In this document: in pieces, positions 1-64,000 of the stretch
Layout of the letters: each line of letters begins with the position of its first letter
How positions within the stretch are numbered: position 1 is the stretch's first letter
Assembly: GCA_009777485.1 (NCBI GenBank)
Contig: WRLT01000008.1
Coordinates: 1-64,000, forward strand
Direction of reading: 5' to 3'
Length of the DNA: 64,000 nt
Source: Bacillota bacterium
GTDB taxonomy: Bacteria; Bacillota; Clostridia; Christensenellales; Pumilibacteraceae
Program-made: the position numbers and the translations under genes
Notes under the pieces: generated by a model
Databases searched by the model: none
The model's input: the letters and a program-made list of their open reading frames with translations, nothing else
Told to the model about the DNA's origin: nothing

Positions 1-3000
1 TGCCGATTGCGCTTAGCGTAAACGACCGCGCCCCGACAGAATTAGCCCTCCGTCCTGCCGCTCTTAACCTTAGCGTAAGCGGCGCGCCGGCAAAGTTTAG
101 TCCCTTCGGCATGGGTACCGATACCCAAACGGTAACCGGCGACACGGGGCTTAATCAGCACGCGGGCACGGTAGCGGCTCCTTTGACGTACTATCCCGCG
201 TTAGCGCAAGATGCCGACATCGCGCATTACGAAATTCTTAACGATATTCCCGGCCACACCAACTCTTCTAACTTCCGCGCTACGCAAGCGTTAGAGGATA
301 TGCTGTTTATTAACCCTAGCCTTAACGAGGGCTTATTAAACGGCAGCGGCGTGGTTTCGTACACTGTAGGCGGCGCAACGTACACCACCAATTTCAGCAG
401 ATTTTTTAAAGTTGAAACCTTCGATTTATTTTTGCCCTACGCGGTTACGGCGCGGATGACTCCTGCGGAGTACAACTACGCCCTCAACAACGACCTATTT
501 AGCAAGGAAACCGTTGCAGGCATGGATGTTATCCGCTTTGACGGCTTAGAAATTACCCCGCTGTTCTCTACGGTAGGCGTAAACTTTGAAATTGCCGTAG
601 TGCTAACGTCTCCTAAGGCGGTAGCGGCGCTCGGAACGGGCGGTGCCATGGGCGGCGGCATATACAACGGCTGGGGCAGCATCGGCGTACCCGAAAACAG
701 CTACAACGTCAGCCACAGCGGCTTAGTTACGGCGCGTATGCTGGTATCCGTAGCGTCGCGTGCGGTTACGGTAGTAGACGAGGCAGACTTTGACAGCTTC
801 GGAGCGGGCAGTGCAGACTTTGCCAACGGCCGTCCTGCATGGCACAAGCACGACACTTTGGCGGATACGTTTGACGTATACATGCCGATAGCGGGCGAAA
901 TTACCTTTACCCCGTATGATTTTGCCGACAACCGCGACGTATGGTTTACCCAACAAGCAGGGTACGACCGCACGGACGCTACTCCGCGCGGAACGCCTGC
1001 GGCGTATGCGGCGGCGGCAACGCAAATCCACACCAACTTTAACGTGGCTACGGCAGTAGGCGCCAACATTGCGCTAAACGCTTCGGCGCAGCGCGCGGAT
1101 GTGCGTAACGATCGCTTAACGTTTATAGGCGACCCTACCTTTGGCGTAACGCAAGAGTTTGTAGAAAGCGGCATCACGCGCCAAACGGCAACCGCGTTCG
1201 ACGAAATTAAGCTTACGGCTATTAAAAAGAGCCGCTTAGCCGTGCATACTTCGTTTACTATGGTAATCGGCGACAACGGCACGGGCGACGCGCTTAACAC
1301 CGTAACGGTAACCTTACGCGTGTTTGTAATCAACAGCGCGCCGTACCTTAAAGACAACATCAGCCCCGAATTCTTCCGTCTGCAAACAGCGGCACAGCCT
1401 GGCTTATCTAGTAACAACGTAGACGGCGGGGCAGGTGAATCGGTAGTTCCTCCTAACCTACAAAATCCTTTGGGCTTTACGGGCTGGCAAGCTTCTAGCG
1501 CGTACAATACGCGTCAGTACTTTGCTTTCGAGTTGGCAACCGACCCGGATTTAGAGGATATTCCTAACTTAGAATACGTTACCACGGCAGGCAGCATACA
1601 GGTGGGTACGCTAACCAACCGCCGTCATATGATGACCAACCGCCCCACCGACGACGACTTTGTTCCGTTTGCGGGCGTAGGCGGGCTAAACCCGTACGGC
1701 TTAGATAACCCGTTTGTCAACGCGGACATTTTATCTAACGGTTCGGGCCTGCGCAGTGAACACGGCAGCCAAATGGTGCTAAATGTTCAAGCAAAATCCT
1801 CTACGCAAGGCTTAGAATACGGTTTATGGATACGTTTTGTAGTAACCGACCGCGAAAACCAAGCCGTATGCTATATCCAAATAGAGGTATTAAATTCGGT
1901 ATCGGTGTTTAATACGGGTGCGTTTGCTACGCGCACGGCGGCCGATGCGGCAGATGATGCTAACGATTTAATGCCCGCAGGCAGCTATTTAAGCATTCAA
2001 GCTACCTTAGATACATCCGGCGGCAGCGGCGGCGGCGCCGGGCAAGGCGCTATTTCTCCGGCACGGTTTTTAGTATCGGATGAGGCCCTGTTCGAAAAAA
2101 ATACCTCCATTAACGTACGCACGCCGGGCGGGGCAACCAGCCCGGTAGAAATGAACGAGGCTAATTCGTTCTTGCTGGCAAACAACCCCGACGGGGTACA
2201 GCATGTAATGCCGCTTGCCAACGGGCGCAATTCTCCCAACACGGCGCGCGGGCTAATTCCTACCATTCCTATCGACCATTACGCCTCAGCCGAAATGAAC
2301 GAATTTGCCAATCAACCCACGGACGTAAACGGCTTTCCTAATTACAAGCGTTCCTCAGACTTCATGCGCGTGTTTATAGACGACTCTACCGCCGACATGA
2401 TGGGACTTATGGGCTTAGTGCCTAGCCGCACGCTAGGGGATTACCTAAACCTAACGTACTTCGAAAAGAATCTAGACGGCACGTTTACCGAAGTAGACCA
2501 CCGCGTGTTCCCCGACCAAAACATCGGGCGCGTGCGCAACCTGCACTGGGTAGTAACGGTTAGGTTCGGCACCGACCACGAGTTTGAAGAAAGCGCGGTT
2601 AGGTTAGAGTTTTTCTTGGGCGATAGCAATCAAGTGCTTACGTTTGACAGCGATTCGGTGTTTAACTCTGTCGACAGCGCGGGCGGCTATACGCACAGCG
2701 GAGTTTCCGGCTACGGCAACACGTTCTTAGGCGTCCGCTCTTCGCCCACGGGCACAGCGGTTACCGCGCCTTCGGTTTCTATTCACCCCACTAACCCTGC
2801 GCTTAGCAACCGTTTTATCTTAAACGTAACGCAAAGCAGTATATCCATTATTAACAACTTTACCGAGTTTACCGCACAAGACAACGTGCACGGCGTACTG
2901 GGCCCCAATGAGCGAGGCAACCCCGACAGCTTTGGTATGCACTTGTCGCTGCGCGGCGGCAACCCCTTAACCTTCGGGCGCATCAGCGTACCCGTAGACA

Positions 3001-6000
3001 GAGCTATCCATGTACCGTATGCGTACTTTGCCACCACGTATGTATCGGGTATGGGCGTACCTGTGTTATCGCCTATTCCGGGCAGCGTAGGCTTAGCCAG
3101 CACCAATCAGCGCGACATTCCGCTTGCAACTTCCTCTACGGGATTGTTGAATTCGGCGTTTGCCAACCTAACGTTATCGGACGGCGTGCGCGAATGGACG
3201 GGTGCAACGTTTAGGGATAACCCCTACATTACGGTTGAGTTTGTTCAGCAAGGTCAAGCGGAAGCACCTGGTGAAATGTTCTTAAATTCCAGTCCGCTTA
3301 ACCCCTTCTATGTAGGCGGCCGCAAAATCTTAGCCCCCGACGCAACGTTGGGCGGTGACGAATATGTCCAAGACATGGCAGAAGCCAACCTGTACCTAGA
3401 CGCCAGAACGGGGCTTAGAATTACTAAAAAGCATGTCCGCTCGGATACCTTAACCTTCTCTATATCGGTTGCGATGTGGAGAACGGGCGGCAGTAGAGGC
3501 AGCCCGATGGTAGTTACCGTACCCATGACGGTAGAAAACAGCTTTATCGGCGTTGAGGGAATAGGCACTGCCACGCAAGTAGGCAATATGCCCAGCGTCA
3601 ACCTAGAATTAGATACCTCCACAACAGGCTCTAAAACCGTCGGCTTTATCAGCTCTCAAGACGGCGACAACATCATCGAGGGTATCACCAGCGCGACGTA
3701 CGGCGGCACGTTTAGATTTAACAACACCGACACCGTAAACATTCCCGATCAACCCATTAACTACACGCTTTCTGAGCGCGGCTTATTCCGCGACCGCGCG
3801 CTGTTCTCCGCTAAATCGTTAGACAATAGCTTTCTCCCCATAGAAAGAGAGCGTTTGTTTAGAGATGCGGGCGGCGGCGACATACAAACCAACTCTGCAT
3901 ACGCCAGTGCGGCGGGGCGCGACGCGCTTATCAGCTACTTCTCGCGCACGGGTACGTTTGCGGACAACGTAATAGACAGCACCTATCAGCCTAATTTGGG
4001 CTATAATCCTGCTACGCGTTCTACCGACTTCTTTGCGATAAGTTTAAGCAACGATGCGTCCAGCTTTACCATTACGCCCAGAAATAAGACGTTTTTAAAC
4101 TTTGACGTAATTACGGGCATGAGCGAAGACGCCCTGCGCGCCGAATTCGGCTTAGAAAGAGAGGGTTCGGACGGCAACTACCGCTACTACTACCCGCTGC
4201 GCTTAATTGCCTACGACGATTTCAACGGAACCGGCTGGGCAAAAGCAAGCTACTATGCGGTATGTATTAAGGTATTTGTGTACAACAGCGCGCCTGTGGT
4301 TATGCAATCGCTTTCTACCGGCACATGGGCAGGAGCAGGGGCGTACAACGGATACCGCACTATGCAGGTAAACGCCAACGCAAGCTTAACCGGCGGCACG
4401 ACTCCTACGGAATTTACCGTAAGCAGTATGGTAATCGAAAACGACGCGATGTTAGACTACACAGGTCAGCACTTTGCCAGCCAGGCCGAAGTAAAGGCAA
4501 CGTATAACGAAAGCACGTCTGCGGGAAGGTTAGGTCTGTTAACTACCGACTGGTTAGACGTAGACATTACGCGCATCGGCGGGCTTACCCAAACCAACGC
4601 CGAAGACCCTGTAAACGTAACCAACAATACGGCAATCTCGTTAACTAAATCTTCCGATATGCGCTATTTAACCTTGCGTATCGGCAACCGTCCTGCGGAT
4701 ACTTCTACCGCGTTAGACGCTGCGGTGTTTGCTATTACCTTTAAAGACAGCCGCAACAATGCTAACACGCTGGGAACTTCTGCTAATGTAACGCGCGCCG
4801 CATCTATTATCATGATTGTGCGCTTTAACAACCTGCGTCCTTCCTCAACGGTAGAAGCAGACCGCGCGGTAGGCAGCTTCGGCAGCCACATCACCATGAA
4901 AACCGGCGACACCTTCCGCATAGTTACTACCGATTACGAGGCGTTTAGGTCTGGCGGCTCAGACGAATGGTATCAATTCATGAACAACCGTACCATGCAG
5001 TCTACGGGCATGAGCAACAATGACGGCGTGGGCTGGTGGAGAGATGAGTCCGACCCTGACGACTTCTTCAACACCCGCAATTCTTCCACTGCACCGCGCA
5101 ATACGCATATCGGCAATCTGCCCGTCGCAACCGACGATACGCCTTGGGCGCTTAGGTTTGACTATGAGGGCATGACGATTGCGGGCGGCCTCAACAACGT
5201 CGGCTTAACCTCTAACGGCAGAGATGCGTTTGACATTAACACCTACGACAGAATGCTAAGCAAAGACCCGCAAACGGGTAGCCAGCGTTTCCCGCTAACG
5301 ATTATGTTTGAAGCGCTGGGTTCAACCAACGCACCGATAGAAATCTCTATTCCTGTATTCGACGAGCAATTCGGCAACAGCTTTAGATTTTTCTTCTACG
5401 TGACGGTTGTAAGTTCACCGCCCGCCCCGAAAAACAACGATATTAACATTCCTAACAGTATGTTAAGCACGGGTTCGCAGTCCAGCAGAGATGCAGGCTT
5501 ACGGATGGCCGGTGGTTTGGACGGTTTCCAACCCGGAGGCCCGTATATTTATGAGGCAGACTTCCGTGTAGGCCAATCGTATACCTTTAATTTATCCGAC
5601 TTTGTGTACGAGATTGACGCAGGCGACAGCACAAGGCTTGCGCTGGACCAATCCGGCGGCGGATTGTTTAACATCGAAGGCATAAACCGCATGAGCGACA
5701 ACTTTGTAAGCTTAGAGTATATGACCGACGGCTTAGCGAGATTTACCGTAACGTGCAACAACTTCCACCTCGGCGGCACAGGCAGCCCCGGAACTGCGCT
5801 ATACAGTGTAATCCGCTTTGATATCCTAGATCCCGGCGGCGCGCCCTCTGTGCGTATATATTTGCGTGCAAGAACGTGGCCTAACGATGTTGAGCGCGAA
5901 GTAAAATCTATCGAAAGCGGAACCGCTGTAATGCGGGTAGAGGCCGACGCACTTAACGAAGGCGGCGTAACCACCATTCAATTGGTTGCAGGCGCGCACA

Positions 6001-9000
6001 AAGCGGCTAACGAAAACTTACTGCCCAACAACCCGGTAATTGTAGACCGCGATTTCCGCGACGGCTTTACTAACGCGCGCTACAACATTACGGCGTACTC
6101 GCTGCTAAATATAAGCCCTTCGGGCGTGCATAACGCATCTCCGCTTACGCCGCAGGTTAATAATGCCTCTTGGCGTTCCGAGCACGAATTGTTTAGGTTC
6201 CGTCAAGGCGCGGTAGGAACAAATCCCTCGCTTACCTTCGGCGACAGCCAAGACATCAGTGTATTAGAGTTTTGGAAGTTTGTCGATAAAGACGCTTTCG
6301 GACGCACCGGCGGCGACGGGGTAGTAGAAAGCTTTGCAAGAGATGGCAGTTCGTTTACTATCCGTGCAGAAAAGCGTTCGCCTGCCGAAATTGTCGGAAT
6401 TAACGCGCAGCTGCGTGCACTGCCTATTTATATCGTGGTAGAAAAGCACCGCGATCCCAACCGTCAACCGCCTGCTTCTTGGGCGCAAGAGCAACCCTTC
6501 CGCATGGAGCTTACCATTAAAAACTCTGCGGCGGAGGTTGTAGGCAGCACCAGTTCCAACTTCCAGCATTTCGGAGACGGCTACGACTTCTTAGAGTTTA
6601 ACGCACAGCGCGGTTCTTCGCGTTCGTGGAGAGTATTCGACCCCGACCAAAGCAACAACGCAGTACTCTTTAAGGATGTAGACTTAGACGATTCGGTATC
6701 GGCCGCCACTAAGGCAAGCCGCAACGCCTCAACCCCTGCGCTGGATACCACGCTGGCTTCGTTTGTAACCATATACAAGATAAACCCGACTACGCAAAAT
6801 AAAACCCAAATTGCTGCACAAAGCCAGTTAGGTAACGCAGTAAGCATCGGTCTTAGACGTGCGGGCGGATTTGAATATGTGGATGTAACCGTAAACTTCA
6901 GGCCGCAATTCACCCAAGCAATAGACCCGTATCCTGCCGAGCCCACCATACTGGAATACAAAATAGTAGGCAGAGACCTTGCGTATAACCGAAGCGTTTC
7001 CTCCGATACGCTTGCGGACGACAGCGTATATACCGTTATCACCGTAATCATTCATCCCAGCGTTCCTTCATTCTGGGACCACACGGTAGATACGCCGCTG
7101 CCCGGACAGCCTAAATTACCCGATAACATGAGAATGGAAAGGGATAACTTAGGTCAGTTAGAGTTGATTGTTCCCGTACGCAAAGGTACGCCTACCAACC
7201 TAACCATTACGGACATCTTAAATTGCCCCGACTTTGCACCCACCACCGCAGTAACGGATACGATTACGTTTATAACTCCTCAGAACGACGGATTCTACTA
7301 TTACGGCGGCATTGACGGAAACCCTAACGAGTTGATTCACATCGCACAGCCGCAGCATTGGGCGGGAACTCCTGCGGCAATTACCAACGCGCTGTTTACG
7401 GCACAGGTGCTTAACGCCAACAATTCGGTAATCAGGTTTAACGCGCTTACCACCAACCGCGGCGAAACGGCAGAAACGTATCTGATTATCCGCACAGGTG
7501 CGCGAAAACAAACCGAAATGCCCTTAAAGATTACCTTAGTAACGGCCAATAACGCGCCTACGGCGATTAAAGATGCCGATACTATCTATGTCAAAGGCGG
7601 CGAGTTAGAAGAAGATCCCGACAGCGGCATGCCGGTGGAATTACCGTCTATCATCCGCAGCGTATTAGAAGTTGCGCACGACCTCGACGACAACGACCAC
7701 GTAGATATTATGGAGTCGCCGTCGCAAACCTTCTTACGCTTTGCAGGCCCCACAGACCTTGCCCCCGACGACCCGGGTATTAATATCGGGCACAACGGTA
7801 TGCAAAGCTTAGTTGTCCGCCCCGAACCCGACGTTTACGGCACGTTTAAATTTGCCGCGCTAATCGCAGACGGCGAGGTAGACGGGCACATGATTATGGA
7901 GCTGTACCGTAACCGCAACATCGAGGCCAGCAAGCTGCAGCTAGACGCGCTGATTGCCCAAAACAGCATGGTTTCTACCGAAAGCAAGTTTATTATTATC
8001 GAGTTTACCGTAATTGTAATACCGACAGTCCCTCCCGTACTCAATAATGTTGAAGTAGCGCAAATGACCAAAAGAGTGATTACTGCCAACACATTGATTG
8101 ACTTATTCGACGAAGAGGGTAAACAAACGCGCAACGGCGACGGCTTTGTAATCCACTCTATGGAGCCTGCTGTGCGAAACACAACGGCTATCCGTATTTA
8201 CAAAAACGGCGAATTGCAAGACTATTCCAACCCCGGCGCAGGTCAAGGCACCCCCAGCGATGTTTGGGAAATCATGGCCGTTGATTACCGCGCAAATAAT
8301 TTGGTTGAAACCTTAGTAAACGTTACGTTAAGCGTACAAGGCGACCCCGAGATTTCGTCGTATGAGTTTAAAGTAATCGCTATCGAGCACATCGCGCCCC
8401 GCTTAAAAGGCTTGTTTACGGCAACCTTCACACCGCCCGCGCCGGCTGATGCACAAAGCTTGGTAGTAAGGCTTTCGCCGAATGAAATCTTCGACTACGA
8501 TTATGATTTCGACCTGTTATCGCTCATCGAAGTGCGCAGTCAAAAAACCATCATGGTTGTAGCGTCTATCGACCGCAACGAAAACCAATTAGTACTCAGG
8601 TTTAACGGACGCGGCGACTCGCGCATTACCTTAACGGTACGCGACGGGGTACGCAACACCACACACATCTTTACCGCCGCCAGCAACGACCTGCCTCAAA
8701 TGAGCTGGTGGGCAAGGCTGGGTGCGCTGATTCAAGCAAACTGGCTGTGGTTCTGGATAGCAGTAGGCATTCTGATCTTCTTAATTATCCTGCTGATTAT
8801 CATCATCGCCGCCGTGCGCAAAAAACGCCGCATCCGCGCCGAAATCGAAGACCTTTTGGTTGCCGAAATGGAGTTGGAGGCGCAAATGAAACGGCTTGTC
8901 GCCAAGCCCGCGCCAACCTACTACCAAAGCTACGGCTACATTTCACCCACCCAAAACGTACAACACAACCCCGGCTTTATGCTAGGAGCAGGCGGCGGCC

Positions 9001-9134
9001 AACCCGCCCCGCGCAACACCCTCATGCTAGGCGCAGGTCAAGCCCCCAAAACGTCCCACGGCCAAACCCCCGTAACCCGCGACCCCGACCCCTTACCGTA
9101 CTCCATCCCCGGCCTAGACGACGACGACCTATAA
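1..9134 (+). CDS. Giant repeat-containing surface protein, membrane-anchored (5' partial)
   Basis: The reading frame is open from base 3, so the gene begins before the window; more than 3040 residues are visible. It is rich in Asn, Thr, Ser, Asp and Gly and poor in Cys. Units of roughly 120-260 residues end in a beta-strand plus a hinge such as VFVINSAPYL, IKVFVYNSAPVV, YVTVVSSPPAP, LTIKNSAAEV, VIIHPSVPSF, LVTANNAPTA and VIVIPTVPPV, the pattern of Ig/cadherin-like domain borders. Near the C-terminus lies one long hydrophobic helix (about bases 8734-8814), then the stop-transfer cluster RKKRRIR, a short charged coiled coil, and a Gly/Pro/Gln-rich tail with MLGAG twice and an acidic end (LDDDDL). 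There is no LPXTG signal. I infer an extracellular adhesin or structural protein with a cytoplasmic tail of about 100 residues. Ligand unknown. Confidence 0.8.
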   Translation, partial: PIALSVNDRAPTELALRPAALNLSVSGAPAKFSPFGMGTDTQTVTGDTGLNQHAGTVAAPLTYYPALAQDADIAHYEILNDIPGHTNSSNFRATQALEDMLFINPSLNEGLLNGSGVVSYTVGGATYTTNFSRFFKVETFDLFLPYAVTARMTPAEYNYALNNDLFSKETVAGMDVIRFDGLEITPLFSTVGVNFEIAVVLTSPKAVAALGTGGAMGGGIYNGWGSIGVPENSYNVSHSGLVTARMLVSVASRAVTVVDEADFDSFGAGSADFANGRPAWHKHDTLADTFDVYMPIAGEITFTPYDFADNRDVWFTQQAGYDRTDATPRGTPAAYAAAATQIHTNFNVATAVGANIALNASAQRADVRNDRLTFIGDPTFGVTQEFVESGITRQTATAFDEIKLTAIKKSRLAVHTSFTMVIGDNGTGDALNTVTVTLRVFVINSAPYLKDNISPEFFRLQTAAQPGLSSNNVDGGAGESVVPPNLQNPLGFTGWQASSAYNTRQYFAFELATDPDLEDIPNLEYVTTAGSIQVGTLTNRRHMMTNRPTDDDFVPFAGVGGLNPYGLDNPFVNADILSNGSGLRSEHGSQMVLNVQAKSSTQGLEYGLWIRFVVTDRENQAVCYIQIEVLNSVSVFNTGAFATRTAADAADDANDLMPAGSYLSIQATLDTSGGSGGGAGQGAISPARFLVSDEALFEKNTSINVRTPGGATSPVEMNEANSFLLANNPDGVQHVMPLANGRNSPNTARGLIPTIPIDHYASAEMNEFANQPTDVNGFPNYKRSSDFMRVFIDDSTADMMGLMGLVPSRTLGDYLNLTYFEKNLDGTFTEVDHRVFPDQNIGRVRNLHWVVTVRFGTDHEFEESAVRLEFFLGDSNQVLTFDSDSVFNSVDSAGGYTHSGVSGYGNTFLGVRSSPTGTAVTAPSVSIHPTNPALSNRFILNVTQSSISIINNFTEFTAQDNVHGVLGPNERGNPDSFGMHLSLRGGNPLTFGRISVPVDRAIHVPYAYFATTYVSGMGVPVLSPIPGSVGLASTNQRDIPLATSSTGLLNSAFANLTLSDGVREWTGATFRDNPYITVEFVQQGQAEAPGEMFLNSSPLNPFYVGGRKILAPDATLGGDEYVQDMAEANLYLDARTGLRITKKHVRSDTLTFSISVAMWRTGGSRGSPMVVTVPMTVENSFIGVEGIGTATQVGNMPSVNLELDTSTTGSKTVGFISSQDGDNIIEGITSATYGGTFRFNNTDTVNIPDQPINYTLSERGLFRDRALFSAKSLDNSFLPIERERLFRDAGGGDIQTNSAYASAAGRDALISYFSRTGTFADNVIDSTYQPNLGYNPATRSTDFFAISLSNDASSFTITPRNKTFLNFDVITGMSEDALRAEFGLEREGSDGNYRYYYPLRLIAYDDFNGTGWAKASYYAVCIKVFVYNSAPVVMQSLSTGTWAGAGAYNGYRTMQVNANASLTGGTTPTEFTVSSMVIENDAMLDYTGQHFASQAEVKATYNESTSAGRLGLLTTDWLDVDITRIGGLTQTNAEDPVNVTNNTAISLTKSSDMRYLTLRIGNRPADTSTALDAAVFAITFKDSRNNANTLGTSANVTRAASIIMIVRFNNLRPSSTVEADRAVGSFGSHITMKTGDTFRIVTTDYEAFRSGGSDEWYQFMNNRTMQSTGMSNNDGVGWWRDESDPDDFFNTRNSSTAPRNTHIGNLPVATDDTPWALRFDYEGMTIAGGLNNVGLTSNGRDAFDINTYDRMLSKDPQTGSQRFPLTIMFEALGSTNAPIEISIPVFDEQFGNSFRFFFYVTVVSSPPAPKNNDINIPNSMLSTGSQSSRDAGLRMAGGLDGFQPGGPYIYEADFRVGQSYTFNLSDFVYEIDAGDSTRLALDQSGGGLFNIEGINRMSDNFVSLEYMTDGLARFTVTCNNFHLGGTGSPGTALYSVIRFDILDPGGAPSVRIYLRARTWPNDVEREVKSIESGTAVMRVEADALNEGGVTTIQLVAGAHKAANENLLPNNPVIVDRDFRDGFTNARYNITAYSLLNISPSGVHNASPLTPQVNNASWRSEHELFRFRQGAVGTNPSLTFGDSQDISVLEFWKFVDKDAFGRTGGDGVVESFARDGSSFTIRAEKRSPAEIVGINAQLRALPIYIVVEKHRDPNRQPPASWAQEQPFRMELTIKNSAAEVVGSTSSNFQHFGDGYDFLEFNAQRGSSRSWRVFDPDQSNNAVLFKDVDLDDSVSAATKASRNASTPALDTTLASFVTIYKINPTTQNKTQIAAQSQLGNAVSIGLRRAGGFEYVDVTVNFRPQFTQAIDPYPAEPTILEYKIVGRDLAYNRSVSSDTLADDSVYTVITVIIHPSVPSFWDHTVDTPLPGQPKLPDNMRMERDNLGQLELIVPVRKGTPTNLTITDILNCPDFAPTTAVTDTITFITPQNDGFYYYGGIDGNPNELIHIAQPQHWAGTPAAITNALFTAQVLNANNSVIRFNALTTNRGETAETYLIIRTGARKQTEMPLKITLVTANNAPTAIKDADTIYVKGGELEEDPDSGMPVELPSIIRSVLEVAHDLDDNDHVDIMESPSQTFLRFAGPTDLAPDDPGINIGHNGMQSLVVRPEPDVYGTFKFAALIADGEVDGHMIMELYRNRNIEASKLQLDALIAQNSMVSTESKFIIIEFTVIVIPTVPPVLNNVEVAQMTKRVITANTLIDLFDEEGKQTRNGDGFVIHSMEPAVRNTTAIRIYKNGELQDYSNPGAGQGTPSDVWEIMAVDYRANNLVETLVNVTLSVQGDPEISSYEFKVIAIEHIAPRLKGLFTATFTPPAPADAQSLVVRLSPNEIFDYDYDFDLLSLIEVRSQKTIMVVASIDRNENQLVLRFNGRGDSRITLTVRDGVRNTTHIFTAASNDLPQMSWWARLGALIQANWLWFWIAVGILIFLIILLIIIIAAVRKKRRIRAEIEDLLVAEMELEAQMKRLVAKPAPTYYQSYGYISPTQNVQHNPGFMLGAGGGQPAPRNTLMLGAGQAPKTSHGQTPVTRDPDPLPYSIPGLDDDDL

Positions 9135-9147
9135 CCCCAAAAGCAAA

Positions 9148-9180
9148 AGAACCCCCGCACAAACCGTGCGGGGGTTCTCA
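9148..9180 (+). terminator. Intrinsic terminator of the giant surface-protein gene
   Basis: A 13-bp GC-rich perfect stem (9148-9160 with 9166-9178) encloses the loop AAACC, 14 bases after the stop codon. The tail after the stem (CATTT) is a poor U-tract, so termination may be partial. It separates the surface-protein gene from the purC promoter. Confidence 0.7.
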
Positions 9181-9305
9181 TTTCCGCCGCCAAACACAAG
9201 ACAAAGGCAAAAAACAACCCCCCCCGCCAACCTCGGGGCACTTTTTTAGCTTTTGCAAGCAGTTTTAAATTTAATTGATTTTTTTGTATAGGCTAATAAA
9301 TTTTG

Positions 9306-9335
9306 TTGACATACCGCAAGTTTATGCTGTATACT
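9306..9335 (+). promoter_or_regulatory. Sigma-A-type promoter of the purC operon
   Basis: TTGACA (9306-9311) and TATACT (9330-9335) are separated by 18 bases; transcription should start near 9342. It drives the attenuator leader and the long purC-dapL gene string. The preceding stretch (9181-9305) is AT-rich and shows no gene. Confidence 0.85.
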
Positions 9336-9344
9336 AATAACAGT

Positions 9345-9412
9345 TGAACAATGGCGTTCATCCACGGTGCGTGCGGCTGATTCCGACGTACCTGCGGGAT
9401 GGACGCTTTTTT
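9345..9412 (+). promoter_or_regulatory. ANTAR-type antiterminator/terminator leader of purC
   Basis: Hairpin 1: TGAAC (9345-9349) pairs with GTTCA (9356-9360) around the hexaloop AATGGC, which has A1 and G4. Its 3' arm is also the 5' arm of a terminator: 9354-9363 pairs with 9397-9406 (10 bp, one G-U), followed by six T. An inner hairpin occupies the terminator loop. The two structures exclude each other, as in ANTAR-controlled leaders. The ANTAR protein is encoded within this operon at 16046. Sequence and layout match the leaders at 37334, 47586 and 55599. Not a purine or PRPP riboswitch by inspection. Confidence 0.72.
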
Positions 9413-9433
9413 GGTTTCAAGGGAGGCTAAACT

Positions 9434-10138
9434 ATGGAAAAGGTATTATACGAAGGAAAATCAAAGTTGGTATGCGCGGCGCTTGACGAGCAAAATTGCA
9501 TAATCCGCTATAAGGATACGGCTACGGCTTTCGACGGAAAAAAGAAAGAAGAGTTGCACGGAAAAGGCGCGCTTAACGCGGCTATATCTAATTTTATTTA
9601 CCGCTACTTAGAAGATAACGGCGTTAAAACACATTTTATAAAGGCACTTGACGAAACTTCCGTACTGGTAAAGCGGGCAGAAATAATTATGGTAGAGGTA
9701 ATTGTGCGCAATGTTGCCGCAGGCAGCTTTTCGCGTAAGTACGGAGTGCCCGAGGGATACTGGCTTAAAAACGCGGCAGTAGAATTCAGCTTAAAAAGCG
9801 ACGAACTGGGCGACCCGATGATAAACGCTACGCAAATTACCGCGCTAGGAATTGCATCGAAAGCAGAATTAGAAGAGCTGGTGCAAACCGCGCTTAAAAT
9901 TAACAAGCTTTTGGTAGAATTGTTTATGAAAGCGGGTATTAAGCTGATAGACTTTAAGCTGGAATTCGGAAGAAGCGGCGACGGAATAATTTTATGCGAC
10001 GAAATTTCTCCCGATTCGTGTAGACTTTGGGAGGACGGCACCGATAAAAAACTGGATAAAGACCGTTTCAGACAAGAGTTGGGCGGCGTTACAGAGGGCT
10101 ATGCGGACGTTTTAAGGAGGTTGAAAAGTGTCGGATAA
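9434..10138 (+). CDS. purC: SAICAR synthetase
   Basis: Phosphoribosylaminoimidazole-succinocarboxamide synthase, which ligates aspartate to CAIR in purine synthesis with ATP; cytosolic. At 234 residues it has the normal bacterial length. Family motifs are visible: EGKSK (7-11), KDTATAFDGKK (27-37), VEVIVRNVAAGS (87-98), DFKLEFG (173-179) and DEISPDSCRLWE (189-200). The ATG at 9434 follows a strong ribosome site GGGAGG (9421-9426). It is the first gene of the operon, and its end overlaps purB by 11 bases. Together with PurB it forms an aspartate-dependent amination that releases fumarate, which fits the nitrogen-transfer theme of the cluster. Confidence 0.97.
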   Translation: MEKVLYEGKSKLVCAALDEQNCIIRYKDTATAFDGKKKEELHGKGALNAAISNFIYRYLEDNGVKTHFIKALDETSVLVKRAEIIMVEVIVRNVAAGSFSRKYGVPEGYWLKNAAVEFSLKSDELGDPMINATQITALGIASKAELEELVQTALKINKLLVELFMKAGIKLIDFKLEFGRSGDGIILCDEISPDSCRLWEDGTDKKLDKDRFRQELGGVTEGYADVLRRLKSVG

Positions 10139-11561
10139 ATACGAAAACCCGTTATGCAAACGCTACGCCAGTGTCGAAATGCAGCGCATTTTTTCGGACG
10201 AGGTTAAGTTTTCTACGTGGCGCAAGCTTTGGATTGCGTTGGCGGAAAGTCAAAAAGAACTGGGGCTTTTAATTACCGAGCAACAAATCGCCCAAATGAA
10301 GCAGTTTGCTTTTGACATTAATTTTTCGGTGGCGGAGCAGTTAGAAAAAGAAACGCGTCACGATGTTATGGCGCACATCAAGGCATTCGGACAGCAATGT
10401 CCTAGTGCGCAGCCGATTATTCACTTAGGCGCAACGTCGTGCTATGTGGGCGACAATACGGATATTATACTGCACAGAGAGGCACTGTTTCGTGTTAAAA
10501 AATTGCTGGTCAACACCGTTGAACGCCTAGCTAGATTTGCCGAAAAGCATAAGGCGCTAGCATGCCTTGCCTACACGCATTTTCAAGCCGCACAACCAAC
10601 AACGCTAGGAAAACGCGCCGCGCTTTGGATACACGATTTACTGCTGGATATCGAACAGTTAGACTTTGTCTTGCAAGGCTTAAAGCTTTTAGGATGCAGG
10701 GGAACTACGGGCACATCGGCAAGTTTTTTAAGTTTGTTTGAGGGTAATCACGAAAAAGTAGCGGCATTAGAGAAAAAAATAGCCGAAAAACTAGGCTTTG
10801 AGCAAGTCTATCCCGTAAGCGGGCAGACCTATTCGCGCAAGGTAGATTATTATATTTTATCGGTGTTGTCGGGAATTGCGCAAAGCGCGTATAAATTTTC
10901 TAACGATATTCGCTTATTGTCGCACTTAAAGCAGGTGGCCGAACCGTTTGAAAAAGGGCAAGTAGGGTCTAGTGCTATGGCGTACAAACAAAATCCCATG
11001 CGCTCAGAGCGCATTGCCGCGCTTAGCCGCTACGTTACCGTACATGCCCTAAACCCTGCCTTAACCGCAAGCGCGCAATGGTTAGAGCGCACCTTAGACG
11101 ACTCTGCCAACCGCCGCATGGTAATCCCAGAGGCCTTTTTAGCGGTGGATGCGATACTGTCTTTATATATCAGTATTGTAGACGGGCTTAGCGTATACCC
11201 CAAAGTAATCAAGCAGCAGCTGTCCCAAGAGCTGCCGTTTATGGCTACCGAAAATATTTTGATGGCGGCCGTAAAAAAAGGCGGAGACCGTCAGCTATTG
11301 CACGAGCGCATTCGGATTCATTCGCTTGCTGCGGCTAAGGAAGTAAAAGAAAACGCCGCACCAAATGATTTGCTTAAAAGAATCGTAGCCGATAAAACCG
11401 TCGGTCTTACCCAAAAAGAAATAGAAGAAATTTGCACAGCCGAAAATCTTTGCGGCAGAGCAAAAGAGCAAACGGAGGAGTTTTTGGCGCAAGTTCAAAA
11501 GATGCTAAGCCAAAGCCAAAACAAAGAGCTGTTGGGAATAGAGGTGGAAATCAATGTGTAA
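10128..11561 (+). CDS. purB: Adenylosuccinate lyase
   Basis: Cleaves SAICAR and adenylosuccinate, releasing fumarate, and so completes both aspartate-dependent aminations of purine synthesis. The fumarase/aspartase superfamily signature GSSAMAYKQNPMRSER is at about residues 279-294 and RGTTGT at about 190. At 477 residues it belongs to the longer PurB type. The start is a GTG at 10128 with AAGGAGG (10114-10120) eight bases upstream; it lies inside the end of purC, which suggests translational coupling. The fumarate it makes can be used by the fumarase encoded at 32999-34400. Confidence 0.96.
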   Translation: MSDKYENPLCKRYASVEMQRIFSDEVKFSTWRKLWIALAESQKELGLLITEQQIAQMKQFAFDINFSVAEQLEKETRHDVMAHIKAFGQQCPSAQPIIHLGATSCYVGDNTDIILHREALFRVKKLLVNTVERLARFAEKHKALACLAYTHFQAAQPTTLGKRAALWIHDLLLDIEQLDFVLQGLKLLGCRGTTGTSASFLSLFEGNHEKVAALEKKIAEKLGFEQVYPVSGQTYSRKVDYYILSVLSGIAQSAYKFSNDIRLLSHLKQVAEPFEKGQVGSSAMAYKQNPMRSERIAALSRYVTVHALNPALTASAQWLERTLDDSANRRMVIPEAFLAVDAILSLYISIVDGLSVYPKVIKQQLSQELPFMATENILMAAVKKGGDRQLLHERIRIHSLAAAKEVKENAAPNDLLKRIVADKTVGLTQKEIEEICTAENLCGRAKEQTEEFLAQVQKMLSQSQNKELLGIEVEINV

Positions 11562-11576
11562 CGAAGGGGGTTTGCT

Positions 11577-12842
11577 ATGCTAACGGCAGTGGTAGGAATT
11601 AATTGGGGCGACGAGGGCAAGGGGCGCATGGTAGACCTGCTTTCGCAGGATTACGATATTATTTGCCGTTTCCAAGGCGGCAATAACGCAGGTCATACCG
11701 TAATTAACGATAAAGGCAAGTTTATTCTTAATTTGCTTCCTTCTGCAATTATCCGCCCCGAAGCGGTAAATATTATGGGGTGCGGCATGGTGATTGATTT
11801 AGCGCACCTTTGCCGTGAAATCAAAACGCTAACTTCGCAAGGCGTAAGCATAACGTCCAAAAACTTAATAATCAGCGATAAAGCGTTTATCTGTATGCCG
11901 TATCACATCATGCAGGACGTTTTAGAAGAAGAACGGCTGGCCGATAAAAAATACGGTTCTACGCGGCGCGGTATAGCACCTGCTTACGGCGACAAATATC
12001 TAAAAAAAGGTATTCGCATGACAGACCTTAATCAGCCGAAATCCTTAAAAGAAAAAATTATGCAGGTGCTGGATTGGAAAAATCTAACGTTGAAAGGGTA
12101 TGCGGCAGATGCAAAATTAAACGAGGTTATGCAATGGTTAGAAGAAAATGCACAGCCACTGCTGCCGTTTATTTCGGATACAACCCATTATCTTTTAGAC
12201 GCAAAGGCAAAAGGCAAACGCATATTGTTTGAGGCGCAGTTAGGTTCGCTTAGAGATATAGATTACGGAATTTATCCCTATACGACCTCCTCACAAACCT
12301 TAGCAGCTTACGCACCGATAGGCGCGGGCATACCGGGCGCAAAAATCGATAAGGTAATCGGCGTTATGAAAGCGTATTCCAGCTGTGTAGGGGCAGGGCC
12401 GTTTGCGGTAGAAACGGCGGGCGCAGAGGCAGACGCATTAAGAGCTGCGGGGGCGGAATACGGCGCAGCAACGGGCAGACCCAGACGAGTAGGCGCGTTT
12501 GATGTTCCCGCAAGCCGTTACGGCGTTACGGTGCAAGGTGCGGATGAGCTTGCGCTTACCAAACTGGATGTGCTTTCGTACATGGATAAAATACCCGTTT
12601 GTGTTGCGTATAAGATAGACGGCAAAACCACCCACGTCTTTCCGCACGGAGACGCGCTTATTAGAGCAAAGCCCGTTTACGAATACCTAGACGGCTTTAA
12701 AACGGATATAAGCGCATGCAGAAAGGCAGCCGACTTACCCCTTGCCGCCGTAAACTATATACGCTTTTTAGAAAAATCCGTCGGCTGTAAAATAAAATAT
12801 GTTTCTGTCGGAGCCCAAAGAGAAGACTATTTAATACTATAA
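11577..12842 (+). CDS. purA: Adenylosuccinate synthetase
   Basis: GTP-dependent addition of aspartate to IMP, the first step to AMP. The N-terminal GTP-binding motif GINWGDEGKG (7-16) is present; the usual Gln before Trp is Asn here. GNNAGHTV follows at about 35-42, and the TGRPRR loop typical of the family is near residue 300. Length 421 is normal. ATG at 11577 follows GAAGGGGG. It lies 15 bases after purB, the lyase for its product. Confidence 0.97.
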   Translation: MLTAVVGINWGDEGKGRMVDLLSQDYDIICRFQGGNNAGHTVINDKGKFILNLLPSAIIRPEAVNIMGCGMVIDLAHLCREIKTLTSQGVSITSKNLIISDKAFICMPYHIMQDVLEEERLADKKYGSTRRGIAPAYGDKYLKKGIRMTDLNQPKSLKEKIMQVLDWKNLTLKGYAADAKLNEVMQWLEENAQPLLPFISDTTHYLLDAKAKGKRILFEAQLGSLRDIDYGIYPYTTSSQTLAAYAPIGAGIPGAKIDKVIGVMKAYSSCVGAGPFAVETAGAEADALRAAGAEYGAATGRPRRVGAFDVPASRYGVTVQGADELALTKLDVLSYMDKIPVCVAYKIDGKTTHVFPHGDALIRAKPVYEYLDGFKTDISACRKAADLPLAAVNYIRFLEKSVGCKIKYVSVGAQREDYLIL

Positions 12843-12858
12843 AAAGGAGTGTTAAGCT

Positions 12859-14667
12859 ATGTGCGGAATAATCGGCTACATCGGAAATCAAGACGCAGTT
12901 CCTATTATCGTTGAAGGCTTAAAAAAGCTGGAATACAGAGGCTATGATTCGGCAGGCTTAGCAGTTTGCGGCGCGGACGGTTTTTCGGTTGTAAAACAAA
13001 AGGGCAGATTAGACGCGCTTGAAATACGGCTGAAACAACAGCCGCTTTCGGGTTTTGCGGGAATCGGACACACACGCTGGGCAACGCACGGCGAGCCCTC
13101 AGACGTTAATTCTCACCCGCATGTAGGGCAACAAAACCGCATAGCGGTTGTGCATAACGGCATAATAGAAAACTATCAAGAAATCAAAGAATACTTGCAG
13201 CAAAAAGGCGTTACGTTTCATTCGCAAACCGATAGCGAGGTTATCGCGCAGCTTGCCGAATATTATTACGATAAAGAGCTTATCAAAACCGTTGTTAAGC
13301 TTTCGCGGCGTTTAGAGGGTTCTTACGCGCTGGGCATTATGTGCGCAGCGCATCCCGATGTGTTGGTTGCGGTTAAAAAAGATAATCCGCTGATTATCGG
13401 GGTATCCGCGCACGGGCATTTTATTGCAAGCGATATACCGGCGGTTTTAAAGCATACCAATCAAGTATATTATTTAGAGGATAACGAAATTGCGGTGCTT
13501 ACCGCCCAAGGCGTACAGTTTTTTAATACCGAGTTAGAAACCGTTAGCAAAAAAATAGAAACGGTTTCATGGAATCCCGAAGCGGCCGAAAAAGGCGGCT
13601 ATCCGCATTTTATGTTAAAAGAAATTATGGAGCAGCCCCAAATTTTAAAGGATACAATTGCCAATCTTTTAAGCGGTAAGGGCGCAGAAGTAATGCAGCA
13701 AATAGATATCAAAAAGTTTACGCGTGTGTGTATTACCGCTTGCGGTTCTGCATATAATGCGGGGCTTGTGGCAAAGTATGTATTCGAGCGGTTGCTGCGA
13801 CTTCCTGTCGAGGTTGAAACAGCGTCGGAGTTTCGGTATAAGGACGCAATTATTGACGAGCAATCGATGGTTATTTTAATCAGTCAATCAGGCGAAACGG
13901 CAGACACCATCGCCGCCATGCGCGAGGCAAAGCGCAAAGGCGCGTTTACGCTTTCGATTGTCAATGTAGTAGGCAGTACGCTTTCTAAGGAATCGGATGT
14001 GTGTATCTATACCGCCGCCGGCCCCGAAATTGCCGTTGCCACTACCAAAGCGTTTTCGGCGCAACTAACCGCGCTGTATCTGCTTGCGGTTCGGTTTGCC
14101 GTCGGCTTAGGGCGATTGACGCCGACGCAAGCAAAGCAGTATATCGGGCAAATCCAAAGCATTCCTAAAAAAGTAGCCGAAATACTGCAAGAGGTTGATA
14201 CCGTGCAAAGATACGCGGCGGCGTGCGTCGGGTATAAAAGCGTATTTTTTATCGGGCGCAACCTAGATTACGCAATTGCTACGGAAGGTTCGTTAAAGCT
14301 TAAAGAAATCAGCTACATTCATTCGGAGGCTTATGCGGGCGGCGAATTAAAGCACGGCACTATCAGCTTGATAGAGGATAACACACTGGTTGTAACACTG
14401 GCAACAGTCGAAAAGCTTTACCCGAAAATCCTATCAAACGCCGAACAAGTGCTTTCACGCGGGGCAAGGGTTTTATGGATAGGAAACGCGCAAACGGACG
14501 ATTACGGCGGACGCTTAGTTCAGCTTCGCCTACCGCCGATAGAAGAGCTGTTTGCGCCGTCGCTTTCGGTGATTGTGCTGCAATTATTCGCCTATTACAT
14601 TGCGGCAAATAAAGGCTTAGACATCGACAAACCGCGCAATCTGGCAAAAAGTGTTACGGTAGAATAA
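12859..14667 (+). CDS. glmS: Glutamine--fructose-6-phosphate aminotransferase
   Basis: Makes glucosamine-6-phosphate from fructose-6-phosphate and glutamine for cell-wall sugars. The class II glutamine amidotransferase domain starts MCGIIGYIG with nucleophile Cys2 after Met removal, followed by RGYDSAG, HTRWATHG and HNGIIENY. Two SIS sugar-isomerase domains follow (about 290-420 and 460-590), with CGSAYNAG, SQSGETADT and the conserved C-terminus DKPRNLAKSVTVE. Length 602 is typical. ATG follows AAAAAGGAG. No ribozyme-like leader is present, so the glmS ribozyme does not apply here. Confidence 0.97.
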   Translation: MCGIIGYIGNQDAVPIIVEGLKKLEYRGYDSAGLAVCGADGFSVVKQKGRLDALEIRLKQQPLSGFAGIGHTRWATHGEPSDVNSHPHVGQQNRIAVVHNGIIENYQEIKEYLQQKGVTFHSQTDSEVIAQLAEYYYDKELIKTVVKLSRRLEGSYALGIMCAAHPDVLVAVKKDNPLIIGVSAHGHFIASDIPAVLKHTNQVYYLEDNEIAVLTAQGVQFFNTELETVSKKIETVSWNPEAAEKGGYPHFMLKEIMEQPQILKDTIANLLSGKGAEVMQQIDIKKFTRVCITACGSAYNAGLVAKYVFERLLRLPVEVETASEFRYKDAIIDEQSMVILISQSGETADTIAAMREAKRKGAFTLSIVNVVGSTLSKESDVCIYTAAGPEIAVATTKAFSAQLTALYLLAVRFAVGLGRLTPTQAKQYIGQIQSIPKKVAEILQEVDTVQRYAAACVGYKSVFFIGRNLDYAIATEGSLKLKEISYIHSEAYAGGELKHGTISLIEDNTLVVTLATVEKLYPKILSNAEQVLSRGARVLWIGNAQTDDYGGRLVQLRLPPIEELFAPSLSVIVLQLFAYYIAANKGLDIDKPRNLAKSVTVE

Positions 14668-14697
14668 AACATTAGCAAATTTTAAGGAGAAAAAACC

Positions 14698-16020
14698 ATG
14701 ACCCACACGGCAAAAGAAGTAGTAGCTTTCGTAAAAGACAACGACGTAAAATTTATTCGTCTTACCTTTTGCGATTTGTTCGGTGTTCAAAAAAACATCG
14801 CGATTATGGCGGAGGAGTTAGAGGGAGCGTTTAAAAACGGCGTTTCGTTTGACGCGCACGCCATTAAAGGCTTTAAGGATGTAACCGATTCGGATTTATT
14901 GCTGTACCCCGACCCTGTTACGCTTAGCTTGCTGCCGTGGCGGCCGGGTCCGGGCAGAGTAGCGCGTTTTTACTGCGATATCAAAAATCCGGACGGTTCG
15001 GTGTTTTTACTGGGCGGGCGTTCGCTGTTAAAAAAGGTATTAGCCCGCGCCGATAAAATGGGTTATGCCTGCAAGGTAGGCGCGGAGTGCGAGTTTTATC
15101 TGTTTAAGCTGAGCGCAGAAGGCGAGCCCGCTATGATTCCGTTTGATAAGGGCGGCTACTTAGACATGGCGCCCTTAGACAAAGGCGAAAATATGCGCCG
15201 TGAAATTTGTTTAACGCTTGCGGAAATGAGCATCAATCCCGAAACATCGCACCACGAGCAAGGTCCCGGACAAAACGAAATTGTGTTTAAGTTCGGCGAC
15301 GCGTTAGAGGCAGCCGACAATCTGCAAACCTTTAAAACCGTTGTTAAGGCAATAGCCGAGCGCAACGGCTTGTTTGCGTCGTTTATGCCAAAGCCGATTT
15401 TAGATGCGGCAGGCAGCGGCTTACACATCAATCTTTCGCTTTCGCAAAACGGCCGAAACATATTTAAAAGCGCGGCAAGCGGAGAGCATTCCGAAATTGC
15501 CGACAGCTTTATTGCGGGAATCCTTTCTAAAATACAAGAAATCACGCTGTTTTTAAATCCGATTGCAAATTCGTATGAACGGCTAGGAAGGTTCGAGGCG
15601 CCTAAATTTGTGTCGTGGTCGCACCACAACCGTTCACAGCTGATTAGAATTCCTGCGGCAAGCGGCGAAAAGGTGCGCATGGAGCTGCGTTCTCCCGACC
15701 CGTCGGTTAACCCGTATATAGCGTTAGCGTTAATTATTTCGGCTGGGCTTGACGGAATAGAAAAAAAGACGCAGCTGCCGCCTCCTGTAAACGCCGATTT
15801 GTTTACGGCGGACGCCTCCTTAACCAAAGCGTTAAAAAAGCTTCCCGCAACGCTGCAAGAGGCTATACAATTTGCCCAAAACAGCAAATTTGTTAAAGAG
15901 GTAACCGGCGAAAATCTGTTACACAGATACCTAAACATTAAAAAGATTGAAGCGGAGGAATTTGCTGCGGCAAAGGACAAAGCCGAATTTTACAAAAGTA
16001 AATACTTTCACGTTTATTAA
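14698..16020 (+). CDS. glnA: Glutamine synthetase type I
   Basis: ATP-dependent amidation of glutamate with ammonia, the source of glutamine for the surrounding amidotransferases. The 440-residue GSI is complete: beta-grasp N-domain, ECEFYLF metal site (about residues 141-147), GPGQNEI (about 190), SGLHINLSL (usual SGMHxHxSL, so the second His is Asn while the first metal-binding His is kept), NRSQLIRIP and ELRSPDPSVNPY. SD AAGGAG lies at 14683. The next gene encodes an ANTAR regulator, an arrangement common in Clostridia. It shares the cell with a second, unrelated type III enzyme (48325). Confidence 0.96.
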   Translation: MTHTAKEVVAFVKDNDVKFIRLTFCDLFGVQKNIAIMAEELEGAFKNGVSFDAHAIKGFKDVTDSDLLLYPDPVTLSLLPWRPGPGRVARFYCDIKNPDGSVFLLGGRSLLKKVLARADKMGYACKVGAECEFYLFKLSAEGEPAMIPFDKGGYLDMAPLDKGENMRREICLTLAEMSINPETSHHEQGPGQNEIVFKFGDALEAADNLQTFKTVVKAIAERNGLFASFMPKPILDAAGSGLHINLSLSQNGRNIFKSAASGEHSEIADSFIAGILSKIQEITLFLNPIANSYERLGRFEAPKFVSWSHHNRSQLIRIPAASGEKVRMELRSPDPSVNPYIALALIISAGLDGIEKKTQLPPPVNADLFTADASLTKALKKLPATLQEAIQFAQNSKFVKEVTGENLLHRYLNIKKIEAEEFAAAKDKAEFYKSKYFHVY

Positions 16021-16045
16021 GTAAAACATTAAAAAAGGAAAAATT

Positions 16046-16627
16046 ATGAAAAGCGCGCTGATTGTAACCCATACCGAAAAAAGCGCCGCATTCGTTGCGG
16101 AGCAGCTTTTCGCATGCGCCGTTACAGAGCATACAGTTGCCTCATCAGGCGGGGAAGCGCGCAGAATTTTATTAGAAAAGGATTTCGACCTTGTTTTTAT
16201 TAACAGTCCGCTTAACGACGAAACGGGAGAGGCGTTAGCGCGGCGCATTGCGCTAAAAGAAATCAGTCAGGTTATTTTGGCGGTAAAAACCGAATTGTAC
16301 GAGATGGTTTCGGCGGTTTGCGAAAACGACGGAGTGCTAACCGTAGCAAAGCCGCTTAGCCGCGAAATGTTCCGTCAAGCGTTAAGCTTAGCAAGGGCGT
16401 CTAAGGCAAGGCTTTTAAAAATTCAAACCGAAAACGAAAGCCTTAAAGAAAAAATCGAAACCATTAAAATTGTAGACCGCGCTAAAAGCATTTTAATAGC
16501 GTCCTGCGGAATGACCGAGCAGGAGGCGCACCGCTATATCGAAAAGAAGGCTATGGATACGCGTACCTCACGACGGCTTGTTGCCGAAAGGATGATAAAA
16601 GATTATGAAGAACCGTCGGAAAATTAA
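16046..16627 (+). CDS. ANTAR-domain RNA-binding antitermination regulator with pseudo-receiver
   Basis: 193 residues. Residues 1-115 resemble a response-regulator receiver, but the phospho-acceptor position is Asn (FIN53SPL); the Lys-Pro near the end of the fold (AKP, 101-103) is kept. A coiled-coil segment (120-142) leads into an ANTAR domain (about 132-188: RAKSILIASCGMTEQEAHRY, then the helix with MDTRTSRRLVAERMI). ANTAR proteins (AmiR, NasR, EutV) bind RNA hexaloop hairpins and prevent terminator formation. Candidate targets in this window are the leaders of purC, lysA, amiS-glnN and gdhA. With no acceptor Asp, control is probably by a partner or ligand rather than phosphorylation. ATG follows AAAAAGGA; the 3' end overlaps purF by 23 bases. 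Confidence 0.9.
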   Translation: MKSALIVTHTEKSAAFVAEQLFACAVTEHTVASSGGEARRILLEKDFDLVFINSPLNDETGEALARRIALKEISQVILAVKTELYEMVSAVCENDGVLTVAKPLSREMFRQALSLARASKARLLKIQTENESLKEKIETIKIVDRAKSILIASCGMTEQEAHRYIEKKAMDTRTSRRLVAERMIKDYEEPSEN

Positions 16628-18029
16628 CGAAGAATGCGCCGTTTTCGGCGTCAGCTTAAAAACGTCTGTCGAGGCGGCAGGTTTGGTTTATAACGGACTT
16701 TTAAGCTTACAGCACCGCGGACAGGAGGGTGCGGGCATAGCAGTTGTCGCCAATGGAAGCATTGAATGCAAAAAGAATGTCGGCTTAGTTTCGGAGGTTT
16801 TTTCGGCGCATACGCTTGCTGCTTTACATAAAGGAAATACGGCTGTCGGGCATACCCGATACTCTACCACAGGCAGCGACCAAAAGGCAAACATGGGGCC
16901 GTTTGTAACCGAATATCTAACAGGCCGCATTGCTACGGCACATAACGGCAACATTACCAACGCAAAGGAATTGCGCGGCATGCTGCAACACTGCGGGCTG
17001 CGCTTTAACTCTACCAGTGACAGCGAGGTAGTCGCGTCGCTGCTAGCGTATCGGATTATTAAAGAAAAAAACATTTTTAAAGGAATTAAAAAAGCCGTAT
17101 CCGAATTAGAGGGTGCGTTTTCGCTAGCGGTTGCAGACGCAGACGGGCACTTATTTGCCATTCGCGATCCGCACGGTTTTAGACCCTTAGTGTTAGGAAA
17201 AAGCAAAGAGGGCATTGCCGTTGCGTCTGAAAGCTGTGCCTTTGACGCGTGCGGGTTCGAGCTTATCAAAGACGTATTGCCTGGTGAAATGGTTATCATA
17301 AAAGACGGCGAAATTCTCCGCACCGAGCAAAGCGGCGCAAAAACCGAAAACGGCTTAGGGCTGTGTATTTTTGAGTATGTGTATTTTGCGCGTCCCGATT
17401 CGGTAATAGACGGTTTAAGCGTATACGAGGCGCGTTTTAACATGGGCGCGGTTTTAGCGGACGAGCATCCTAAATTTGCGGACGTGGTTTGCGGCGTGCC
17501 GGATTCGGGTCTGGACGCCGCCGCAGGCTATGCCGCCGCAAGCGGATTGCCGTTGGTAACAGGCTTTATCAAAAACCGTTACATCGGCAGAAGCTTTATT
17601 TATCCCACCCAGTCTAAGCGCGACAGCGCGGTCAAATTAAAGCTAAACCCTTTAGCCGCAAGCATTCGCGGAAAAAAAGTTGTACTGGTAGACGATTCGA
17701 TTGTGCGCGGCACAACGTCTGAGAAAATTGTAAAAAGCTTAAAAAACGCAGGCGCAAAGGAAGTACATCTGCGCATCAGTTCGCCGCCGTTTTTGTTTGC
17801 TTGCCGCTACGGTACCGATATCGACAGCATAGACAAGCTGATTGCAAACAATTTAAGCCTAGACGAAATTTGCCGCAAAATCGGTGCGGACAGCTTAGGA
17901 TATATCAGTATAGAGGGCTTAAAGCGTGCCTGCGGCAAAAACAAGCGGTCGTTTTGTACGGCGTGTTTTACGGGCGAAAACGGCAAAAAATCTGTTTGCA
18001 AGGATTCGTTAGAGGAGAAAACCGTATGA
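16605..18029 (+). CDS. purF: Amidophosphoribosyltransferase
   Basis: First committed step of purine synthesis: glutamine plus PRPP to phosphoribosylamine. The class II amidotransferase nucleophile is Cys11 (MKNRRKINEECAVFGV), implying removal of a ten-residue propeptide as in Bacillus-type PurF. RGQEGAG and HTRYSTTG follow. The PRPP-binding loop VVLVDDSIVRGTTS lies at about residues 359-372, and C-terminal cysteines suggest the Fe-S form. The start codon is buried inside the ANTAR gene, so translation is likely coupled. The stop overlaps the carA start (ATGA). Confidence 0.96.
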   Translation: MKNRRKINEECAVFGVSLKTSVEAAGLVYNGLLSLQHRGQEGAGIAVVANGSIECKKNVGLVSEVFSAHTLAALHKGNTAVGHTRYSTTGSDQKANMGPFVTEYLTGRIATAHNGNITNAKELRGMLQHCGLRFNSTSDSEVVASLLAYRIIKEKNIFKGIKKAVSELEGAFSLAVADADGHLFAIRDPHGFRPLVLGKSKEGIAVASESCAFDACGFELIKDVLPGEMVIIKDGEILRTEQSGAKTENGLGLCIFEYVYFARPDSVIDGLSVYEARFNMGAVLADEHPKFADVVCGVPDSGLDAAAGYAAASGLPLVTGFIKNRYIGRSFIYPTQSKRDSAVKLKLNPLAASIRGKKVVLVDDSIVRGTTSEKIVKSLKNAGAKEVHLRISSPPFLFACRYGTDIDSIDKLIANNLSLDEICRKIGADSLGYISIEGLKRACGKNKRSFCTACFTGENGKKSVCKDSLEEKTV

Positions 18030-19081
18030 AAAAGGCGTATTTAATTTTAGAGGACGGCAACGTGTTTGCAGGAGGGGCATTCGGCGCAATTCAAGAAACC
18101 GTAGGCGAGGTAGTATTTACTACCGCCATGACGGGCTATATAGAAACGCTTACAGACCCGTCCTATTACGGGCAAATAGTGGTGCAGAGCTTTCCGTTAA
18201 TCGGCAATTACGGAATTAACACAGAGGATTTCGAGGCAAAGAAACCTGCTTTAAAAGCATACATCGTAAAAGTTCCGTGCGAAACCCCGTCTAATTTTAG
18301 AAGTACCCAAAGCTTAGACGCCTACTTAAAAAGTTGCGGGGTTGCGGGACTTTACGGCATTGATACGCGCAAGCTTGTCAAAATTATACGAAACGCGGGC
18401 GTTTTAAACGGAAAAATCGTATACAGCCCGCCTACCCGAAACGATAAACAACAGGCTTTGGATTATTCGGTAAAAGCCCCTGTTTCTAAGGTTACATGCG
18501 GCGAAACACCCGAAACGGGCGCGGGAGAAAAGCGGATAGCACTCATCGATTACGGGGCAAAAAACGGAATCGAAGCGGAATTATTAAGACGCGGCTGCAC
18601 GGTAAAAAGATTTCCCTTTCATACCGCAGCGCAAGACATACTGCGCTATAACCCCAACGGCATTATGCTGTCTAACGGGCCGGGAAACCCTGCCGACCCC
18701 GCTAACGCACAGGCGGTTGAAACGTTGCGCGCACTGCAAAAAAGTTTTGTTCCTATGTTTGGTATTTGCTTAGGGCATCAGCTTTTAGCCCTTGCTAACG
18801 GCTATACCACGCGCAAGCTTAAATTCGGGCATCGCGGCGCAAATCAGCCCGTTAAAGATACGGGTTCGGGGCGCGTATACATTACTAGTCAAAATCATGG
18901 ATACGAGGTAATAGCAGACAACAGTTCGTTTATTAACGTCAACGACGGCACCTGCGAGGGCTTAGACTACGGCCATTCGTTTTCGGTGCAGTTTCACCCC
19001 GAAGCGTGCGGCGGCCCGCTGGACACTTCGTTTTTGTTCGACCGCTTTATAGAGAGGATAGAATCACATGCCAAAAAATGA
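18026..19081 (+). CDS. carA: Carbamoyl-phosphate synthase small subunit
   Basis: Glutaminase subunit that feeds ammonia to CarB for carbamoyl phosphate (arginine and pyrimidines). The ATG at 18026 gives the expected N-terminus (KKAYLILEDGNVFAG) and 351 residues. The frame is open further upstream, but that part lies in purF and lacks homology. The class I amidotransferase triad is visible: FGICLGHQ (Cys near 247) and VQFHPEA. It overlaps purF by 4 bases and carB by 14. Confidence 0.96.
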   Translation: MKKAYLILEDGNVFAGGAFGAIQETVGEVVFTTAMTGYIETLTDPSYYGQIVVQSFPLIGNYGINTEDFEAKKPALKAYIVKVPCETPSNFRSTQSLDAYLKSCGVAGLYGIDTRKLVKIIRNAGVLNGKIVYSPPTRNDKQQALDYSVKAPVSKVTCGETPETGAGEKRIALIDYGAKNGIEAELLRRGCTVKRFPFHTAAQDILRYNPNGIMLSNGPGNPADPANAQAVETLRALQKSFVPMFGICLGHQLLALANGYTTRKLKFGHRGANQPVKDTGSGRVYITSQNHGYEVIADNSSFINVNDGTCEGLDYGHSFSVQFHPEACGGPLDTSFLFDRFIERIESHAKK

Positions 19082-22000
19082 AAACATCAAAAAGGTTTTA
19101 GTAATAGGTTCTGGGCCGATTGTTATCGGACAAGCGGCAGAGTTTGACTATGCAGGAACGCAAGCTTGCCGTGTATTAAAAGAAAACGGCATCGAAATTG
19201 TGCTGGTAAATTCTAACCCCGCTACCATTATGACAGACCTTGATATTGCGGATAAAATTTATATAGAGCCGCTAACGCTGGAAACGGTAAAAAGGATTGT
19301 GCTAAAAGAAAAGCCCGACGGCATTTTGTCGGGGTTAGGCGGGCAAACGGGCTTAACCATAAGCATGCAGCTTGCCAAATGCGGATTTTTACAAGAAAAC
19401 GGCGTAACGCTTTTAGGTTCTTCTCCGTCTGCTATCGACAAAGCGGAAGACAGAAAGCTATTTAAAGAAACCATGATAAAAATCGGCGAGCCCGTCATTC
19501 CCTCCGTAATAGCCGAAAATCTGCAAACCGCGCTAAATTTTGCAGACGAGGCGGGCTATCCCTTAATCGTGCGCCCCGCGTTTACTATGGGCGGCGCGGG
19601 CGGCGGAATAGCCGCAAACGAAAACGAATTATGCGAAATTGCCGCATCGGGATTATCGCTTTCGCCCATCGGGCAAATTTTGGTAGAAAAGTCTATTGCA
19701 GGCTGGAAAGAAATAGAGTTCGAGGTAATGCGCGACTGCGCGGGCAATGCCATAACCGTTTGTTCGATGGAAAACTTTGACCCCGTAGGCGTACATACGG
19801 GCGACAGCATTGTTATTGCGCCCGCCGTAACACTGGCGGATAAAGAATACCAAATGCTGCGCAGCGCCGCGCTTAACATTATCGGCGCACTGAAAATTGA
19901 GGGCGGCTGCAACTGTCAGTTCGCGCTTAATCCGCATTCGTTTGATTATGCCGTAATAGAGGTTAATCCGCGTGTTTCGCGTTCTAGCGCGTTGGCAAGC
20001 AAGGCAACGGGCTATCCGATAGCAAAGGTAGCAACCCGCATAGCCATCGGCTATACCCTAGACGAAATTCAAAACGCCGTTACAGGCACTACAAAAGCGG
20101 CGTTTGAGCCTAGCTTAGATTATGTTGCAGTAAAGCTTCCTAAGTGGCCGTTTGATAAATTTGTCTATGCCGAAAACCGTTTAGGCACGCAAATGAAAGC
20201 AACAGGCGAGGTTATGTCTATTGCAGACAGCTTTGAGGAGGCACTGCTTAAAGCGGTACGCGGAGCCGAATTAGGGCTTTCGGATTTAAGCTTGCCGCAC
20301 CTGAAAAGCTTAACCGACGTACAAATCCGCGCCATGTTAAATACCGTAACCAGCGAGCGACTGTTTGTTTTATACGAGGCTATTCTACGGGGAATAACGG
20401 TAGACGAGCTGCATATGCAAACACGGGTAGACCGTTGGTTTTTACACAGTCTTTCCCGCATTGCCGCCGCTAAGCCCAATAAAAAGCCGCTTATTTATAA
20501 AATGGTTGATACTTGCGGCGGCGAGTTCGAGGCCGAAACACCGTATTTTTACAGCCTTCAAAACGGCGACGAAAACGAAGCACTGCCGTTTATAGAAAAA
20601 AGTAAATCTCCGCGCGTGGTAGTGTTAGGCAGCGGACCGATTCGAATCGGGCAAGGCATAGAGTTTGATTACGCCTGTGTGCATTGCGTTTGGACGCTTA
20701 AACGTATGGGTTACGAAACCGTTGTTATCAACAACAACCCCGAAACCGTATCCACCGATTTCGACACCGCCGACAGGCTTTATTTTGAGCCGCTTTGTAT
20801 CGATGACGTTATGCGCGTAATCGAAATAGAAAAGCCTGTCGGGGTGGTAGTTGCCTTCGGCGGCGGCACGGCGATTAAGCTTGCTAAGCAGCTGCACGAA
20901 AGAGGCGTAAAAATTATCGGTACTGGCGCGGATTCGATAGATATCTGCGAGGACAGAGAACGCTTTGACGCGCTTTTAGAGCATTTACATATTATGCGTC
21001 CGCAGGGCTTTTCTGTCAACACCGAAAAACAAGCGTTAGCTGCGGCAAAAAAGCTAGGGTTTCCCGTGCTGATGCGCCCCTCCTATGTACTGGGCGGGCA
21101 AAACATGATTATCGCATGGAACGAGGACGATATTTCCGAATACATGAAAATTATCCTGCGGCAGCGTCAAGATAACCCCGTGCTGATTGATAAATATCTA
21201 ATGGGCAAGGAAGTCGAGGTAGATGCGATTTGCGACGGCGAGGGCGTTTTTATACCCGGTATCATGGAGCAAGTAGAGCGTACGGGCGTACATTCGGGCG
21301 ACAGTATCGCGGTATATCCGCCTATTTCCTTAGATGCGGCGATGAAAGCGCGCATAGTCGAGGTTACGCAAAAAATTTGCACTGCCTTACAGGTGCGCGG
21401 GCTAGTAAATATTCAATATGTAATCTACGGGGGCGCGCTGTATGTAATCGAGGTTAATCCGCGTGCAAGCCGCACCGTGCCGTATCTAAGTAAAGTTACC
21501 GCTATCCCTATGTGCGAATGGGCGGTTCGGGCGTCTTTGGGCGAAAAGCTGCCCGCATACGGACTTGCCGCCGAGCCGAATTTTGTAACGGTTAAAGTTC
21601 CCGTATTTTCGTTTGAAAAATTAACGGGTTTGGATACGCATTTAGGGCCGGAAATGAAATCAACGGGCGAGGTTTTAGGCATCGGCAGAGATTTAACCGA
21701 AAGCTTATATAAGGGGCTTTTGGCGGCGGGCTATAAAATGAAAAAGTCGGGCGGGGTTTTAATTACCGTAACCGACTTCGATAAAAACGAAATCGTCCCC
21801 ATTGCACAGCGGTTTGCAAAACTGGGCTTTTCGCTTTATGCTACACGCGGCACAGCGGCGTTTTTAAAAAAGAACGGATTAGCGGTTGAAACGGTAGAAA
21901 AAATTTGCGACTGCAATCAAAACAACACCGCAACATTGTTAGAAAGCGGAAAAATTTCGTACGTGGTTTCGACTAGCGAAAAAGGCCGCGACCCTGCTTT

Positions 22001-22160
22001 CGACGACGTAAAAATCCGCCGCAAGGCATGTATGAGGGGTATTTCGTGCATGACCAGCCTAGATACGGCAAACGCCCTTATAGACAGCCTATTGTCGGGT
22101 TACAACGAGCATAACACCGAATTAGTAGAAATCGGCACGCTGCATAAGGGGGATAAATGA
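19068..22160 (+). CDS. carB: Carbamoyl-phosphate synthase large subunit
   Basis: Two ATP-grasp halves that make carboxyphosphate and carbamate phosphorylation steps. Each half opens with a dinucleotide-like motif (VIGSGPIVIGQAAEFDYAG near residue 12 and VLGSGPIRIGQGIEFDYAC near 520). Conserved ATP-grasp motifs RPAFTMGGAGGGIA and RPSYVLGGQNM are present, and an MGS-type regulatory domain ends the protein. Length 1030 is slightly short of the E. coli enzyme. Start ATG lies in the end of carA. Confidence 0.97.
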   Translation: MPKNENIKKVLVIGSGPIVIGQAAEFDYAGTQACRVLKENGIEIVLVNSNPATIMTDLDIADKIYIEPLTLETVKRIVLKEKPDGILSGLGGQTGLTISMQLAKCGFLQENGVTLLGSSPSAIDKAEDRKLFKETMIKIGEPVIPSVIAENLQTALNFADEAGYPLIVRPAFTMGGAGGGIAANENELCEIAASGLSLSPIGQILVEKSIAGWKEIEFEVMRDCAGNAITVCSMENFDPVGVHTGDSIVIAPAVTLADKEYQMLRSAALNIIGALKIEGGCNCQFALNPHSFDYAVIEVNPRVSRSSALASKATGYPIAKVATRIAIGYTLDEIQNAVTGTTKAAFEPSLDYVAVKLPKWPFDKFVYAENRLGTQMKATGEVMSIADSFEEALLKAVRGAELGLSDLSLPHLKSLTDVQIRAMLNTVTSERLFVLYEAILRGITVDELHMQTRVDRWFLHSLSRIAAAKPNKKPLIYKMVDTCGGEFEAETPYFYSLQNGDENEALPFIEKSKSPRVVVLGSGPIRIGQGIEFDYACVHCVWTLKRMGYETVVINNNPETVSTDFDTADRLYFEPLCIDDVMRVIEIEKPVGVVVAFGGGTAIKLAKQLHERGVKIIGTGADSIDICEDRERFDALLEHLHIMRPQGFSVNTEKQALAAAKKLGFPVLMRPSYVLGGQNMIIAWNEDDISEYMKIILRQRQDNPVLIDKYLMGKEVEVDAICDGEGVFIPGIMEQVERTGVHSGDSIAVYPPISLDAAMKARIVEVTQKICTALQVRGLVNIQYVIYGGALYVIEVNPRASRTVPYLSKVTAIPMCEWAVRASLGEKLPAYGLAAEPNFVTVKVPVFSFEKLTGLDTHLGPEMKSTGEVLGIGRDLTESLYKGLLAAGYKMKKSGGVLITVTDFDKNEIVPIAQRFAKLGFSLYATRGTAAFLKKNGLAVETVEKICDCNQNNTATLLESGKISYVVSTSEKGRDPAFDDVKIRRKACMRGISCMTSLDTANALIDSLLSGYNEHNTELVEIGTLHKGDK

Positions 22161-23659
22161 TGAGCCAAACGGTACTAGTATTAGATTTCGGCGGTCAGTA
22201 TAAAGAATTAATCGCCCGCAGCGTTAGAAATGCAGGCGTTTATTCCGTTATTAAGCACGGCAGCATGCCGGCACAACAGATAAAGGCCTTAAACCCTATC
22301 GGCATAATCTTAACGGGCGGTCCTAACAGCGTGTACGGGAAAAACGCCGTTAGTTACGACCGCGAGCTTTTTAATTTGGGCATACCTATTTTAGGGATTT
22401 GTTACGGCATGCAGCTGATGTGCTATGTATTAGGCGGCGAAGTCGGGCGCGGCAGCGTAGGCGAATACGGCAGCGTATGCGTAACGCCTACAAACGGGGG
22501 CAAGCCCTTTACCGCGCTTATGAGCCATCGGGATGTTTGCTTAAAGCCCCCGTTAGGCTTTACCGTTACGGCGGCAACCTCCAACAATATCGCATCGTTT
22601 GAAAACGCAGAAAAAAAGCTGTACGGCGTACAGTTTCATCCCGAAACGGCGCATACGCAAGGCGGCAAAGAAATCATTAAACACTTTCTATTTTCCGTTT
22701 GCGCGGCAAAAGGCGATTATCGGTTAGACGGCTATATTAAAAATCAGGTTAGCCGCATTCAAGCACAGGTTCAATCAGAAAGAGTGCTGCTAGGGCTTTC
22801 GGGCGGCGTTGATTCGTCCGTGTGCGCCGCGCTGCTTAGCCAAGCAATCCCTAACCGTTTAGTCTGCGTGTTTGTAGACCACGGCTTTATGCGGGCAGGC
22901 GAGGGCGACGAAATCGAGCGGATTTTTAAAGAAAAAAGCTTAAACTTTATTCGGGTAAATGCGGCGCAGCGATTTTTGGCGCGGTTAAAAGGCGTTACAG
23001 AGCCCGAGCAAAAGCGCAAAATTATCGGGGAGGAATTTGTGCGCGTATTCGAGGAGGAGGCCAAAAAACTGGGCAGCATTCCGTTTTTGGCGCAAGGCAC
23101 CATTTACCCCGACATCGTAGAATCAGGCGGCGAAAAGGGCGCGGTAATCAAAAGCCACCACAACGTAGGAGGCTTGCCCGAAAGGCTGGGTTTTAAAGCG
23201 GTTATAGAGCCGCTTAGCGGACTGTTTAAGGACGAGGTGCGCAAAATAGGGCGTAAACTGGGGCTTCCCGCCGCCTTAACTTTCCGTCAGCCGTTTCCCG
23301 GACCTGGTCTTGCCATACGCATTATGGGAGAGGTTACGGCGCAAAAGCTAGAAACGCTGCGCCGCGCAGACGCCATTGTGCGGGAGGAATTGCTTCGGCG
23401 CAAAAAGCCCCCCAGTCAATTTTTTGCCGTTTTAACCGATACCTTTTCGGTAGGAGTTAAGGGCGACGACCGAACCTTCGACCGTGTTATCGCCGTGCGC
23501 GCGGTACAAACCGACGATTTTATGACGTGCGCCTACGCGCCGATTCCGCATACACTGCTGCGTAAAATTTCCGAGCGCATTACCAACGAAGTTGAGGGCG
23601 TAAGCCGCGTGGTATACGATATTACAGCTAAGCCGCCAAGTACGGTAGAATGGGAGTAA
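22157..23659 (+). CDS. guaA: GMP synthase (glutamine-hydrolysing)
   Basis: Converts XMP to GMP with glutamine nitrogen. Class I amidotransferase domain (GICYGMQLM, QFHPETAH), ATP-pyrophosphatase P-loop LGLSGGVDSSVCAALL (about 212-227), and dimerisation domain with FPGPGLAIR; the C-terminus KPPSTVEWE is canonical. Length 500. Two adjacent ATGs (22157, 22160) are possible starts; the first overlaps the carB stop. SD AAGGGGG is inside carB. Confidence 0.97.
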   Translation: MMSQTVLVLDFGGQYKELIARSVRNAGVYSVIKHGSMPAQQIKALNPIGIILTGGPNSVYGKNAVSYDRELFNLGIPILGICYGMQLMCYVLGGEVGRGSVGEYGSVCVTPTNGGKPFTALMSHRDVCLKPPLGFTVTAATSNNIASFENAEKKLYGVQFHPETAHTQGGKEIIKHFLFSVCAAKGDYRLDGYIKNQVSRIQAQVQSERVLLGLSGGVDSSVCAALLSQAIPNRLVCVFVDHGFMRAGEGDEIERIFKEKSLNFIRVNAAQRFLARLKGVTEPEQKRKIIGEEFVRVFEEEAKKLGSIPFLAQGTIYPDIVESGGEKGAVIKSHHNVGGLPERLGFKAVIEPLSGLFKDEVRKIGRKLGLPAALTFRQPFPGPGLAIRIMGEVTAQKLETLRRADAIVREELLRRKKPPSQFFAVLTDTFSVGVKGDDRTFDRVIAVRAVQTDDFMTCAYAPIPHTLLRKISERITNEVEGVSRVVYDITAKPPSTVEWE

Positions 23660-23664
23660 AGCAT

Positions 23665-25275
23665 ATGAAAGCAACTAAATTTATTTTTGTAACGGGCGGT
23701 GTTGTGTCCGGATTAGGAAAGGGCATTACGGCGGCGTCGCTGGGACGGTTGTTAAAGCAGCGCGGATTGCGCGTTGCCGCACAAAAGCTTGACCCGTATA
23801 TGAATGTCGACCCCGGCACCATGAGTCCGTTTCAGCACGGAGAGGTTTTTGTTACCGACGACGGCGCGGAAACCGATTTAGATTTAGGCCATTACGAACG
23901 TTTTATAGACGAAAACCTAACTAAGTTTTCTAACCTGACATCGGGCAAGGTGTACTGGAATGTTCTGCACCGCGAGCGCGAGGGCGGATATTCGGGCAAC
24001 ACGGTTCAGGTTATTCCGCACGTTACCCAAGAAATTAAAAATTTTATTTACAGCGGAGCAGATAAAAGCGGCGCGGACGTCTTAATTACCGAGATAGGCG
24101 GTACAACGGGCGATATAGAAAGTCAGCCGTTTATCGAGGCGATTCGGCAAATAGGCTTAGAAAAAGGGCGCGAAAACTGCCTCTATATTCATGTAACACT
24201 GGTGCCGTACCTAAAAGCCTCCGGCGAGCATAAATCTAAGCCTACACAGCATTCCGTGCAAGGGCTGCAAGCGGCGGGAATTTTGCCTACCATTATCGTG
24301 GCGCGCGCCGATGAGCCTATCAGCGAAGGAATCAAGCAAAAAATCGCGCTGTTTTGTAACGTAAAATCGGATTGTGTAATAGAAAACACTACGCTGCAAT
24401 CTTTATACGAAGCGCCGCTTATGCTGCACGAAAACGGCTTAGACAAAATTGTCTGCCGCGAGTTAGGAATAAATTTGCCGCACCCCGATTTATCCGCATG
24501 GCGCGGTATGATTAACAAAATCGCATCGCGAAAAAAAGAAATAACCATAGCTGTCGTAGGCAAATACGTCAAGCTGCACGACGCCTACTTATCTATCATC
24601 GAAAGCCTAAACCACGCGGGCTTTGAGGCGGGCGTATTTGTACACATTAAATGGATAGACAGTCAAAGCATAGAAGAGCAAGGCGCGCAAGCGCATTTAA
24701 ACGGCGTTAGCGGCATGATTATACCCGGCGGCTTCGGAGACCGCGGCATAGAAGGAAAAATTGCCGCGTGCCGTTACGCGCGTGAAAACAACATTCCTTT
24801 TTTAGGCATATGTTTGGGTCTGCAAATAGCGGTTATCGAATTTGCGCGAAACGTCTGCGGTTTGCAAGACGCGCATTCAGCCGAATTTAACCCGTCTGCA
24901 AAAAACGCGGTTATCCATTATATGCCCGGTCAAGAGGGCAAGCTGCTTAGCGGCGGCACCATGCGTTTAGGCAGCTATCCGTGCCGCATTACGCCCAAAA
25001 CACGCCTACATTCGCTGTACAATGCAGACGAAATACACGAGCGGCACCGTCATCGTTTCGAGCTTAACAATACGTACAGAGATACGCTGCAAAAAAACGG
25101 ATTAACCCTTTCGGGCATTTCGCCCGACGGAAATTTAGTCGAAGCGGTTGAGATTGCGGGCAATTCATTTTTCGTAGGCGTACAATTTCACCCCGAATTT
25201 AAAAGCCGTCCAAACCGTCCGCATCCATTGTTTTTAGGGCTGGTGCAAGCGGCGTTAGGAGGGAAGCGTGATTAG
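23665..25275 (+). CDS. pyrG: CTP synthase
   Basis: ATP-dependent amination of UTP with glutamine. The synthetase domain begins KFIFVTGGVVSGLGKG; KLDPYMNVDPGTMSP and GGTTGDIESQPF follow. The class I amidotransferase has LGICLGLQ and VQFHPEF. The ATG at 23665 was chosen over the in-frame ATG at 23650 because GGGAG (23652-23656) sits eight bases before it and the product (536 residues) then matches the family. Six bases after guaA. Confidence 0.96.
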   Translation: MKATKFIFVTGGVVSGLGKGITAASLGRLLKQRGLRVAAQKLDPYMNVDPGTMSPFQHGEVFVTDDGAETDLDLGHYERFIDENLTKFSNLTSGKVYWNVLHREREGGYSGNTVQVIPHVTQEIKNFIYSGADKSGADVLITEIGGTTGDIESQPFIEAIRQIGLEKGRENCLYIHVTLVPYLKASGEHKSKPTQHSVQGLQAAGILPTIIVARADEPISEGIKQKIALFCNVKSDCVIENTTLQSLYEAPLMLHENGLDKIVCRELGINLPHPDLSAWRGMINKIASRKKEITIAVVGKYVKLHDAYLSIIESLNHAGFEAGVFVHIKWIDSQSIEEQGAQAHLNGVSGMIIPGGFGDRGIEGKIAACRYARENNIPFLGICLGLQIAVIEFARNVCGLQDAHSAEFNPSAKNAVIHYMPGQEGKLLSGGTMRLGSYPCRITPKTRLHSLYNADEIHERHRHRFELNNTYRDTLQKNGLTLSGISPDGNLVEAVEIAGNSFFVGVQFHPEFKSRPNRPHPLFLGLVQAALGGKRD

Positions 25276-25861
25276 CATAATAGACTACAAGGCGGGCAAC
25301 GCGCCTAGCGTGTTAAACGCGGTACATAAGCTAGGGTTAAAAGCGCGGCTTTGCCCTAAGCCTGAATTTTTGCGCGGCGCGTCGCACATTATTCTGCCTG
25401 GGGTAGGCAGTGCGGGGGCTACCATGCGTTCGCTTGCGGAAAGCGGATTTTTATCTGCGCTTAGCGAGGCAGTGTTGCAAAAAAACATCCCGTACTTAGG
25501 GATATGCGTAGGTATGCAAATACTGTTTGAATACAGCCATGAAGAAAACACCGAATGCTTAGGCTGGCTTAAAGGCAACGTAATCCGCTTTGATAGCACA
25601 AAGGTGCGTGTACCGCAAATGGGCTGGAACAAGGTGCGCTTTACTAAGCCTGTACCGTTTAACTGCGCCGATAACTATTTTTATTTTGTAAATTCGTTTT
25701 ATGCAGTTCCGCAAGATAAGGCCGATATTTGGGGTACGGCGGAGTACGGCACAGACTTTACGGCGGCGGTCAACCGCGGCAACATTTACGGCACGCAATT
25801 TCATGCCGAAAAAAGCGGCGCGGCGGGCTTAGAGCTTTTAAGGGGGTTTTTACAATGCTGA
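25268..25861 (+). CDS. hisH: Imidazole glycerol phosphate synthase glutaminase subunit
   Basis: Glutaminase partner of HisF; 197 residues. The nucleophile Cys (about 79) lies in LGICVGMQ, and the His-Glu pair is in QFHAEKSG, so the triad is intact. Oxyanion segment PGVGSAG is present. Starts with GTG at 25268 after AGGAGGGAAG, overlapping the pyrG stop by 8 bases. No other histidine gene is nearby; its presence here fits grouping by glutamine use. Confidence 0.93.
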   Translation: MISIIDYKAGNAPSVLNAVHKLGLKARLCPKPEFLRGASHIILPGVGSAGATMRSLAESGFLSALSEAVLQKNIPYLGICVGMQILFEYSHEENTECLGWLKGNVIRFDSTKVRVPQMGWNKVRFTKPVPFNCADNYFYFVNSFYAVPQDKADIWGTAEYGTDFTAAVNRGNIYGTQFHAEKSGAAGLELLRGFLQC

Positions 25862-26631
25862 CTAAAAGACTAATCGCTTGCTTTGATATTATAAACGGAC
25901 GAGTAACTAAGGCAAAGCAATTTCAAGACAATATAGATGTTGCGCCCGCAGACGATTTGGCAGAAAAAATGTACGCAGACGGCATAGACGAGCTTATTTT
26001 TTACGATATTACCGCAAGCGCGCAAAAACGCAAAATTGATATCGAAACAGTAAAAAGAGTTGCTCAAAGAGTATGTATCCCGTTTTCCGTAGGCGGCGGC
26101 ATAAAGGACTTGCACGATATGTACGAAACCCTAAAAGCAGGGGCAGAAAAAATCAGCGTAGATTCTATGGCGGTTAGAAATCCGCAAATTATCAAAGACG
26201 GCGCAAAGGCTTTCGGTTCGCAGTGTATCGTGCTTTCTTGTCAGGTAAAGCGTACCCAAAAAACCGCAAGCGGCTACGAGGTTTTTATAGACGGTGCCCA
26301 AGAGCCGACTGGCATGGATGCAATAGAGTGGATACAAAAAGGTCAAGATTTAGGCGCGGGCGAGATTTGTTTAAACAGCATAGATTTTGACGGCATGATG
26401 ACGGGCTACGACCTTGAACTAATGGTAAAGGCAGGCCGCGCAGTAAGCTTGCCGCTAATTGCCTCAGGCGGCGCGGGGCTGCCGCAGCACCTAAAAGAGT
26501 TGTTTACTCATACCGATAGCTTAGGCGCGATTATCAGCAGCATGCTGTATTCGCCCAGAGCCGACAAAAATTTCTCTGTTCAAGAGTTAAAAAATTATTT
26601 AGCCGACCACAACGTAAACGTAAGGAAATAG
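25855..26631 (+). CDS. hisF: HisF-like cyclase subunit with altered active site
   Basis: TIM-barrel synthase subunit of imidazole glycerol phosphate synthase, which joins HisH ammonia to PRFAR; 258 residues. ATG 25855 overlaps hisH; an upstream in-frame start would lie inside hisH. Family features: catalytic Asp11 and Lys19 (ACFDIINGRVTK), LIFYDITAS, FSVGGGI, LGAGEI, GYDLEL and LIASGGAG. Position 130, a catalytic Asp in characterised HisF (normally VxxDA), is Gln (VLSCQ130V), and position 103, normally Asn, is Asp (SVD). It may be inactive as a cyclase, differently tuned, or a paralogue with another acceptor. The glycosyl-amidation WbuZ family is similar but also carries Asp there. Confidence 0.87.
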   Translation: MLTKRLIACFDIINGRVTKAKQFQDNIDVAPADDLAEKMYADGIDELIFYDITASAQKRKIDIETVKRVAQRVCIPFSVGGGIKDLHDMYETLKAGAEKISVDSMAVRNPQIIKDGAKAFGSQCIVLSCQVKRTQKTASGYEVFIDGAQEPTGMDAIEWIQKGQDLGAGEICLNSIDFDGMMTGYDLELMVKAGRAVSLPLIASGGAGLPQHLKELFTHTDSLGAIISSMLYSPRADKNFSVQELKNYLADHNVNVRK

Positions 26632-26638
26632 TACACCT

Positions 26639-29600
26639 ATGATTAAAAGAATTTTTACAGAAAAAAAGAAAGCTGTCAGCAAGCATGCCGAACAGCTAAA
26701 AAAAGAGCTAAACAGTCAGCTTAACGAAAGCATTACTTCGCTGCGGCTGTTTATCCGATACGACATCGAGGGCTTAGAGGATGCGTATTATGACGCGGCA
26801 GCCGCTACCATATTTTCGGAGCCGCCCGTAGACAGAGTATATGCAGAGCAGCTGCCGCAAATGGCGGGGCATACCGTGTTTGCCATTGAATATCTGCCCG
26901 GCCAATACGATGCACGCGCGGACTCTGCCGAGCAATGCGTGCAGCTGCTTACTATGGGCGTGCGCCCTACAATCCGCTGCGCGCAGGTTTATGCAATAAA
27001 GGGCGCAAAGGATATTTATAAAATTCAGCGTTATTTGGTTAATCCCGTTGATTCGCGCATCGCGCCGCTAAAAAAACCCGCTGCGCTAAGTCAAGCCTCT
27101 CCGCCGCCTGCGCCCGTTAAAGTAATACAGGGCTTTACGGCTTTTGATAAAAACCGCCTTACTGCTTTTTGTGCGGAAATGGGTCTTGCCATGAGTTTAG
27201 AAGATGCTAAATTTGTACAAAAATATTTCGCCTTAGAGGGCAGAGAGCCTACCGAAACGGAAATCCGCGTACTGGATACATACTGGTCTGACCATTGCCG
27301 CCATACCACGTTTTTAACCGAGCTTACCGATGTTGACTTTAACACCGATATACCCGAACTTAAAGACGCGTATGCGGAATATAAAGCACTCTTTACTAAG
27401 CATTACGGCGGCAGGGCGGATAAATACGAATGCCTTATGGATATGGCTACAATGGGAGTGCGCGAATTAAAAAGCAAGGGCTTACTTACCGCGTTAGACG
27501 AATCAGAGGAAATCAACGCGTGTTCGATTAAGGTAAAAGCCGAAACCTCACAAGGGGAAAAAGACTATTTAGTCATGTTTAAAAACGAAACGCATAACCA
27601 CCCTACCGAAATCGAGCCTTTCGGCGGCGCGGCAACTGCTTTGGGCGGTGCAATCCGCGACCCGCTTTCGGGGCGTGCGTATGTATACCAAGCTATGCGT
27701 GTCAGCGGTGCGGGCGATATCACCGAGCCGATAGAAAATACTAGAGCGGGCAAGCTGCCGCAGCGCGTAATCTCACGCGAGGCTGCTAAGGGATTTTCTA
27801 GCTATGGCAACCAAATCGGGCTTGCAACAGGACAGGTATCCGAAATGTATCACGAGGGCTATAAAGCAAAAAGATTAGAAGCAGGCTTTGTAGTAGCGGC
27901 TGCGCCCGCCGAAAACGTAGTGCGCGTAAAGCCGCAAAACGGCGATTTAATTGTGTTAATCGGCGGAGATACGGGGCGCGACGGCGTAGGCGGCGCAACG
28001 GGTTCAAGCAAAGCGCATAACGCAGACAGCATCGAAACCTGCGGTGCAGAGGTGCAAAAAGGCAACCCCGTAACAGAACGCAAAATTCAAAGGCTGTTTA
28101 AAAACCCCGATTGCACGCGGCTTATTAAACGCTGCAATGATTTCGGCGCGGGCGGTGTTTGCGTGGCAATAGGTGAATTAGCAGACGGGCTAAACATCAA
28201 TTTAGATGCAATTCCTAAAAAATACGAGGGGCTAAACGGTACGGAATTAGCCATTAGCGAATCGCAAGAGCGCATGGCGGCGGTTATCGCGCCGCAGGAT
28301 TTTACTGCCCTAGAAAAGCTTTGCGCGGCGGAGAATTTAGCCGTAACGCACGTTGCAACCGTTACGGATACCAACCGTATGGTTATGACGTGGCAAGGGA
28401 GCGAAATAGTAAATTTAAAACGCACGCTGCTTTCGTCAAACGGCGTAAAACAATCCGTCCGCGCTTTGGTTACCGATACAATCTCCGATTACCTAGATAA
28501 GCCGTCCGATGCGGCAAAGGCACACCTAACGCACGGCGATTTTGCCGCCGCCCTTAAAGCCGAGCTTAAAAGGCTAAACGTGGCATCCAACAAGGGCATG
28601 AGCGAGATGTTCGACTCTACCATCGGCGCGGGCAGCGTATTTATGCCGTTCGGAGGTGCTAAGCAGCTAACGCCCGCCATTGCGATGGCGGCAAAGCTGC
28701 CCGTATTTCCGCTTGATACCGATACGGCTACGGTGGCAGCATGGGGCTGCGACCCTTACTTGACGCAGCAAAGTCCGTTTGTCGGGGCGCAGTATTCGGT
28801 GTTGCTTTCGGTTGCAAAAGTTTGCGCGGCAGGCGCGCCGTACGAGGGGATTTATCTAACAATGCAAGAATATTTTAAACGGCTGAAAAAAGACCCTTTA
28901 AGGTGGGGAGAGCCCGTTTCGGTTATGCTGGGTGCGCTAACGGCGCAAGTTAAGCTGTCCTTAGCCGCAATCGGCGGTAAGGATTCTTGCAGCGGCACCT
29001 TTAACGAGTTAGACGTTCCGCCTACGCTGATATCGTTTGCGTTATCTGCCGCAAGCGCGTCAAAGCTGATAACCAACGTTTTAACTAAGGGCGCAAAGGT
29101 ATATAGAATAGCCTTGCCGCGCACGCAGTCTAATTGCCCCGATTACGGCTTTTTTGTACGGCTGATGAAAAAGCTTTCTAGCAACATAGCACAAGGAAAA
29201 ATAAATTTTTGTACGGTTGTCGAAACGGGCGGCGCGGCGGCGGCGCTTGCAAAATCTGCCTTAGGCAACGGCTTAGGCTTTTGCTTTACCGCTTGTAAAG
29301 AAGATTTATTTGCGCCGCGCTTAGCCGATATTCTATTAGCGGGCGAGTTAGCGGATTTTGCCGAATTTTCGCCCGAATATATCGGAGAGGCGGGCGGCGA
29401 ATCGTTTGAATTCGGACAAAGCGCGTTAAAGACAGAAGCTGCCGAAAAAGCGTATCTGGGCACGCTTTCGTCCGTATTTCCGATTACTGCCCAAGACGGC
29501 TGTTCCGCGCCGTGCGCAGACTTTAACAAAATTACCTTTTCGCCGTATACGGGCAAAAAGCTTGCTGCACCGCGCGTACTGATACCCGTTTTTCCCGGCA

Positions 29601-30364
29601 GTAATTGTGAATACGATACCGCTAAAAAGTTTTTAGACGCGGGCGCAAACGTAGAAACATTTGTGTTTAAAAACCTTTCGCAAAAGGACGTTAAGGAATC
29701 GGCGGCGGCATTAGCAGCCCTAATAAAAAACACCCAAATTCTTGCGCTTCCCGGAGGCTTTTCGGGCGGCGATGAGCCGGACGGAAGCGGTAAATTTATA
29801 GCAACTGTACTGCGCTGCCCGATAGTTGCCGACCGCTTAACCGAATTGTTAGAAAAAAGGCACGGCTTAGCTTTGGGTATTTGCAACGGCTTTCAAGCCT
29901 TAATTAAGCTAGGGCTTTTACCTTTCGGAAAAATCACGCCCTTAACGGAGGACAGCGCGACGCTGCACTTTAACAATATAGGCCGCCATGTGTCGGCGTT
30001 ATGCCGCGTGCGGGTAGCGTCCGTTGATTCGCCGTGGCTTTCCTTCGTTCAGGTAGGAGATGTTTTCACTACGGCCGTAAGCCACGGAGAGGGCAGGCTG
30101 ATTGCACCGCAAAGCGTACTGGAAAACCTTAAATCTAGCGGCAGAATATGCACCCAATATATCGATAGCGGCGATGTGCCTTCCGCAGAAATTCCGCACA
30201 ATCCAAACGGTTCAGCTTACGCAATCGAGGGGCTTATTTCGCCTTGCGGCAGAATTTTAGGCAAAATGGGGCATGTAGAGCGCAGCGGAAAAGACTTATA
30301 TAAAAATGTACCGATAAAAAAGGATTTAGATATTTTTTCCGCAGGGGTTAAATATTTTAATTGA
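26639..30364 (+). CDS. purL: Phosphoribosylformylglycinamidine synthase, single-chain
   Basis: Adds glutamine nitrogen to FGAR in purine synthesis. The 1241-residue chain combines the PurS-like N-terminal region, two AIRS-type ATP-binding halves (e.g. FKNETHNHPTEIEPFGGAAT near residue 315; DTGRDGVGGAT) and a C-terminal class I amidotransferase (PGGFSGGDEPDGSGK, nucleophile in LGICNGFQALIKLG near 1081, SHGEGR). This clostridial single-chain form differs from the three-gene PurSQL of Bacillus. Start ATG 26639 has a modest SD AAGGAA eleven bases upstream. Confidence 0.96.
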   Translation: MIKRIFTEKKKAVSKHAEQLKKELNSQLNESITSLRLFIRYDIEGLEDAYYDAAAATIFSEPPVDRVYAEQLPQMAGHTVFAIEYLPGQYDARADSAEQCVQLLTMGVRPTIRCAQVYAIKGAKDIYKIQRYLVNPVDSRIAPLKKPAALSQASPPPAPVKVIQGFTAFDKNRLTAFCAEMGLAMSLEDAKFVQKYFALEGREPTETEIRVLDTYWSDHCRHTTFLTELTDVDFNTDIPELKDAYAEYKALFTKHYGGRADKYECLMDMATMGVRELKSKGLLTALDESEEINACSIKVKAETSQGEKDYLVMFKNETHNHPTEIEPFGGAATALGGAIRDPLSGRAYVYQAMRVSGAGDITEPIENTRAGKLPQRVISREAAKGFSSYGNQIGLATGQVSEMYHEGYKAKRLEAGFVVAAAPAENVVRVKPQNGDLIVLIGGDTGRDGVGGATGSSKAHNADSIETCGAEVQKGNPVTERKIQRLFKNPDCTRLIKRCNDFGAGGVCVAIGELADGLNINLDAIPKKYEGLNGTELAISESQERMAAVIAPQDFTALEKLCAAENLAVTHVATVTDTNRMVMTWQGSEIVNLKRTLLSSNGVKQSVRALVTDTISDYLDKPSDAAKAHLTHGDFAAALKAELKRLNVASNKGMSEMFDSTIGAGSVFMPFGGAKQLTPAIAMAAKLPVFPLDTDTATVAAWGCDPYLTQQSPFVGAQYSVLLSVAKVCAAGAPYEGIYLTMQEYFKRLKKDPLRWGEPVSVMLGALTAQVKLSLAAIGGKDSCSGTFNELDVPPTLISFALSAASASKLITNVLTKGAKVYRIALPRTQSNCPDYGFFVRLMKKLSSNIAQGKINFCTVVETGGAAAALAKSALGNGLGFCFTACKEDLFAPRLADILLAGELADFAEFSPEYIGEAGGESFEFGQSALKTEAAEKAYLGTLSSVFPITAQDGCSAPCADFNKITFSPYTGKKLAAPRVLIPVFPGSNCEYDTAKKFLDAGANVETFVFKNLSQKDVKESAAALAALIKNTQILALPGGFSGGDEPDGSGKFIATVLRCPIVADRLTELLEKRHGLALGICNGFQALIKLGLLPFGKITPLTEDSATLHFNNIGRHVSALCRVRVASVDSPWLSFVQVGDVFTTAVSHGEGRLIAPQSVLENLKSSGRICTQYIDSGDVPSAEIPHNPNGSAYAIEGLISPCGRILGKMGHVERSGKDLYKNVPIKKDLDIFSAGVKYFN

Positions 30365-30389
30365 AAAAAATCAAAAAAACGTTTATACT
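30361..30389 (+). promoter_or_regulatory. Internal promoter before argG
   Basis: TTGAAA (30361-30366), 17-base spacer, TATACT (30384-30389) in the only real gap of the operon. Predicted start near 30396 leaves a leader of about 14 bases, too short for the hexaloop attenuator. argG through dapL could thus be expressed apart from the purC leader. Confidence 0.75.
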
Positions 30390-30409
30390 GTAAAAGCGAG
30401 GTAACAAAC

Positions 30410-31618
30410 ATGAGTAAAAAAATAGTGCTAGCGTATTCGGGCGGCTTAGACACAACCGTAATGATTCCGTGGCTGAAAGAAAACCAACCGAACAGCGAGG
30501 TTATTCCGGTATGCGTAGACGTAGGTCAATGCAACGATTACGAGGCGGTTAAGCAGCGCGCCGCCAAAACAGGCGCGGGGCGCGTGCATATTATCAATGC
30601 CCGCGAGGAATTTGTAACCGATTTTCTTTTTCCGATGCTAAAAGCACAAGCGGTATATAACGGCAAGTATCTTTTGGGCACGGCAATTGCCCGTCCGCTG
30701 ATTGCCAAAAAGCTGGTGGATATCGCACTTAAAGAAAACGCTGCGGCAATCTGTCACGGAGCAACGGGCAAGGGCAACGACCAAATCCGCTTCGAGCTTA
30801 CCGTTAAAGCGTTTGCGCCGCAACTGCAAATTATCGCGCCGTGGCGTGTGTGGGAGTTAAAATCCCGCGACGAAGAAATGGAGTTTTTGCGTGTCCGCAA
30901 TATCGAAGCACCCATGAAAAAAGAGCAAAGCTACAGCCGCGACGATAATTTATGGCACATAAGCCACGAAGGGTTAGAATTAGAAAATCCTGCCGTCGGC
31001 GCGGATTACAAGCGATTACTGCAAATGTCCGTACCGCCGCAAGACGCGCCCGACAAACCCGAATGCGTAGAGCTTGCCTTTGAAAAAGGTATTCCCGTTA
31101 CACTAAACGGCAAGCATTTTTCGCCTGTTGCACTGTTAGAGGAATTAAATAAAATCGGTGGCCGCAACGGGGTAGGCGTAATCGACATTGTAGAAAACCG
31201 CATCGTAGGCATGAAATCGCGCGGCGTGTACGAAACGCCTGGCGGCACCGTTTTATATGCGGCGCACGCCGAGCTTGAAAACCTCTGCCTAGACCGCAAA
31301 ACCGCATCGTTTAAGCAAACCGTTTCACACACTTTGGGCGAATTAATTTATGCGGGCGAGTGGTACACGCCGCTTAGAGAGGCACTGAGTGCGTTTGTAG
31401 ATAAAACCCAAGAAACCCTTACCGGCAAGGTACGCCTAAAACTATACAAAGGCAACCTTATCCCTAACGGGTCTGAGTCGCCGTATTCGCTGTATAACGA
31501 AGAAATGGCAAGCTTTACAACGGGCGGGCTTTACAGCCACCAAGATGCAGAGGGCTTTATCAATTTAACAGGCCTGCCGCTAACGGTACGGGCGCTTATG
31601 AACAGGAGGACAAAATGA
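30410..31618 (+). CDS. argG: Argininosuccinate synthase
   Basis: Condenses citrulline and aspartate with ATP in arginine synthesis. Typical N-terminus [20 protein letters not shown] (P-loop SGGLDTT), [13 protein letters not shown] near residue 120, and [14 protein letters not shown]. Length 402. ATG at 30410 after GCGAGG. Overlaps argH by 4 bases. An aspartate-donor enzyme, in line with PurC and PurA earlier in the operon. Confidence 0.97.
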
Positions 31619-33006
31619 AAAAACTATGGGGCGGGCGTTTTTTACACGGTACAGACAGCAAAGCAGACGGCTTTAATTCCTCTGTTTCGTTTGATAAAAG
31701 GCTGTATAAGCAAGATATCTGCGGCAGTATAGCGCATGCGGAAATGTTAGGGCGGCAAGGAATTATCCCGCGTGAGGACGCAGCGGCGATAACCCACGCG
31801 CTTAAAGAAATTTTAGCGGATATAGATAGCGGTAAGCTGGTTATTGACAACGCCGCAGAGGATATACATTCGTTTATCGAAAGTCAGCTGATAAGCCGTA
31901 TCGGCGAGGCGGGCGGCAAGCTGCACACGGGCAGAAGCCGCAACGACCAAGTAGCCTTAGATATGCGTATGTATGTAAAGGTCGAAATCGCTGCGGTAAA
32001 GGCGCAGCTTAACGAATTGTTAACTATACTGCTTACGCTTGCAAAAAAACACCTTAAAGACAGTATGCCGGGCTTTACGCATATGCAAAAGGCGCAGCCC
32101 ATAACGCTAGCCCACCACCTTATGGCGTATTTTGAGATGTTTAAACGCGATTACCAAAGGCTTTCCGACTGCGCGGCGCGCACCGACGAAATGCCGCTGG
32201 GCAGCGGTGCTTTGGCAGCCTCTCCGTATCCGTTAGACAGAGAATTTGTAAAGCAGCAGCTAGGCTTTGCCGCCGTTACTTTAAACAGTTTGGATGCGGT
32301 TTCAGACAGAGATTTTTGTATCGAGTTTGTATTTTGCTGTTCGGCTTTAATGATGCACCTAAGCCGATTCTGCGAAGAACTCATTTTATGGGCAACGGAC
32401 GCATTCGGCTTTATTACCTTATCCGACGCGTATTCGACAGGTTCGTCTATCATGCCGCAAAAAAAGAATCCCGACATGGCAGAACTGATTAGGGGCAAAA
32501 CGGGGCGCGTATACGGCGATTTAATAGGCTTATTAACCGTAATGAAAGGTCTGCCGCTTGCGTACAACAAGGATATGCAAGAGGATAAGGAGACGGTTTT
32601 TGACGCCGCCGATACCGTAAACGCCTGTTTGGACGTTTTTAGCGGCATGTTAAAAACCGCAGTATTTAACACCGATGCTATGCGCCTTAGCGCAAAGGGC
32701 GGTTATACGAATGCAACGGACGCTGCGGACTGGCTGGTTAAAAAAGGCTTGCCGTTTAGAGAGGCACACGGGATAATCGGCAAATTAGTGCTGTACGCGA
32801 TAAGCCAAAACAAGCCGATTGAAGCCTTGACGCTAAAAGAATTAAAGGCGATTTCACCGCATTTTGACGAAACCGTATACAGCGCAATAACGGTTGAGGC
32901 CTGCGTACAAGCGCGCAACATAACGGGCGGGCCTGCCGAAAAAGCGGTTTTGCACTCAATCAATGCGGCGCAGCAATTTTTACAAGAGGTTAAAAAAGAT
33001 GTCTAA
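31615..33006 (+). CDS. argH: Argininosuccinate lyase
   Basis: Splits argininosuccinate into arginine and fumarate. Starts KKLWGGRF, with [25 protein letters not shown] and the superfamily signature [16 protein letters not shown] (about residues 278-293). Length 463. Third fumarate-releasing reaction encoded upstream of fumarase. SD AGGAGG in the end of argG. Stop overlaps the next start by 8 bases. Confidence 0.97.
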
Positions 33007-33847
33007 GCTTAGGTTCATAGACGCGGCGGTTATCACGCAAGCCGTTGCGGATTTATGCGTTGACGCCAACATTTGCATCGGTGCGGATATGTACGCGGCA
33101 TTAAAAACGGCGCACGGCGCAGAACTTTCTCAATTAGCAAAATCCGCCTTGCAAGATTTACTGCAAAACGCCGACATTGCCCAAAAAGAAAAACTGGCTT
33201 TGTGTCAGGATACGGGCATGGCGGTTGTGTTTATTTCTATCGGCGATACGGTTCATGTACAAGGAAACATCGAAGATGCAGTAAACGAGGGTGTGCGGCA
33301 AGGGTATCACAAGGGCTATTTCCGCAGCAGCGTAGTTTCCGACCCGATAAAGCGCACCAACACCCAAGACAATACGCCCGCCGTGATTTACTACGATTTT
33401 TTACAAGGGGATACGCTAAAAATTACGGTTGCGCCAAAGGGTTTCGGCAGCGAAAACATGAGCGCGCTTAAAATGCTTATGCCTAGCGACGGTATAGAGG
33501 GCGTAGAGGAATTTGTTGTTCAAACCGTTAAGGCGGCGGGGGCAAATCCGTGCCCGCCGATTGTGGTGGGCGTAGGCGTAGGCGGCACAATGGAAAAAGC
33601 CGCGCTTTTAGCTAAACAAGCCCTGCTGCGCGATATCGGCACGCCGCACCCTAACCCGTTTTGGGCAGAATTTGAGCTGCGCACACTTAGCCGCATAAAC
33701 GCCTTAGGGATAGGCGCGGCGGGCTTCGGCGGCAAAACTACCGCGCTAGGAGTTCATGTGTTACCGTATCCTACGCACATCGCAGGGCTGCCGGTTGCCG
33801 TTAATATCGGCTGCCACGCAACCAGGCACAAAACCAAAGAAATTTAA
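32999..33847 (+). CDS. Class I fumarate hydratase, alpha subunit
   Basis: N-terminal half of the two-subunit, oxygen-sensitive [4Fe-4S] fumarase family (or the closely related L(+)-tartrate dehydratase). 282 residues from ATG 32999, which lies in the end of argH. Visible family motifs: [11 protein letters not shown] with its Cys near 63, [21 protein letters not shown] and NIGCHATRH near the end, holding cluster cysteines. Fumarase is favoured because PurB and ArgH supply fumarate and a malic enzyme follows. Confidence 0.92.
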
Positions 33848-33863
33848 GGAGCGGCAAAACCCT

Positions 33864-34400
33864 ATGGACACAATAAAAATAAAAAGCCCCGTTTCAAACG
33901 CCGATATAGCCAAACTGCGCGCGGGCGACAAGGTGCTGTTATCCGGCGTACTGTACACGGCAAGAGACGCGGCACATAAGCGCATAGCAGATTTAATGCG
34001 GGATAATAAGCCCTTGCCCCTAGACTTAACGGGGCAAACCGTATACTATGCAGGCCCGTGCCCCGCGCCGCCCGATAAGGCTATCGGGTCTTGCGGCCCT
34101 ACAACAAGTTCCAGAATGGACGTATACGCAGGCGGGCTAATCCAAAAAGGAATATTTCGTGTTATGATAGGAAAAGGCGACAGAAACGGCGCGGTTATAG
34201 ACGCTATCCAACAGCACAACGGTTTGTACCTTGCCGCAATCGGCGGCGCGGGCGCGTTAATATCGTTGTGTGTTAAAAAAGCCGAGATAGCCGCCTTTGC
34301 CGATTTAGGCGCAGAGGCAATCTATAAATTAACCGTACAAGATATGCCGCTTATCGTTGCGGCGGATTGCAAGGGAGGAAACCTCTATGAATTACAGTAA
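33864..34400 (+). CDS. Class I fumarate hydratase, beta subunit
   Basis: C-terminal half of the two-subunit fumarase; 178 residues. ATG 33864 follows TAAGGAGC (33845-33852). Motifs: GDKVLLSGVLYTARDAAHKR, YYAGPCPAPP, GSCGPTTSSRMD and MIGKGDRN, all typical of the beta chain substrate site. Pairs with the alpha subunit 16 bases upstream and overlaps the malic enzyme by 14 bases. Confidence 0.93.
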   Translation: MDTIKIKSPVSNADIAKLRAGDKVLLSGVLYTARDAAHKRIADLMRDNKPLPLDLTGQTVYYAGPCPAPPDKAIGSCGPTTSSRMDVYAGGLIQKGIFRVMIGKGDRNGAVIDAIQQHNGLYLAAIGGAGALISLCVKKAEIAAFADLGAEAIYKLTVQDMPLIVAADCKGGNLYELQ

Positions 34401-35538
34401 CGAATCCTTAAAAAAGCATTACGGCTGGCAAGGCAAAATAGAAATTGTCAGCAGAGTACCGCTTAACACGCGCGAGGACTTATCCTTAGCGTACACGCCC
34501 GGTGTGGCAAGTCCGTGCTTAGAAATTCAAAAGGACGTTTCAAAAAGCTATCTTTTAACGCGCAGGTCAAATTTAATCGCAATCGTTACCGACGGCACGG
34601 CGGTTTTAGGCTTAGGCGATATCGGGCCGGAGGCAGCCATGCCCGTTATGGAGGGCAAGGCGGTATTGTTTAAACAATTCGGCGGCGTCGATGCCGTTCC
34701 GCTGTGTATCCGCAGTAAGGACATTAACGAAATTGTAAACACCGTGCGCTTGCTAGCGGGTTCTTTCGGCGGCATCAACTTAGAGGATATTTCCGCGCCG
34801 CGCTGTTTTGAGATTGAGCGGCGGTTAAAAGAATGCTGCGATATTCCTATTTTCCACGATGACCAACACGGTACGGCAATTGTCGTGTTAGCGGCGGTTA
34901 TGAATGCGCTGCGGCTAACGAAAAAAAAGCCCGCCTCCGTTTCGGTTGTAATCAACGGCGCAGGTTCGGCAGGCATTGCAACGGCGCGGCTTTTATTAGA
35001 TTACGGTATACAGGACATCGTGCTGTGCGACCGCAGCGGCGCGCTGTACAAAGGGCGCGCGGGAATGGATTCCGAAAAACAAAGCATAGCCGAAATTACT
35101 AACCGCACGCAAAAAAAGGGCAGTCTTGCGGAGGTTATGGCTAACACGGATATTTTTATCGGTCTATCCGTCGGGGGTTGCGTTACGCGGGACATGGTAA
35201 AAAGCATGAATGTAAAGCCGATAGTTTTTCCGCTTGCAAACCCGACCCCCGAAATCATGCCCGACGAGGCACGGTTGGGCGGCGCGGCGGTAATCGGTAC
35301 GGGGCGCAGTGATTTTCCTAACCAAATTAACAACGCACTTGCTTTTCCGGGCGTGTTTAGGGGTGCGCTGGATGCGCGGGCAGGCAAAATCACCGAGCCC
35401 ATGAAAATCGCCGCCGCACAAGCACTGGCAAGCTATGTAAAAGACGGACAGCTAAGCGCAGATTACATCATACCCGATACACTGGATAAAGCGGTATCGG
35501 AGGCTGTTGCTAAGGCCGTAGCAAAAGCGGCACCGTAA
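34387..35538 (+). CDS. Malic enzyme (NAD(P)-dependent, short bacterial type)
   Basis: Oxidative decarboxylation of malate to pyruvate, giving NAD(P)H. ATG 34387 after GGGAGG gives 383 residues, the short bacterial form without the C-terminal phosphotransacetylase-like domain. Motifs: AYTPGVASPC, LGDIGPEAAMPVMEGKAVLF, FHDDQHGTAIV, nucleotide fold INGAGSAGIA and FPLANPTPE. Placed after fumarase, it completes a fumarate to pyruvate route. Cofactor preference cannot be read with certainty. Confidence 0.94.
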   Translation: MNYSNESLKKHYGWQGKIEIVSRVPLNTREDLSLAYTPGVASPCLEIQKDVSKSYLLTRRSNLIAIVTDGTAVLGLGDIGPEAAMPVMEGKAVLFKQFGGVDAVPLCIRSKDINEIVNTVRLLAGSFGGINLEDISAPRCFEIERRLKECCDIPIFHDDQHGTAIVVLAAVMNALRLTKKKPASVSVVINGAGSAGIATARLLLDYGIQDIVLCDRSGALYKGRAGMDSEKQSIAEITNRTQKKGSLAEVMANTDIFIGLSVGGCVTRDMVKSMNVKPIVFPLANPTPEIMPDEARLGGAAVIGTGRSDFPNQINNALAFPGVFRGALDARAGKITEPMKIAAAQALASYVKDGQLSADYIIPDTLDKAVSEAVAKAVAKAAP

Positions 35539-35558
35539 CACACAAAGGAGTTACCCAA

Positions 35559-36737
35559 ATGAAAATCAATCAGAATTATCTTAGCTTAAACGACAGCTAT
35601 TTGTTTTCGAGCATTGCCCAAAAGGTTCGCGATTATAAAGCTGCCAATCCGAATAAAGAGGTGATTAGCTTAGGAATCGGCGATGTTACCCGTCCGCTAG
35701 CGGCGGCCGTTGTTCAGGCTATACAAGAGGCGGCAACCGAGATGGGGCAAAAGGATACGTTTCGCGGCTACGGAGAAGAACAAGGCTATCATTTTTTGCG
35801 CCAAGCAGTTGCGGAATATTACGCCAAAAAGGGCGTAACGCTTGACGCGGACGAGGTATTTATTTCGGACGGTGCTAAAAGCGATTTAGCCAACGTATTA
35901 GATATTTTTGCGGGCGGGCAAACCGTTTTAATTCCTAACCCCGTGTATCCAGTGTACCACGACACCAACGTAATGGTAGGCAACCGCATAGTGTATACGG
36001 ACGGTACAGAAAAAAACGGCTTTTTACCTATGCCCGATCCACAAATCACCCCCGATATCATATACCTATGTTCGCCCAACAATCCCACAGGCGCGGTATA
36101 TTCAAAAAGTCAGCTGCAAGAATGGGTTAATTACGCGCTAAAAGCGGGGGCAGTAATTTTATTTGACGCGGCATACGAGGTGTTTATCCGCGATAAGGAT
36201 TTGCCTTCTAGCATATACCAAATCAACGGCGCAAAGGAATGTGCAATAGAGATTTGTTCATTATCTAAAACAGCGGGCTTTACGGGTACGCGGTGCGGCT
36301 ATACGGTTGTACCTAAAAGCCTTGTCCGCAGCGGCGCGCAGCTTAATAAGCTATGGCTGCGCCGTCAAACCACAAAATTCAACGGCGTATCGTACATCAT
36401 TCAAAAAGGCGCGGCGGCTGTCTTTACGCAAGAGGGGCAAGCCCAAACCCGCAGCGATATTACGTATTACGCAAACAACGCCGCCGTTATTACAAAAACA
36501 TTAAATAAAAAGGGCATATGGTCTACGGGCGGAATTAATTCGCCGTATGTTTGGTTTAAGTGTCCCGACGGCTATTCTAGCTGGCAGTTTTTTGATAAGC
36601 TGCTGAATGAGGCAAATGTAGTAGGCACGCCCGGCGCGGGCTTTGGCAGCGGCGGAGAAGGCTTTATGCGCTTTACCGCTTTCGGAAACGCCGAAAAAAC
36701 ATTGCAAGCCATGAAAAACTTTGAAAAATTGTTTTAA
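35559..36737 (+). CDS. dapL: LL-diaminopimelate aminotransferase
   Basis: PLP enzyme that makes LL-diaminopimelate from tetrahydrodipicolinate with glutamate as donor, bypassing DapD/C/E. 392 residues. Family features: LNDSYLFSSIAQKV near the N-terminus, GIGDVTRPL, FRGYGEEQGY, FISDGAKSD, LCSPNNPTGA and the PLP lysine in SLSKTAGFTGTRCGY (about 233). SD AAAGGAG. Last gene of the purC-started string; its pathway partner lysA follows one gene later. It is the glutamate-donor member of the nitrogen-transfer set. Confidence 0.94.
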   Translation: MKINQNYLSLNDSYLFSSIAQKVRDYKAANPNKEVISLGIGDVTRPLAAAVVQAIQEAATEMGQKDTFRGYGEEQGYHFLRQAVAEYYAKKGVTLDADEVFISDGAKSDLANVLDIFAGGQTVLIPNPVYPVYHDTNVMVGNRIVYTDGTEKNGFLPMPDPQITPDIIYLCSPNNPTGAVYSKSQLQEWVNYALKAGAVILFDAAYEVFIRDKDLPSSIYQINGAKECAIEICSLSKTAGFTGTRCGYTVVPKSLVRSGAQLNKLWLRRQTTKFNGVSYIIQKGAAAVFTQEGQAQTRSDITYYANNAAVITKTLNKKGIWSTGGINSPYVWFKCPDGYSSWQFFDKLLNEANVVGTPGAGFGSGGEGFMRFTAFGNAEKTLQAMKNFEKLF

Positions 36738-36757
36738 TGCAAAAAAACCAAAACACA

Positions 36758-36786
36758 TTGACAGGCATAAAACCTTGTGTTAGAAT
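36758..36786 (+). promoter_or_regulatory. Promoter of the 4-TM protein gene
   Basis: TTGACA (36758-36763), 17-base spacer, TAGAAT (36781-36786). No hexaloop/terminator leader follows, unlike neighbouring nitrogen units. Confidence 0.75.
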
Positions 36787-36820
36787 AAGAGTAACAGATA
36801 AGATATTTTAAGAGGTGTTT

Positions 36821-37297
36821 ATGGAAGAAAAACAAAACGTATCGGGAATTTTAAGAAATCAAGACGGCAGTAAATTTTCACGCTTTCAATTATTCTTTTT
36901 CACGATAATTATAATGACGATAGCATTTATAATTATTAACAGTATCATTTTAATTTCGTATTTTAGATTCGAATCTACATTTGGCGGTTTAAACAGTATC
37001 GTTTTTATATTTGTACTATTTTTTGCTGTTCTCTATTCTACGTTAGGAATCTATTTATTTTTACGGCATAAGAAAAAACCGATTCATAAAGCACCTGTCA
37101 TTTCATTATGGATATTGACATGTTTATTAATAGGTGCATCTTTTGCATTAAGGATTTTATTTTTTAGTCTAGTTTTTGATTTAATATTTGTGATGATATT
37201 ATGTATTTTAGAACTAATGCTATCTCTAATGAGCATGGTTGCAATCATAGTTCATTTAGTCCGATTAAAAAATAAGTTGATTTGCTTAAAAAATTGA
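36821..37297 (+). CDS. Hypothetical small integral membrane protein (4 TM)
   Basis: Unrecognised. ATG 36821 follows AGAGG by five bases and is preferred over the in-frame GTG at 36815; 158 residues. After a polar N-terminus of about 28 residues come two hydrophobic helices (about 30-55 and 65-88), a basic loop (RHKKKPIHK), and two more helices (about 98-120 and 125-150), ending in a basic tail. The gene is clearly richer in A+T than its neighbours, suggesting recent acquisition or weak selection. It has its own promoter and sits just before the lysA promoter. No function can be assigned. Confidence 0.72.
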   Translation: MEEKQNVSGILRNQDGSKFSRFQLFFFTIIIMTIAFIIINSIILISYFRFESTFGGLNSIVFIFVLFFAVLYSTLGIYLFLRHKKKPIHKAPVISLWILTCLLIGASFALRILFFSLVFDLIFVMILCILELMLSLMSMVAIIVHLVRLKNKLICLKN

Positions 37298-37326
37298 TTG
37301 ACAAGCGGCAGCGTTTTTGATATAGT
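37298..37326 (+). promoter_or_regulatory. Promoter of the lysA-gatCAB-glutamate synthase operon
   Basis: TTGACA (37298-37303), 17-base spacer, TATAGT (37321-37326), starting directly at the end of the previous gene. Predicted +1 near 37333, one base before the leader hairpin. Confidence 0.85.
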
Positions 37327-37333
37327 GTAGAAA

Positions 37334-37391
37334 GATAAACAAAGGTGTTTATCGGCAAGGGCAGTACTGTCCGCCGATAAGCACCTTTTTT
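37334..37391 (+). promoter_or_regulatory. ANTAR-type antiterminator/terminator leader of lysA
   Basis: Hairpin 1: GATAAAC (37334-37340) pairs perfectly with GTTTATC (37347-37353) around the hexaloop AAAGGT (A1, G4). Terminator: 37344-37356 pairs with 37373-37385 (13 bp, one G-U) and is followed by six T; a small inner hairpin sits in its loop. The shared arm makes the two folds exclusive. It is the best-paired member of the family of leaders in this window. Confidence 0.75.
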
Positions 37392-37408
37392 ATTTGGGAG
37401 AACGCACC

Positions 37409-38650
37409 ATGAAAAAGCCGTTTGTAAGCAGCGAACAATTAGAAAAAATTATACAAAAGTTTCCTACGCCGTTTCATTTATACGATGAGGCGGGGATTCG
37501 TAAAAACGCCCGAAGATTGTTAAAAGCCTTTTCGTGGAATACGGGTTTTTGCGAATATTTTGCGGTAAAAGCAAACCCTAATCCGTCGCTTTTAAAAATA
37601 TTAAAAGAGGAAGGCTGCGGCGTGGATTGTTCTAGTCTTACCGAATTGATGCTTGCACAAAGCTGCGGCTTTTCGGGCGATGAAATTATGTTTTCGTCTA
37701 ACGCTACGCCCGCGCAAGACTTTATATACGCGCATAAACTAAACGCGCTAATCAATTTAGACGATATTACACATATTGACTTTTTAGAAAAATGTATCGG
37801 CAAGCTTCCGCAAAAAATTTGCTTGCGCTATAACCCGGGGTCAGACTTTAATATCCGCAGTCAAATTATGGATACCCCCAAAGACGCAAAGTACGGCTTT
37901 ACCAAACCGCAGCTTTTACAAGGCATTAAAATGCTGCAAACAAAGGGCGTAACGCAGTTTGGGCTGCACGCGTTTTTATCTAGTAATTCGCTAGAATCTG
38001 CATATTATCCCGCGCTTGCCGAAAAGCTGTTTGAAACGGCTGTTTGGCTGAAAGGCGAAACGGGCGCGGCAATCGGCTTTATCAATCTAAGCGGCGGTAT
38101 AGGAATCCCGTATAAGCCAGAGGATAATCCTATAGATATCCAAGACGTTAGCTTGGGCGTACAGGAGGCGTACAACCGTATTCTTACCGCTAACGGCTTA
38201 GACGGGGTGCGTATATGCACAGAGCTTGGCCGCTACATGACCGGCCCTTACGGCGCGTTAATCGCTACGGCAATTCATAAAAAAGATATCTACAAAAGCT
38301 ACGTCGGCTTAGACGCCTGCGCGGTAAACCTTATGCGCCCCGCTATGTACGGCGCGTATCACCACATTACGGTGATAGGAAAAGAAAACGCGCCGCACGA
38401 TAAGCTGTACGATATCACGGGCGGCTTATGCGAAAATAACGATAAGTTTGCCCTAGACCGTGCCTTGCCCGCTATCGAAACGGGCAATCGGATTTTTATC
38501 CACGATACTGGCGCGCACGGCTATGCAATGGGCTATAACTATAACGGCAAGCTGCGTTCGGCAGAGGTTTTATTGCAAGAGGACGGCAGCGCAAAGCTGA
38601 TACGCCGTGCCGAAACGCCTGAGGATTATTTCGCAACGCTGAAATTTTAA
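37409..38650 (+). CDS. lysA: Diaminopimelate decarboxylase
   Basis: PLP-dependent decarboxylation of meso-diaminopimelate to lysine. ATG 37409 has GGGAG eight bases upstream; a TTG at 37394 is less likely. 413 residues. Alanine-racemase-type barrel with the PLP lysine in FAVKANPNP (about 57), SGGIGIPY, ELGRYMTGPYGALI and DTGAHGYAMGYNYNG. First gene after an attenuator leader, followed by gatCAB after 18 bases. Carboxynorspermidine decarboxylase is a related alternative, but the DapL neighbour supports LysA. Confidence 0.92.
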   Translation: MKKPFVSSEQLEKIIQKFPTPFHLYDEAGIRKNARRLLKAFSWNTGFCEYFAVKANPNPSLLKILKEEGCGVDCSSLTELMLAQSCGFSGDEIMFSSNATPAQDFIYAHKLNALINLDDITHIDFLEKCIGKLPQKICLRYNPGSDFNIRSQIMDTPKDAKYGFTKPQLLQGIKMLQTKGVTQFGLHAFLSSNSLESAYYPALAEKLFETAVWLKGETGAAIGFINLSGGIGIPYKPEDNPIDIQDVSLGVQEAYNRILTANGLDGVRICTELGRYMTGPYGALIATAIHKKDIYKSYVGLDACAVNLMRPAMYGAYHHITVIGKENAPHDKLYDITGGLCENNDKFALDRALPAIETGNRIFIHDTGAHGYAMGYNYNGKLRSAEVLLQEDGSAKLIRRAETPEDYFATLKF

Positions 38651-38668
38651 AAGGAGAAAAATAAAAAT

Positions 38669-38956
38669 ATGAAAATAGACGAACAAACCGTGTTATATTT
38701 ACAAGAGCTTTCGTACTTAACACTTTCCGCGCAAGAGCGCGCCGAAATAGCAAACAGCTTAGAAAATATCCTGCAATACATGGCCGTTTTATCCAAAGCC
38801 GATACAAAAAGCGTTTCCGCTGAGGTGTCGGGCGACCCTGTTAAAAACGCATTAAGACCCGACCGCACAGAGGATTTTGGGCTAAGCGCGGATATCCTTA
38901 AAAACGCGCCCGTATCGGACGGGGAATTTTTTATCGTGCCAAAGGTAATAGAATAA
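38669..38956 (+). CDS. gatC: Asp-tRNA(Asn)/Glu-tRNA(Gln) amidotransferase subunit C
   Basis: Small linker subunit (95 residues) that stabilises GatA-GatB. Typical pattern: VLYLQELSYLTLSAQERAEI, ILQYMAVLSKADT and the C-terminal RPD...DILKNAP segment. SD AAAGGAG near 38650. Followed three bases later by gatA. Confidence 0.94.
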   Translation: MKIDEQTVLYLQELSYLTLSAQERAEIANSLENILQYMAVLSKADTKSVSAEVSGDPVKNALRPDRTEDFGLSADILKNAPVSDGEFFIVPKVIE

Positions 38957-38959
38957 TCC

Positions 38960-40438
38960 ATGCAAAAAAACGAGGTAACAAGCTTATCCGCCCTTAGCTT
39001 GGCAGGCTTAATAAAAGCCAAAAAAATCGGAGTCCGCGAGGCCGCCGAGGCTTTTTTATCCGCCGCAAAAAACGGGCGGCCGCGCCACAATACTTTTATT
39101 TCGGTTTGCGAAGACGGCGAGGTTTTTCAGCAAGCCGATGCGGTTCAAAAAAAGCTAAACGCGGGGGAAGAGCTTTCGCCGCTTGCAGGCGTTCCGATTG
39201 CGCTTAAAGACAATATTTGCACCGTAGGCTTACCCGCCACATGCGCCTCTAAAATGCTAAAAAACTTTACCCCCGTATACGACGCAACGGCAGTACAAAG
39301 GCTTAAAGCGGCGGGGCTTGTGGTGATAGGCAAGCTGAATATGGACGAGTTTGCTATGGGCGGTTCGTCCGAGACGGGCGTGTTCGGCGCGGTTAAAAAT
39401 CCGTGGAATACCGCTTGCGTTGCGGGCGGTTCGTCGGGTGGCAGCGCGGCGGCGGTTGCGGCAGCAGAAATTCCCGTTGCGCTGGGCAGCGACACAGGCG
39501 GCAGCATCCGTCAGCCGTGTTCCTTTTGCGGAGTAAGCGGCATTAAGCCCACCTACGGCGCGGTGTCGCGGTACGGGCTTATCGCATACGCCTCATCGCT
39601 TGACCAAATAGGGCCGATTGCACGCGATATAGACGATTGCGCCGCCTTACTGCATCTTATTTCGGGCGCGGACGGGCGGGACGCAACCTGTACGTTAGAA
39701 AAGCCCCTTGCGTTTAATCGGGAAATTCCGCAAAATCTTAGCGGACTGAAAATAGGAATCCCTAAAAACTATTTTTCAGACGGCATAGAATCCGATGTGC
39801 AATCGGCGGTATTAAACGCGGCAAAACAGTTTAAAGCCGCAAAAGCTAACGTAGACGAATTTATTATGCCGCTTACCGAATATACGGTGCCTGCTTACTA
39901 TGTGATAGCGGCGGCGGAGGCATCCTCTAACCTTTCGCGCTACGACGGCATAAAATACGGATTTAAAAGCGAAAACGCAAAAACACTGCGCGAGGTTTAC
40001 CAAATGTCGCGCAGCGAGGGCTTTGGCGAAGAGGTTAAGCGGCGCATTATGCTGGGCAGCTTTGTATTGTCAAGCGGCTATTACGACGCATTTTATAAAA
40101 AAGCCATGCAAACGCGCGCACTAATCAAAGCCGAATTTGCAAAGCTTTTTGATTCATACGATATCATTCTTGCGCCCGTTGCCCCCACAACGGCGTATAA
40201 AATCGGGCAAAACATTCACGACCCGATAAAAATGTATATGGGCGATATTTACACCGTGTCCGTAAACCTTGCAGGGTTGCCCGCCGTAAGCTTGCCGTGC
40301 GGCTTTGATAAGCGCGCCATGCCCATAGGCTTACAGCTTATCGGAAAAGCGTTTTCGGAACAGAAACTGATAACCGCTGCTAAGTATTTTCAAAAAATTA
40401 CCGATTGGCACACCAAAAAGCCGGGAGGTGAAAAATGA
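38960..40438 (+). CDS. gatA: Asp-tRNA(Asn)/Glu-tRNA(Gln) amidotransferase subunit A
   Basis: Amidase-signature glutaminase subunit that supplies ammonia to GatB; 492 residues. Catalytic Lys in PIALKDNIC (about 79), Ser-cis-Ser and nucleophile in GGSSGGSAAAVAA followed by GSDTGGSIRQP, and KPTYGAVSRYGL. Overlaps gatB by 4 bases. Its use of glutamine links aminoacyl-tRNA supply to the same regulatory leader as lysA and glutamate synthase. Confidence 0.96.
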   Translation: MQKNEVTSLSALSLAGLIKAKKIGVREAAEAFLSAAKNGRPRHNTFISVCEDGEVFQQADAVQKKLNAGEELSPLAGVPIALKDNICTVGLPATCASKMLKNFTPVYDATAVQRLKAAGLVVIGKLNMDEFAMGGSSETGVFGAVKNPWNTACVAGGSSGGSAAAVAAAEIPVALGSDTGGSIRQPCSFCGVSGIKPTYGAVSRYGLIAYASSLDQIGPIARDIDDCAALLHLISGADGRDATCTLEKPLAFNREIPQNLSGLKIGIPKNYFSDGIESDVQSAVLNAAKQFKAAKANVDEFIMPLTEYTVPAYYVIAAAEASSNLSRYDGIKYGFKSENAKTLREVYQMSRSEGFGEEVKRRIMLGSFVLSSGYYDAFYKKAMQTRALIKAEFAKLFDSYDIILAPVAPTTAYKIGQNIHDPIKMYMGDIYTVSVNLAGLPAVSLPCGFDKRAMPIGLQLIGKAFSEQKLITAAKYFQKITDWHTKKPGGEK

Positions 40439-41868
40439 AATACGAAACGGTTATCGGGATTGAAGTTCATGCAGAGCTTAATACACAATCTAAAATTTTT
40501 TGCGGCTGCCCAAATGCTTTCGGAGCAGTTCCCAACACGCACATTTGCCCGATTTGTTCGGGTCAGCCCGGCGCGCTGCCTAAGCTTAACGAGGCGGTAG
40601 TCGAGTGCGCCGTAAGGCTAGGGCTTGCGCTTTCGTGCAAGATTGCAAAAAAATGCAACTTCGACCGCAAAAATTATTTTTACCCCGACCTTCCCAAAGC
40701 GTATCAAATATCGCAGCTGTATTTTCCGATTTGCACCGACGGCTTTTTAGAAATACAAACCACCAACACCCCCAAACGCATAGGCATTCGAGAAATACAC
40801 ATCGAAGAAGACGCGGGGAAATTAAAGCTTGCCTCTTTGGGCAGAGCAACGCAAGCAGACCTTAACCGTGCGGGAGTTCCGCTGTTAGAAATCGTAACCC
40901 AGCCTGATTTTGAAAGCGGTGAAGAGGTGATAGCGTTTATTGAGCGGCTAAGAGAAATCATGCTGTATTTAGATATTTGCGACTGCAAAATGCAGGAGGG
41001 TTCTTTGCGTGCCGATATCAACCTTTCGCTTAAACAAAAAGACGGCGAGTTGGGAACGCGAACCGAAACAAAAAACCTTAATTCCTTAAAAGCCGTTTTG
41101 CGCGCTGTACAATACGAAACCGCACGGCAAGCCGAAATCCTAGCAAAGGGCGGCATGGTTACACAGCAAACCCGCCGATGGGACGACGAAAAAGCGGTGT
41201 CGCACCCTATGCGCAGTAAAGAAAACGCACAGGATTACCGCTATTTTCCGGAGCCTGATTTGCCGCCGCTTTATATTTCGGACGGGCAGATTAAAAAGCT
41301 AAGTAAATCTTTGCCCGAATTCGCCCACCATAAACGCAGGCGGTTTACGCAAGAGCTAGGCATTTCACCCAGCGCAGCCGAAATCATTTGCAAAAGCAAA
41401 AACATAGCAGAGCTGTTTGAAGCCGTTGCAGAGGGCAGCGGCAATAGCGTAGAAGCGGCTAATTTAATAACGGGCGATATCCTGCGGCTGATAGGCGAAA
41501 AAGGCTTAGACCCCGAAAAAATTTGCCTAGACGCGGCAAAGCTTACTAGCCTTATAGATATGGTTACAAGCGGTAAAATTAATCGCGGCGTATACAAGGA
41601 GGCTGTCGAGGCGGTGTTTCTGCACGATGCCGACCCGACAGCCTATATTACCCAAAAAGGCTTATTTGCTGTTTGCGACGACGCCCTCATCCGCGCCGCC
41701 GTTACCGAAGCCATTAGTAAAAACCCTCAAGCGGCGGCGGATTATACCGCAGGAAAGGAAAAAGCTTTTGCTTGCTTAATGGGGCAGGCCATGAAGCATT
41801 TAAGCGGCAAAGCAGACCCTGCCGCCGTGCGAAAAATGTTAGTAGAGGTGTTAAAGGAGAACGTGTAA
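40435..41868 (+). CDS. gatB: Asp-tRNA(Asn)/Glu-tRNA(Gln) amidotransferase subunit B
   Basis: Kinase/transamidase subunit acting on mischarged tRNA; 477 residues. Signature motifs: YETVIGIEVHAELNT, CPICSGQPGALPKLN, FDRKNYFYPDLPKAYQISQ and HIEEDAGKL. The C-terminal YqeY-like tRNA-binding domain ends the protein. Start ATG within gatA stop; the next gene begins one base after its stop. Confidence 0.96.
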   Translation: MKYETVIGIEVHAELNTQSKIFCGCPNAFGAVPNTHICPICSGQPGALPKLNEAVVECAVRLGLALSCKIAKKCNFDRKNYFYPDLPKAYQISQLYFPICTDGFLEIQTTNTPKRIGIREIHIEEDAGKLKLASLGRATQADLNRAGVPLLEIVTQPDFESGEEVIAFIERLREIMLYLDICDCKMQEGSLRADINLSLKQKDGELGTRTETKNLNSLKAVLRAVQYETARQAEILAKGGMVTQQTRRWDDEKAVSHPMRSKENAQDYRYFPEPDLPPLYISDGQIKKLSKSLPEFAHHKRRRFTQELGISPSAAEIICKSKNIAELFEAVAEGSGNSVEAANLITGDILRLIGEKGLDPEKICLDAAKLTSLIDMVTSGKINRGVYKEAVEAVFLHDADPTAYITQKGLFAVCDDALIRAAVTEAISKNPQAAADYTAGKEKAFACLMGQAMKHLSGKADPAAVRKMLVEVLKENV

Positions 41869-41869
41869 A

Positions 41870-42967
41870 ATGTTAAAAGAAGGCAGCGTAAGAATACCGT
41901 CCGGCTGCGCCATATCCGGCATTATAGATACCAGCGGCGCAAGATTCAGCGGCGAGGCGATTATTAAGTCTATATCCGTTATGCGCGAGCGTTCTAACGG
42001 GCTAGGCGGCGGCTTTGCCGCATACGGCATATATCCCGAATACAAGGACTATTACGCCTTGCATATATTCTTTGATTCGTCCGCTGTCCGCAAAGCGTGC
42101 GAGGAGTTTTTAGAGCGTCATTTTGATATAATCAACCTTAGCAAAATTCCTACGCACACCGTAAAAGAAATTACGGACGCGCCCCGCATTTGGCGGTACT
42201 TTGTTACGCCGCTGCCTACAAAGCTTGCGGCAAGCGGATTGTGCGAGCGCGAATTTACGTCAAAGTGCGTGTTTCGCATAAACACCCAAATAACGGGCGC
42301 GTATGTTTTTTCCAGCGGCAAAAATATGGGCGTATTTAAAGGTGTCGGGTATCCGGAGGATATCGGCAGATATTTCGGCTTACAAAATTATTTCGGCTAC
42401 GCTTTTACGGCGCACGGCCGCTATCCCACCAATACGCCGGGTTGGTGGGGCGGCGCGCACCCGTTCGCGCTGTTAGATTACACAGTGGTGCATAACGGAG
42501 AAATTTCCTCTTACGATGCAAACCGCCGCGCTATCGAGCCGTACGGCTACACCTGTACGCTGCAAACAGATACCGAGGTTATTACCTACATAATCGACTA
42601 CCTGCACCGCAAAAAAGGCCTTTTAATGGAAGAAATCGCCTCTGTAATAGCCGCGCCGTTTTGGGAAACTATCGCCCGCTTTAACACTTCGGTTCAAGAA
42701 AAATACGAGTATTTGCGGACAGTGTTTGCAGGTCAGCTGATTACGGGGCCGTTTTCGATTATCGCAGGCTTCGAGGGCGGGCTAATGGCATTAAACGACC
42801 GCTTAAAGCTGCGCAGCATGGTAGTGGCGGAAAAAGGCACTAAAACGTATATCGCAAGCGAGGAGGCGGCTATCCGCATGGTAGAGCCTGATGTAGAAAA
42901 TGTCTTTGCGCCCGACGGCGGCGAGCCGATTATTGTTCGATTGAGAGGTGAGGCACATGGCAATTAA
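41870..42967 (+). CDS. Glutamate synthase, glutamine amidotransferase polypeptide
   Basis: Class II glutaminase part of a split (archaeal/clostridial-type) glutamate synthase. 365 residues. The nucleophile is probably Cys13 (RIPSGCAISG) rather than residue 2, so a 12-residue leader would have to be removed. HGRYPTNTPGWWGGAHPF, VVHNGEISSY and LQTDTEV are family motifs. ATG follows AAAGGAG. The next three enzyme components follow in order, and the stop overlaps the FMN subunit by 11 bases. Confidence 0.9.
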   Translation: MLKEGSVRIPSGCAISGIIDTSGARFSGEAIIKSISVMRERSNGLGGGFAAYGIYPEYKDYYALHIFFDSSAVRKACEEFLERHFDIINLSKIPTHTVKEITDAPRIWRYFVTPLPTKLAASGLCEREFTSKCVFRINTQITGAYVFSSGKNMGVFKGVGYPEDIGRYFGLQNYFGYAFTAHGRYPTNTPGWWGGAHPFALLDYTVVHNGEISSYDANRRAIEPYGYTCTLQTDTEVITYIIDYLHRKKGLLMEEIASVIAAPFWETIARFNTSVQEKYEYLRTVFAGQLITGPFSIIAGFEGGLMALNDRLKLRSMVVAEKGTKTYIASEEAAIRMVEPDVENVFAPDGGEPIIVRLRGEAHGN

Positions 42968-44462
42968 TTTTTTATATCCCGAATACGAGATTGTGCGCAA
43001 GGAAAGCCGTTGCATTGCGTGCAGAGCTTGTGAAAATCAGTGCGCACACGGGGCACACGAATTTTTAGCGGATAAAGGCGTAATGACGTGCGATGAGTCT
43101 AAGTGCGTAAACTGTCACCGCTGCGTGTGCATTTGCCCGACCCGCGCGTTAAAAATAGTTAAAAGCGGTAATGCGTATAAGCAAAACGCAAACTGGGGGC
43201 AGCGCACGGTGGACGAGCTTTACCGTCAGGCGGATTCGGGCGGGGTATTGCTTTCCAGCATGGGCAATCCGCAAAATTACCCTGTATATTTTGATAAAAT
43301 TCTTTTAAACGCATCTCAGGTTACCAATCCGTCGATTGACCCGCTGCGTGAACCTATGGAAACACGGTGTGCTTTGGGTGCAAAGCCGCACCGTATCGAG
43401 CGGGATAAAAAGGGCAATATCAAAAACAATTTGCCGCCGCAGTTAAAGCTTTCTATGCCGATACTGTTTTCGGCTATGAGCTACGGTTCTATCAGCTATA
43501 ACGCGCACGAAAGCTTAGCCCGCGCCGCCCAAGAACTAGGGATTTATTACAACACGGGCGAGGGCGGCCTGCACGAGGACTTTTACAAATACGGCAAAAA
43601 CACGGTTGTTCAGGTTGCGTCCGGCAGATTCGGCGTGCATTCGGGATACCTAAACGCAGGCGCGGCAGTCGAAATTAAAATGGGTCAAGGCGCAAAGCCG
43701 GGAATAGGTGGACATTTGCCCGGCACAAAAATTGTCGGCGACATTGCCCGCACAAGAATGATACCCGAAGGAACAGACGCAATCAGTCCCGCGCCGCACC
43801 ACGATATCTATTCGATAGAGGATTTGCGTCAGTTAGTATATTCGCTAAAAGAGGCTACCGATTACAAGCTGCCCGTAATCGTTAAAATTGCCGCCGTACA
43901 TAATATTACCGCCATAGCCAGCGGCATTGCCAGAAGCGGCGCGGATATTATCGCCATAGACGGCTTTCGCGGCGGTACGGGTGCCGCGCCTACCCGCATA
44001 CGCGACCATGTAGGCATTCCGATAGAGCTTGCGCTTGCCAGCGTAGATAAACGCCTGCGCGACGAGGGCATCCGCGATAACGTCAGCTTAGTAGTAGGCG
44101 GCAGTATACGCAGCAGCGCGGACATTGTAAAAGCGGTTGCACTAGGCGCAGACGCCGTGTATATTGCCTCTGCCGCGCTGCTTGCGCTGGGGTGTCATTT
44201 ATGCCGCAGCTGTCAAACGGGCAAATGCAACTGGGGAATCGCCACGCAAATTCCGCAGCTAACCAAACGGCTTAATCCCGATATCGGCTGCAAGCGTTTA
44301 GTAAATCTATTAAGCGCGTGGAAGCACGAAATTCAAGAGATGATGGGCGGCATGGGCATCAATTCGATAGAGGCCTTAAAGGGCAACCGTCTTATGCTGC
44401 GCGGAATCGGCCTAAACGAGCGGGAGCTTGCCGTATTAGGCATCAAGCACGCGGGAGAATAA
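42957..44462 (+). CDS. Glutamate synthase, FMN-binding catalytic polypeptide with ferredoxin domain
   Basis: Synthase barrel that aminates 2-oxoglutarate. The ATG at 42957, preceded by GAGAGGTGAGG, gives 501 residues. N-terminal 2x[4Fe-4S] ferredoxin-like cysteines (CIACRACENQC, CVNCHRCVCICP) precede the glutamate-synthase central domain: PILFSAMSYGSIS, GEGGLHEDFYKYG, KPGIGGHLPG, SPAPHHDIYSIEDL, DGFRGGTGAAP and the Fe-S cysteines in GCHLCRSCQTGKCNWG. Confidence 0.94.
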   Translation: MAINFLYPEYEIVRKESRCIACRACENQCAHGAHEFLADKGVMTCDESKCVNCHRCVCICPTRALKIVKSGNAYKQNANWGQRTVDELYRQADSGGVLLSSMGNPQNYPVYFDKILLNASQVTNPSIDPLREPMETRCALGAKPHRIERDKKGNIKNNLPPQLKLSMPILFSAMSYGSISYNAHESLARAAQELGIYYNTGEGGLHEDFYKYGKNTVVQVASGRFGVHSGYLNAGAAVEIKMGQGAKPGIGGHLPGTKIVGDIARTRMIPEGTDAISPAPHHDIYSIEDLRQLVYSLKEATDYKLPVIVKIAAVHNITAIASGIARSGADIIAIDGFRGGTGAAPTRIRDHVGIPIELALASVDKRLRDEGIRDNVSLVVGGSIRSSADIVKAVALGADAVYIASAALLALGCHLCRSCQTGKCNWGIATQIPQLTKRLNPDIGCKRLVNLLSAWKHEIQEMMGGMGINSIEALKGNRLMLRGIGLNERELAVLGIKHAGE

Positions 44463-44468
44463 AATCGC

Positions 44469-44897
44469 ATGAAAAGAGTATATGTAAACGAAAACTGGTG
44501 CTTAGGCTGCCGCTTGTGCGAATATCATTGCGCCTTTGCCGAAAGCCGCCAAAAGGATATGGCACGGGCTTTGCGCGGCGTTAAAATTAATCCCGCTATC
44601 CGCATCGAAGCAAATAACGGCATAAGCTTTGCCGTATCGTGCCGCCACTGCAAGCAGCCCCTTTGCGTTAAGGCTTGCATTACGGGTGCGCTGCATATAA
44701 CCAACGGCATAATTACAGCCGATAAGGCACGGTGCGTGGGCTGCTATACCTGCATACTGTCTTGTCCGTTCGGCGCGATTTCGCAAAACGAAACGGGGGT
44801 AATTCAAAAATGCGAATTATGCACCGCGTCGCACGGTTCGCCCGCTTGCGTTAAGGGCTGCCCGAATAACGCCCTTGTGTACGAGGAGAGAGAATAA
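44469..44897 (+). CDS. Ferredoxin-type electron-transfer subunit of glutamate synthase
   Basis: 142-residue protein of the HycB/CooF-like family with at least three cysteine clusters for [4Fe-4S]: NWCLGCRLCEYHCAFA, CRHCKQPLCVKACITGA, CVGCYTCILSCPFGAI, and a final CELCTASHGSPACVKGCP. Lies between the FMN and FAD polypeptides of glutamate synthase and probably passes electrons between them. Confidence 0.92.
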   Translation: MKRVYVNENWCLGCRLCEYHCAFAESRQKDMARALRGVKINPAIRIEANNGISFAVSCRHCKQPLCVKACITGALHITNGIITADKARCVGCYTCILSCPFGAISQNETGVIQKCELCTASHGSPACVKGCPNNALVYEERE

Positions 44898-44898
44898 T

Positions 44899-46119
44899 AT
44901 GGAATATGTAATCATTGGAAATTCAGCCGCCGCTATCGGAGCGGTAGAGGGTATCCGCAGCGTGGATAAAAAAGGCACAATTACTTTGGTATCCAACGAG
45001 CCTTACCACACCTATTCGCGTCCCTTAATTTCGTATTTGTTACAAGAAAAAGTTACAGAGGACGCCATGAAATACCGTCCCGATACTTTCTATACAGAAA
45101 ACGCATGCCGTTTAATTTTTGCCTCAGCGGTGCAAATTGACGCGAAAAAAAAGCGCGTTTTATTAGATAACGGTCAAGAATTGCCCTACGGTAAGCTGCT
45201 TACGGCTACGGGTTCAAGCGCGTCCGTTGTGCCGTTTGCAGGGCTGCAAAGCGTTAAAAACGCGTTTACCTTTATGGGGCTAGACGATGCAAAGGCTTTG
45301 CGCGCCGCACTAAAACCCGACTGCCGCGTATTAATTGTCGGCGCGGGCTTAATCGGGCTGAAATGCGCCGAGGGCATTGTAAAGCTAGCGGGCAGCGTTA
45401 CGGTTGTAGAGGTTGCCGATAGGATTTTATCCGCCGTATTAGACGGGGAGGGCGCAAAAAAGGTGCAAGCGCATATCGAAAGCAAGGGCGTATCCTTTAT
45501 GCTTTCGGCTAAGATTGAGCGTTTTGAGGAGACTAGGGCTTTTTTAAGCGACGGGCGGCAAATCGAATTTGATGTTTTAGTAACGGCAACAGGCGTAAAG
45601 CCTAATGTAGATTTACTTAAAGGAATTGCCCGAATAAATAAGGGTATTTTAATCAACGAAAAATCGCAAACCTCCGCAACGGATATTTATGCGGCGGGCG
45701 ACTGCACCGAGTGCGTAGATGTTTCTAGCGGCGAAAGCAAAATCATGGCGCTACTGCCTAATGCGTATATGCAAGGCGAATGCGCGGGGCTGAACATGGC
45801 GGGCGTTGATACGGCCTTTACCCAAGCAATCCCTATGAATGCTGCGGGCTTTTTCGGCTTACATATTATCTCTGCGGGGACGTATTGCGGCGAGGTGTAT
45901 ACGTGCGCGGAAAAAGACTACAAAAAATTATTTTACAGCCGCGACAAGCTAAACGGCTATATACTCATCGGCAATGTAGAAAAGGCAGGAATTTACACAA
46001 GCCTTATACGCGGGGCAACACCGCTTAGTTCGATAGATTTTAATTTGGTGTGCCGTCATCCCAGCCTTATGGCATTTACCAAAACCGAGCGGGCGGCTAA
46101 ATTAGGAGGTGAAAAATGA
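44899..46119 (+). CDS. FAD-dependent NAD(P)H oxidoreductase subunit
   Basis: Two-dinucleotide-fold flavoprotein, 406 residues from ATG 44899 (SD GAGGAGAG). N-terminal FAD site VIIGNSAAAIGAVEGIR, NAD(P) site VLIVGAGLIGLKCAEGI near 150, and GDCTECVD near 280 typical of the NADH-nitrite reductase / rubredoxin reductase family. In this operon it likely oxidises NAD(P)H and reduces the ferredoxin and glutamate-synthase polypeptides. Confidence 0.9.
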   Translation: MEYVIIGNSAAAIGAVEGIRSVDKKGTITLVSNEPYHTYSRPLISYLLQEKVTEDAMKYRPDTFYTENACRLIFASAVQIDAKKKRVLLDNGQELPYGKLLTATGSSASVVPFAGLQSVKNAFTFMGLDDAKALRAALKPDCRVLIVGAGLIGLKCAEGIVKLAGSVTVVEVADRILSAVLDGEGAKKVQAHIESKGVSFMLSAKIERFEETRAFLSDGRQIEFDVLVTATGVKPNVDLLKGIARINKGILINEKSQTSATDIYAAGDCTECVDVSSGESKIMALLPNAYMQGECAGLNMAGVDTAFTQAIPMNAAGFFGLHIISAGTYCGEVYTCAEKDYKKLFYSRDKLNGYILIGNVEKAGIYTSLIRGATPLSSIDFNLVCRHPSLMAFTKTERAAKLGGEK

Positions 46120-46829
46120 AAATAGACGCAGCAAATTTAGATTTTGAGCAGCTTAACAAAGCCCTTAAAAACGTACAAGGCGACAGCATTGTGGATAACT
46201 GCTTAGGGCAGCGTTTTATCGGCGTTAAACGAAACAGCGGTAAGCTTACCCTAAACGGAACGCCCGGTAACGCGTTAGGCGCGTATTTAGACGGCGCGGT
46301 AATAGAGGTTTTCGGCAACGCACAAGACGCGGTAGGCGATACCATGAACGACGGAAAAATTATTATACACGGCAGCGCGGGCGATGCGTTGGGCTTAGCC
46401 ATGCGCGGCGGCGAAATCTATGTAAAAGAAAACGCAGGCTACCGCGCAGGCATCCACATGAAAGAATATCAAGAAAAAAAGCCCGTAATTGTAATCGGCG
46501 GCAGCGCGGGCAGCTTTTTGGGCGAATACATGGCGGGCGGGCTGATTATTGTATTAGGCTTAGGCGCAACCAAGCTTCCGCTTAAAAATTTTACGGGGAC
46601 GGGTATGCACGGCGGCAAAATGATTGTGCGCACCAAGCAGCTGCCCGAAGGCCTTCCTCCGCAAGTCAGCGCGGCAAAAGCCTCTATGGCAGACCTACAA
46701 GAAATATTGCCGTATCTAACGCAATTTTCCGCACTCTTTACTATTTCCCTCACCCCCAAAAAAGAGGATTTCTTCGTCTTAAAACCCAACGCCAAAAACC
46801 CCTACACAAAACTCTACACCGAAAATTAA
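46116..46829 (+). CDS. Glutamate synthase GXGXG-domain polypeptide
   Basis: 237-residue right-handed beta-helix with repeated G-x-x-G-x-x-x-G turns (LNGTPGNALGAYLDGA, VFGNAQDAVGDTMNDG, IHGSAGDALGLAMRGG, VIGGSAGSFLGEYMAGG). In large glutamate synthases this helix is the C-terminal structural domain; here it is separate. It completes the five-polypeptide enzyme. The stop overlaps the convergent lipoprotein stop by four bases (TTAA). Confidence 0.93.
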   Translation: MKIDAANLDFEQLNKALKNVQGDSIVDNCLGQRFIGVKRNSGKLTLNGTPGNALGAYLDGAVIEVFGNAQDAVGDTMNDGKIIIHGSAGDALGLAMRGGEIYVKENAGYRAGIHMKEYQEKKPVIVIGGSAGSFLGEYMAGGLIIVLGLGATKLPLKNFTGTGMHGGKMIVRTKQLPEGLPPQVSAAKASMADLQEILPYLTQFSALFTISLTPKKEDFFVLKPNAKNPYTKLYTEN

Positions 46830-47425
46830 GTATAATCCGTATTGTCTATAAGTTCATAATTTAATAGAAATTTGGTTTTGGTCAATTCATCCACAAAGGT
46901 ACGAAATACCATACCAGCATTATCGCGAAACCCAGAAAAAATTACATCCGAAAAACCCCAACTATCTCTGTTAACTCCATACGGAAATGCCTCTTCATTA
47001 AAATTCAAACTATAACCGCTGTACATCTGCCCCCATTTGGTATAAGACAACGTTTCTTTGTAAGTACCTGAAAATTGAATTTCATTTTTAGTAAGGATAA
47101 TTTCTTCACCCATAAAATCTAAAAAGCTTTTCATGTGGTCATATCGGGCTTGTGTAAAATCGTCCCAATCGGGCTTAGGCCGTATAAAAATATCTTCAAT
47201 TTGTCTTCCCGTAAAACTTGAACTAGAATATCGCGAACCGGGCGGCGTGGGTACATCATATTGATAAGCCCAATATCGGTACGTCCCCCATGCCCAACTA
47301 TAATCAAATAAATCTTCCTGTTCGCTTTCCTCTCCACAGTTCGAAAAACACCCTACAAAACCAATAGAAAATAAAATCATCGCTAAAGACAATAAAATAG
47401 TTTTAATACCTTTCTTTTTAAGCAA
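46826..47425 (-). CDS. Putative lipoprotein, unknown function
   Basis: 199 residues. Signal peptide: basic start LKKKGIK, hydrophobic core, lipobox FVGC near residue 26, then a second Cys (GCFSNCGEE). The mature part is rich in aromatic and acidic residues (WAWGTYRYWAYQY; FLDFMGEEI) with no domain I recognise. Start is TTG at 47425; the ribosome site AAAGGAG is unusually far (13 bases), and an ATG directly after it opens a three-codon reading frame that ends before the TTG. A+T-rich relative to the metabolic genes. Own promoter at 47486-47514. Its lipobox region resembles the lipoprotein at 57701. Confidence 0.78.
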   Translation of the reverse strand: MLKKKGIKTILLSLAMILFSIGFVGCFSNCGEESEQEDLFDYSWAWGTYRYWAYQYDVPTPPGSRYSSSSFTGRQIEDIFIRPKPDWDDFTQARYDHMKSFLDFMGEEIILTKNEIQFSGTYKETLSYTKWGQMYSGYSLNFNEEAFPYGVNRDSWGFSDVIFSGFRDNAGMVFRTFVDELTKTKFLLNYELIDNTDYT

Positions 47426-47485
47426 GTTAATTCCGCATCTCCTTTAATAAATTCAAAAAGTATTCTTCCAAACCAACTACTGTGC

Positions 47486-47514
47486 ATTATATACTAATTT
47501 TTATAGTTTGTCAA
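47486..47514 (-). promoter_or_regulatory. Promoter of the lipoprotein gene (- strand)
   Basis: Read on the - strand: TTGACA (47514-47509), 17-base spacer, TATAAT (47491-47486), a consensus match. It is divergent from the amiS promoter, with 33 bases between the two -35 boxes. Confidence 0.88.
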
Positions 47515-47547
47515 TAAAAATTTCTTTTGAAATCCCCTAAAAAACGC

Positions 47548-47576
47548 TTGCGTTATTTTGCAGTATATGGTATAGT
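47548..47576 (+). promoter_or_regulatory. Promoter of the amiS-glnN operon
   Basis: TTGCGT (47548-47553), 17-base spacer, TATAGT (47571-47576). The -35 box is weak, so activation is possible. Predicted +1 near 47583, three bases before the first leader hairpin. Confidence 0.7.
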
Positions 47577-47585
47577 AATAACATA

Positions 47586-47628
47586 AAAGCACGAAGGTGT
47601 GTTTTCGGTTCGGAAACACATCTTTTTT
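47586..47628 (+). promoter_or_regulatory. First ANTAR-type antiterminator/terminator element of amiS-glnN
   Basis: Hairpin 1: AAAGCAC (47586-47592) with GTGTTTT (47599-47605; complementary with one G-U in the centre) around the loop GAAGGT. Terminator: 47596-47607 pairs with 47611-47622 (12 bp with wobble pairs) and is followed by six T. Same layout as the purC, lysA and gdhA leaders; loop position 1 is G instead of A. Confidence 0.66.
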
Positions 47629-47677
47629 CTATTTAAGGGTAGGCTGTCCGATGTCGGCACGGAGCGGCAAATCCTAA

Positions 47678-47723
47678 AAAAGCACAAAGGCGTGTTTCCA
47701 AGCAAACGCGCCTTTATGCTTTT
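47678..47723 (+). promoter_or_regulatory. Second, tandem hexaloop/terminator element of amiS-glnN
   Basis: About 90 bases after the first element the same stem recurs: AGCAC (47681-47685) with GTGTT (47692-47696) around AAAGGC (A1, G4). The competing long hairpin pairs 47678-47697 with 47704-47723 almost completely; its U-tract is weak (TTTT then A-rich). The stretch between the two elements (47629-47675) shows no gene. Two elements in series would give stricter control of this operon. Confidence 0.6.
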
Positions 47724-47751
47724 AAAAAAAATTTTAAGGAGAATTAAAAAA

Positions 47752-48297
47752 ATGAAAGACATTTTAGACTCTGCCATATTGTTGGCAATCGTGCTTACAG
47801 CCGTCGGATTTGTACTGCTGCATAACGGCGTTTATCTGTTTAAAAAATTAACGCCGCAAGGCAAATCGTCCGCGTATGTAAACCTAAGCGGCGGCGTGGT
47901 AATCGGCATTGCCGGAATTTTAGAAATTATAATGAACGGCGGTAATTTTTCGGCAATTATCTATTTATTAGTCGCCATAACCTACATCTACTTAGGCGTC
48001 AACACGCTTACGGGCGCAGACGCTAAGCCGTTAGGGGTTTACTGCGGCTTTACCACCGTATTCTTAGCACTGGGCGGCATTATGACCCTCATCGGCATTG
48101 TGCGCGACGGCGGTACATGGTTTGACTGGTGGATGGTGGTTTGCTGGTTTATGTGGGCAGTTTTGTGGGGCTTATTGTTTGTAGAGCTTGCCTTCGACAA
48201 AAAAAAGCTTGCAAAACCCGTTTACGCGCTGTGCTTTATTCAAGCCTTTATAACAGGCATTCTGCCTGCAATCTTTATTTTTACAGGAATAGCTTAA
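47752..48297 (+). CDS. AmiS/UreI-family amide/urea channel
   Basis: 181-residue integral membrane protein with about six hydrophobic helices. The ATG at 47752 after AAGGAG was chosen; the frame is open upstream, but that part is the leader RNA. AmiS/UreI-like features: TAVGFVLLHNGVYLF in helix 1, then YIYLGVNTLTGADAKPLGVYC and the Trp-rich WFMWAVLWGLLFVELA. Family members pass urea or short aliphatic amides through the cytoplasmic membrane. It is followed by glutamine synthetase III, so imported or exported urea, amide or ammonia would link to assimilation. No urease or amidase lies in the window. Confidence 0.8.
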   Translation: MKDILDSAILLAIVLTAVGFVLLHNGVYLFKKLTPQGKSSAYVNLSGGVVIGIAGILEIIMNGGNFSAIIYLLVAITYIYLGVNTLTGADAKPLGVYCGFTTVFLALGGIMTLIGIVRDGGTWFDWWMVVCWFMWAVLWGLLFVELAFDKKKLAKPVYALCFIQAFITGILPAIFIFTGIA

Positions 48298-48324
48298 ATT
48301 AAAATCAAGGAGGAACAAACATTT

Positions 48325-50421
48325 ATGGAAAACAAAAACATACCCGAACTATTCGGCAGCATGGTATTCGGCGACGACGCAATGCGCGCAAGGCTGCCCA
48401 AAGACATTTACAAGGCGCTTAAAAAAACCATGCAGCGCGGCACGCACCTAGAAATCGAGGTTGCCAACGTAGTAGCCAACGCCATGAAAGACTGGGCGGT
48501 AGAAAAGGGCGCAACGCACTTTTCGCACTGGTTTCAGCCCATGACTGGCGTAACGGCAGAAAAGCACGACAGCTTTATTTCTCCCTGCGGCGACGGCAAA
48601 ATCATTATGGAGTTTTCAGGAAAAGAGCTTGTGCGCGGCGAGCCCGACGCGTCCAGCTTTCCTAGCGGCGGCATCCGTGCGACGTTTGAAGCGCGCGGCT
48701 ACACCGTTTGGGACATTACCAGTTACGCGTTTATCAAAGACGGAACGCTTTGCATACCCACCGCGTTTTGCAGTTACGGCGGCGAGGCGTTAGACAAAAA
48801 AACTCCGCTGCTGCGCTCAATGGAAATTTTAGATAAAGCGGCGCGGCGCATTTTAACGCTGTTCGGCAACACTTCGGTAAAACGTGTTTTATCAACCGTC
48901 GGGCCGGAGCAAGAATACTTTTTGGTAGATTTAGAGGCATACAAAAAACGCCCCGACCTTATGCTTACCGGCAGAACCCTATTCGGCGCAAAGCCGTCCA
49001 AAGGCCAAGAATTAGAAGACCATTATTTTGGCGCGCTTACTCCGCGTGTTTCGGCTTTTATGAAAGATTTAGAAGAAGAGCTGTGGAAATTAGGCATATT
49101 AGCCAAAACCAAACACAACGAGGTTGCGCCCGCACAAGCCGAGCTTGCCCCCATTTTTGCAACTGCCAACATCGCCTGCGACCACAACCAGCTTACTATG
49201 GAAACCATGAAAAGCATTGCGTATAGGCACGGTTTGGTTTGCTTATTGCACGAAAAGCCCTTCGCGGGCGTAAACGGCAGCGGCAAGCACAACAACTGGT
49301 CAATGAGTGCCGACACAGGCGCAAATTTGTTAGAGCCGGGCGAAACGCCGTTTGAAAACGCACAGTTTTTGCTATTCCTCACAGCCGTAATCAAAGCGGT
49401 AGACGAGTATCAAGACCTATTGCGCGTATCGGTTGCAAGCGCGGGCAACGACCACCGCTTAGGCGCAAACGAAGCGCCTCCTGCCATCGTATCTATGTTT
49501 TTAGGCGAGGAATTAACAGGCATTTTAGAAGCCTTAGAAAAGGGGACGGATTACCAAAATTCCAAAAACCATAAAATGGAGATAGGCGTTACGGCATTGC
49601 CGCATTTCCCTAAAGACACCACCGACCGCAACCGAACCTCTCCCTTTGCCTTTACGGGCAATAAGTTTGAATTCCGCATGCCGGGTTCTAATCAATCCAT
49701 ATCCGACCCCAACGTCGTTTTAAACACGGCAGTTGCCGAAATATTAAACGGCTTTGCGGATTCGCTAGAAAAAGCCGAAAGCTTTAATACAGCGTTAGCA
49801 CAGCTTATCAAAAACACGTATTCGGCGCATAAACGTATTGTGTTTAACGGCAACAACTATGCGGACGAATGGGTTGCAGAGGCTAAAAGCAGAGGGCTGT
49901 CCAACTTAAAAACCGCACCCGATGCTTTCGGCGCGCTTACAGCCCCCAAAAGCGTAGTGTTATTTTCTAAAAACGGCGTGTTTTCGGAGGCGGAAATTCA
50001 TTCGCGCTACGAAATTCTAACCGAAATTTATTTAAAAACACTGCACATTGAGGCGCTTACCATGCTAGATATAGCAAAAGGCAGCATTATTCCGTCGGTT
50101 ATCACATACAGCGGCGAATTGTCGCAAACAGCGGCAAGCAAAAAAGCGTGCGGCGCGTTTGATACAAGCTTAGAAACCTTCTTGCTAAAATCGGTATCGG
50201 ATTTATCCGCAAAGCTGTTAAAAAATCTAACCGCATTAGAAAACGCCGTGCAAAAGGCCGACAAGCTAAGCAGCACAGTTACAAAGGCGTCCGCCTACGG
50301 AACTTCGGTTTTATCGGCGATGAACGCGCTAAGAGAAACCGCCGACAGCTTAGAGGCCATAACCGCTAAAAAGCACTGGGCACTGCCTTCTTACGCAGAA
50401 TTGCTGTACGGTGTATTATAA
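48325..50421 (+). CDS. glnN: Glutamine synthetase type III
   Basis: Large (698-residue) GSIII, unrelated in length to the GSI at 14698. Motifs: [80 protein letters not shown] and [18 protein letters not shown]. Makes glutamine from glutamate and ammonia, typically induced under nitrogen limitation. SD AAGGAGG. Lies 27 bases after the channel gene under the tandem leader. Confidence 0.96.
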
Positions 50422-50434
50422 TTTTTGCAGCACT

Positions 50435-50505
50435 TAACAAATTTTTATTAGCTTTGCAGGCATTAGGTAACGCTAAATGCTTTCAAAGTTGATAAAAATT
50501 TGTTA
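50435..50505. repeat. Long inverted repeat between glnN and the NuoE-like gene
   Basis: A perfect 14-bp A+T-rich inverted repeat (50435-50448 and 50492-50505) extends inward through further paired bases (CTTTG/CAAAG and GCATT/AATGC). As RNA it could end glnN transcription, though its stem base is weak. The right arm runs into the TATACT box (50504-50509) of the next unit, so it could also act as an operator. Confidence 0.65.
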
Positions 50506-50509
50506 TACT
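50504..50509 (+). promoter_or_regulatory. Possible -10 box before the NuoE-like gene
   Basis: TATACT with no convincing -35 (TTTCAA at best spacing). It lies at the end of the inverted repeat 50435-50505, which suggests an activator-dependent or repressed start, or simple read-through from glnN. Confidence 0.4.
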
Positions 50510-50538
50510 ATTAACAAAGGAGTTAATAAGCAAGATAC

Positions 50539-51003
50539 ATGGATTTTTCAGTTTTAGATGCGTTCATAGAAAAATATAAGCCGCAAAGAGGCAGCCTAAT
50601 TACCATTCTGCAAGAAGCGCAGCGTATTTTTGGATATTTGCCTGTGCAGCTTATCGAATACATCGCGCTAAAAACCGGTGAAAAGCCTGCCAAAATTCAG
50701 GGCGTGGCTACTTTTTATACGCAATTCCGTTCTCAGCCCGTAGGCAAATATTTAATCATGCTGTGTCAAGGCACGGCTTGCCACGTAAACGGCGCAAATG
50801 TATTATACGAAGCCCTTTCTAACGAGCTGGGCGTTTCAGACGGCGGCACCACAAAGGACGGCTTATTTACGCTTTCGACGGTGGCGTGTTTAGGGTGTTG
50901 CAGCCTTTCGCCCGCGATGATGATTAACGAAAAAACATACGGCAAGCTTACCGCCGAAACGGCCGTTGCAGCGGTAAGAGCCATCATGGGGGCGGAAAAA
51001 TGA
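50539..51003 (+). CDS. NuoE-like [2Fe-2S] subunit of NADH-dependent electron-transfer complex
   Basis: 154 residues, thioredoxin-like [2Fe-2S] protein of the NuoE/HydC type with four cysteines in CQGTACHVNGA and VACLGCCSLSPAMMI. Homologues pair with NuoF-like flavoproteins in hydrogenases, formate dehydrogenases and transhydrogenases. The ATG at 50539 is preceded by AAAGGAG at a long 16 bases. Overlaps the next gene by 4 bases. Confidence 0.92.
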   Translation: MDFSVLDAFIEKYKPQRGSLITILQEAQRIFGYLPVQLIEYIALKTGEKPAKIQGVATFYTQFRSQPVGKYLIMLCQGTACHVNGANVLYEALSNELGVSDGGTTKDGLFTLSTVACLGCCSLSPAMMINEKTYGKLTAETAVAAVRAIMGAEK

Positions 51004-52724
51004 GGGTTTTAGTAGGCAGAGGCAGCTGCGGAGAGGCAGCGGGCGCGCACGCGCTGCAAAAATTGCTGCAGCAAAAGCTTTTAGAAGAGGGCTGCGATAT
51101 TGCCGTTGAAACGGCTGGCTGTATCGGCGCGTGTTTTTTAGAGCCGATAATTTCCGTGCAAGACGGCGATGCGTTCCGCGATTACGTTAGGGTAGATAAT
51201 ACGGCGGTAGAAGAAATCGCCCGTATGCTGTGCGGAAAGCCTAATAAGGCAAGCGATTATCTTATGAATTGCGAGGATGCACAGCTTTTAAAAAAGCATC
51301 CGCGCATCGCGCTAAGAAATTGCGGCCGCATAAATCCCGAAGCCATACAAGATTATATTGCGGCAGGCGGGTACTCCGACTTTACCCAAAAAGACATCCT
51401 AGCGGAAATTAAATCTTCGGGCTTAGCAGGGCGCGGCGGCGCGGGCTTTTCCACATGGTTTAAATGGAACGCGGTAAGGAATAGTCAAGGCGCAAACAAA
51501 ACCGTTATTGTAAACGCAGACGAGGGCGACCCCGGCGCGTTTATGGATAGGGCAATTTTAGAGGGCGACCCGCACAGCATTATAGAGGGCATGCTTATTT
51601 GCGCGTATGCCGTAGGGGCAAACGAGGGCATAATTTATGTTCGGGCAGAATATCCTTTGGCGATTGCACGCTTAAAAACAGCAGTCAAGCAAGCGGAGGA
51701 GGGCGGCTATATCGGCAAAAACTGCTTGCCCGATTTTTCTTTTTACGTCCGCATCAAAGAGGGCGCGGGCGCGTTTGTATGCGGCGAAGAAACGGCATTA
51801 ATCGCATCATTAGAGGGCGAGCGCGGCATGCCCAGATTAAAGCCGCCCTTTCCCGCCGAAAAAGGGTATTTCGGCAACCCTAGCAACATCAACAACGTAG
51901 AAACCTTTGCAAACGTTCCGTGGATTATGCAAAACGGCGGCGCGGCTTTTAGCGCAATCGGCACGCAAACCAGCAAAGGCAGCAAGGTGTTCGCGCTGAC
52001 GGGAAAAATTAAAAAGGGCGGGCTGGTAGAAATTCCTATGGGCTTAACCCTGCGCGAATGTATCTTTGACATGGGCGGCGGAATTTTGGGCGGCAAACGC
52101 TTTAAAGCGGTGCAGCTGGGCGGCCCGTCGGGCGGCTGTATACCCGAAAGCCTGCTAGATACGGTAATAGATTACAAGGCGTTGTCGGAAACGGGCGCAA
52201 TCATGGGTTCGGGCGGCATGGTAGTCATGGACGAAACTACTTGTATGGTAAACATGGCAAGATTTTTTCTGGATTTCACGGCAAAGGAAAGCTGCGGCAA
52301 ATGCACGCACTGCCGTATCGGAACTAAACGCATGCTAGAAATTCTGCAAAGAATAACCGACGGCGGCGGCCGTGAGGGCGATATAGAACAGTTAGAGGAG
52401 CTTGCAGCGTGCATTAAAGACGGTGCGCTGTGCGGCTTAGGGCAAACCGCGCCCAATCCTGTGCTAACCGCGCTTAGATATTTTAAAGACGAATTCATAA
52501 GCCATATCCGCGACAAAAAATGCTTAGCAAAAGAATGCCGCGCGCTGTTAACGTACATAATAGACACAGAAAAATGCACAGGCTGTACGCTGTGCGCAAA
52601 AAAATGCGGCGCGGGCGCAATATCGGGGCAATTAAAAAATGCGCATAGTATAGATAATCAAAAATGCACCAAATGCGGCGTTTGCGCAAGAGTATGCAAA
52701 TTCGGGGCGGTGAAAGCGGAATGA
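51000..52724 (+). CDS. NuoF/HydB-like NADH-binding flavoprotein with extra Fe-S domains
   Basis: 574 residues. Domains: N-terminal thioredoxin-like [2Fe-2S] (RGSCGEAAGAHAL; CIGACFLEPI), NuoF core with NADH/FMN site (GLAGRGGAGFSTWFKWNAV, NADEGDPGAFMDR, GEETALIASLEG), [4Fe-4S] N-terminus-of-complex cysteines (SCGKCTHCRIGTKR), and a C-terminal 2x[4Fe-4S] ferredoxin (CTGCTLCAKKCGAGAI, CTKCGVCARVCKFGAV). This layout is that of HydB-type subunits of bifurcating enzymes. Stop and next start overlap as ATGA. Confidence 0.94.
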   Translation: MRVLVGRGSCGEAAGAHALQKLLQQKLLEEGCDIAVETAGCIGACFLEPIISVQDGDAFRDYVRVDNTAVEEIARMLCGKPNKASDYLMNCEDAQLLKKHPRIALRNCGRINPEAIQDYIAAGGYSDFTQKDILAEIKSSGLAGRGGAGFSTWFKWNAVRNSQGANKTVIVNADEGDPGAFMDRAILEGDPHSIIEGMLICAYAVGANEGIIYVRAEYPLAIARLKTAVKQAEEGGYIGKNCLPDFSFYVRIKEGAGAFVCGEETALIASLEGERGMPRLKPPFPAEKGYFGNPSNINNVETFANVPWIMQNGGAAFSAIGTQTSKGSKVFALTGKIKKGGLVEIPMGLTLRECIFDMGGGILGGKRFKAVQLGGPSGGCIPESLLDTVIDYKALSETGAIMGSGGMVVMDETTCMVNMARFFLDFTAKESCGKCTHCRIGTKRMLEILQRITDGGGREGDIEQLEELAACIKDGALCGLGQTAPNPVLTALRYFKDEFISHIRDKKCLAKECRALLTYIIDTEKCTGCTLCAKKCGAGAISGQLKNAHSIDNQKCTKCGVCARVCKFGAVKAE

Positions 52725-55519
52725 GTGATTCTATAAAATTTTTCATTAACGGGCAAGAGTTTTTCGGCAAGCAAGGGCAAACCGTACTGCAAGCCGCCGC
52801 CGCTAACGGAATAGAAATTCCGTTTTTATGCTACGACGCACGCGTTAAGCCGTGCGGTGCGTGCGGCGTTTGCGTAGTGGAGTCAGAGGGCAGCGCAAAG
52901 CTTTTGCGCGCTTGTTCTACCCCGCTTACAGAGGGGCAAAAAATCAAAACGGATACGCCAAGAGTACAAGCGGCAAGAAATTCCGCCTTAGCGCTTTTAT
53001 TGTCTAACCATACGGGCGATTGTACCGCGCCGTGCCGTAATGCGTGTCCTGCCCATACCGATTGTCAAGGCTACGTCGGGCTTATAGCCAACGGCGAATA
53101 TCAAGCGGCAGCCGCACTCATAAAAGAAAAACTGCCTTTTCCTGCGTCTATCGGCAGAATATGCCCGCACCCGTGCGAAACGGAGTGCCGCCGCAAGTTA
53201 GCTGACGCGCCCGTCAACATTGCCGCATTAAAGGCTTTTACGGCGCAATTCGCCGCCGAGTGTCCGCCCCCGACAAAACCGTCTACGGGCAAGCGCGTTT
53301 CGGTTATCGGCGGCGGCCCTGCGGGACTGACGGCGGCGTATTATTTGCGTCTTTACGGCCATGACGTAACGGTGTACGAGGCAATGCCTAAGATGGGCGG
53401 TATGCTGCGCTACGGCGTGCCGCAGTACCGTTTGCCCAAAGATATTTTAGATGCAGAAATTGCGCACATACAGCGCACGGGCGTGCAATTTATCAACAAC
53501 GCCGCAGTGGGCGGCAGCATAACCTTGCAGCAGCTAAGGGATAATTCGGATGCGGTTATAACAGCAATCGGCGCATGGAAAGGCATGCGTTTAAACTGCG
53601 CGGGCGAGCACCTGCAAAACGTGTTTAGCGGCATAGAATTTTTGCGCGATGTTTTTGCGTACCAAAAAGCTATAAAAGGAAAGCGCGTAGTAGTAATCGG
53701 CGGCGGCGATACGGCTATGGACGCTTGCCGCACGGCGGTAAGGCTGGGCGCGGGCGAAGTATCGGTTGTATACCGCCGCACCTTAGCCGAAATGCCCGCA
53801 AATAAAATAGAAATACAAGAGGCAATCGAAGAGGGCGTAATTTTTAAGTGCTTAGTTCACCCCGTAGAAATGCTAGGCGATAAAGCCGTAACGCATATCC
53901 GCTTGCAAAAAATGGAATTAGGCGAACCCGACGCAAGCGGCCGCCGCGCCCCCGTACCCGTCAGCGGCGCGCACGAGGTTGTAGAGGCGGATGCGGTTAT
54001 TATTATGATAGGGCAAACCGTCGATGTTACAGGCTTTCAAGACGTAACGCTTACCAACAAAAAAACCATAGCCGCCGACCAACACACGTTTGCAACCAAC
54101 CTGCAAGCAGTATTTGCCGTAGGCGATGCCACCAACAAGGGCGCGGGCATTGCCATAGAAGCAATCGGCGAGGCGGCGCGCTGCGCACAAGTAGTAGACA
54201 ATTATCTTGCCACCGCGTCGCTTAAACCCTTGCAAAAAGAATATCGGGTAACCGACACAAAAACGGCAGAGGATTTTGCCTTTATCCCTAAGCAAAGCCG
54301 CATTACAGCCCCTATCACACCGCTAAAAGCAAGGCGGAACAACTTTAAAGAGGTAAACAAGCTGCTTTCGGCAGCGCAGGCACAAAAGGAAGCCGCACGG
54401 TGTTTAGAATGCGGCTGCGCCGATTTTTTTGAATGCAAGCTAATCCGTTACGCTAACCGCTACGGCATTGCGCCCGAAAAATACAGCGGAGCTATGCAAT
54501 CGCACGGGTTAGATGTAAGCAGTCCTTATATGTACCGAGATATGAATAAGTGCGTCTTATGCGGATTATGCGTGCGCATTTGCGAGGCTATGGGCAGCGG
54601 CGTCTTAGGCTTTATCAACCGTGGATTTGATACGGTGGTCAGCCCCGAATTAAACCGCCCGCTTAACAAAACCAACTGTACCGCTTGCGGACAATGCGCG
54701 GATGCTTGTCCTACGGGCGCAATAGGGGAACGCGTTCCGCTAAAAAAATGCGTCCCTTTACATACGCAAGCAACCCAAAGCGTATGCGGCGGCTGTGCTA
54801 CGGGCTGCGGGGTAAAGGTTCATTCTTACGGACGGCTGCATATTAAAAACACTCCGCTAAGCGGCGGAATGTTGTGCCGCGAGGGCAGATTTGGCTTTAT
54901 TAAGCAGCTAAAACAGCCGCGCGTTACCGCGCCGCTTATCCGCACGGATAACAAGCTTATAAAAAGCACACTGCCGCAAGCCGCTAAGTTTGTGTTAGAA
55001 AGGCTTAATCAAATAACCAATCAATACGGCAACAATGCCGTAGGCGTATGCGTTTCCGCGCAAAACTCTAATCAAGAAATAGCCGAAATTCTAAAATTCG
55101 CAAAAAATGTATGGCAAACGCAAAACATCTTTACGTTTGACGCATGCCTTAATCAGCCCGCCGAAGCCGATTTTGCCGCCCCCCCCGTAGTGCGCGTCCG
55201 CGCAAGGCTAAACAGCCGCGGGCTTTTAGACGCAGGCGTACCCGTTTACGCCGCTACGCACGGGGGCATAAAAGCCCTGCTTATGCTCGGCAGTATCCCT
55301 AGCGGTGCAAAAATCCCTAACGTTGAATTTTTAACGGTAGTAGACGCCTTTATAACGCCCGTTGCAAAAAAAGCAGACTGCGTCTTACCGACCGCCGCAT
55401 TCTACGAAAAAGCAGGCAGCTTTACCGATATAAACGGCACCGTCCAACAATCCGCCGCCCCCTTCACCCCCCTAACCGCCCCAACCCTAAAAGACATCCT
55501 CCTTGCACTGTCCAAATAA
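52721..55519 (+). CDS. Fused NuoG-like/GltD-like oxidoreductase subunit (Stn-like transhydrogenase candidate)
   Basis: 932 residues from ATG 52721. Order: N-terminal [2Fe-2S] ferredoxin (CYDARVKPCGACGVC, about 36-50), NuoG-type Cys-rich stretch (CTAPCRNACPAHTDC), GltD/NfnB-type FAD domain (VIGGGPAGLTAAYYL) and NADPH fold (VVIGGGDTAMDACRTA, about 325), CLECGC, two [4Fe-4S] clusters (CVLCGLCVRICEA, CTACGQCADACPTGA), then a molybdopterin-type [4Fe-4S] domain (CGGCATGCGVKV, about 690) with a shortened remnant of the catalytic domain. With the NuoE and NuoF proteins this resembles Sporomusa-type (Stn) NADH/NADPH/ferredoxin transhydrogenases. No hydrogenase or formate dehydrogenase active-site subunit is present. 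Confidence 0.85.
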   Translation: MSDSIKFFINGQEFFGKQGQTVLQAAAANGIEIPFLCYDARVKPCGACGVCVVESEGSAKLLRACSTPLTEGQKIKTDTPRVQAARNSALALLLSNHTGDCTAPCRNACPAHTDCQGYVGLIANGEYQAAAALIKEKLPFPASIGRICPHPCETECRRKLADAPVNIAALKAFTAQFAAECPPPTKPSTGKRVSVIGGGPAGLTAAYYLRLYGHDVTVYEAMPKMGGMLRYGVPQYRLPKDILDAEIAHIQRTGVQFINNAAVGGSITLQQLRDNSDAVITAIGAWKGMRLNCAGEHLQNVFSGIEFLRDVFAYQKAIKGKRVVVIGGGDTAMDACRTAVRLGAGEVSVVYRRTLAEMPANKIEIQEAIEEGVIFKCLVHPVEMLGDKAVTHIRLQKMELGEPDASGRRAPVPVSGAHEVVEADAVIIMIGQTVDVTGFQDVTLTNKKTIAADQHTFATNLQAVFAVGDATNKGAGIAIEAIGEAARCAQVVDNYLATASLKPLQKEYRVTDTKTAEDFAFIPKQSRITAPITPLKARRNNFKEVNKLLSAAQAQKEAARCLECGCADFFECKLIRYANRYGIAPEKYSGAMQSHGLDVSSPYMYRDMNKCVLCGLCVRICEAMGSGVLGFINRGFDTVVSPELNRPLNKTNCTACGQCADACPTGAIGERVPLKKCVPLHTQATQSVCGGCATGCGVKVHSYGRLHIKNTPLSGGMLCREGRFGFIKQLKQPRVTAPLIRTDNKLIKSTLPQAAKFVLERLNQITNQYGNNAVGVCVSAQNSNQEIAEILKFAKNVWQTQNIFTFDACLNQPAEADFAAPPVVRVRARLNSRGLLDAGVPVYAATHGGIKALLMLGSIPSGAKIPNVEFLTVVDAFITPVAKKADCVLPTAAFYEKAGSFTDINGTVQQSAAPFTPLTAPTLKDILLALSK

Positions 55520-55560
55520 AAAAAAGTTTTAGTTTCAGCAAAAAAATTTTGTATATTTAA

Positions 55561-55590
55561 TTGACAGCCGTATGGTTTTTGTGCTATACT
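55561..55590 (+). promoter_or_regulatory. Promoter of gdhA
   Basis: TTGACA (55561-55566), 18-base spacer, TATACT (55585-55590). Predicted +1 near 55597, two bases before the leader hairpin. Confidence 0.85.
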
Positions 55591-55598
55591 AAATCATA

Positions 55599-55656
55599 AT
55601 AAACGAAGGCGTTTATCTCTAACCCGAAATCGGGTAGTTGATAAACGCCTTTTTTT
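55599..55656 (+). promoter_or_regulatory. ANTAR-type antiterminator/terminator leader of gdhA
   Basis: Hairpin 1: ATAAAC (55599-55604) with GTTTAT (55611-55616) around GAAGGC. Terminator: 55608-55617 pairs perfectly with 55640-55649 and is followed by seven T; an inner hairpin (ACCCG/CGGGT) fills the loop. Loop position 1 is G and can pair with C6. Same layout as at purC and lysA. Confidence 0.7.
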
Positions 55657-55658
55657 AA

Positions 55659-57014
<1,356 letters not shown>

Positions 57015-57037
57015 AACAAAAGGGGAGGCAAAAAATT

Positions 57038-57502
57038 ATGCAAGCTAATATAATTTCTTTAGGAAGGCCGATTACTGCGCCGTCCCTTATCCCTATTTGT
57101 CATACCGTTACGCCGCAGTGTATCAACACGCCTATTATGGTAAACGGCGCGTGCCGCTTTATTACCGCTGTATCGCTAGGCGCGCCGTTTGGTGCCGTTT
57201 TTGTAGAAAATGTTGACGCAGCGGATATCGCCCAAACAGGCAAAGCCCTTGCCGTGCATCCGCTTTTTCCGCAAGGCGCAAGCATAGTTTTTATACAACT
57301 GCTTTCTAAACAAAGCCTTAAAGCACGTTTTTTTGAGGGCGCAGGCAAAACCGCCTCCGCACTGCAAGCTGCCGCCGTTGCCGCAATAACGGCAATGATG
57401 CTGCAAAAAACATGGGAGAGCGAGCTAGACGTTCTGCTAGACGAAAAAACCTTCCGCATAAAGTGGGATAGGTGCGGCGGCGAAGTTTTTTGCGTGCAAT
57501 AA
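57038..57502 (+). CDS. DapF C-terminal-lobe homologue, catalytic Cys lost
   Basis: 154 residues matching only the second lobe of diaminopimelate epimerase: ITAVSLGAPFGAVFVENVDA (family ITAVSMGNPHCVxFV), HPLFPQG, then FEGAGKTASALQAAAVAAI where epimerases have ERGxGETLACGTGAxAxA. The catalytic Cys of CGTG is replaced by Leu/Ala, and the first lobe with the other Cys is absent. Start ATG 57038 after AGGGGAGG, 23 bases from gdhA, so probably cotranscribed. It cannot be a working epimerase. A ligand-binding or partner role is possible; a decayed gene is less likely because the frame is open and well spaced. The true dapF is not in the window. Confidence 0.7.
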   Translation: MQANIISLGRPITAPSLIPICHTVTPQCINTPIMVNGACRFITAVSLGAPFGAVFVENVDAADIAQTGKALAVHPLFPQGASIVFIQLLSKQSLKARFFEGAGKTASALQAAAVAAITAMMLQKTWESELDVLLDEKTFRIKWDRCGGEVFCVQ

Positions 57503-57577
57503 AAATTAACCCCATTCGTTTACATTAGCACTTTCTATAAAAATTATAGGTAGGGGCGCAAATTTTATTTGGTTTTT

Positions 57578-57606
57578 AATAGGGGGAGGAATTTTGCCTA
57601 TTTTTG
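57578..57606 (+). terminator. Weak terminator candidate after gdhA
   Basis: AATAGG (57578-57583) can pair with CCTATT (57597-57602), followed by T. Only six base pairs and a 13-base loop, so support is weak. Confidence 0.3.
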
Positions 57607-57635
57607 TTGACAGCTTGATACACCTGTGTTAATCT
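57607..57635 (+). promoter_or_regulatory. Promoter of the second lipoprotein gene
   Basis: TTGACA (57607-57612), 17-base spacer, TAATCT (57630-57635), followed by about 60 bases of A+T-rich leader without a terminator hairpin. Confidence 0.7.
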
Positions 57636-57700
57636 ATTATTAGTTATATAAAAGATTGTTGTCATGCGCACAATTAATTTCAAAGGAGTTTTATATTGTC

Positions 57701-58246
57701 TTGAAAAAACGCTGTCAAAAATTGCATGGTACACTAATAGCGGCGATTATGTCGGCGTTAGTTTTTGGTTTAGCAGGCTGTTTTGGCGGTTGCATTGAAC
57801 CTAAAAATACGGTGTGGGAGTATGTAAATCACCATAGCGGAGAGGGTATTACGATTCTATCGCTAAAAGACAACTCCATTTTAACTGAGGGCAACGTATT
57901 AACTTTGCCAATTGAAGTTGACGGCAAAAAGGTTATGGATTTTGGAAGACTTGCTTGGACGCAGCGCACATACTTTAATCCGGGCACGCAAGTAGAAAAA
58001 ATAATAGTACCGGACGGAGTGCCGATAGGTGAATATTTTTGGGGGGAAAATATTCCTTTGGTGGTAGAGTTTTTATCGGAAAATCCTAGCCACCGTATTC
58101 CAGGAGGCGTTGAGTTTGATGATAAGATTCGTACACTAGTTGTTCCAGACGGCGCAAGTAGAGCTTATGGCGAATCTTTGTATGGTCCATTTTATAGAAT
58201 GAGAATTATTGAAAAATCAACATACTTGTCGCAAAGTAGTGACTAA
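57701..58246 (+). CDS. Putative lipoprotein with short LRR-like motifs
   Basis: 181 residues from TTG 57701. Signal peptide LKKRCQK plus hydrophobic core and lipobox LAGC, then GCFGGC. The mature part has two strand-like segments, EKIIVPDGVPIGEYF and RTLVVPDGASRAYGES, resembling BspA-type leucine-rich repeats, but too few for a clear assignment. The ribosome site AAAGGAG is 12 bases from the TTG; an ATT at 57695 is an alternative start. A+T-rich compared with the enzymes around it. Shares start type, SD distance and a C-F-x-x-C lipobox motif with the lipoprotein at 46826-47425. Confidence 0.75.
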   Translation: MKKRCQKLHGTLIAAIMSALVFGLAGCFGGCIEPKNTVWEYVNHHSGEGITILSLKDNSILTEGNVLTLPIEVDGKKVMDFGRLAWTQRTYFNPGTQVEKIIVPDGVPIGEYFWGENIPLVVEFLSENPSHRIPGGVEFDDKIRTLVVPDGASRAYGESLYGPFYRMRIIEKSTYLSQSSD

Positions 58247-58294
58247 AAAATATGTTTAAAAAAATTGTGCAGGAATAAATTACCCCAAAAACGC

Positions 58295-58324
58295 TTGACT
58301 TTATAGTAAACGGTATGCTATACT
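58295..58324 (+). promoter_or_regulatory. Promoter of ileS
   Basis: TTGACT (58295-58300), 18-base spacer, TATACT (58319-58324); +1 predicted near 58331, just before the leader hairpins. Confidence 0.8.
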
Positions 58325-58330
58325 GCTTAT

Positions 58331-58487
58331 AAGGTTGACAGTCCGTGCGGGCTTTTAACCGCTTCCGCTGCCGCGGCTTTCTAGCAAAGAAAGTGTGCGT
58401 CGGCGTATTTTTTAGACAATGTAAATCCGCACCGCGTTGGGAAACGCTTGTACTCAATCAGCGTTTCCGTTTGGAGGAAGTACCCTT
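58331..58487 (+). promoter_or_regulatory. Structured attenuator-like leader of ileS
   Basis: About 155 bases with four parts: hairpin 58333-58360 (GGTT...AACC, loop GTGC); a terminator-like hairpin 58366-58405 with inner stem CTTTCT/AGAAAG and six T at 58408-58413; a possible alternative pairing of 58395-58399 with 58428-58432; and a hairpin 58440-58468 ending just before GGAGG (58474-58478). Bases 58429-58436 (GCACCGCG) match the end of the T-box sequence, but the TGG that binds the tRNA end is missing, so I do not call a T-box. Confidence 0.55.
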
Positions 58488-61400
58488 ATGTACGAAAAAA
58501 TTGACCCCTCATTAAATTTTGCCGAAAGAGAGCAAAGTATTATTAAGTTTTGGCAGGAAAACCGCATTTTTGAAAAAAGCATCGAAAACAGAGCAGACGG
58601 CAAAGACTTTACCTTTTACGACGGCCCGCCTACGGCAAACGGCAAACCGCACATCGGGCATATTTTAACCCGCGTTATGAAAGACCTTATCCCGCGCTAC
58701 CAAACCATGAAAGGCAAGCGCGTTTTGCGCAAAGCAGGCTGGGATACGCACGGGTTGCCTGTGGAGTTAGAGGTAGAAAAGGTTTTAGGCTTCGACGGCA
58801 AGCAGGATATAGAAAAGTTCGGCGTAGAGCCGTTTATCAAAGCCTGTAAAGAAAGCGTATGGAAATATCAAGCCGAGTGGGAAAAAATGAGCGCGCGCGT
58901 AGGCTACTGGGTAGATATGGATAAGCCCTACATCACCTACACAGACGAGTTTATCGAATCGGTTTGGTGGAGCATAGCCGAGATTTTTAATAAAGGCCTT
59001 ATCTACAAGGGGCATAAGATTGTGCCGTACTGTCCGCGCTGCGGAACGGCTTTAAGCAGCCACGAGGTAGCGCAAGGCTATAAGGATATCGAAGAAATGT
59101 CGTGCGTGGTTAAGTTTAAGGCCGCCCAAACAGACATTCCCACCTATATTCTTGCATGGACAACCACCCCGTGGACGCTGCCGTCTAATACCGCGCTATG
59201 CTTTCACCCCGACCACGATTATGCGTGTATCGAGGCAAACTCTGAGCGGTTTATTTTAGCAAACGCCTTAATCGGCAAGCATTTTAAAGAGGGCGAATAT
59301 ACCGTAATAGACGTTAAAAAAGGCAGCGAGTATCAGCATTTTGCCTACGAGCCGCTGTATAATTTTCATACATCGATGTTATCCCCGAAAGACAAGGCGC
59401 ATTACGTTACCACCGATACCTTTGTTACGCTTAACGACGGTACGGGCGTAGTGCATATCGCGCCCGCATTCGGCGAGGACGATGCCGCCGTAGGCCGCCG
59501 CTACAATCTGCCGTTTATTCAGCTAGTAGGCGCAGACGGCAAATTTATTGCCGAAGCGGGGCAGTTTGCGGGCGTATTTTGTAAAGACGCCGACAAAACC
59601 ATTTTAGGCGATTTAGCCGCGCGCGGTTTGCTGCGCAGCAAAATCCCGTTTGCACACAGCTATCCGTTTTGCTGGCGGTGTCATAAGCCGCTTATTTACT
59701 ACGCAAGAAGCTCGTGGTTTATTAAAATGACCGCTGTAAAAGAAGAGCTTTTAAAAAACAACGCGTCCGTCAACTGGATTCCCGATACCATCAAACACGG
59801 GCGCATGGGCAACTTTTTAGAAAACGTAGTAGACTGGGGAATTTCGCGCGAGCGGTACTGGGGTACGCCGCTGCCTATTTGGGTATGCGGTGCGTGCGGC
59901 AAGACGGAGGCGTGCGCAAGTAAGGCGCAGCTTAAAAAGCGCGGCGGCATAAAAGGCAAAATCGAACTGCACAAGCCCTATGTAGACGCGGTAGTCTTTA
60001 CGTGTACATGCGGCGGAAAAATGTCGCGCACGCCCGAAGTAGTGGATTGCTGGTACGATTCGGGCGCGATGCCGTTTGCACAGTGGCATTATCCTTTTGA
60101 AAATAAAGAAATGTTTACCAATACATTTCCCGCCGATTTTATATCGGAGGCGGTAGACCAAACACGCGGCTGGTTTTACACCTTGCTTGCCATATCCACC
60201 CTGCTGTTTAACCGCGCGCCCTTTAAAAACTGTATCGTATTAGGCCACGTCAACGATAAAGACGGCCGCAAAATGAGCAAGCACTTAGGCAACGTAGTAG
60301 ACCCGTGGCAGGTGTTAGATACGTGCGGCGCAGACGCCGTGCGCTGGTATTTTTACACGTCCTGTGCGCCGTGGTTGCCCAGCCGCTTTTACCCAGAGGC
60401 AGTAGCGGAGGCACAGCGCAAATTTTTAGGCACGCTATGGAACGTATGTTCTTTTTACGCGCTGTACGCCAAAATAGACGCCTTTAATCCCGCACAATAC
60501 GACCTTAAAAAATGCAAGCTAACCCTAATGGATAAGTGGATTTTATCCGAACTTCATTCGCTTACCGATTATATCGATACCTGTCTTGCCGAATACAAAA
60601 TAACCGAATCCGCGCGCAAAATAGAAGAATTTACCGACGCGCTTTCTAACTGGTATGTGCGCCGCTGCCGCGAGCGTTTTTGGGGCAAAGGCATGGAAAG
60701 CGACAAAATTAGCGCGTACATGACGTTGTACACGGTGCTGCAAACCTTAAGCAAGCTTATCGCGCCCTACGTTCCGTTTATTGCCGAGAGCATTCACCAA
60801 AGCTTTGTGCGTCCGTTCGGCACACAAAAAGAATCGGTGCATTTGTACGATTTTCCCGTATCCGATAAAAAGCGCGTAGACAAAAATTTAGAAAGCGAAA
60901 TGCGTACCGTGTTAAGCGCGGCCGCGCTGGGCAGAGCGGCACGCAGCGGCGCAAGTATTAAAAACCGTCAGCCGCTGTCTAAGCTGTATTTGGCAGGCAG
61001 CGAAATTAAAGAGCTTTCCGACGCGTTAAAAAGCGTACTGGCGGACGAGCTTAACGTAAAAGAGGTAGAAATTGTGCGCGACACAGGCGGCTTTGTAGAT
61101 TACGAGGTAAAGCCGCAGTTAAAAACCTTAGGCCCTAAATACGGCAAGCGGCTAAACGAAATCCGCACGCATATGGCGGCAAACGCTCAAGCGATTGTCG
61201 AGGCTGTCAACGCAGGCGGCGAATACCGTTTCAGCGCGGCAGGCGAAGAGGTTTCTCTTAGCGGCCAAGACGTACTAATTTCAGCAAAAAATAAAGAGGG
61301 CTTTGCAACCGAATCGGCAAATGCTTTGGCAGTAATTTTAGATACGCGCCTTACGGCAGAGCTTATCGAAGAAGGCTTTGTGCGCGAGCTTATTTCTAAA

Positions 61401-61610
61401 ATTCAATCTCTGCGCAAGGATTCGGGCTTTGAAGTAACCGACCGCATCGCCCTAACCTACGGCGGCGACCCTTACATAGAGGAGATTTTTACTAAATTCG
61501 GCGGCAAAATTGCCTCCGCTACGCTTGCCGATACTATTCAAAAATCCTCCGCAGGAACCGTCTGCGAACTCAACGGCAAAACCGCGCGTTTAGGAGTAAC
61601 AAAGAAGTAA
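58488..61610 (+). CDS. ileS: Isoleucyl-tRNA synthetase, eukaryote-like type 2
   Basis: Charges tRNA-Ile; 1040 residues from ATG 58488 (SD GGAGGAAG). Class I motifs: PHIGH in PTANGKPHIGHILTRVMKD (about 45-63) and KMSKH near 594 (DKDGRKMSKHLGN). CP1 editing domain (WTTTPWTLPSNTAL) and zinc-type cysteines CPRCGTALSSHE and CWRCHKPL. Sequence style (MYEKIDPSLNF..., WKYQAEWEKMSARVG) is that of the type 2 form found in archaea, eukaryotes and some Clostridia, known for low mupirocin sensitivity. In-frame upstream codons lie in the leader hairpin and were not used. Confidence 0.96.
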   Translation: MYEKIDPSLNFAEREQSIIKFWQENRIFEKSIENRADGKDFTFYDGPPTANGKPHIGHILTRVMKDLIPRYQTMKGKRVLRKAGWDTHGLPVELEVEKVLGFDGKQDIEKFGVEPFIKACKESVWKYQAEWEKMSARVGYWVDMDKPYITYTDEFIESVWWSIAEIFNKGLIYKGHKIVPYCPRCGTALSSHEVAQGYKDIEEMSCVVKFKAAQTDIPTYILAWTTTPWTLPSNTALCFHPDHDYACIEANSERFILANALIGKHFKEGEYTVIDVKKGSEYQHFAYEPLYNFHTSMLSPKDKAHYVTTDTFVTLNDGTGVVHIAPAFGEDDAAVGRRYNLPFIQLVGADGKFIAEAGQFAGVFCKDADKTILGDLAARGLLRSKIPFAHSYPFCWRCHKPLIYYARSSWFIKMTAVKEELLKNNASVNWIPDTIKHGRMGNFLENVVDWGISRERYWGTPLPIWVCGACGKTEACASKAQLKKRGGIKGKIELHKPYVDAVVFTCTCGGKMSRTPEVVDCWYDSGAMPFAQWHYPFENKEMFTNTFPADFISEAVDQTRGWFYTLLAISTLLFNRAPFKNCIVLGHVNDKDGRKMSKHLGNVVDPWQVLDTCGADAVRWYFYTSCAPWLPSRFYPEAVAEAQRKFLGTLWNVCSFYALYAKIDAFNPAQYDLKKCKLTLMDKWILSELHSLTDYIDTCLAEYKITESARKIEEFTDALSNWYVRRCRERFWGKGMESDKISAYMTLYTVLQTLSKLIAPYVPFIAESIHQSFVRPFGTQKESVHLYDFPVSDKKRVDKNLESEMRTVLSAAALGRAARSGASIKNRQPLSKLYLAGSEIKELSDALKSVLADELNVKEVEIVRDTGGFVDYEVKPQLKTLGPKYGKRLNEIRTHMAANAQAIVEAVNAGGEYRFSAAGEEVSLSGQDVLISAKNKEGFATESANALAVILDTRLTAELIEEGFVRELISKIQSLRKDSGFEVTDRIALTYGGDPYIEEIFTKFGGKIASATLADTIQKSSAGTVCELNGKTARLGVTKK

Positions 61611-61613
61611 AAA

Positions 61614-62498
61614 ATGGTGTTGGCAGACGAATGGAAAACATATACGATTGTTGCTACGGGCAGCGGCGAAAAGCTGGAAGACTGGAACGGCGTTAAGCTT
61701 TTGCGTCCCGACCCGCAAATCATTTGGCCTGCCCGCAGCGATTTATCCAAAACGCAAGGGCTGCACGCGCGCTACATCCGCAGCGCAGACGGCGGCGGAC
61801 GCTGGGAGCATTACAAAGACTTTCCCCCCGAATGGGCGCTATCCTATAAAGACCTTACCTTTTTAGTTAAGCCTACGGGCTTTAAACACACGGGGCTGTT
61901 TCCCGAACAAGCCGCCAACTGGGAGCAAATGCGCGCGTTAATCCGCGCCGAGCGCAAAAAGCGCGGCAGCAATGCGCCTCCCGTAAAAATTTTAAATCTG
62001 TTTGCCTATACGGGCGGCGCAACGGTTGCTTGCGCTAAGGAGGGTGCGTTTGTTACGCATGTAGACGCGGCAAAAGGCATGGTAGAGCGCGCCCGCACAA
62101 ACGCCGCGCTTTCGGGCTTAGCCAAGGATTCGGTGCGTTGGATTGTAGAGGATTGTAAAAGCTTTATTCTGCGTGAACAGCGGCGCGCTCAAACATACGA
62201 CGCCGTTATCATGGACCCGCCCTCATACGGCAGAGGCAGCGGCGGCGAGGTATTTAAGTTAGAAGACAGCCTGTACGAAATTGTGCAGCTGTGCGCGGGC
62301 ATACTAACCCAAAATCCGCTGTTCTTTCTGCTAAACAGCTACACAACGGGCTTAGGCGCGTCCGTCATGCAAAACATCCTGCACGCCGCCCTAAAAAAGT
62401 TTAACGGCACCGTAACAGCATACGAGCTATGCCTACCCACGCAAGAAGAGGGAATTATCCTACCCTGCGGCAACTCCGCCCTCTGGTTAAAAGCCTAA
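61614..62498 (+). CDS. Class I SAM-dependent methyltransferase (RlmI/RlmL-like)
   Basis: 294 residues. SAM-binding motif I ILNLFAYTGGATVACA (about residues 124-139), acidic HVDAAKGMVERARTN, and catalytic motif IV IMDPPSYGRG (about 198-207), the pattern of rRNA methyltransferases of the Methyltrans_SAM group. The N-terminal PUA domain of RlmI is not evident. Begins three bases after ileS with a poor SD, so it is probably translated by coupling. RNA target unknown. Confidence 0.85.
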   Translation: MVLADEWKTYTIVATGSGEKLEDWNGVKLLRPDPQIIWPARSDLSKTQGLHARYIRSADGGGRWEHYKDFPPEWALSYKDLTFLVKPTGFKHTGLFPEQAANWEQMRALIRAERKKRGSNAPPVKILNLFAYTGGATVACAKEGAFVTHVDAAKGMVERARTNAALSGLAKDSVRWIVEDCKSFILREQRRAQTYDAVIMDPPSYGRGSGGEVFKLEDSLYEIVQLCAGILTQNPLFFLLNSYTTGLGASVMQNILHAALKKFNGTVTAYELCLPTQEEGIILPCGNSALWLKA

Positions 62499-62508
62499 TT
62501 CATCGCCG

Positions 62509-62640
62509 TAACGGCTAAATAACTAAAATAAATAGCCGTTAAAAAATTCCCCTCTTGAGGGGTGGACGCGTAGCGGACGGGGTGGAAAGAAAAGCCTATA
62601 CCCCCAATCAGACGGGGGTGGAAAGAAATGGACGGAAATG
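62509..62640. repeat. Intergenic palindromic repeat cluster
   Basis: Contains inverted repeat TAACGGCTA/TAGCCGTTA (62509-62517, 62533-62541), palindrome CCCCTCTTGAGGGG (62549-62562), and two near copies of GACGGGGTGGAAAGAAA (from 62576 and from 62611, the second with an extra G). It fills the gap between the methyltransferase and pseudouridine synthase genes and has no coding signal. The GAGGGGTGG...CGGACGGGGTGG style is that of a dispersed element. Confidence 0.6.
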
Positions 62641-62657
62641 ACTAGCGGAGAAACAAA

Positions 62658-63389
62658 ATGACTTTAACCGAATTAGAAGAACAATTAAAAATCCTGCACG
62701 AGGATAACCATGTAATCGTGATAGTAAAGCCGCAGGGCATTCCTAGTCAGGCCGATAAAACGGGCGATACGGATGTTTTAACGTATGTAAAGCAATACCT
62801 TAAAATTAAGTATCAAAAACCAGGAAACGTATATTGCGGTTTAGTGCACAGGTTAGACCGTCCTACGGGCGGGGCGATGGTGTTTGCCAAAACCGATAAA
62901 GCGGCGGCAAGATTGTGCGAACAGTTTCGTGAGGGCAAAATCACAAAAAAATATTTGGCCGTTACGGTAGGCGAGCCGCGTGAAAGCCGCGGCCGCATAC
63001 AAACCTATTTAGTTAAAGACGAGCGCAGCAACGTAGTAAAATCACACGTTGCGGCGGTAGAAAATTCTAAGCTTGCCATACTGGATTATAAAGTGCTAGA
63101 CACCTTTGAGGGCTTATCGCTGTTCGACGTAAACCTTATTACGGGGCGGCCGCACCAAGCGCGCGTACAGCTTGCAAGCTTAGGCACCCCCATTTTCGGC
63201 GATGTAAAGTACGGAAAAAGCACCGTAGACGGCGCGGGCGGCAACGTTGCGCTGTGGGCGTACTCATTAGGCTTTACGCACCCCACCACCCAAGAAACTA
63301 TGGTTTTTAAGGTATTTCCGCCCTCAGAGGAAATCCCATGGAAGCTATTCCCGTTAGAAAAACACATCAACATAGCCAAACCTCAATAA
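62658..63389 (+). CDS. RluA-family pseudouridine synthase
   Basis: 243 residues; isomerises uridine in rRNA or tRNA. Catalytic Asp in HRLDRPTGGAMVFAKT (about residues 65-80), N-terminal DNHVIVIVKPQGIPSQ, and C-terminal TGRPHQARVQLASLGTPIFGD. No S4 RNA-binding domain, like RluA/TruC-type short members. Start ATG 62658 lacks a strong SD (AGCGGAG). Exact site of modification cannot be told. Confidence 0.93.
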   Translation: MTLTELEEQLKILHEDNHVIVIVKPQGIPSQADKTGDTDVLTYVKQYLKIKYQKPGNVYCGLVHRLDRPTGGAMVFAKTDKAAARLCEQFREGKITKKYLAVTVGEPRESRGRIQTYLVKDERSNVVKSHVAAVENSKLAILDYKVLDTFEGLSLFDVNLITGRPHQARVQLASLGTPIFGDVKYGKSTVDGAGGNVALWAYSLGFTHPTTQETMVFKVFPPSEEIPWKLFPLEKHINIAKPQ

Positions 63390-63418
63390 TAAAAAAACAA
63401 TATAGGAGAACCAAAACC

Positions 63419-64000
63419 ATGAAAAACATTCACTACGACATCGAAAAGCTGCTTTCTTACGCACAGGCACACTTATTATTAGACGACCTGGACGTTGTGT
63501 ACGCGCGAAATTTAATCCTAGACGATTTAAAGCTGTCCTCTTACGTCAGCTACGAGGTCAACACGGACGAGCTAGAAGCCCTAGCCTCACCCGAAAGTTT
63601 ATTAGAGCCGATTTTAAACTACGCCACCGAAAACAAGGTATGCTTTATTAAAGACCGCGCAAAGCTTTCCGCGCGTATTATCGGCTATGTATCTAAACGC
63701 CCCTCCGAGCTTGCCGAAATCCACGCCGATTTAGCCGCGCGCAATGTGCAAAAAGCGGACGATTTTTTAAACGACTACCTAGTCAAAAGCAATTTTGTTG
63801 CTTACGCGCCGCTTAAAGAACTTTGCACCTTTAAGCCTAAATCAAAGCCCCCTTCGTCCGCGCTGTGCACGCAGTCTAACGCAGAAATCGAAAATCTTAT
63901 CGCCTACGCACAGTCGCACTTATTATTGCACGACGGCGATGTACCCTTTGTGCGCGGCATTTTGGTGCAAGAGCTTAAAGTAGAAGAAACCGTCCCCGCA
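63419..64000 (+). CDS. galT: UDP-glucose--hexose-1-phosphate uridylyltransferase, N-terminal part (3' partial)
   Basis: Starts ATG 63419 after TAGGAG and runs open to the window end (194 residues). Residues 1-130 match the N-terminus of Firmicutes-type GalT: helix DIEKLLSYAQAHLLL, then DDLDVVYARNLILDDLKL, and LSARIIGYVSKRPSELAEI followed by KADDFLNDYLVKSNFV. From about residue 150 the first segment recurs (EIENLIAYAQSHLLLHD, FVRGILVQELKVEE), an internal duplication not expected in this family. The catalytic region lies outside the window, so the assignment is provisional. Confidence 0.65.
   Translation, partial: MKNIHYDIEKLLSYAQAHLLLDDLDVVYARNLILDDLKLSSYVSYEVNTDELEALASPESLLEPILNYATENKVCFIKDRAKLSARIIGYVSKRPSELAEIHADLAARNVQKADDFLNDYLVKSNFVAYAPLKELCTFKPKSKPPSSALCTQSNAEIENLIAYAQSHLLLHDGDVPFVRGILVQELKVEETVPA

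Follow-up and report, generated by a model that had tools for sequence, protein, structure and literature searches.

The DNA analysed here (the window) is a stretch of 64,000 nucleotides, positions 1 to 64,000 of contig WRLT01000008.1, from a bacterium of the Pumilibacteraceae (Clostridia). It contains lysA as the first gene of an apparent operon, and the following features were assigned to the region of the lysA leader:

37298..37326, + strand: lysA-operon promoter, sigma-70-type, TTGACA-17 nt-TATAGT, 11/12 consensus positions
37334..37353, + strand: putative antiterminator hairpin with a single hexaloop, GATAAAC[AAAGGT]GTTTATC; A1/G4 loop, closing AC/GU as in EutV targets
37341..37391, + strand: predicted intrinsic terminator of the leader; it cannot form together with the hexaloop hairpin; 71.6 bits with R1, the covariance model of the five elements of this genome
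37409..38650, + strand: lysA (diaminopimelate decarboxylase), first gene of the apparent operon lysA-gatC-gatA-gatB-glutamate synthase

The promoter boxes TTGACA (37298-37303) and TATAGT (37321-37326) are separated by a 17-nt spacer. The predicted +1 of the transcript is approximately A37333, and the hexaloop hairpin begins at about +2. This hairpin consists of GATAAAC (37334-37340), the loop AAAGGT (37341-37346) and GTTTATC (37347-37353). The 5′ arm of the terminator, which extends from the loop to 37356, is formed by the loop and the 3′ strand of the hexaloop hairpin; the 3′ arm lies at 37373-37385 and the T-tract at 37386-37391. Folding of the full leader resulted in the terminator (-34.7 kcal/mol, z = -10.4), and folding of the first 32 nt alone resulted in the hexaloop hairpin (-7.0 kcal/mol).

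The sequence-only reading had described a lone A1/G4 hexaloop that lies at the 5′ end of the transcript and overlaps the terminator, with no room for an upstream hairpin after the predicted +1. Both observations were confirmed, the hexaloop at 37334-37353 and the terminator to 37391, since a scan of 36740-37400 returned no C:G-closed A1/G4 hexaloop besides the lysA hairpin. No second hexaloop motif was found between +1 and the U-tract, and the inner loops AGTACT, GAAATC and CTGATT do fall outside the motif, as had been noted. The dual-hexaloop class (Ramesh 2012) is characterized by two hairpins in series with a short linker, by the A1/G4 loop and by a hairpin that overlaps and excludes an intrinsic terminator; the lysA leader has the second and third of these characters and lacks the first. 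It does contain the minimal ANTAR motif of PMC8934654, which is one hexaloop with G4. An Rfam search of the window returned no family at gathering score.

Other elements and the ANTAR gene of the genome

Five such elements were found genome-wide, one each before purC, lysA and gdhA and two in series before glnN, and all of them lie inside the window; the whole-genome statements made here, for the elements as for the ANTAR gene, are based on model searches. The genome matches of R1 consisted of these five, their reverse-strand reflections and one match with E = 9.9. The reverse-strand matches in the window were rejected as extra elements, being mirror images of the terminators. The four elements in addition to that of lysA are:

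9306..9413, + strand: purC leader; promoter TTGACA-18-TATACT; hexaloop TGAAC[AATGGC]GTTCA at 9345-9360; terminator
47548..47628, + strand: first element of the glnN (GSIII) leader; hexaloop AAAGCAC[GAAGGT]GTGTTTT at 47586-47605; terminator
47680..47723, + strand: second glnN element, in series before the same operon; hexaloop AAGCAC[AAAGGC]GTGTTT; its own, weaker terminator
55561..55656, + strand: gdhA leader; promoter TTGACA-18-TATACT; hexaloop ATAAAC[GAAGGC]GTTTAT at 55599-55616; terminator

The distance from the -10 box to the loop is exactly 14 nt for purC, lysA and gdhA and 16 nt for the first glnN element, and the promoter-bearing leaders of this genome have one hexaloop each, located at the 5′ end. 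The A1/G4 loop is present in lysA (AAAGGT), purC (AATGGC) and the second glnN element (AAAGGC); loop position 1 is G, not A, in two of the five elements (gdhA, GAAGGC; first glnN element, GAAGGT). The doubling of single-hexaloop terminators before the glnN operon (47586-47723) has similar counterparts in the relatives L076, L104, L106, L110, L125 and L144.

A perfect hairpin before nuoE (50509-50530, TATTAAC[AAAGGA]GTTAATA) was rejected as a member, as it is without a terminator and the predicted start lies inside the hairpin. The Shine-Dalgarno sequence is within its loop AAAGGA, and a role as a target is improbable given the overlap of the hairpin with the predicted -10 box. An inverted repeat of approximately 20 nt (50436-50510, AACAAATTTTTAT...ATAAAAATTTGTT) lies between glnN and nuoE, partly over the nuoE promoter, and is a possible operator.

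The ANTAR gene and its neighbor are as follows:

14698..16020, + strand: glnA (glutamine synthetase type I); immediately precedes the ANTAR gene, as it does in relatives
16046..16627, + strand: gene for an ANTAR protein, the sole one in the genome; degenerate receiver domain and ANTAR domain

This sole ANTAR gene is on the same contig as all five elements, which places the putative regulator and its targets within one 46-kb stretch. The ANTAR domain (PF03861) scored 57.3 bits against a curated cut-off of 27.3, and the protein matched the Rv1626, AmiR, EutV and NasR structures by sequence. Its receiver domain is below the Pfam cut-off and has Asn aligned at the phospho-acceptor position; the intact receiver with a phospho-acceptor Asp that characterizes phosphorylation-controlled ANTAR proteins of the EutV type was thus not found. 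Control is therefore probably exerted via a partner or ligand, and glutamine synthetase is a candidate controller because glnA is the usual neighbor of the gene. Of the EutV residues, Met172 is retained, Tyr164 is replaced by His and Arg142 is not conserved. The gene belongs to the run purC-purB-purA-glmS-glnA-ANTAR-purF-carA-carB-guaA-pyrG-hisH-hisF-purL-argG-argH (9434-33006), which it shares with nearly all genes of glutamine-dependent biosynthesis. The section from purB to carB recurs in a termite-gut-like Treponema MAG (L056), where the proteins are 60-75% identical to those of this run; this suggests that it was transferred between phyla.

Single-hexaloop leaders in relatives

To survey leaders with the loop sequence left unconstrained, a free-loop scan was performed for any hexaloop hairpin located just after a promoter and overlapped by a terminator. 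The scan covered 638 kb, consisting of the surroundings of 37 ANTAR-gene relatives from named genomes and the window. It returned 41 matches, of which 31 had A1/G4 loops, and 30 of these 31 were C:G-closed. When the same 638 kb were shuffled five times with a Markov model, each shuffle gave 0-4 matches and no A1/G4 loop, which excludes a chance origin of the A1/G4 leaders. Covariation in a 38-leader alignment was 0.53 for the hexaloop helix (0.25 shuffled) and 0.82 for the terminator helix (0.31 shuffled). Because the aligned leaders had been chosen by requiring four hexaloop base pairs and ten terminator pairs, the percentages paired are in part a product of this selection, and the free-loop scan provides the cleaner evidence. 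The loop consensus, AANGGC closed by C:G, is nearly invariant, and conservation between promoter and terminator is confined to the loop and the top stem pairs.

Among 293 genomes of the class, a second model, R2, detected leaders in 77, and ANTAR genes were detected in 154. The ANTAR gene was present in 70 of the 77 leader-positive genomes (odds ratio 15.7, p = 2e-16, with the 293 genomes taken as independent). The seven leader-positive genomes with no detectable ANTAR gene include G112, which is 96% complete and in which GSIII/glutamate synthase and an ammonium transporter are preceded by convincing single-hexaloop leaders (L126, L133). Leaders close to ANTAR genes were found in Erysipelotrichales and Spirochaetes, too, and leaders were rarer in the rest of the phylum. 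Judged by these leader sequences, the single-hexaloop architecture is conserved over Clostridia, Erysipelotrichales and Spirochaetes. Some R1 and R2 matches (L014, L016, L018-L021 and L025 are examples) were discarded on reading as palindromic terminators with no hexaloop.

The number of hexaloops per leader was counted in two sets. In 105 promoter-anchored leaders the median distance from the -10 box to the loop was 15 nt (13-16 nt in 60, 10-24 nt in 93), and the 5′ strand of the hairpin usually starts 0-7 nt past +1. There was no true upstream A1/G4 hexaloop among these 105; the only one reported was an artefact, a terminator loop having been taken as the main motif. In the promoter-independent set, an upstream A1/G4 hexaloop was present within 70 nt in 8 of 123 curated leaders. 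Those of L076, L110 and L125 were rejected as part of a preceding element with its own terminator, and those of L081 and L126 as falling in or before the promoter. Candidate classical pairs thus amount to approximately 3 of 123 (L065, L087 and perhaps L127). Dual motifs are therefore detectable by the method, yet rare in this clade, and R2 is not biased against dual leaders because the model takes in only 10 nt before the loop. The candidate dual leaders of [Clostridium] viride (L087:12240-12300, - strand) and a Lachnospiraceae MAG (L065:4480-4560) occur with ANTAR proteins of the same ANTAR clade and are useful controls.

The 97 downstream genes included GSIII (27), class-II amidotransferase, mostly glutamate synthase (24), GSI (10), GDH (6), Amt (5), CTP synthase (4), purC (3) and ANTAR itself (2). 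The predicted targets are mostly glutamine synthetase, glutamate synthase, GDH, Amt and glutamine-using biosynthesis. The lysA gene fits this set because it is first in a run that leads via gatC, gatA and gatB to glutamate synthase. In relatives the leader is often immediately 5′ of glutamate synthase, and L056, the Treponema relative, has a leader ahead of gatA and glutamate synthase genes. Divergent promoters of glutamate synthase and GSIII (or GSI), each with a single-hexaloop leader, were observed in L023, L024, L026, L075, L078, L101, L104 and L116. In L027 and L028 the ANTAR gene itself is directly preceded by a single-hexaloop leader, which suggests autoregulation.

Proposed mechanism and alternative readings

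The lysA leader is very probably a reduced ANTAR antiterminator, in which one dimer would act on one 5′-terminal hexaloop with no recruitment hairpin (P1). A reduced target of this kind had been offered as one option by the sequence-only reading, and it is supported by approximately 120 comparable leaders and by their co-occurrence with ANTAR genes. The leader would function as a transcription attenuator under the glnA-linked ANTAR protein (16046-16627). Of the two alternative structures, the terminator is the stabler one in 104 of 105 leaders, which makes termination the default, and by default the lysA transcript is predicted from folding to form the terminator and stop near 37391. When active, presumably under nitrogen limitation as for NitR, the ANTAR protein would bind the AAAGGT hexaloop formed by the first ~20 nt. 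The 5′ arm of the terminator would then be kept in the hexaloop hairpin, and the polymerase would read into lysA-gatCAB-glutamate synthase. One ANTAR dimer on one hexaloop would be enough, and P1 would not be used. The role of nitrogen limitation is presumed by analogy with the cited account of NitR of Clostridium saccharobutylicum, which is said to antiterminate under that condition (Stutz et al. 2007, cited in PMC6316151).

The G at loop position 1 in two of the five elements and the seven leader-positive genomes with no detectable ANTAR gene speak against this reading. Deletion of P1 or a change of the linker strongly reduced or abolished induction in the EutV system (PMC3369931), and NasR bound a single hairpin with ~12 uM compared to 1 uM for the pair, about 12-fold weaker (PMC7496416). 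From these results a single hexaloop should work poorly unless the ANTAR clade differs. It may suffice because this clade binds more tightly, or because the position at +1 favors early capture. We tentatively extend the second possibility to a proposal that may well be wrong: one-hexaloop ANTAR attenuators may constitute a promoter-coupled class, where the role of the recruitment hairpin is taken over by the location of the single hairpin at +1. The first RNA to emerge from the polymerase would be captured by the dimer while the enzyme escapes the promoter or pauses early, and one RNA contact would then be enough.

One dimer might instead bridge single hexaloops on separate RNAs, as the sequence-only reading had also suggested; these could be divergent nascent transcripts, or transcripts made by polymerases that follow one another along one gene. 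Many relatives have divergent glutamate synthase and GSIII promoters a few hundred bases apart with one hexaloop each, and in the EutV crystal one dimer carries two hexaloops from different RNA molecules (PMC8934654). Bridging is nevertheless unlikely. The purC, lysA and gdhA leaders are not divergent pairs but stand alone, and a EutV dimer engages the hexaloops of any one RNA one by one, which makes bridging unnecessary; the EutV authors themselves judged trans binding during transcription unlikely (PMC8934654).

It is still less probable that the target is a classical dual hairpin whose first hairpin is hidden by a start further upstream, the case that the sequence-only reading had named as fatal to its own view. 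The +1 of lysA is a predicted start, and the candidate dual motifs of the three relatives named above indicate that such pairs occur. Against this, more than 90 leaders have near-consensus promoters at a close and similar spacing, upstream partners are limited to the ~3 of 123 counted with promoters ignored, and the region upstream of the lysA promoter to 36740 has no C:G-closed A1/G4 hexaloop. A leader of the same attenuator type whose loop is read by an RNA-binding factor other than the ANTAR protein is given equally little chance. The leader-bearing genomes with no detectable ANTAR gene would agree with such a factor, but the loop and closing pairs fit the EutV/NasR consensus, the association with ANTAR genes is strong at the level of genomes, and leaders adjoin ANTAR genes, even directly upstream (L027, L028). 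An ordinary constitutive terminator or an unregulated hairpin that stabilizes the 5′ end of the RNA is scarcely credible: the terminator is far stabler than the hexaloop hairpin, but left unregulated between a strong promoter and its gene it would silence the gene, and terminator pairing needs no constancy at loop positions 1 and 2 such as that of the C:G-closed AANGGC loop.

Comparison with known ANTAR systems

In the published model, ANTAR antitermination requires a first, recruitment hairpin. The EutV-RNA structure showed that one dimer contacts one hexaloop of a given RNA at a time and that isolated P1 and P2 hexaloops are bound equally well; the minimal ANTAR motif was redefined as a single hexaloop, with P1 still needed for EutV antitermination (PMC8934654). 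According to this 2022 paper, single-hexaloop sites were to be expected only in settings where a transcribing polymerase imposes no time pressure; it left such sites as a question and called for bioinformatic and experimental work (PMC8934654). Under the reduced-antiterminator reading, the single-hexaloop sites would themselves be transcription attenuators, and the rule in this clade. A large part of the ANTAR regulon, with the central nitrogen assimilation of many Clostridia, would then escape searches for dual motifs, and the single-hexaloop leaders would provide a natural system to test the purpose of P1. No description of single-hexaloop antitermination leaders was found in the open-access journal literature searched. 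Nitrogen genes, including glutamate synthase, were already known to be under ANTAR control (PMC3369931).

The EutV leaders of Enterococcus faecalis (eutP, eutG, eutS, eutA) are similar to the lysA leader in their A1/G4 hexaloop closed by AC/GU and in a terminator-overlapping hairpin that is mutually exclusive with the terminator, and the regulators share the ANTAR response-regulator architecture. They differ in that EutV requires both P1 and P2, with a linker of 5-12 nt and P1 near +25, whereas here one hairpin is located at about +2; EutV also has a phosphorylatable receiver, in contrast to the degenerate receiver with Asn at the phospho-acceptor position. NitR of Clostridium saccharobutylicum is, as far as the cited account goes, likewise an ANTAR regulator of GS/GOGAT genes, a likeness that concerns the regulator. 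The NasR/nasF leader of Klebsiella shares ANTAR antitermination, the C:G closing pair, the A1/G4 loop and nitrogen genes, and is different in its NIT sensor domain and two-hairpin target. The AmiR/AmiC system of Pseudomonas is similar in that AmiR has a degenerate receiver with an ANTAR domain and His at the EutV Tyr164 position, although AmiC senses amides and the target has been described as a dual hairpin.
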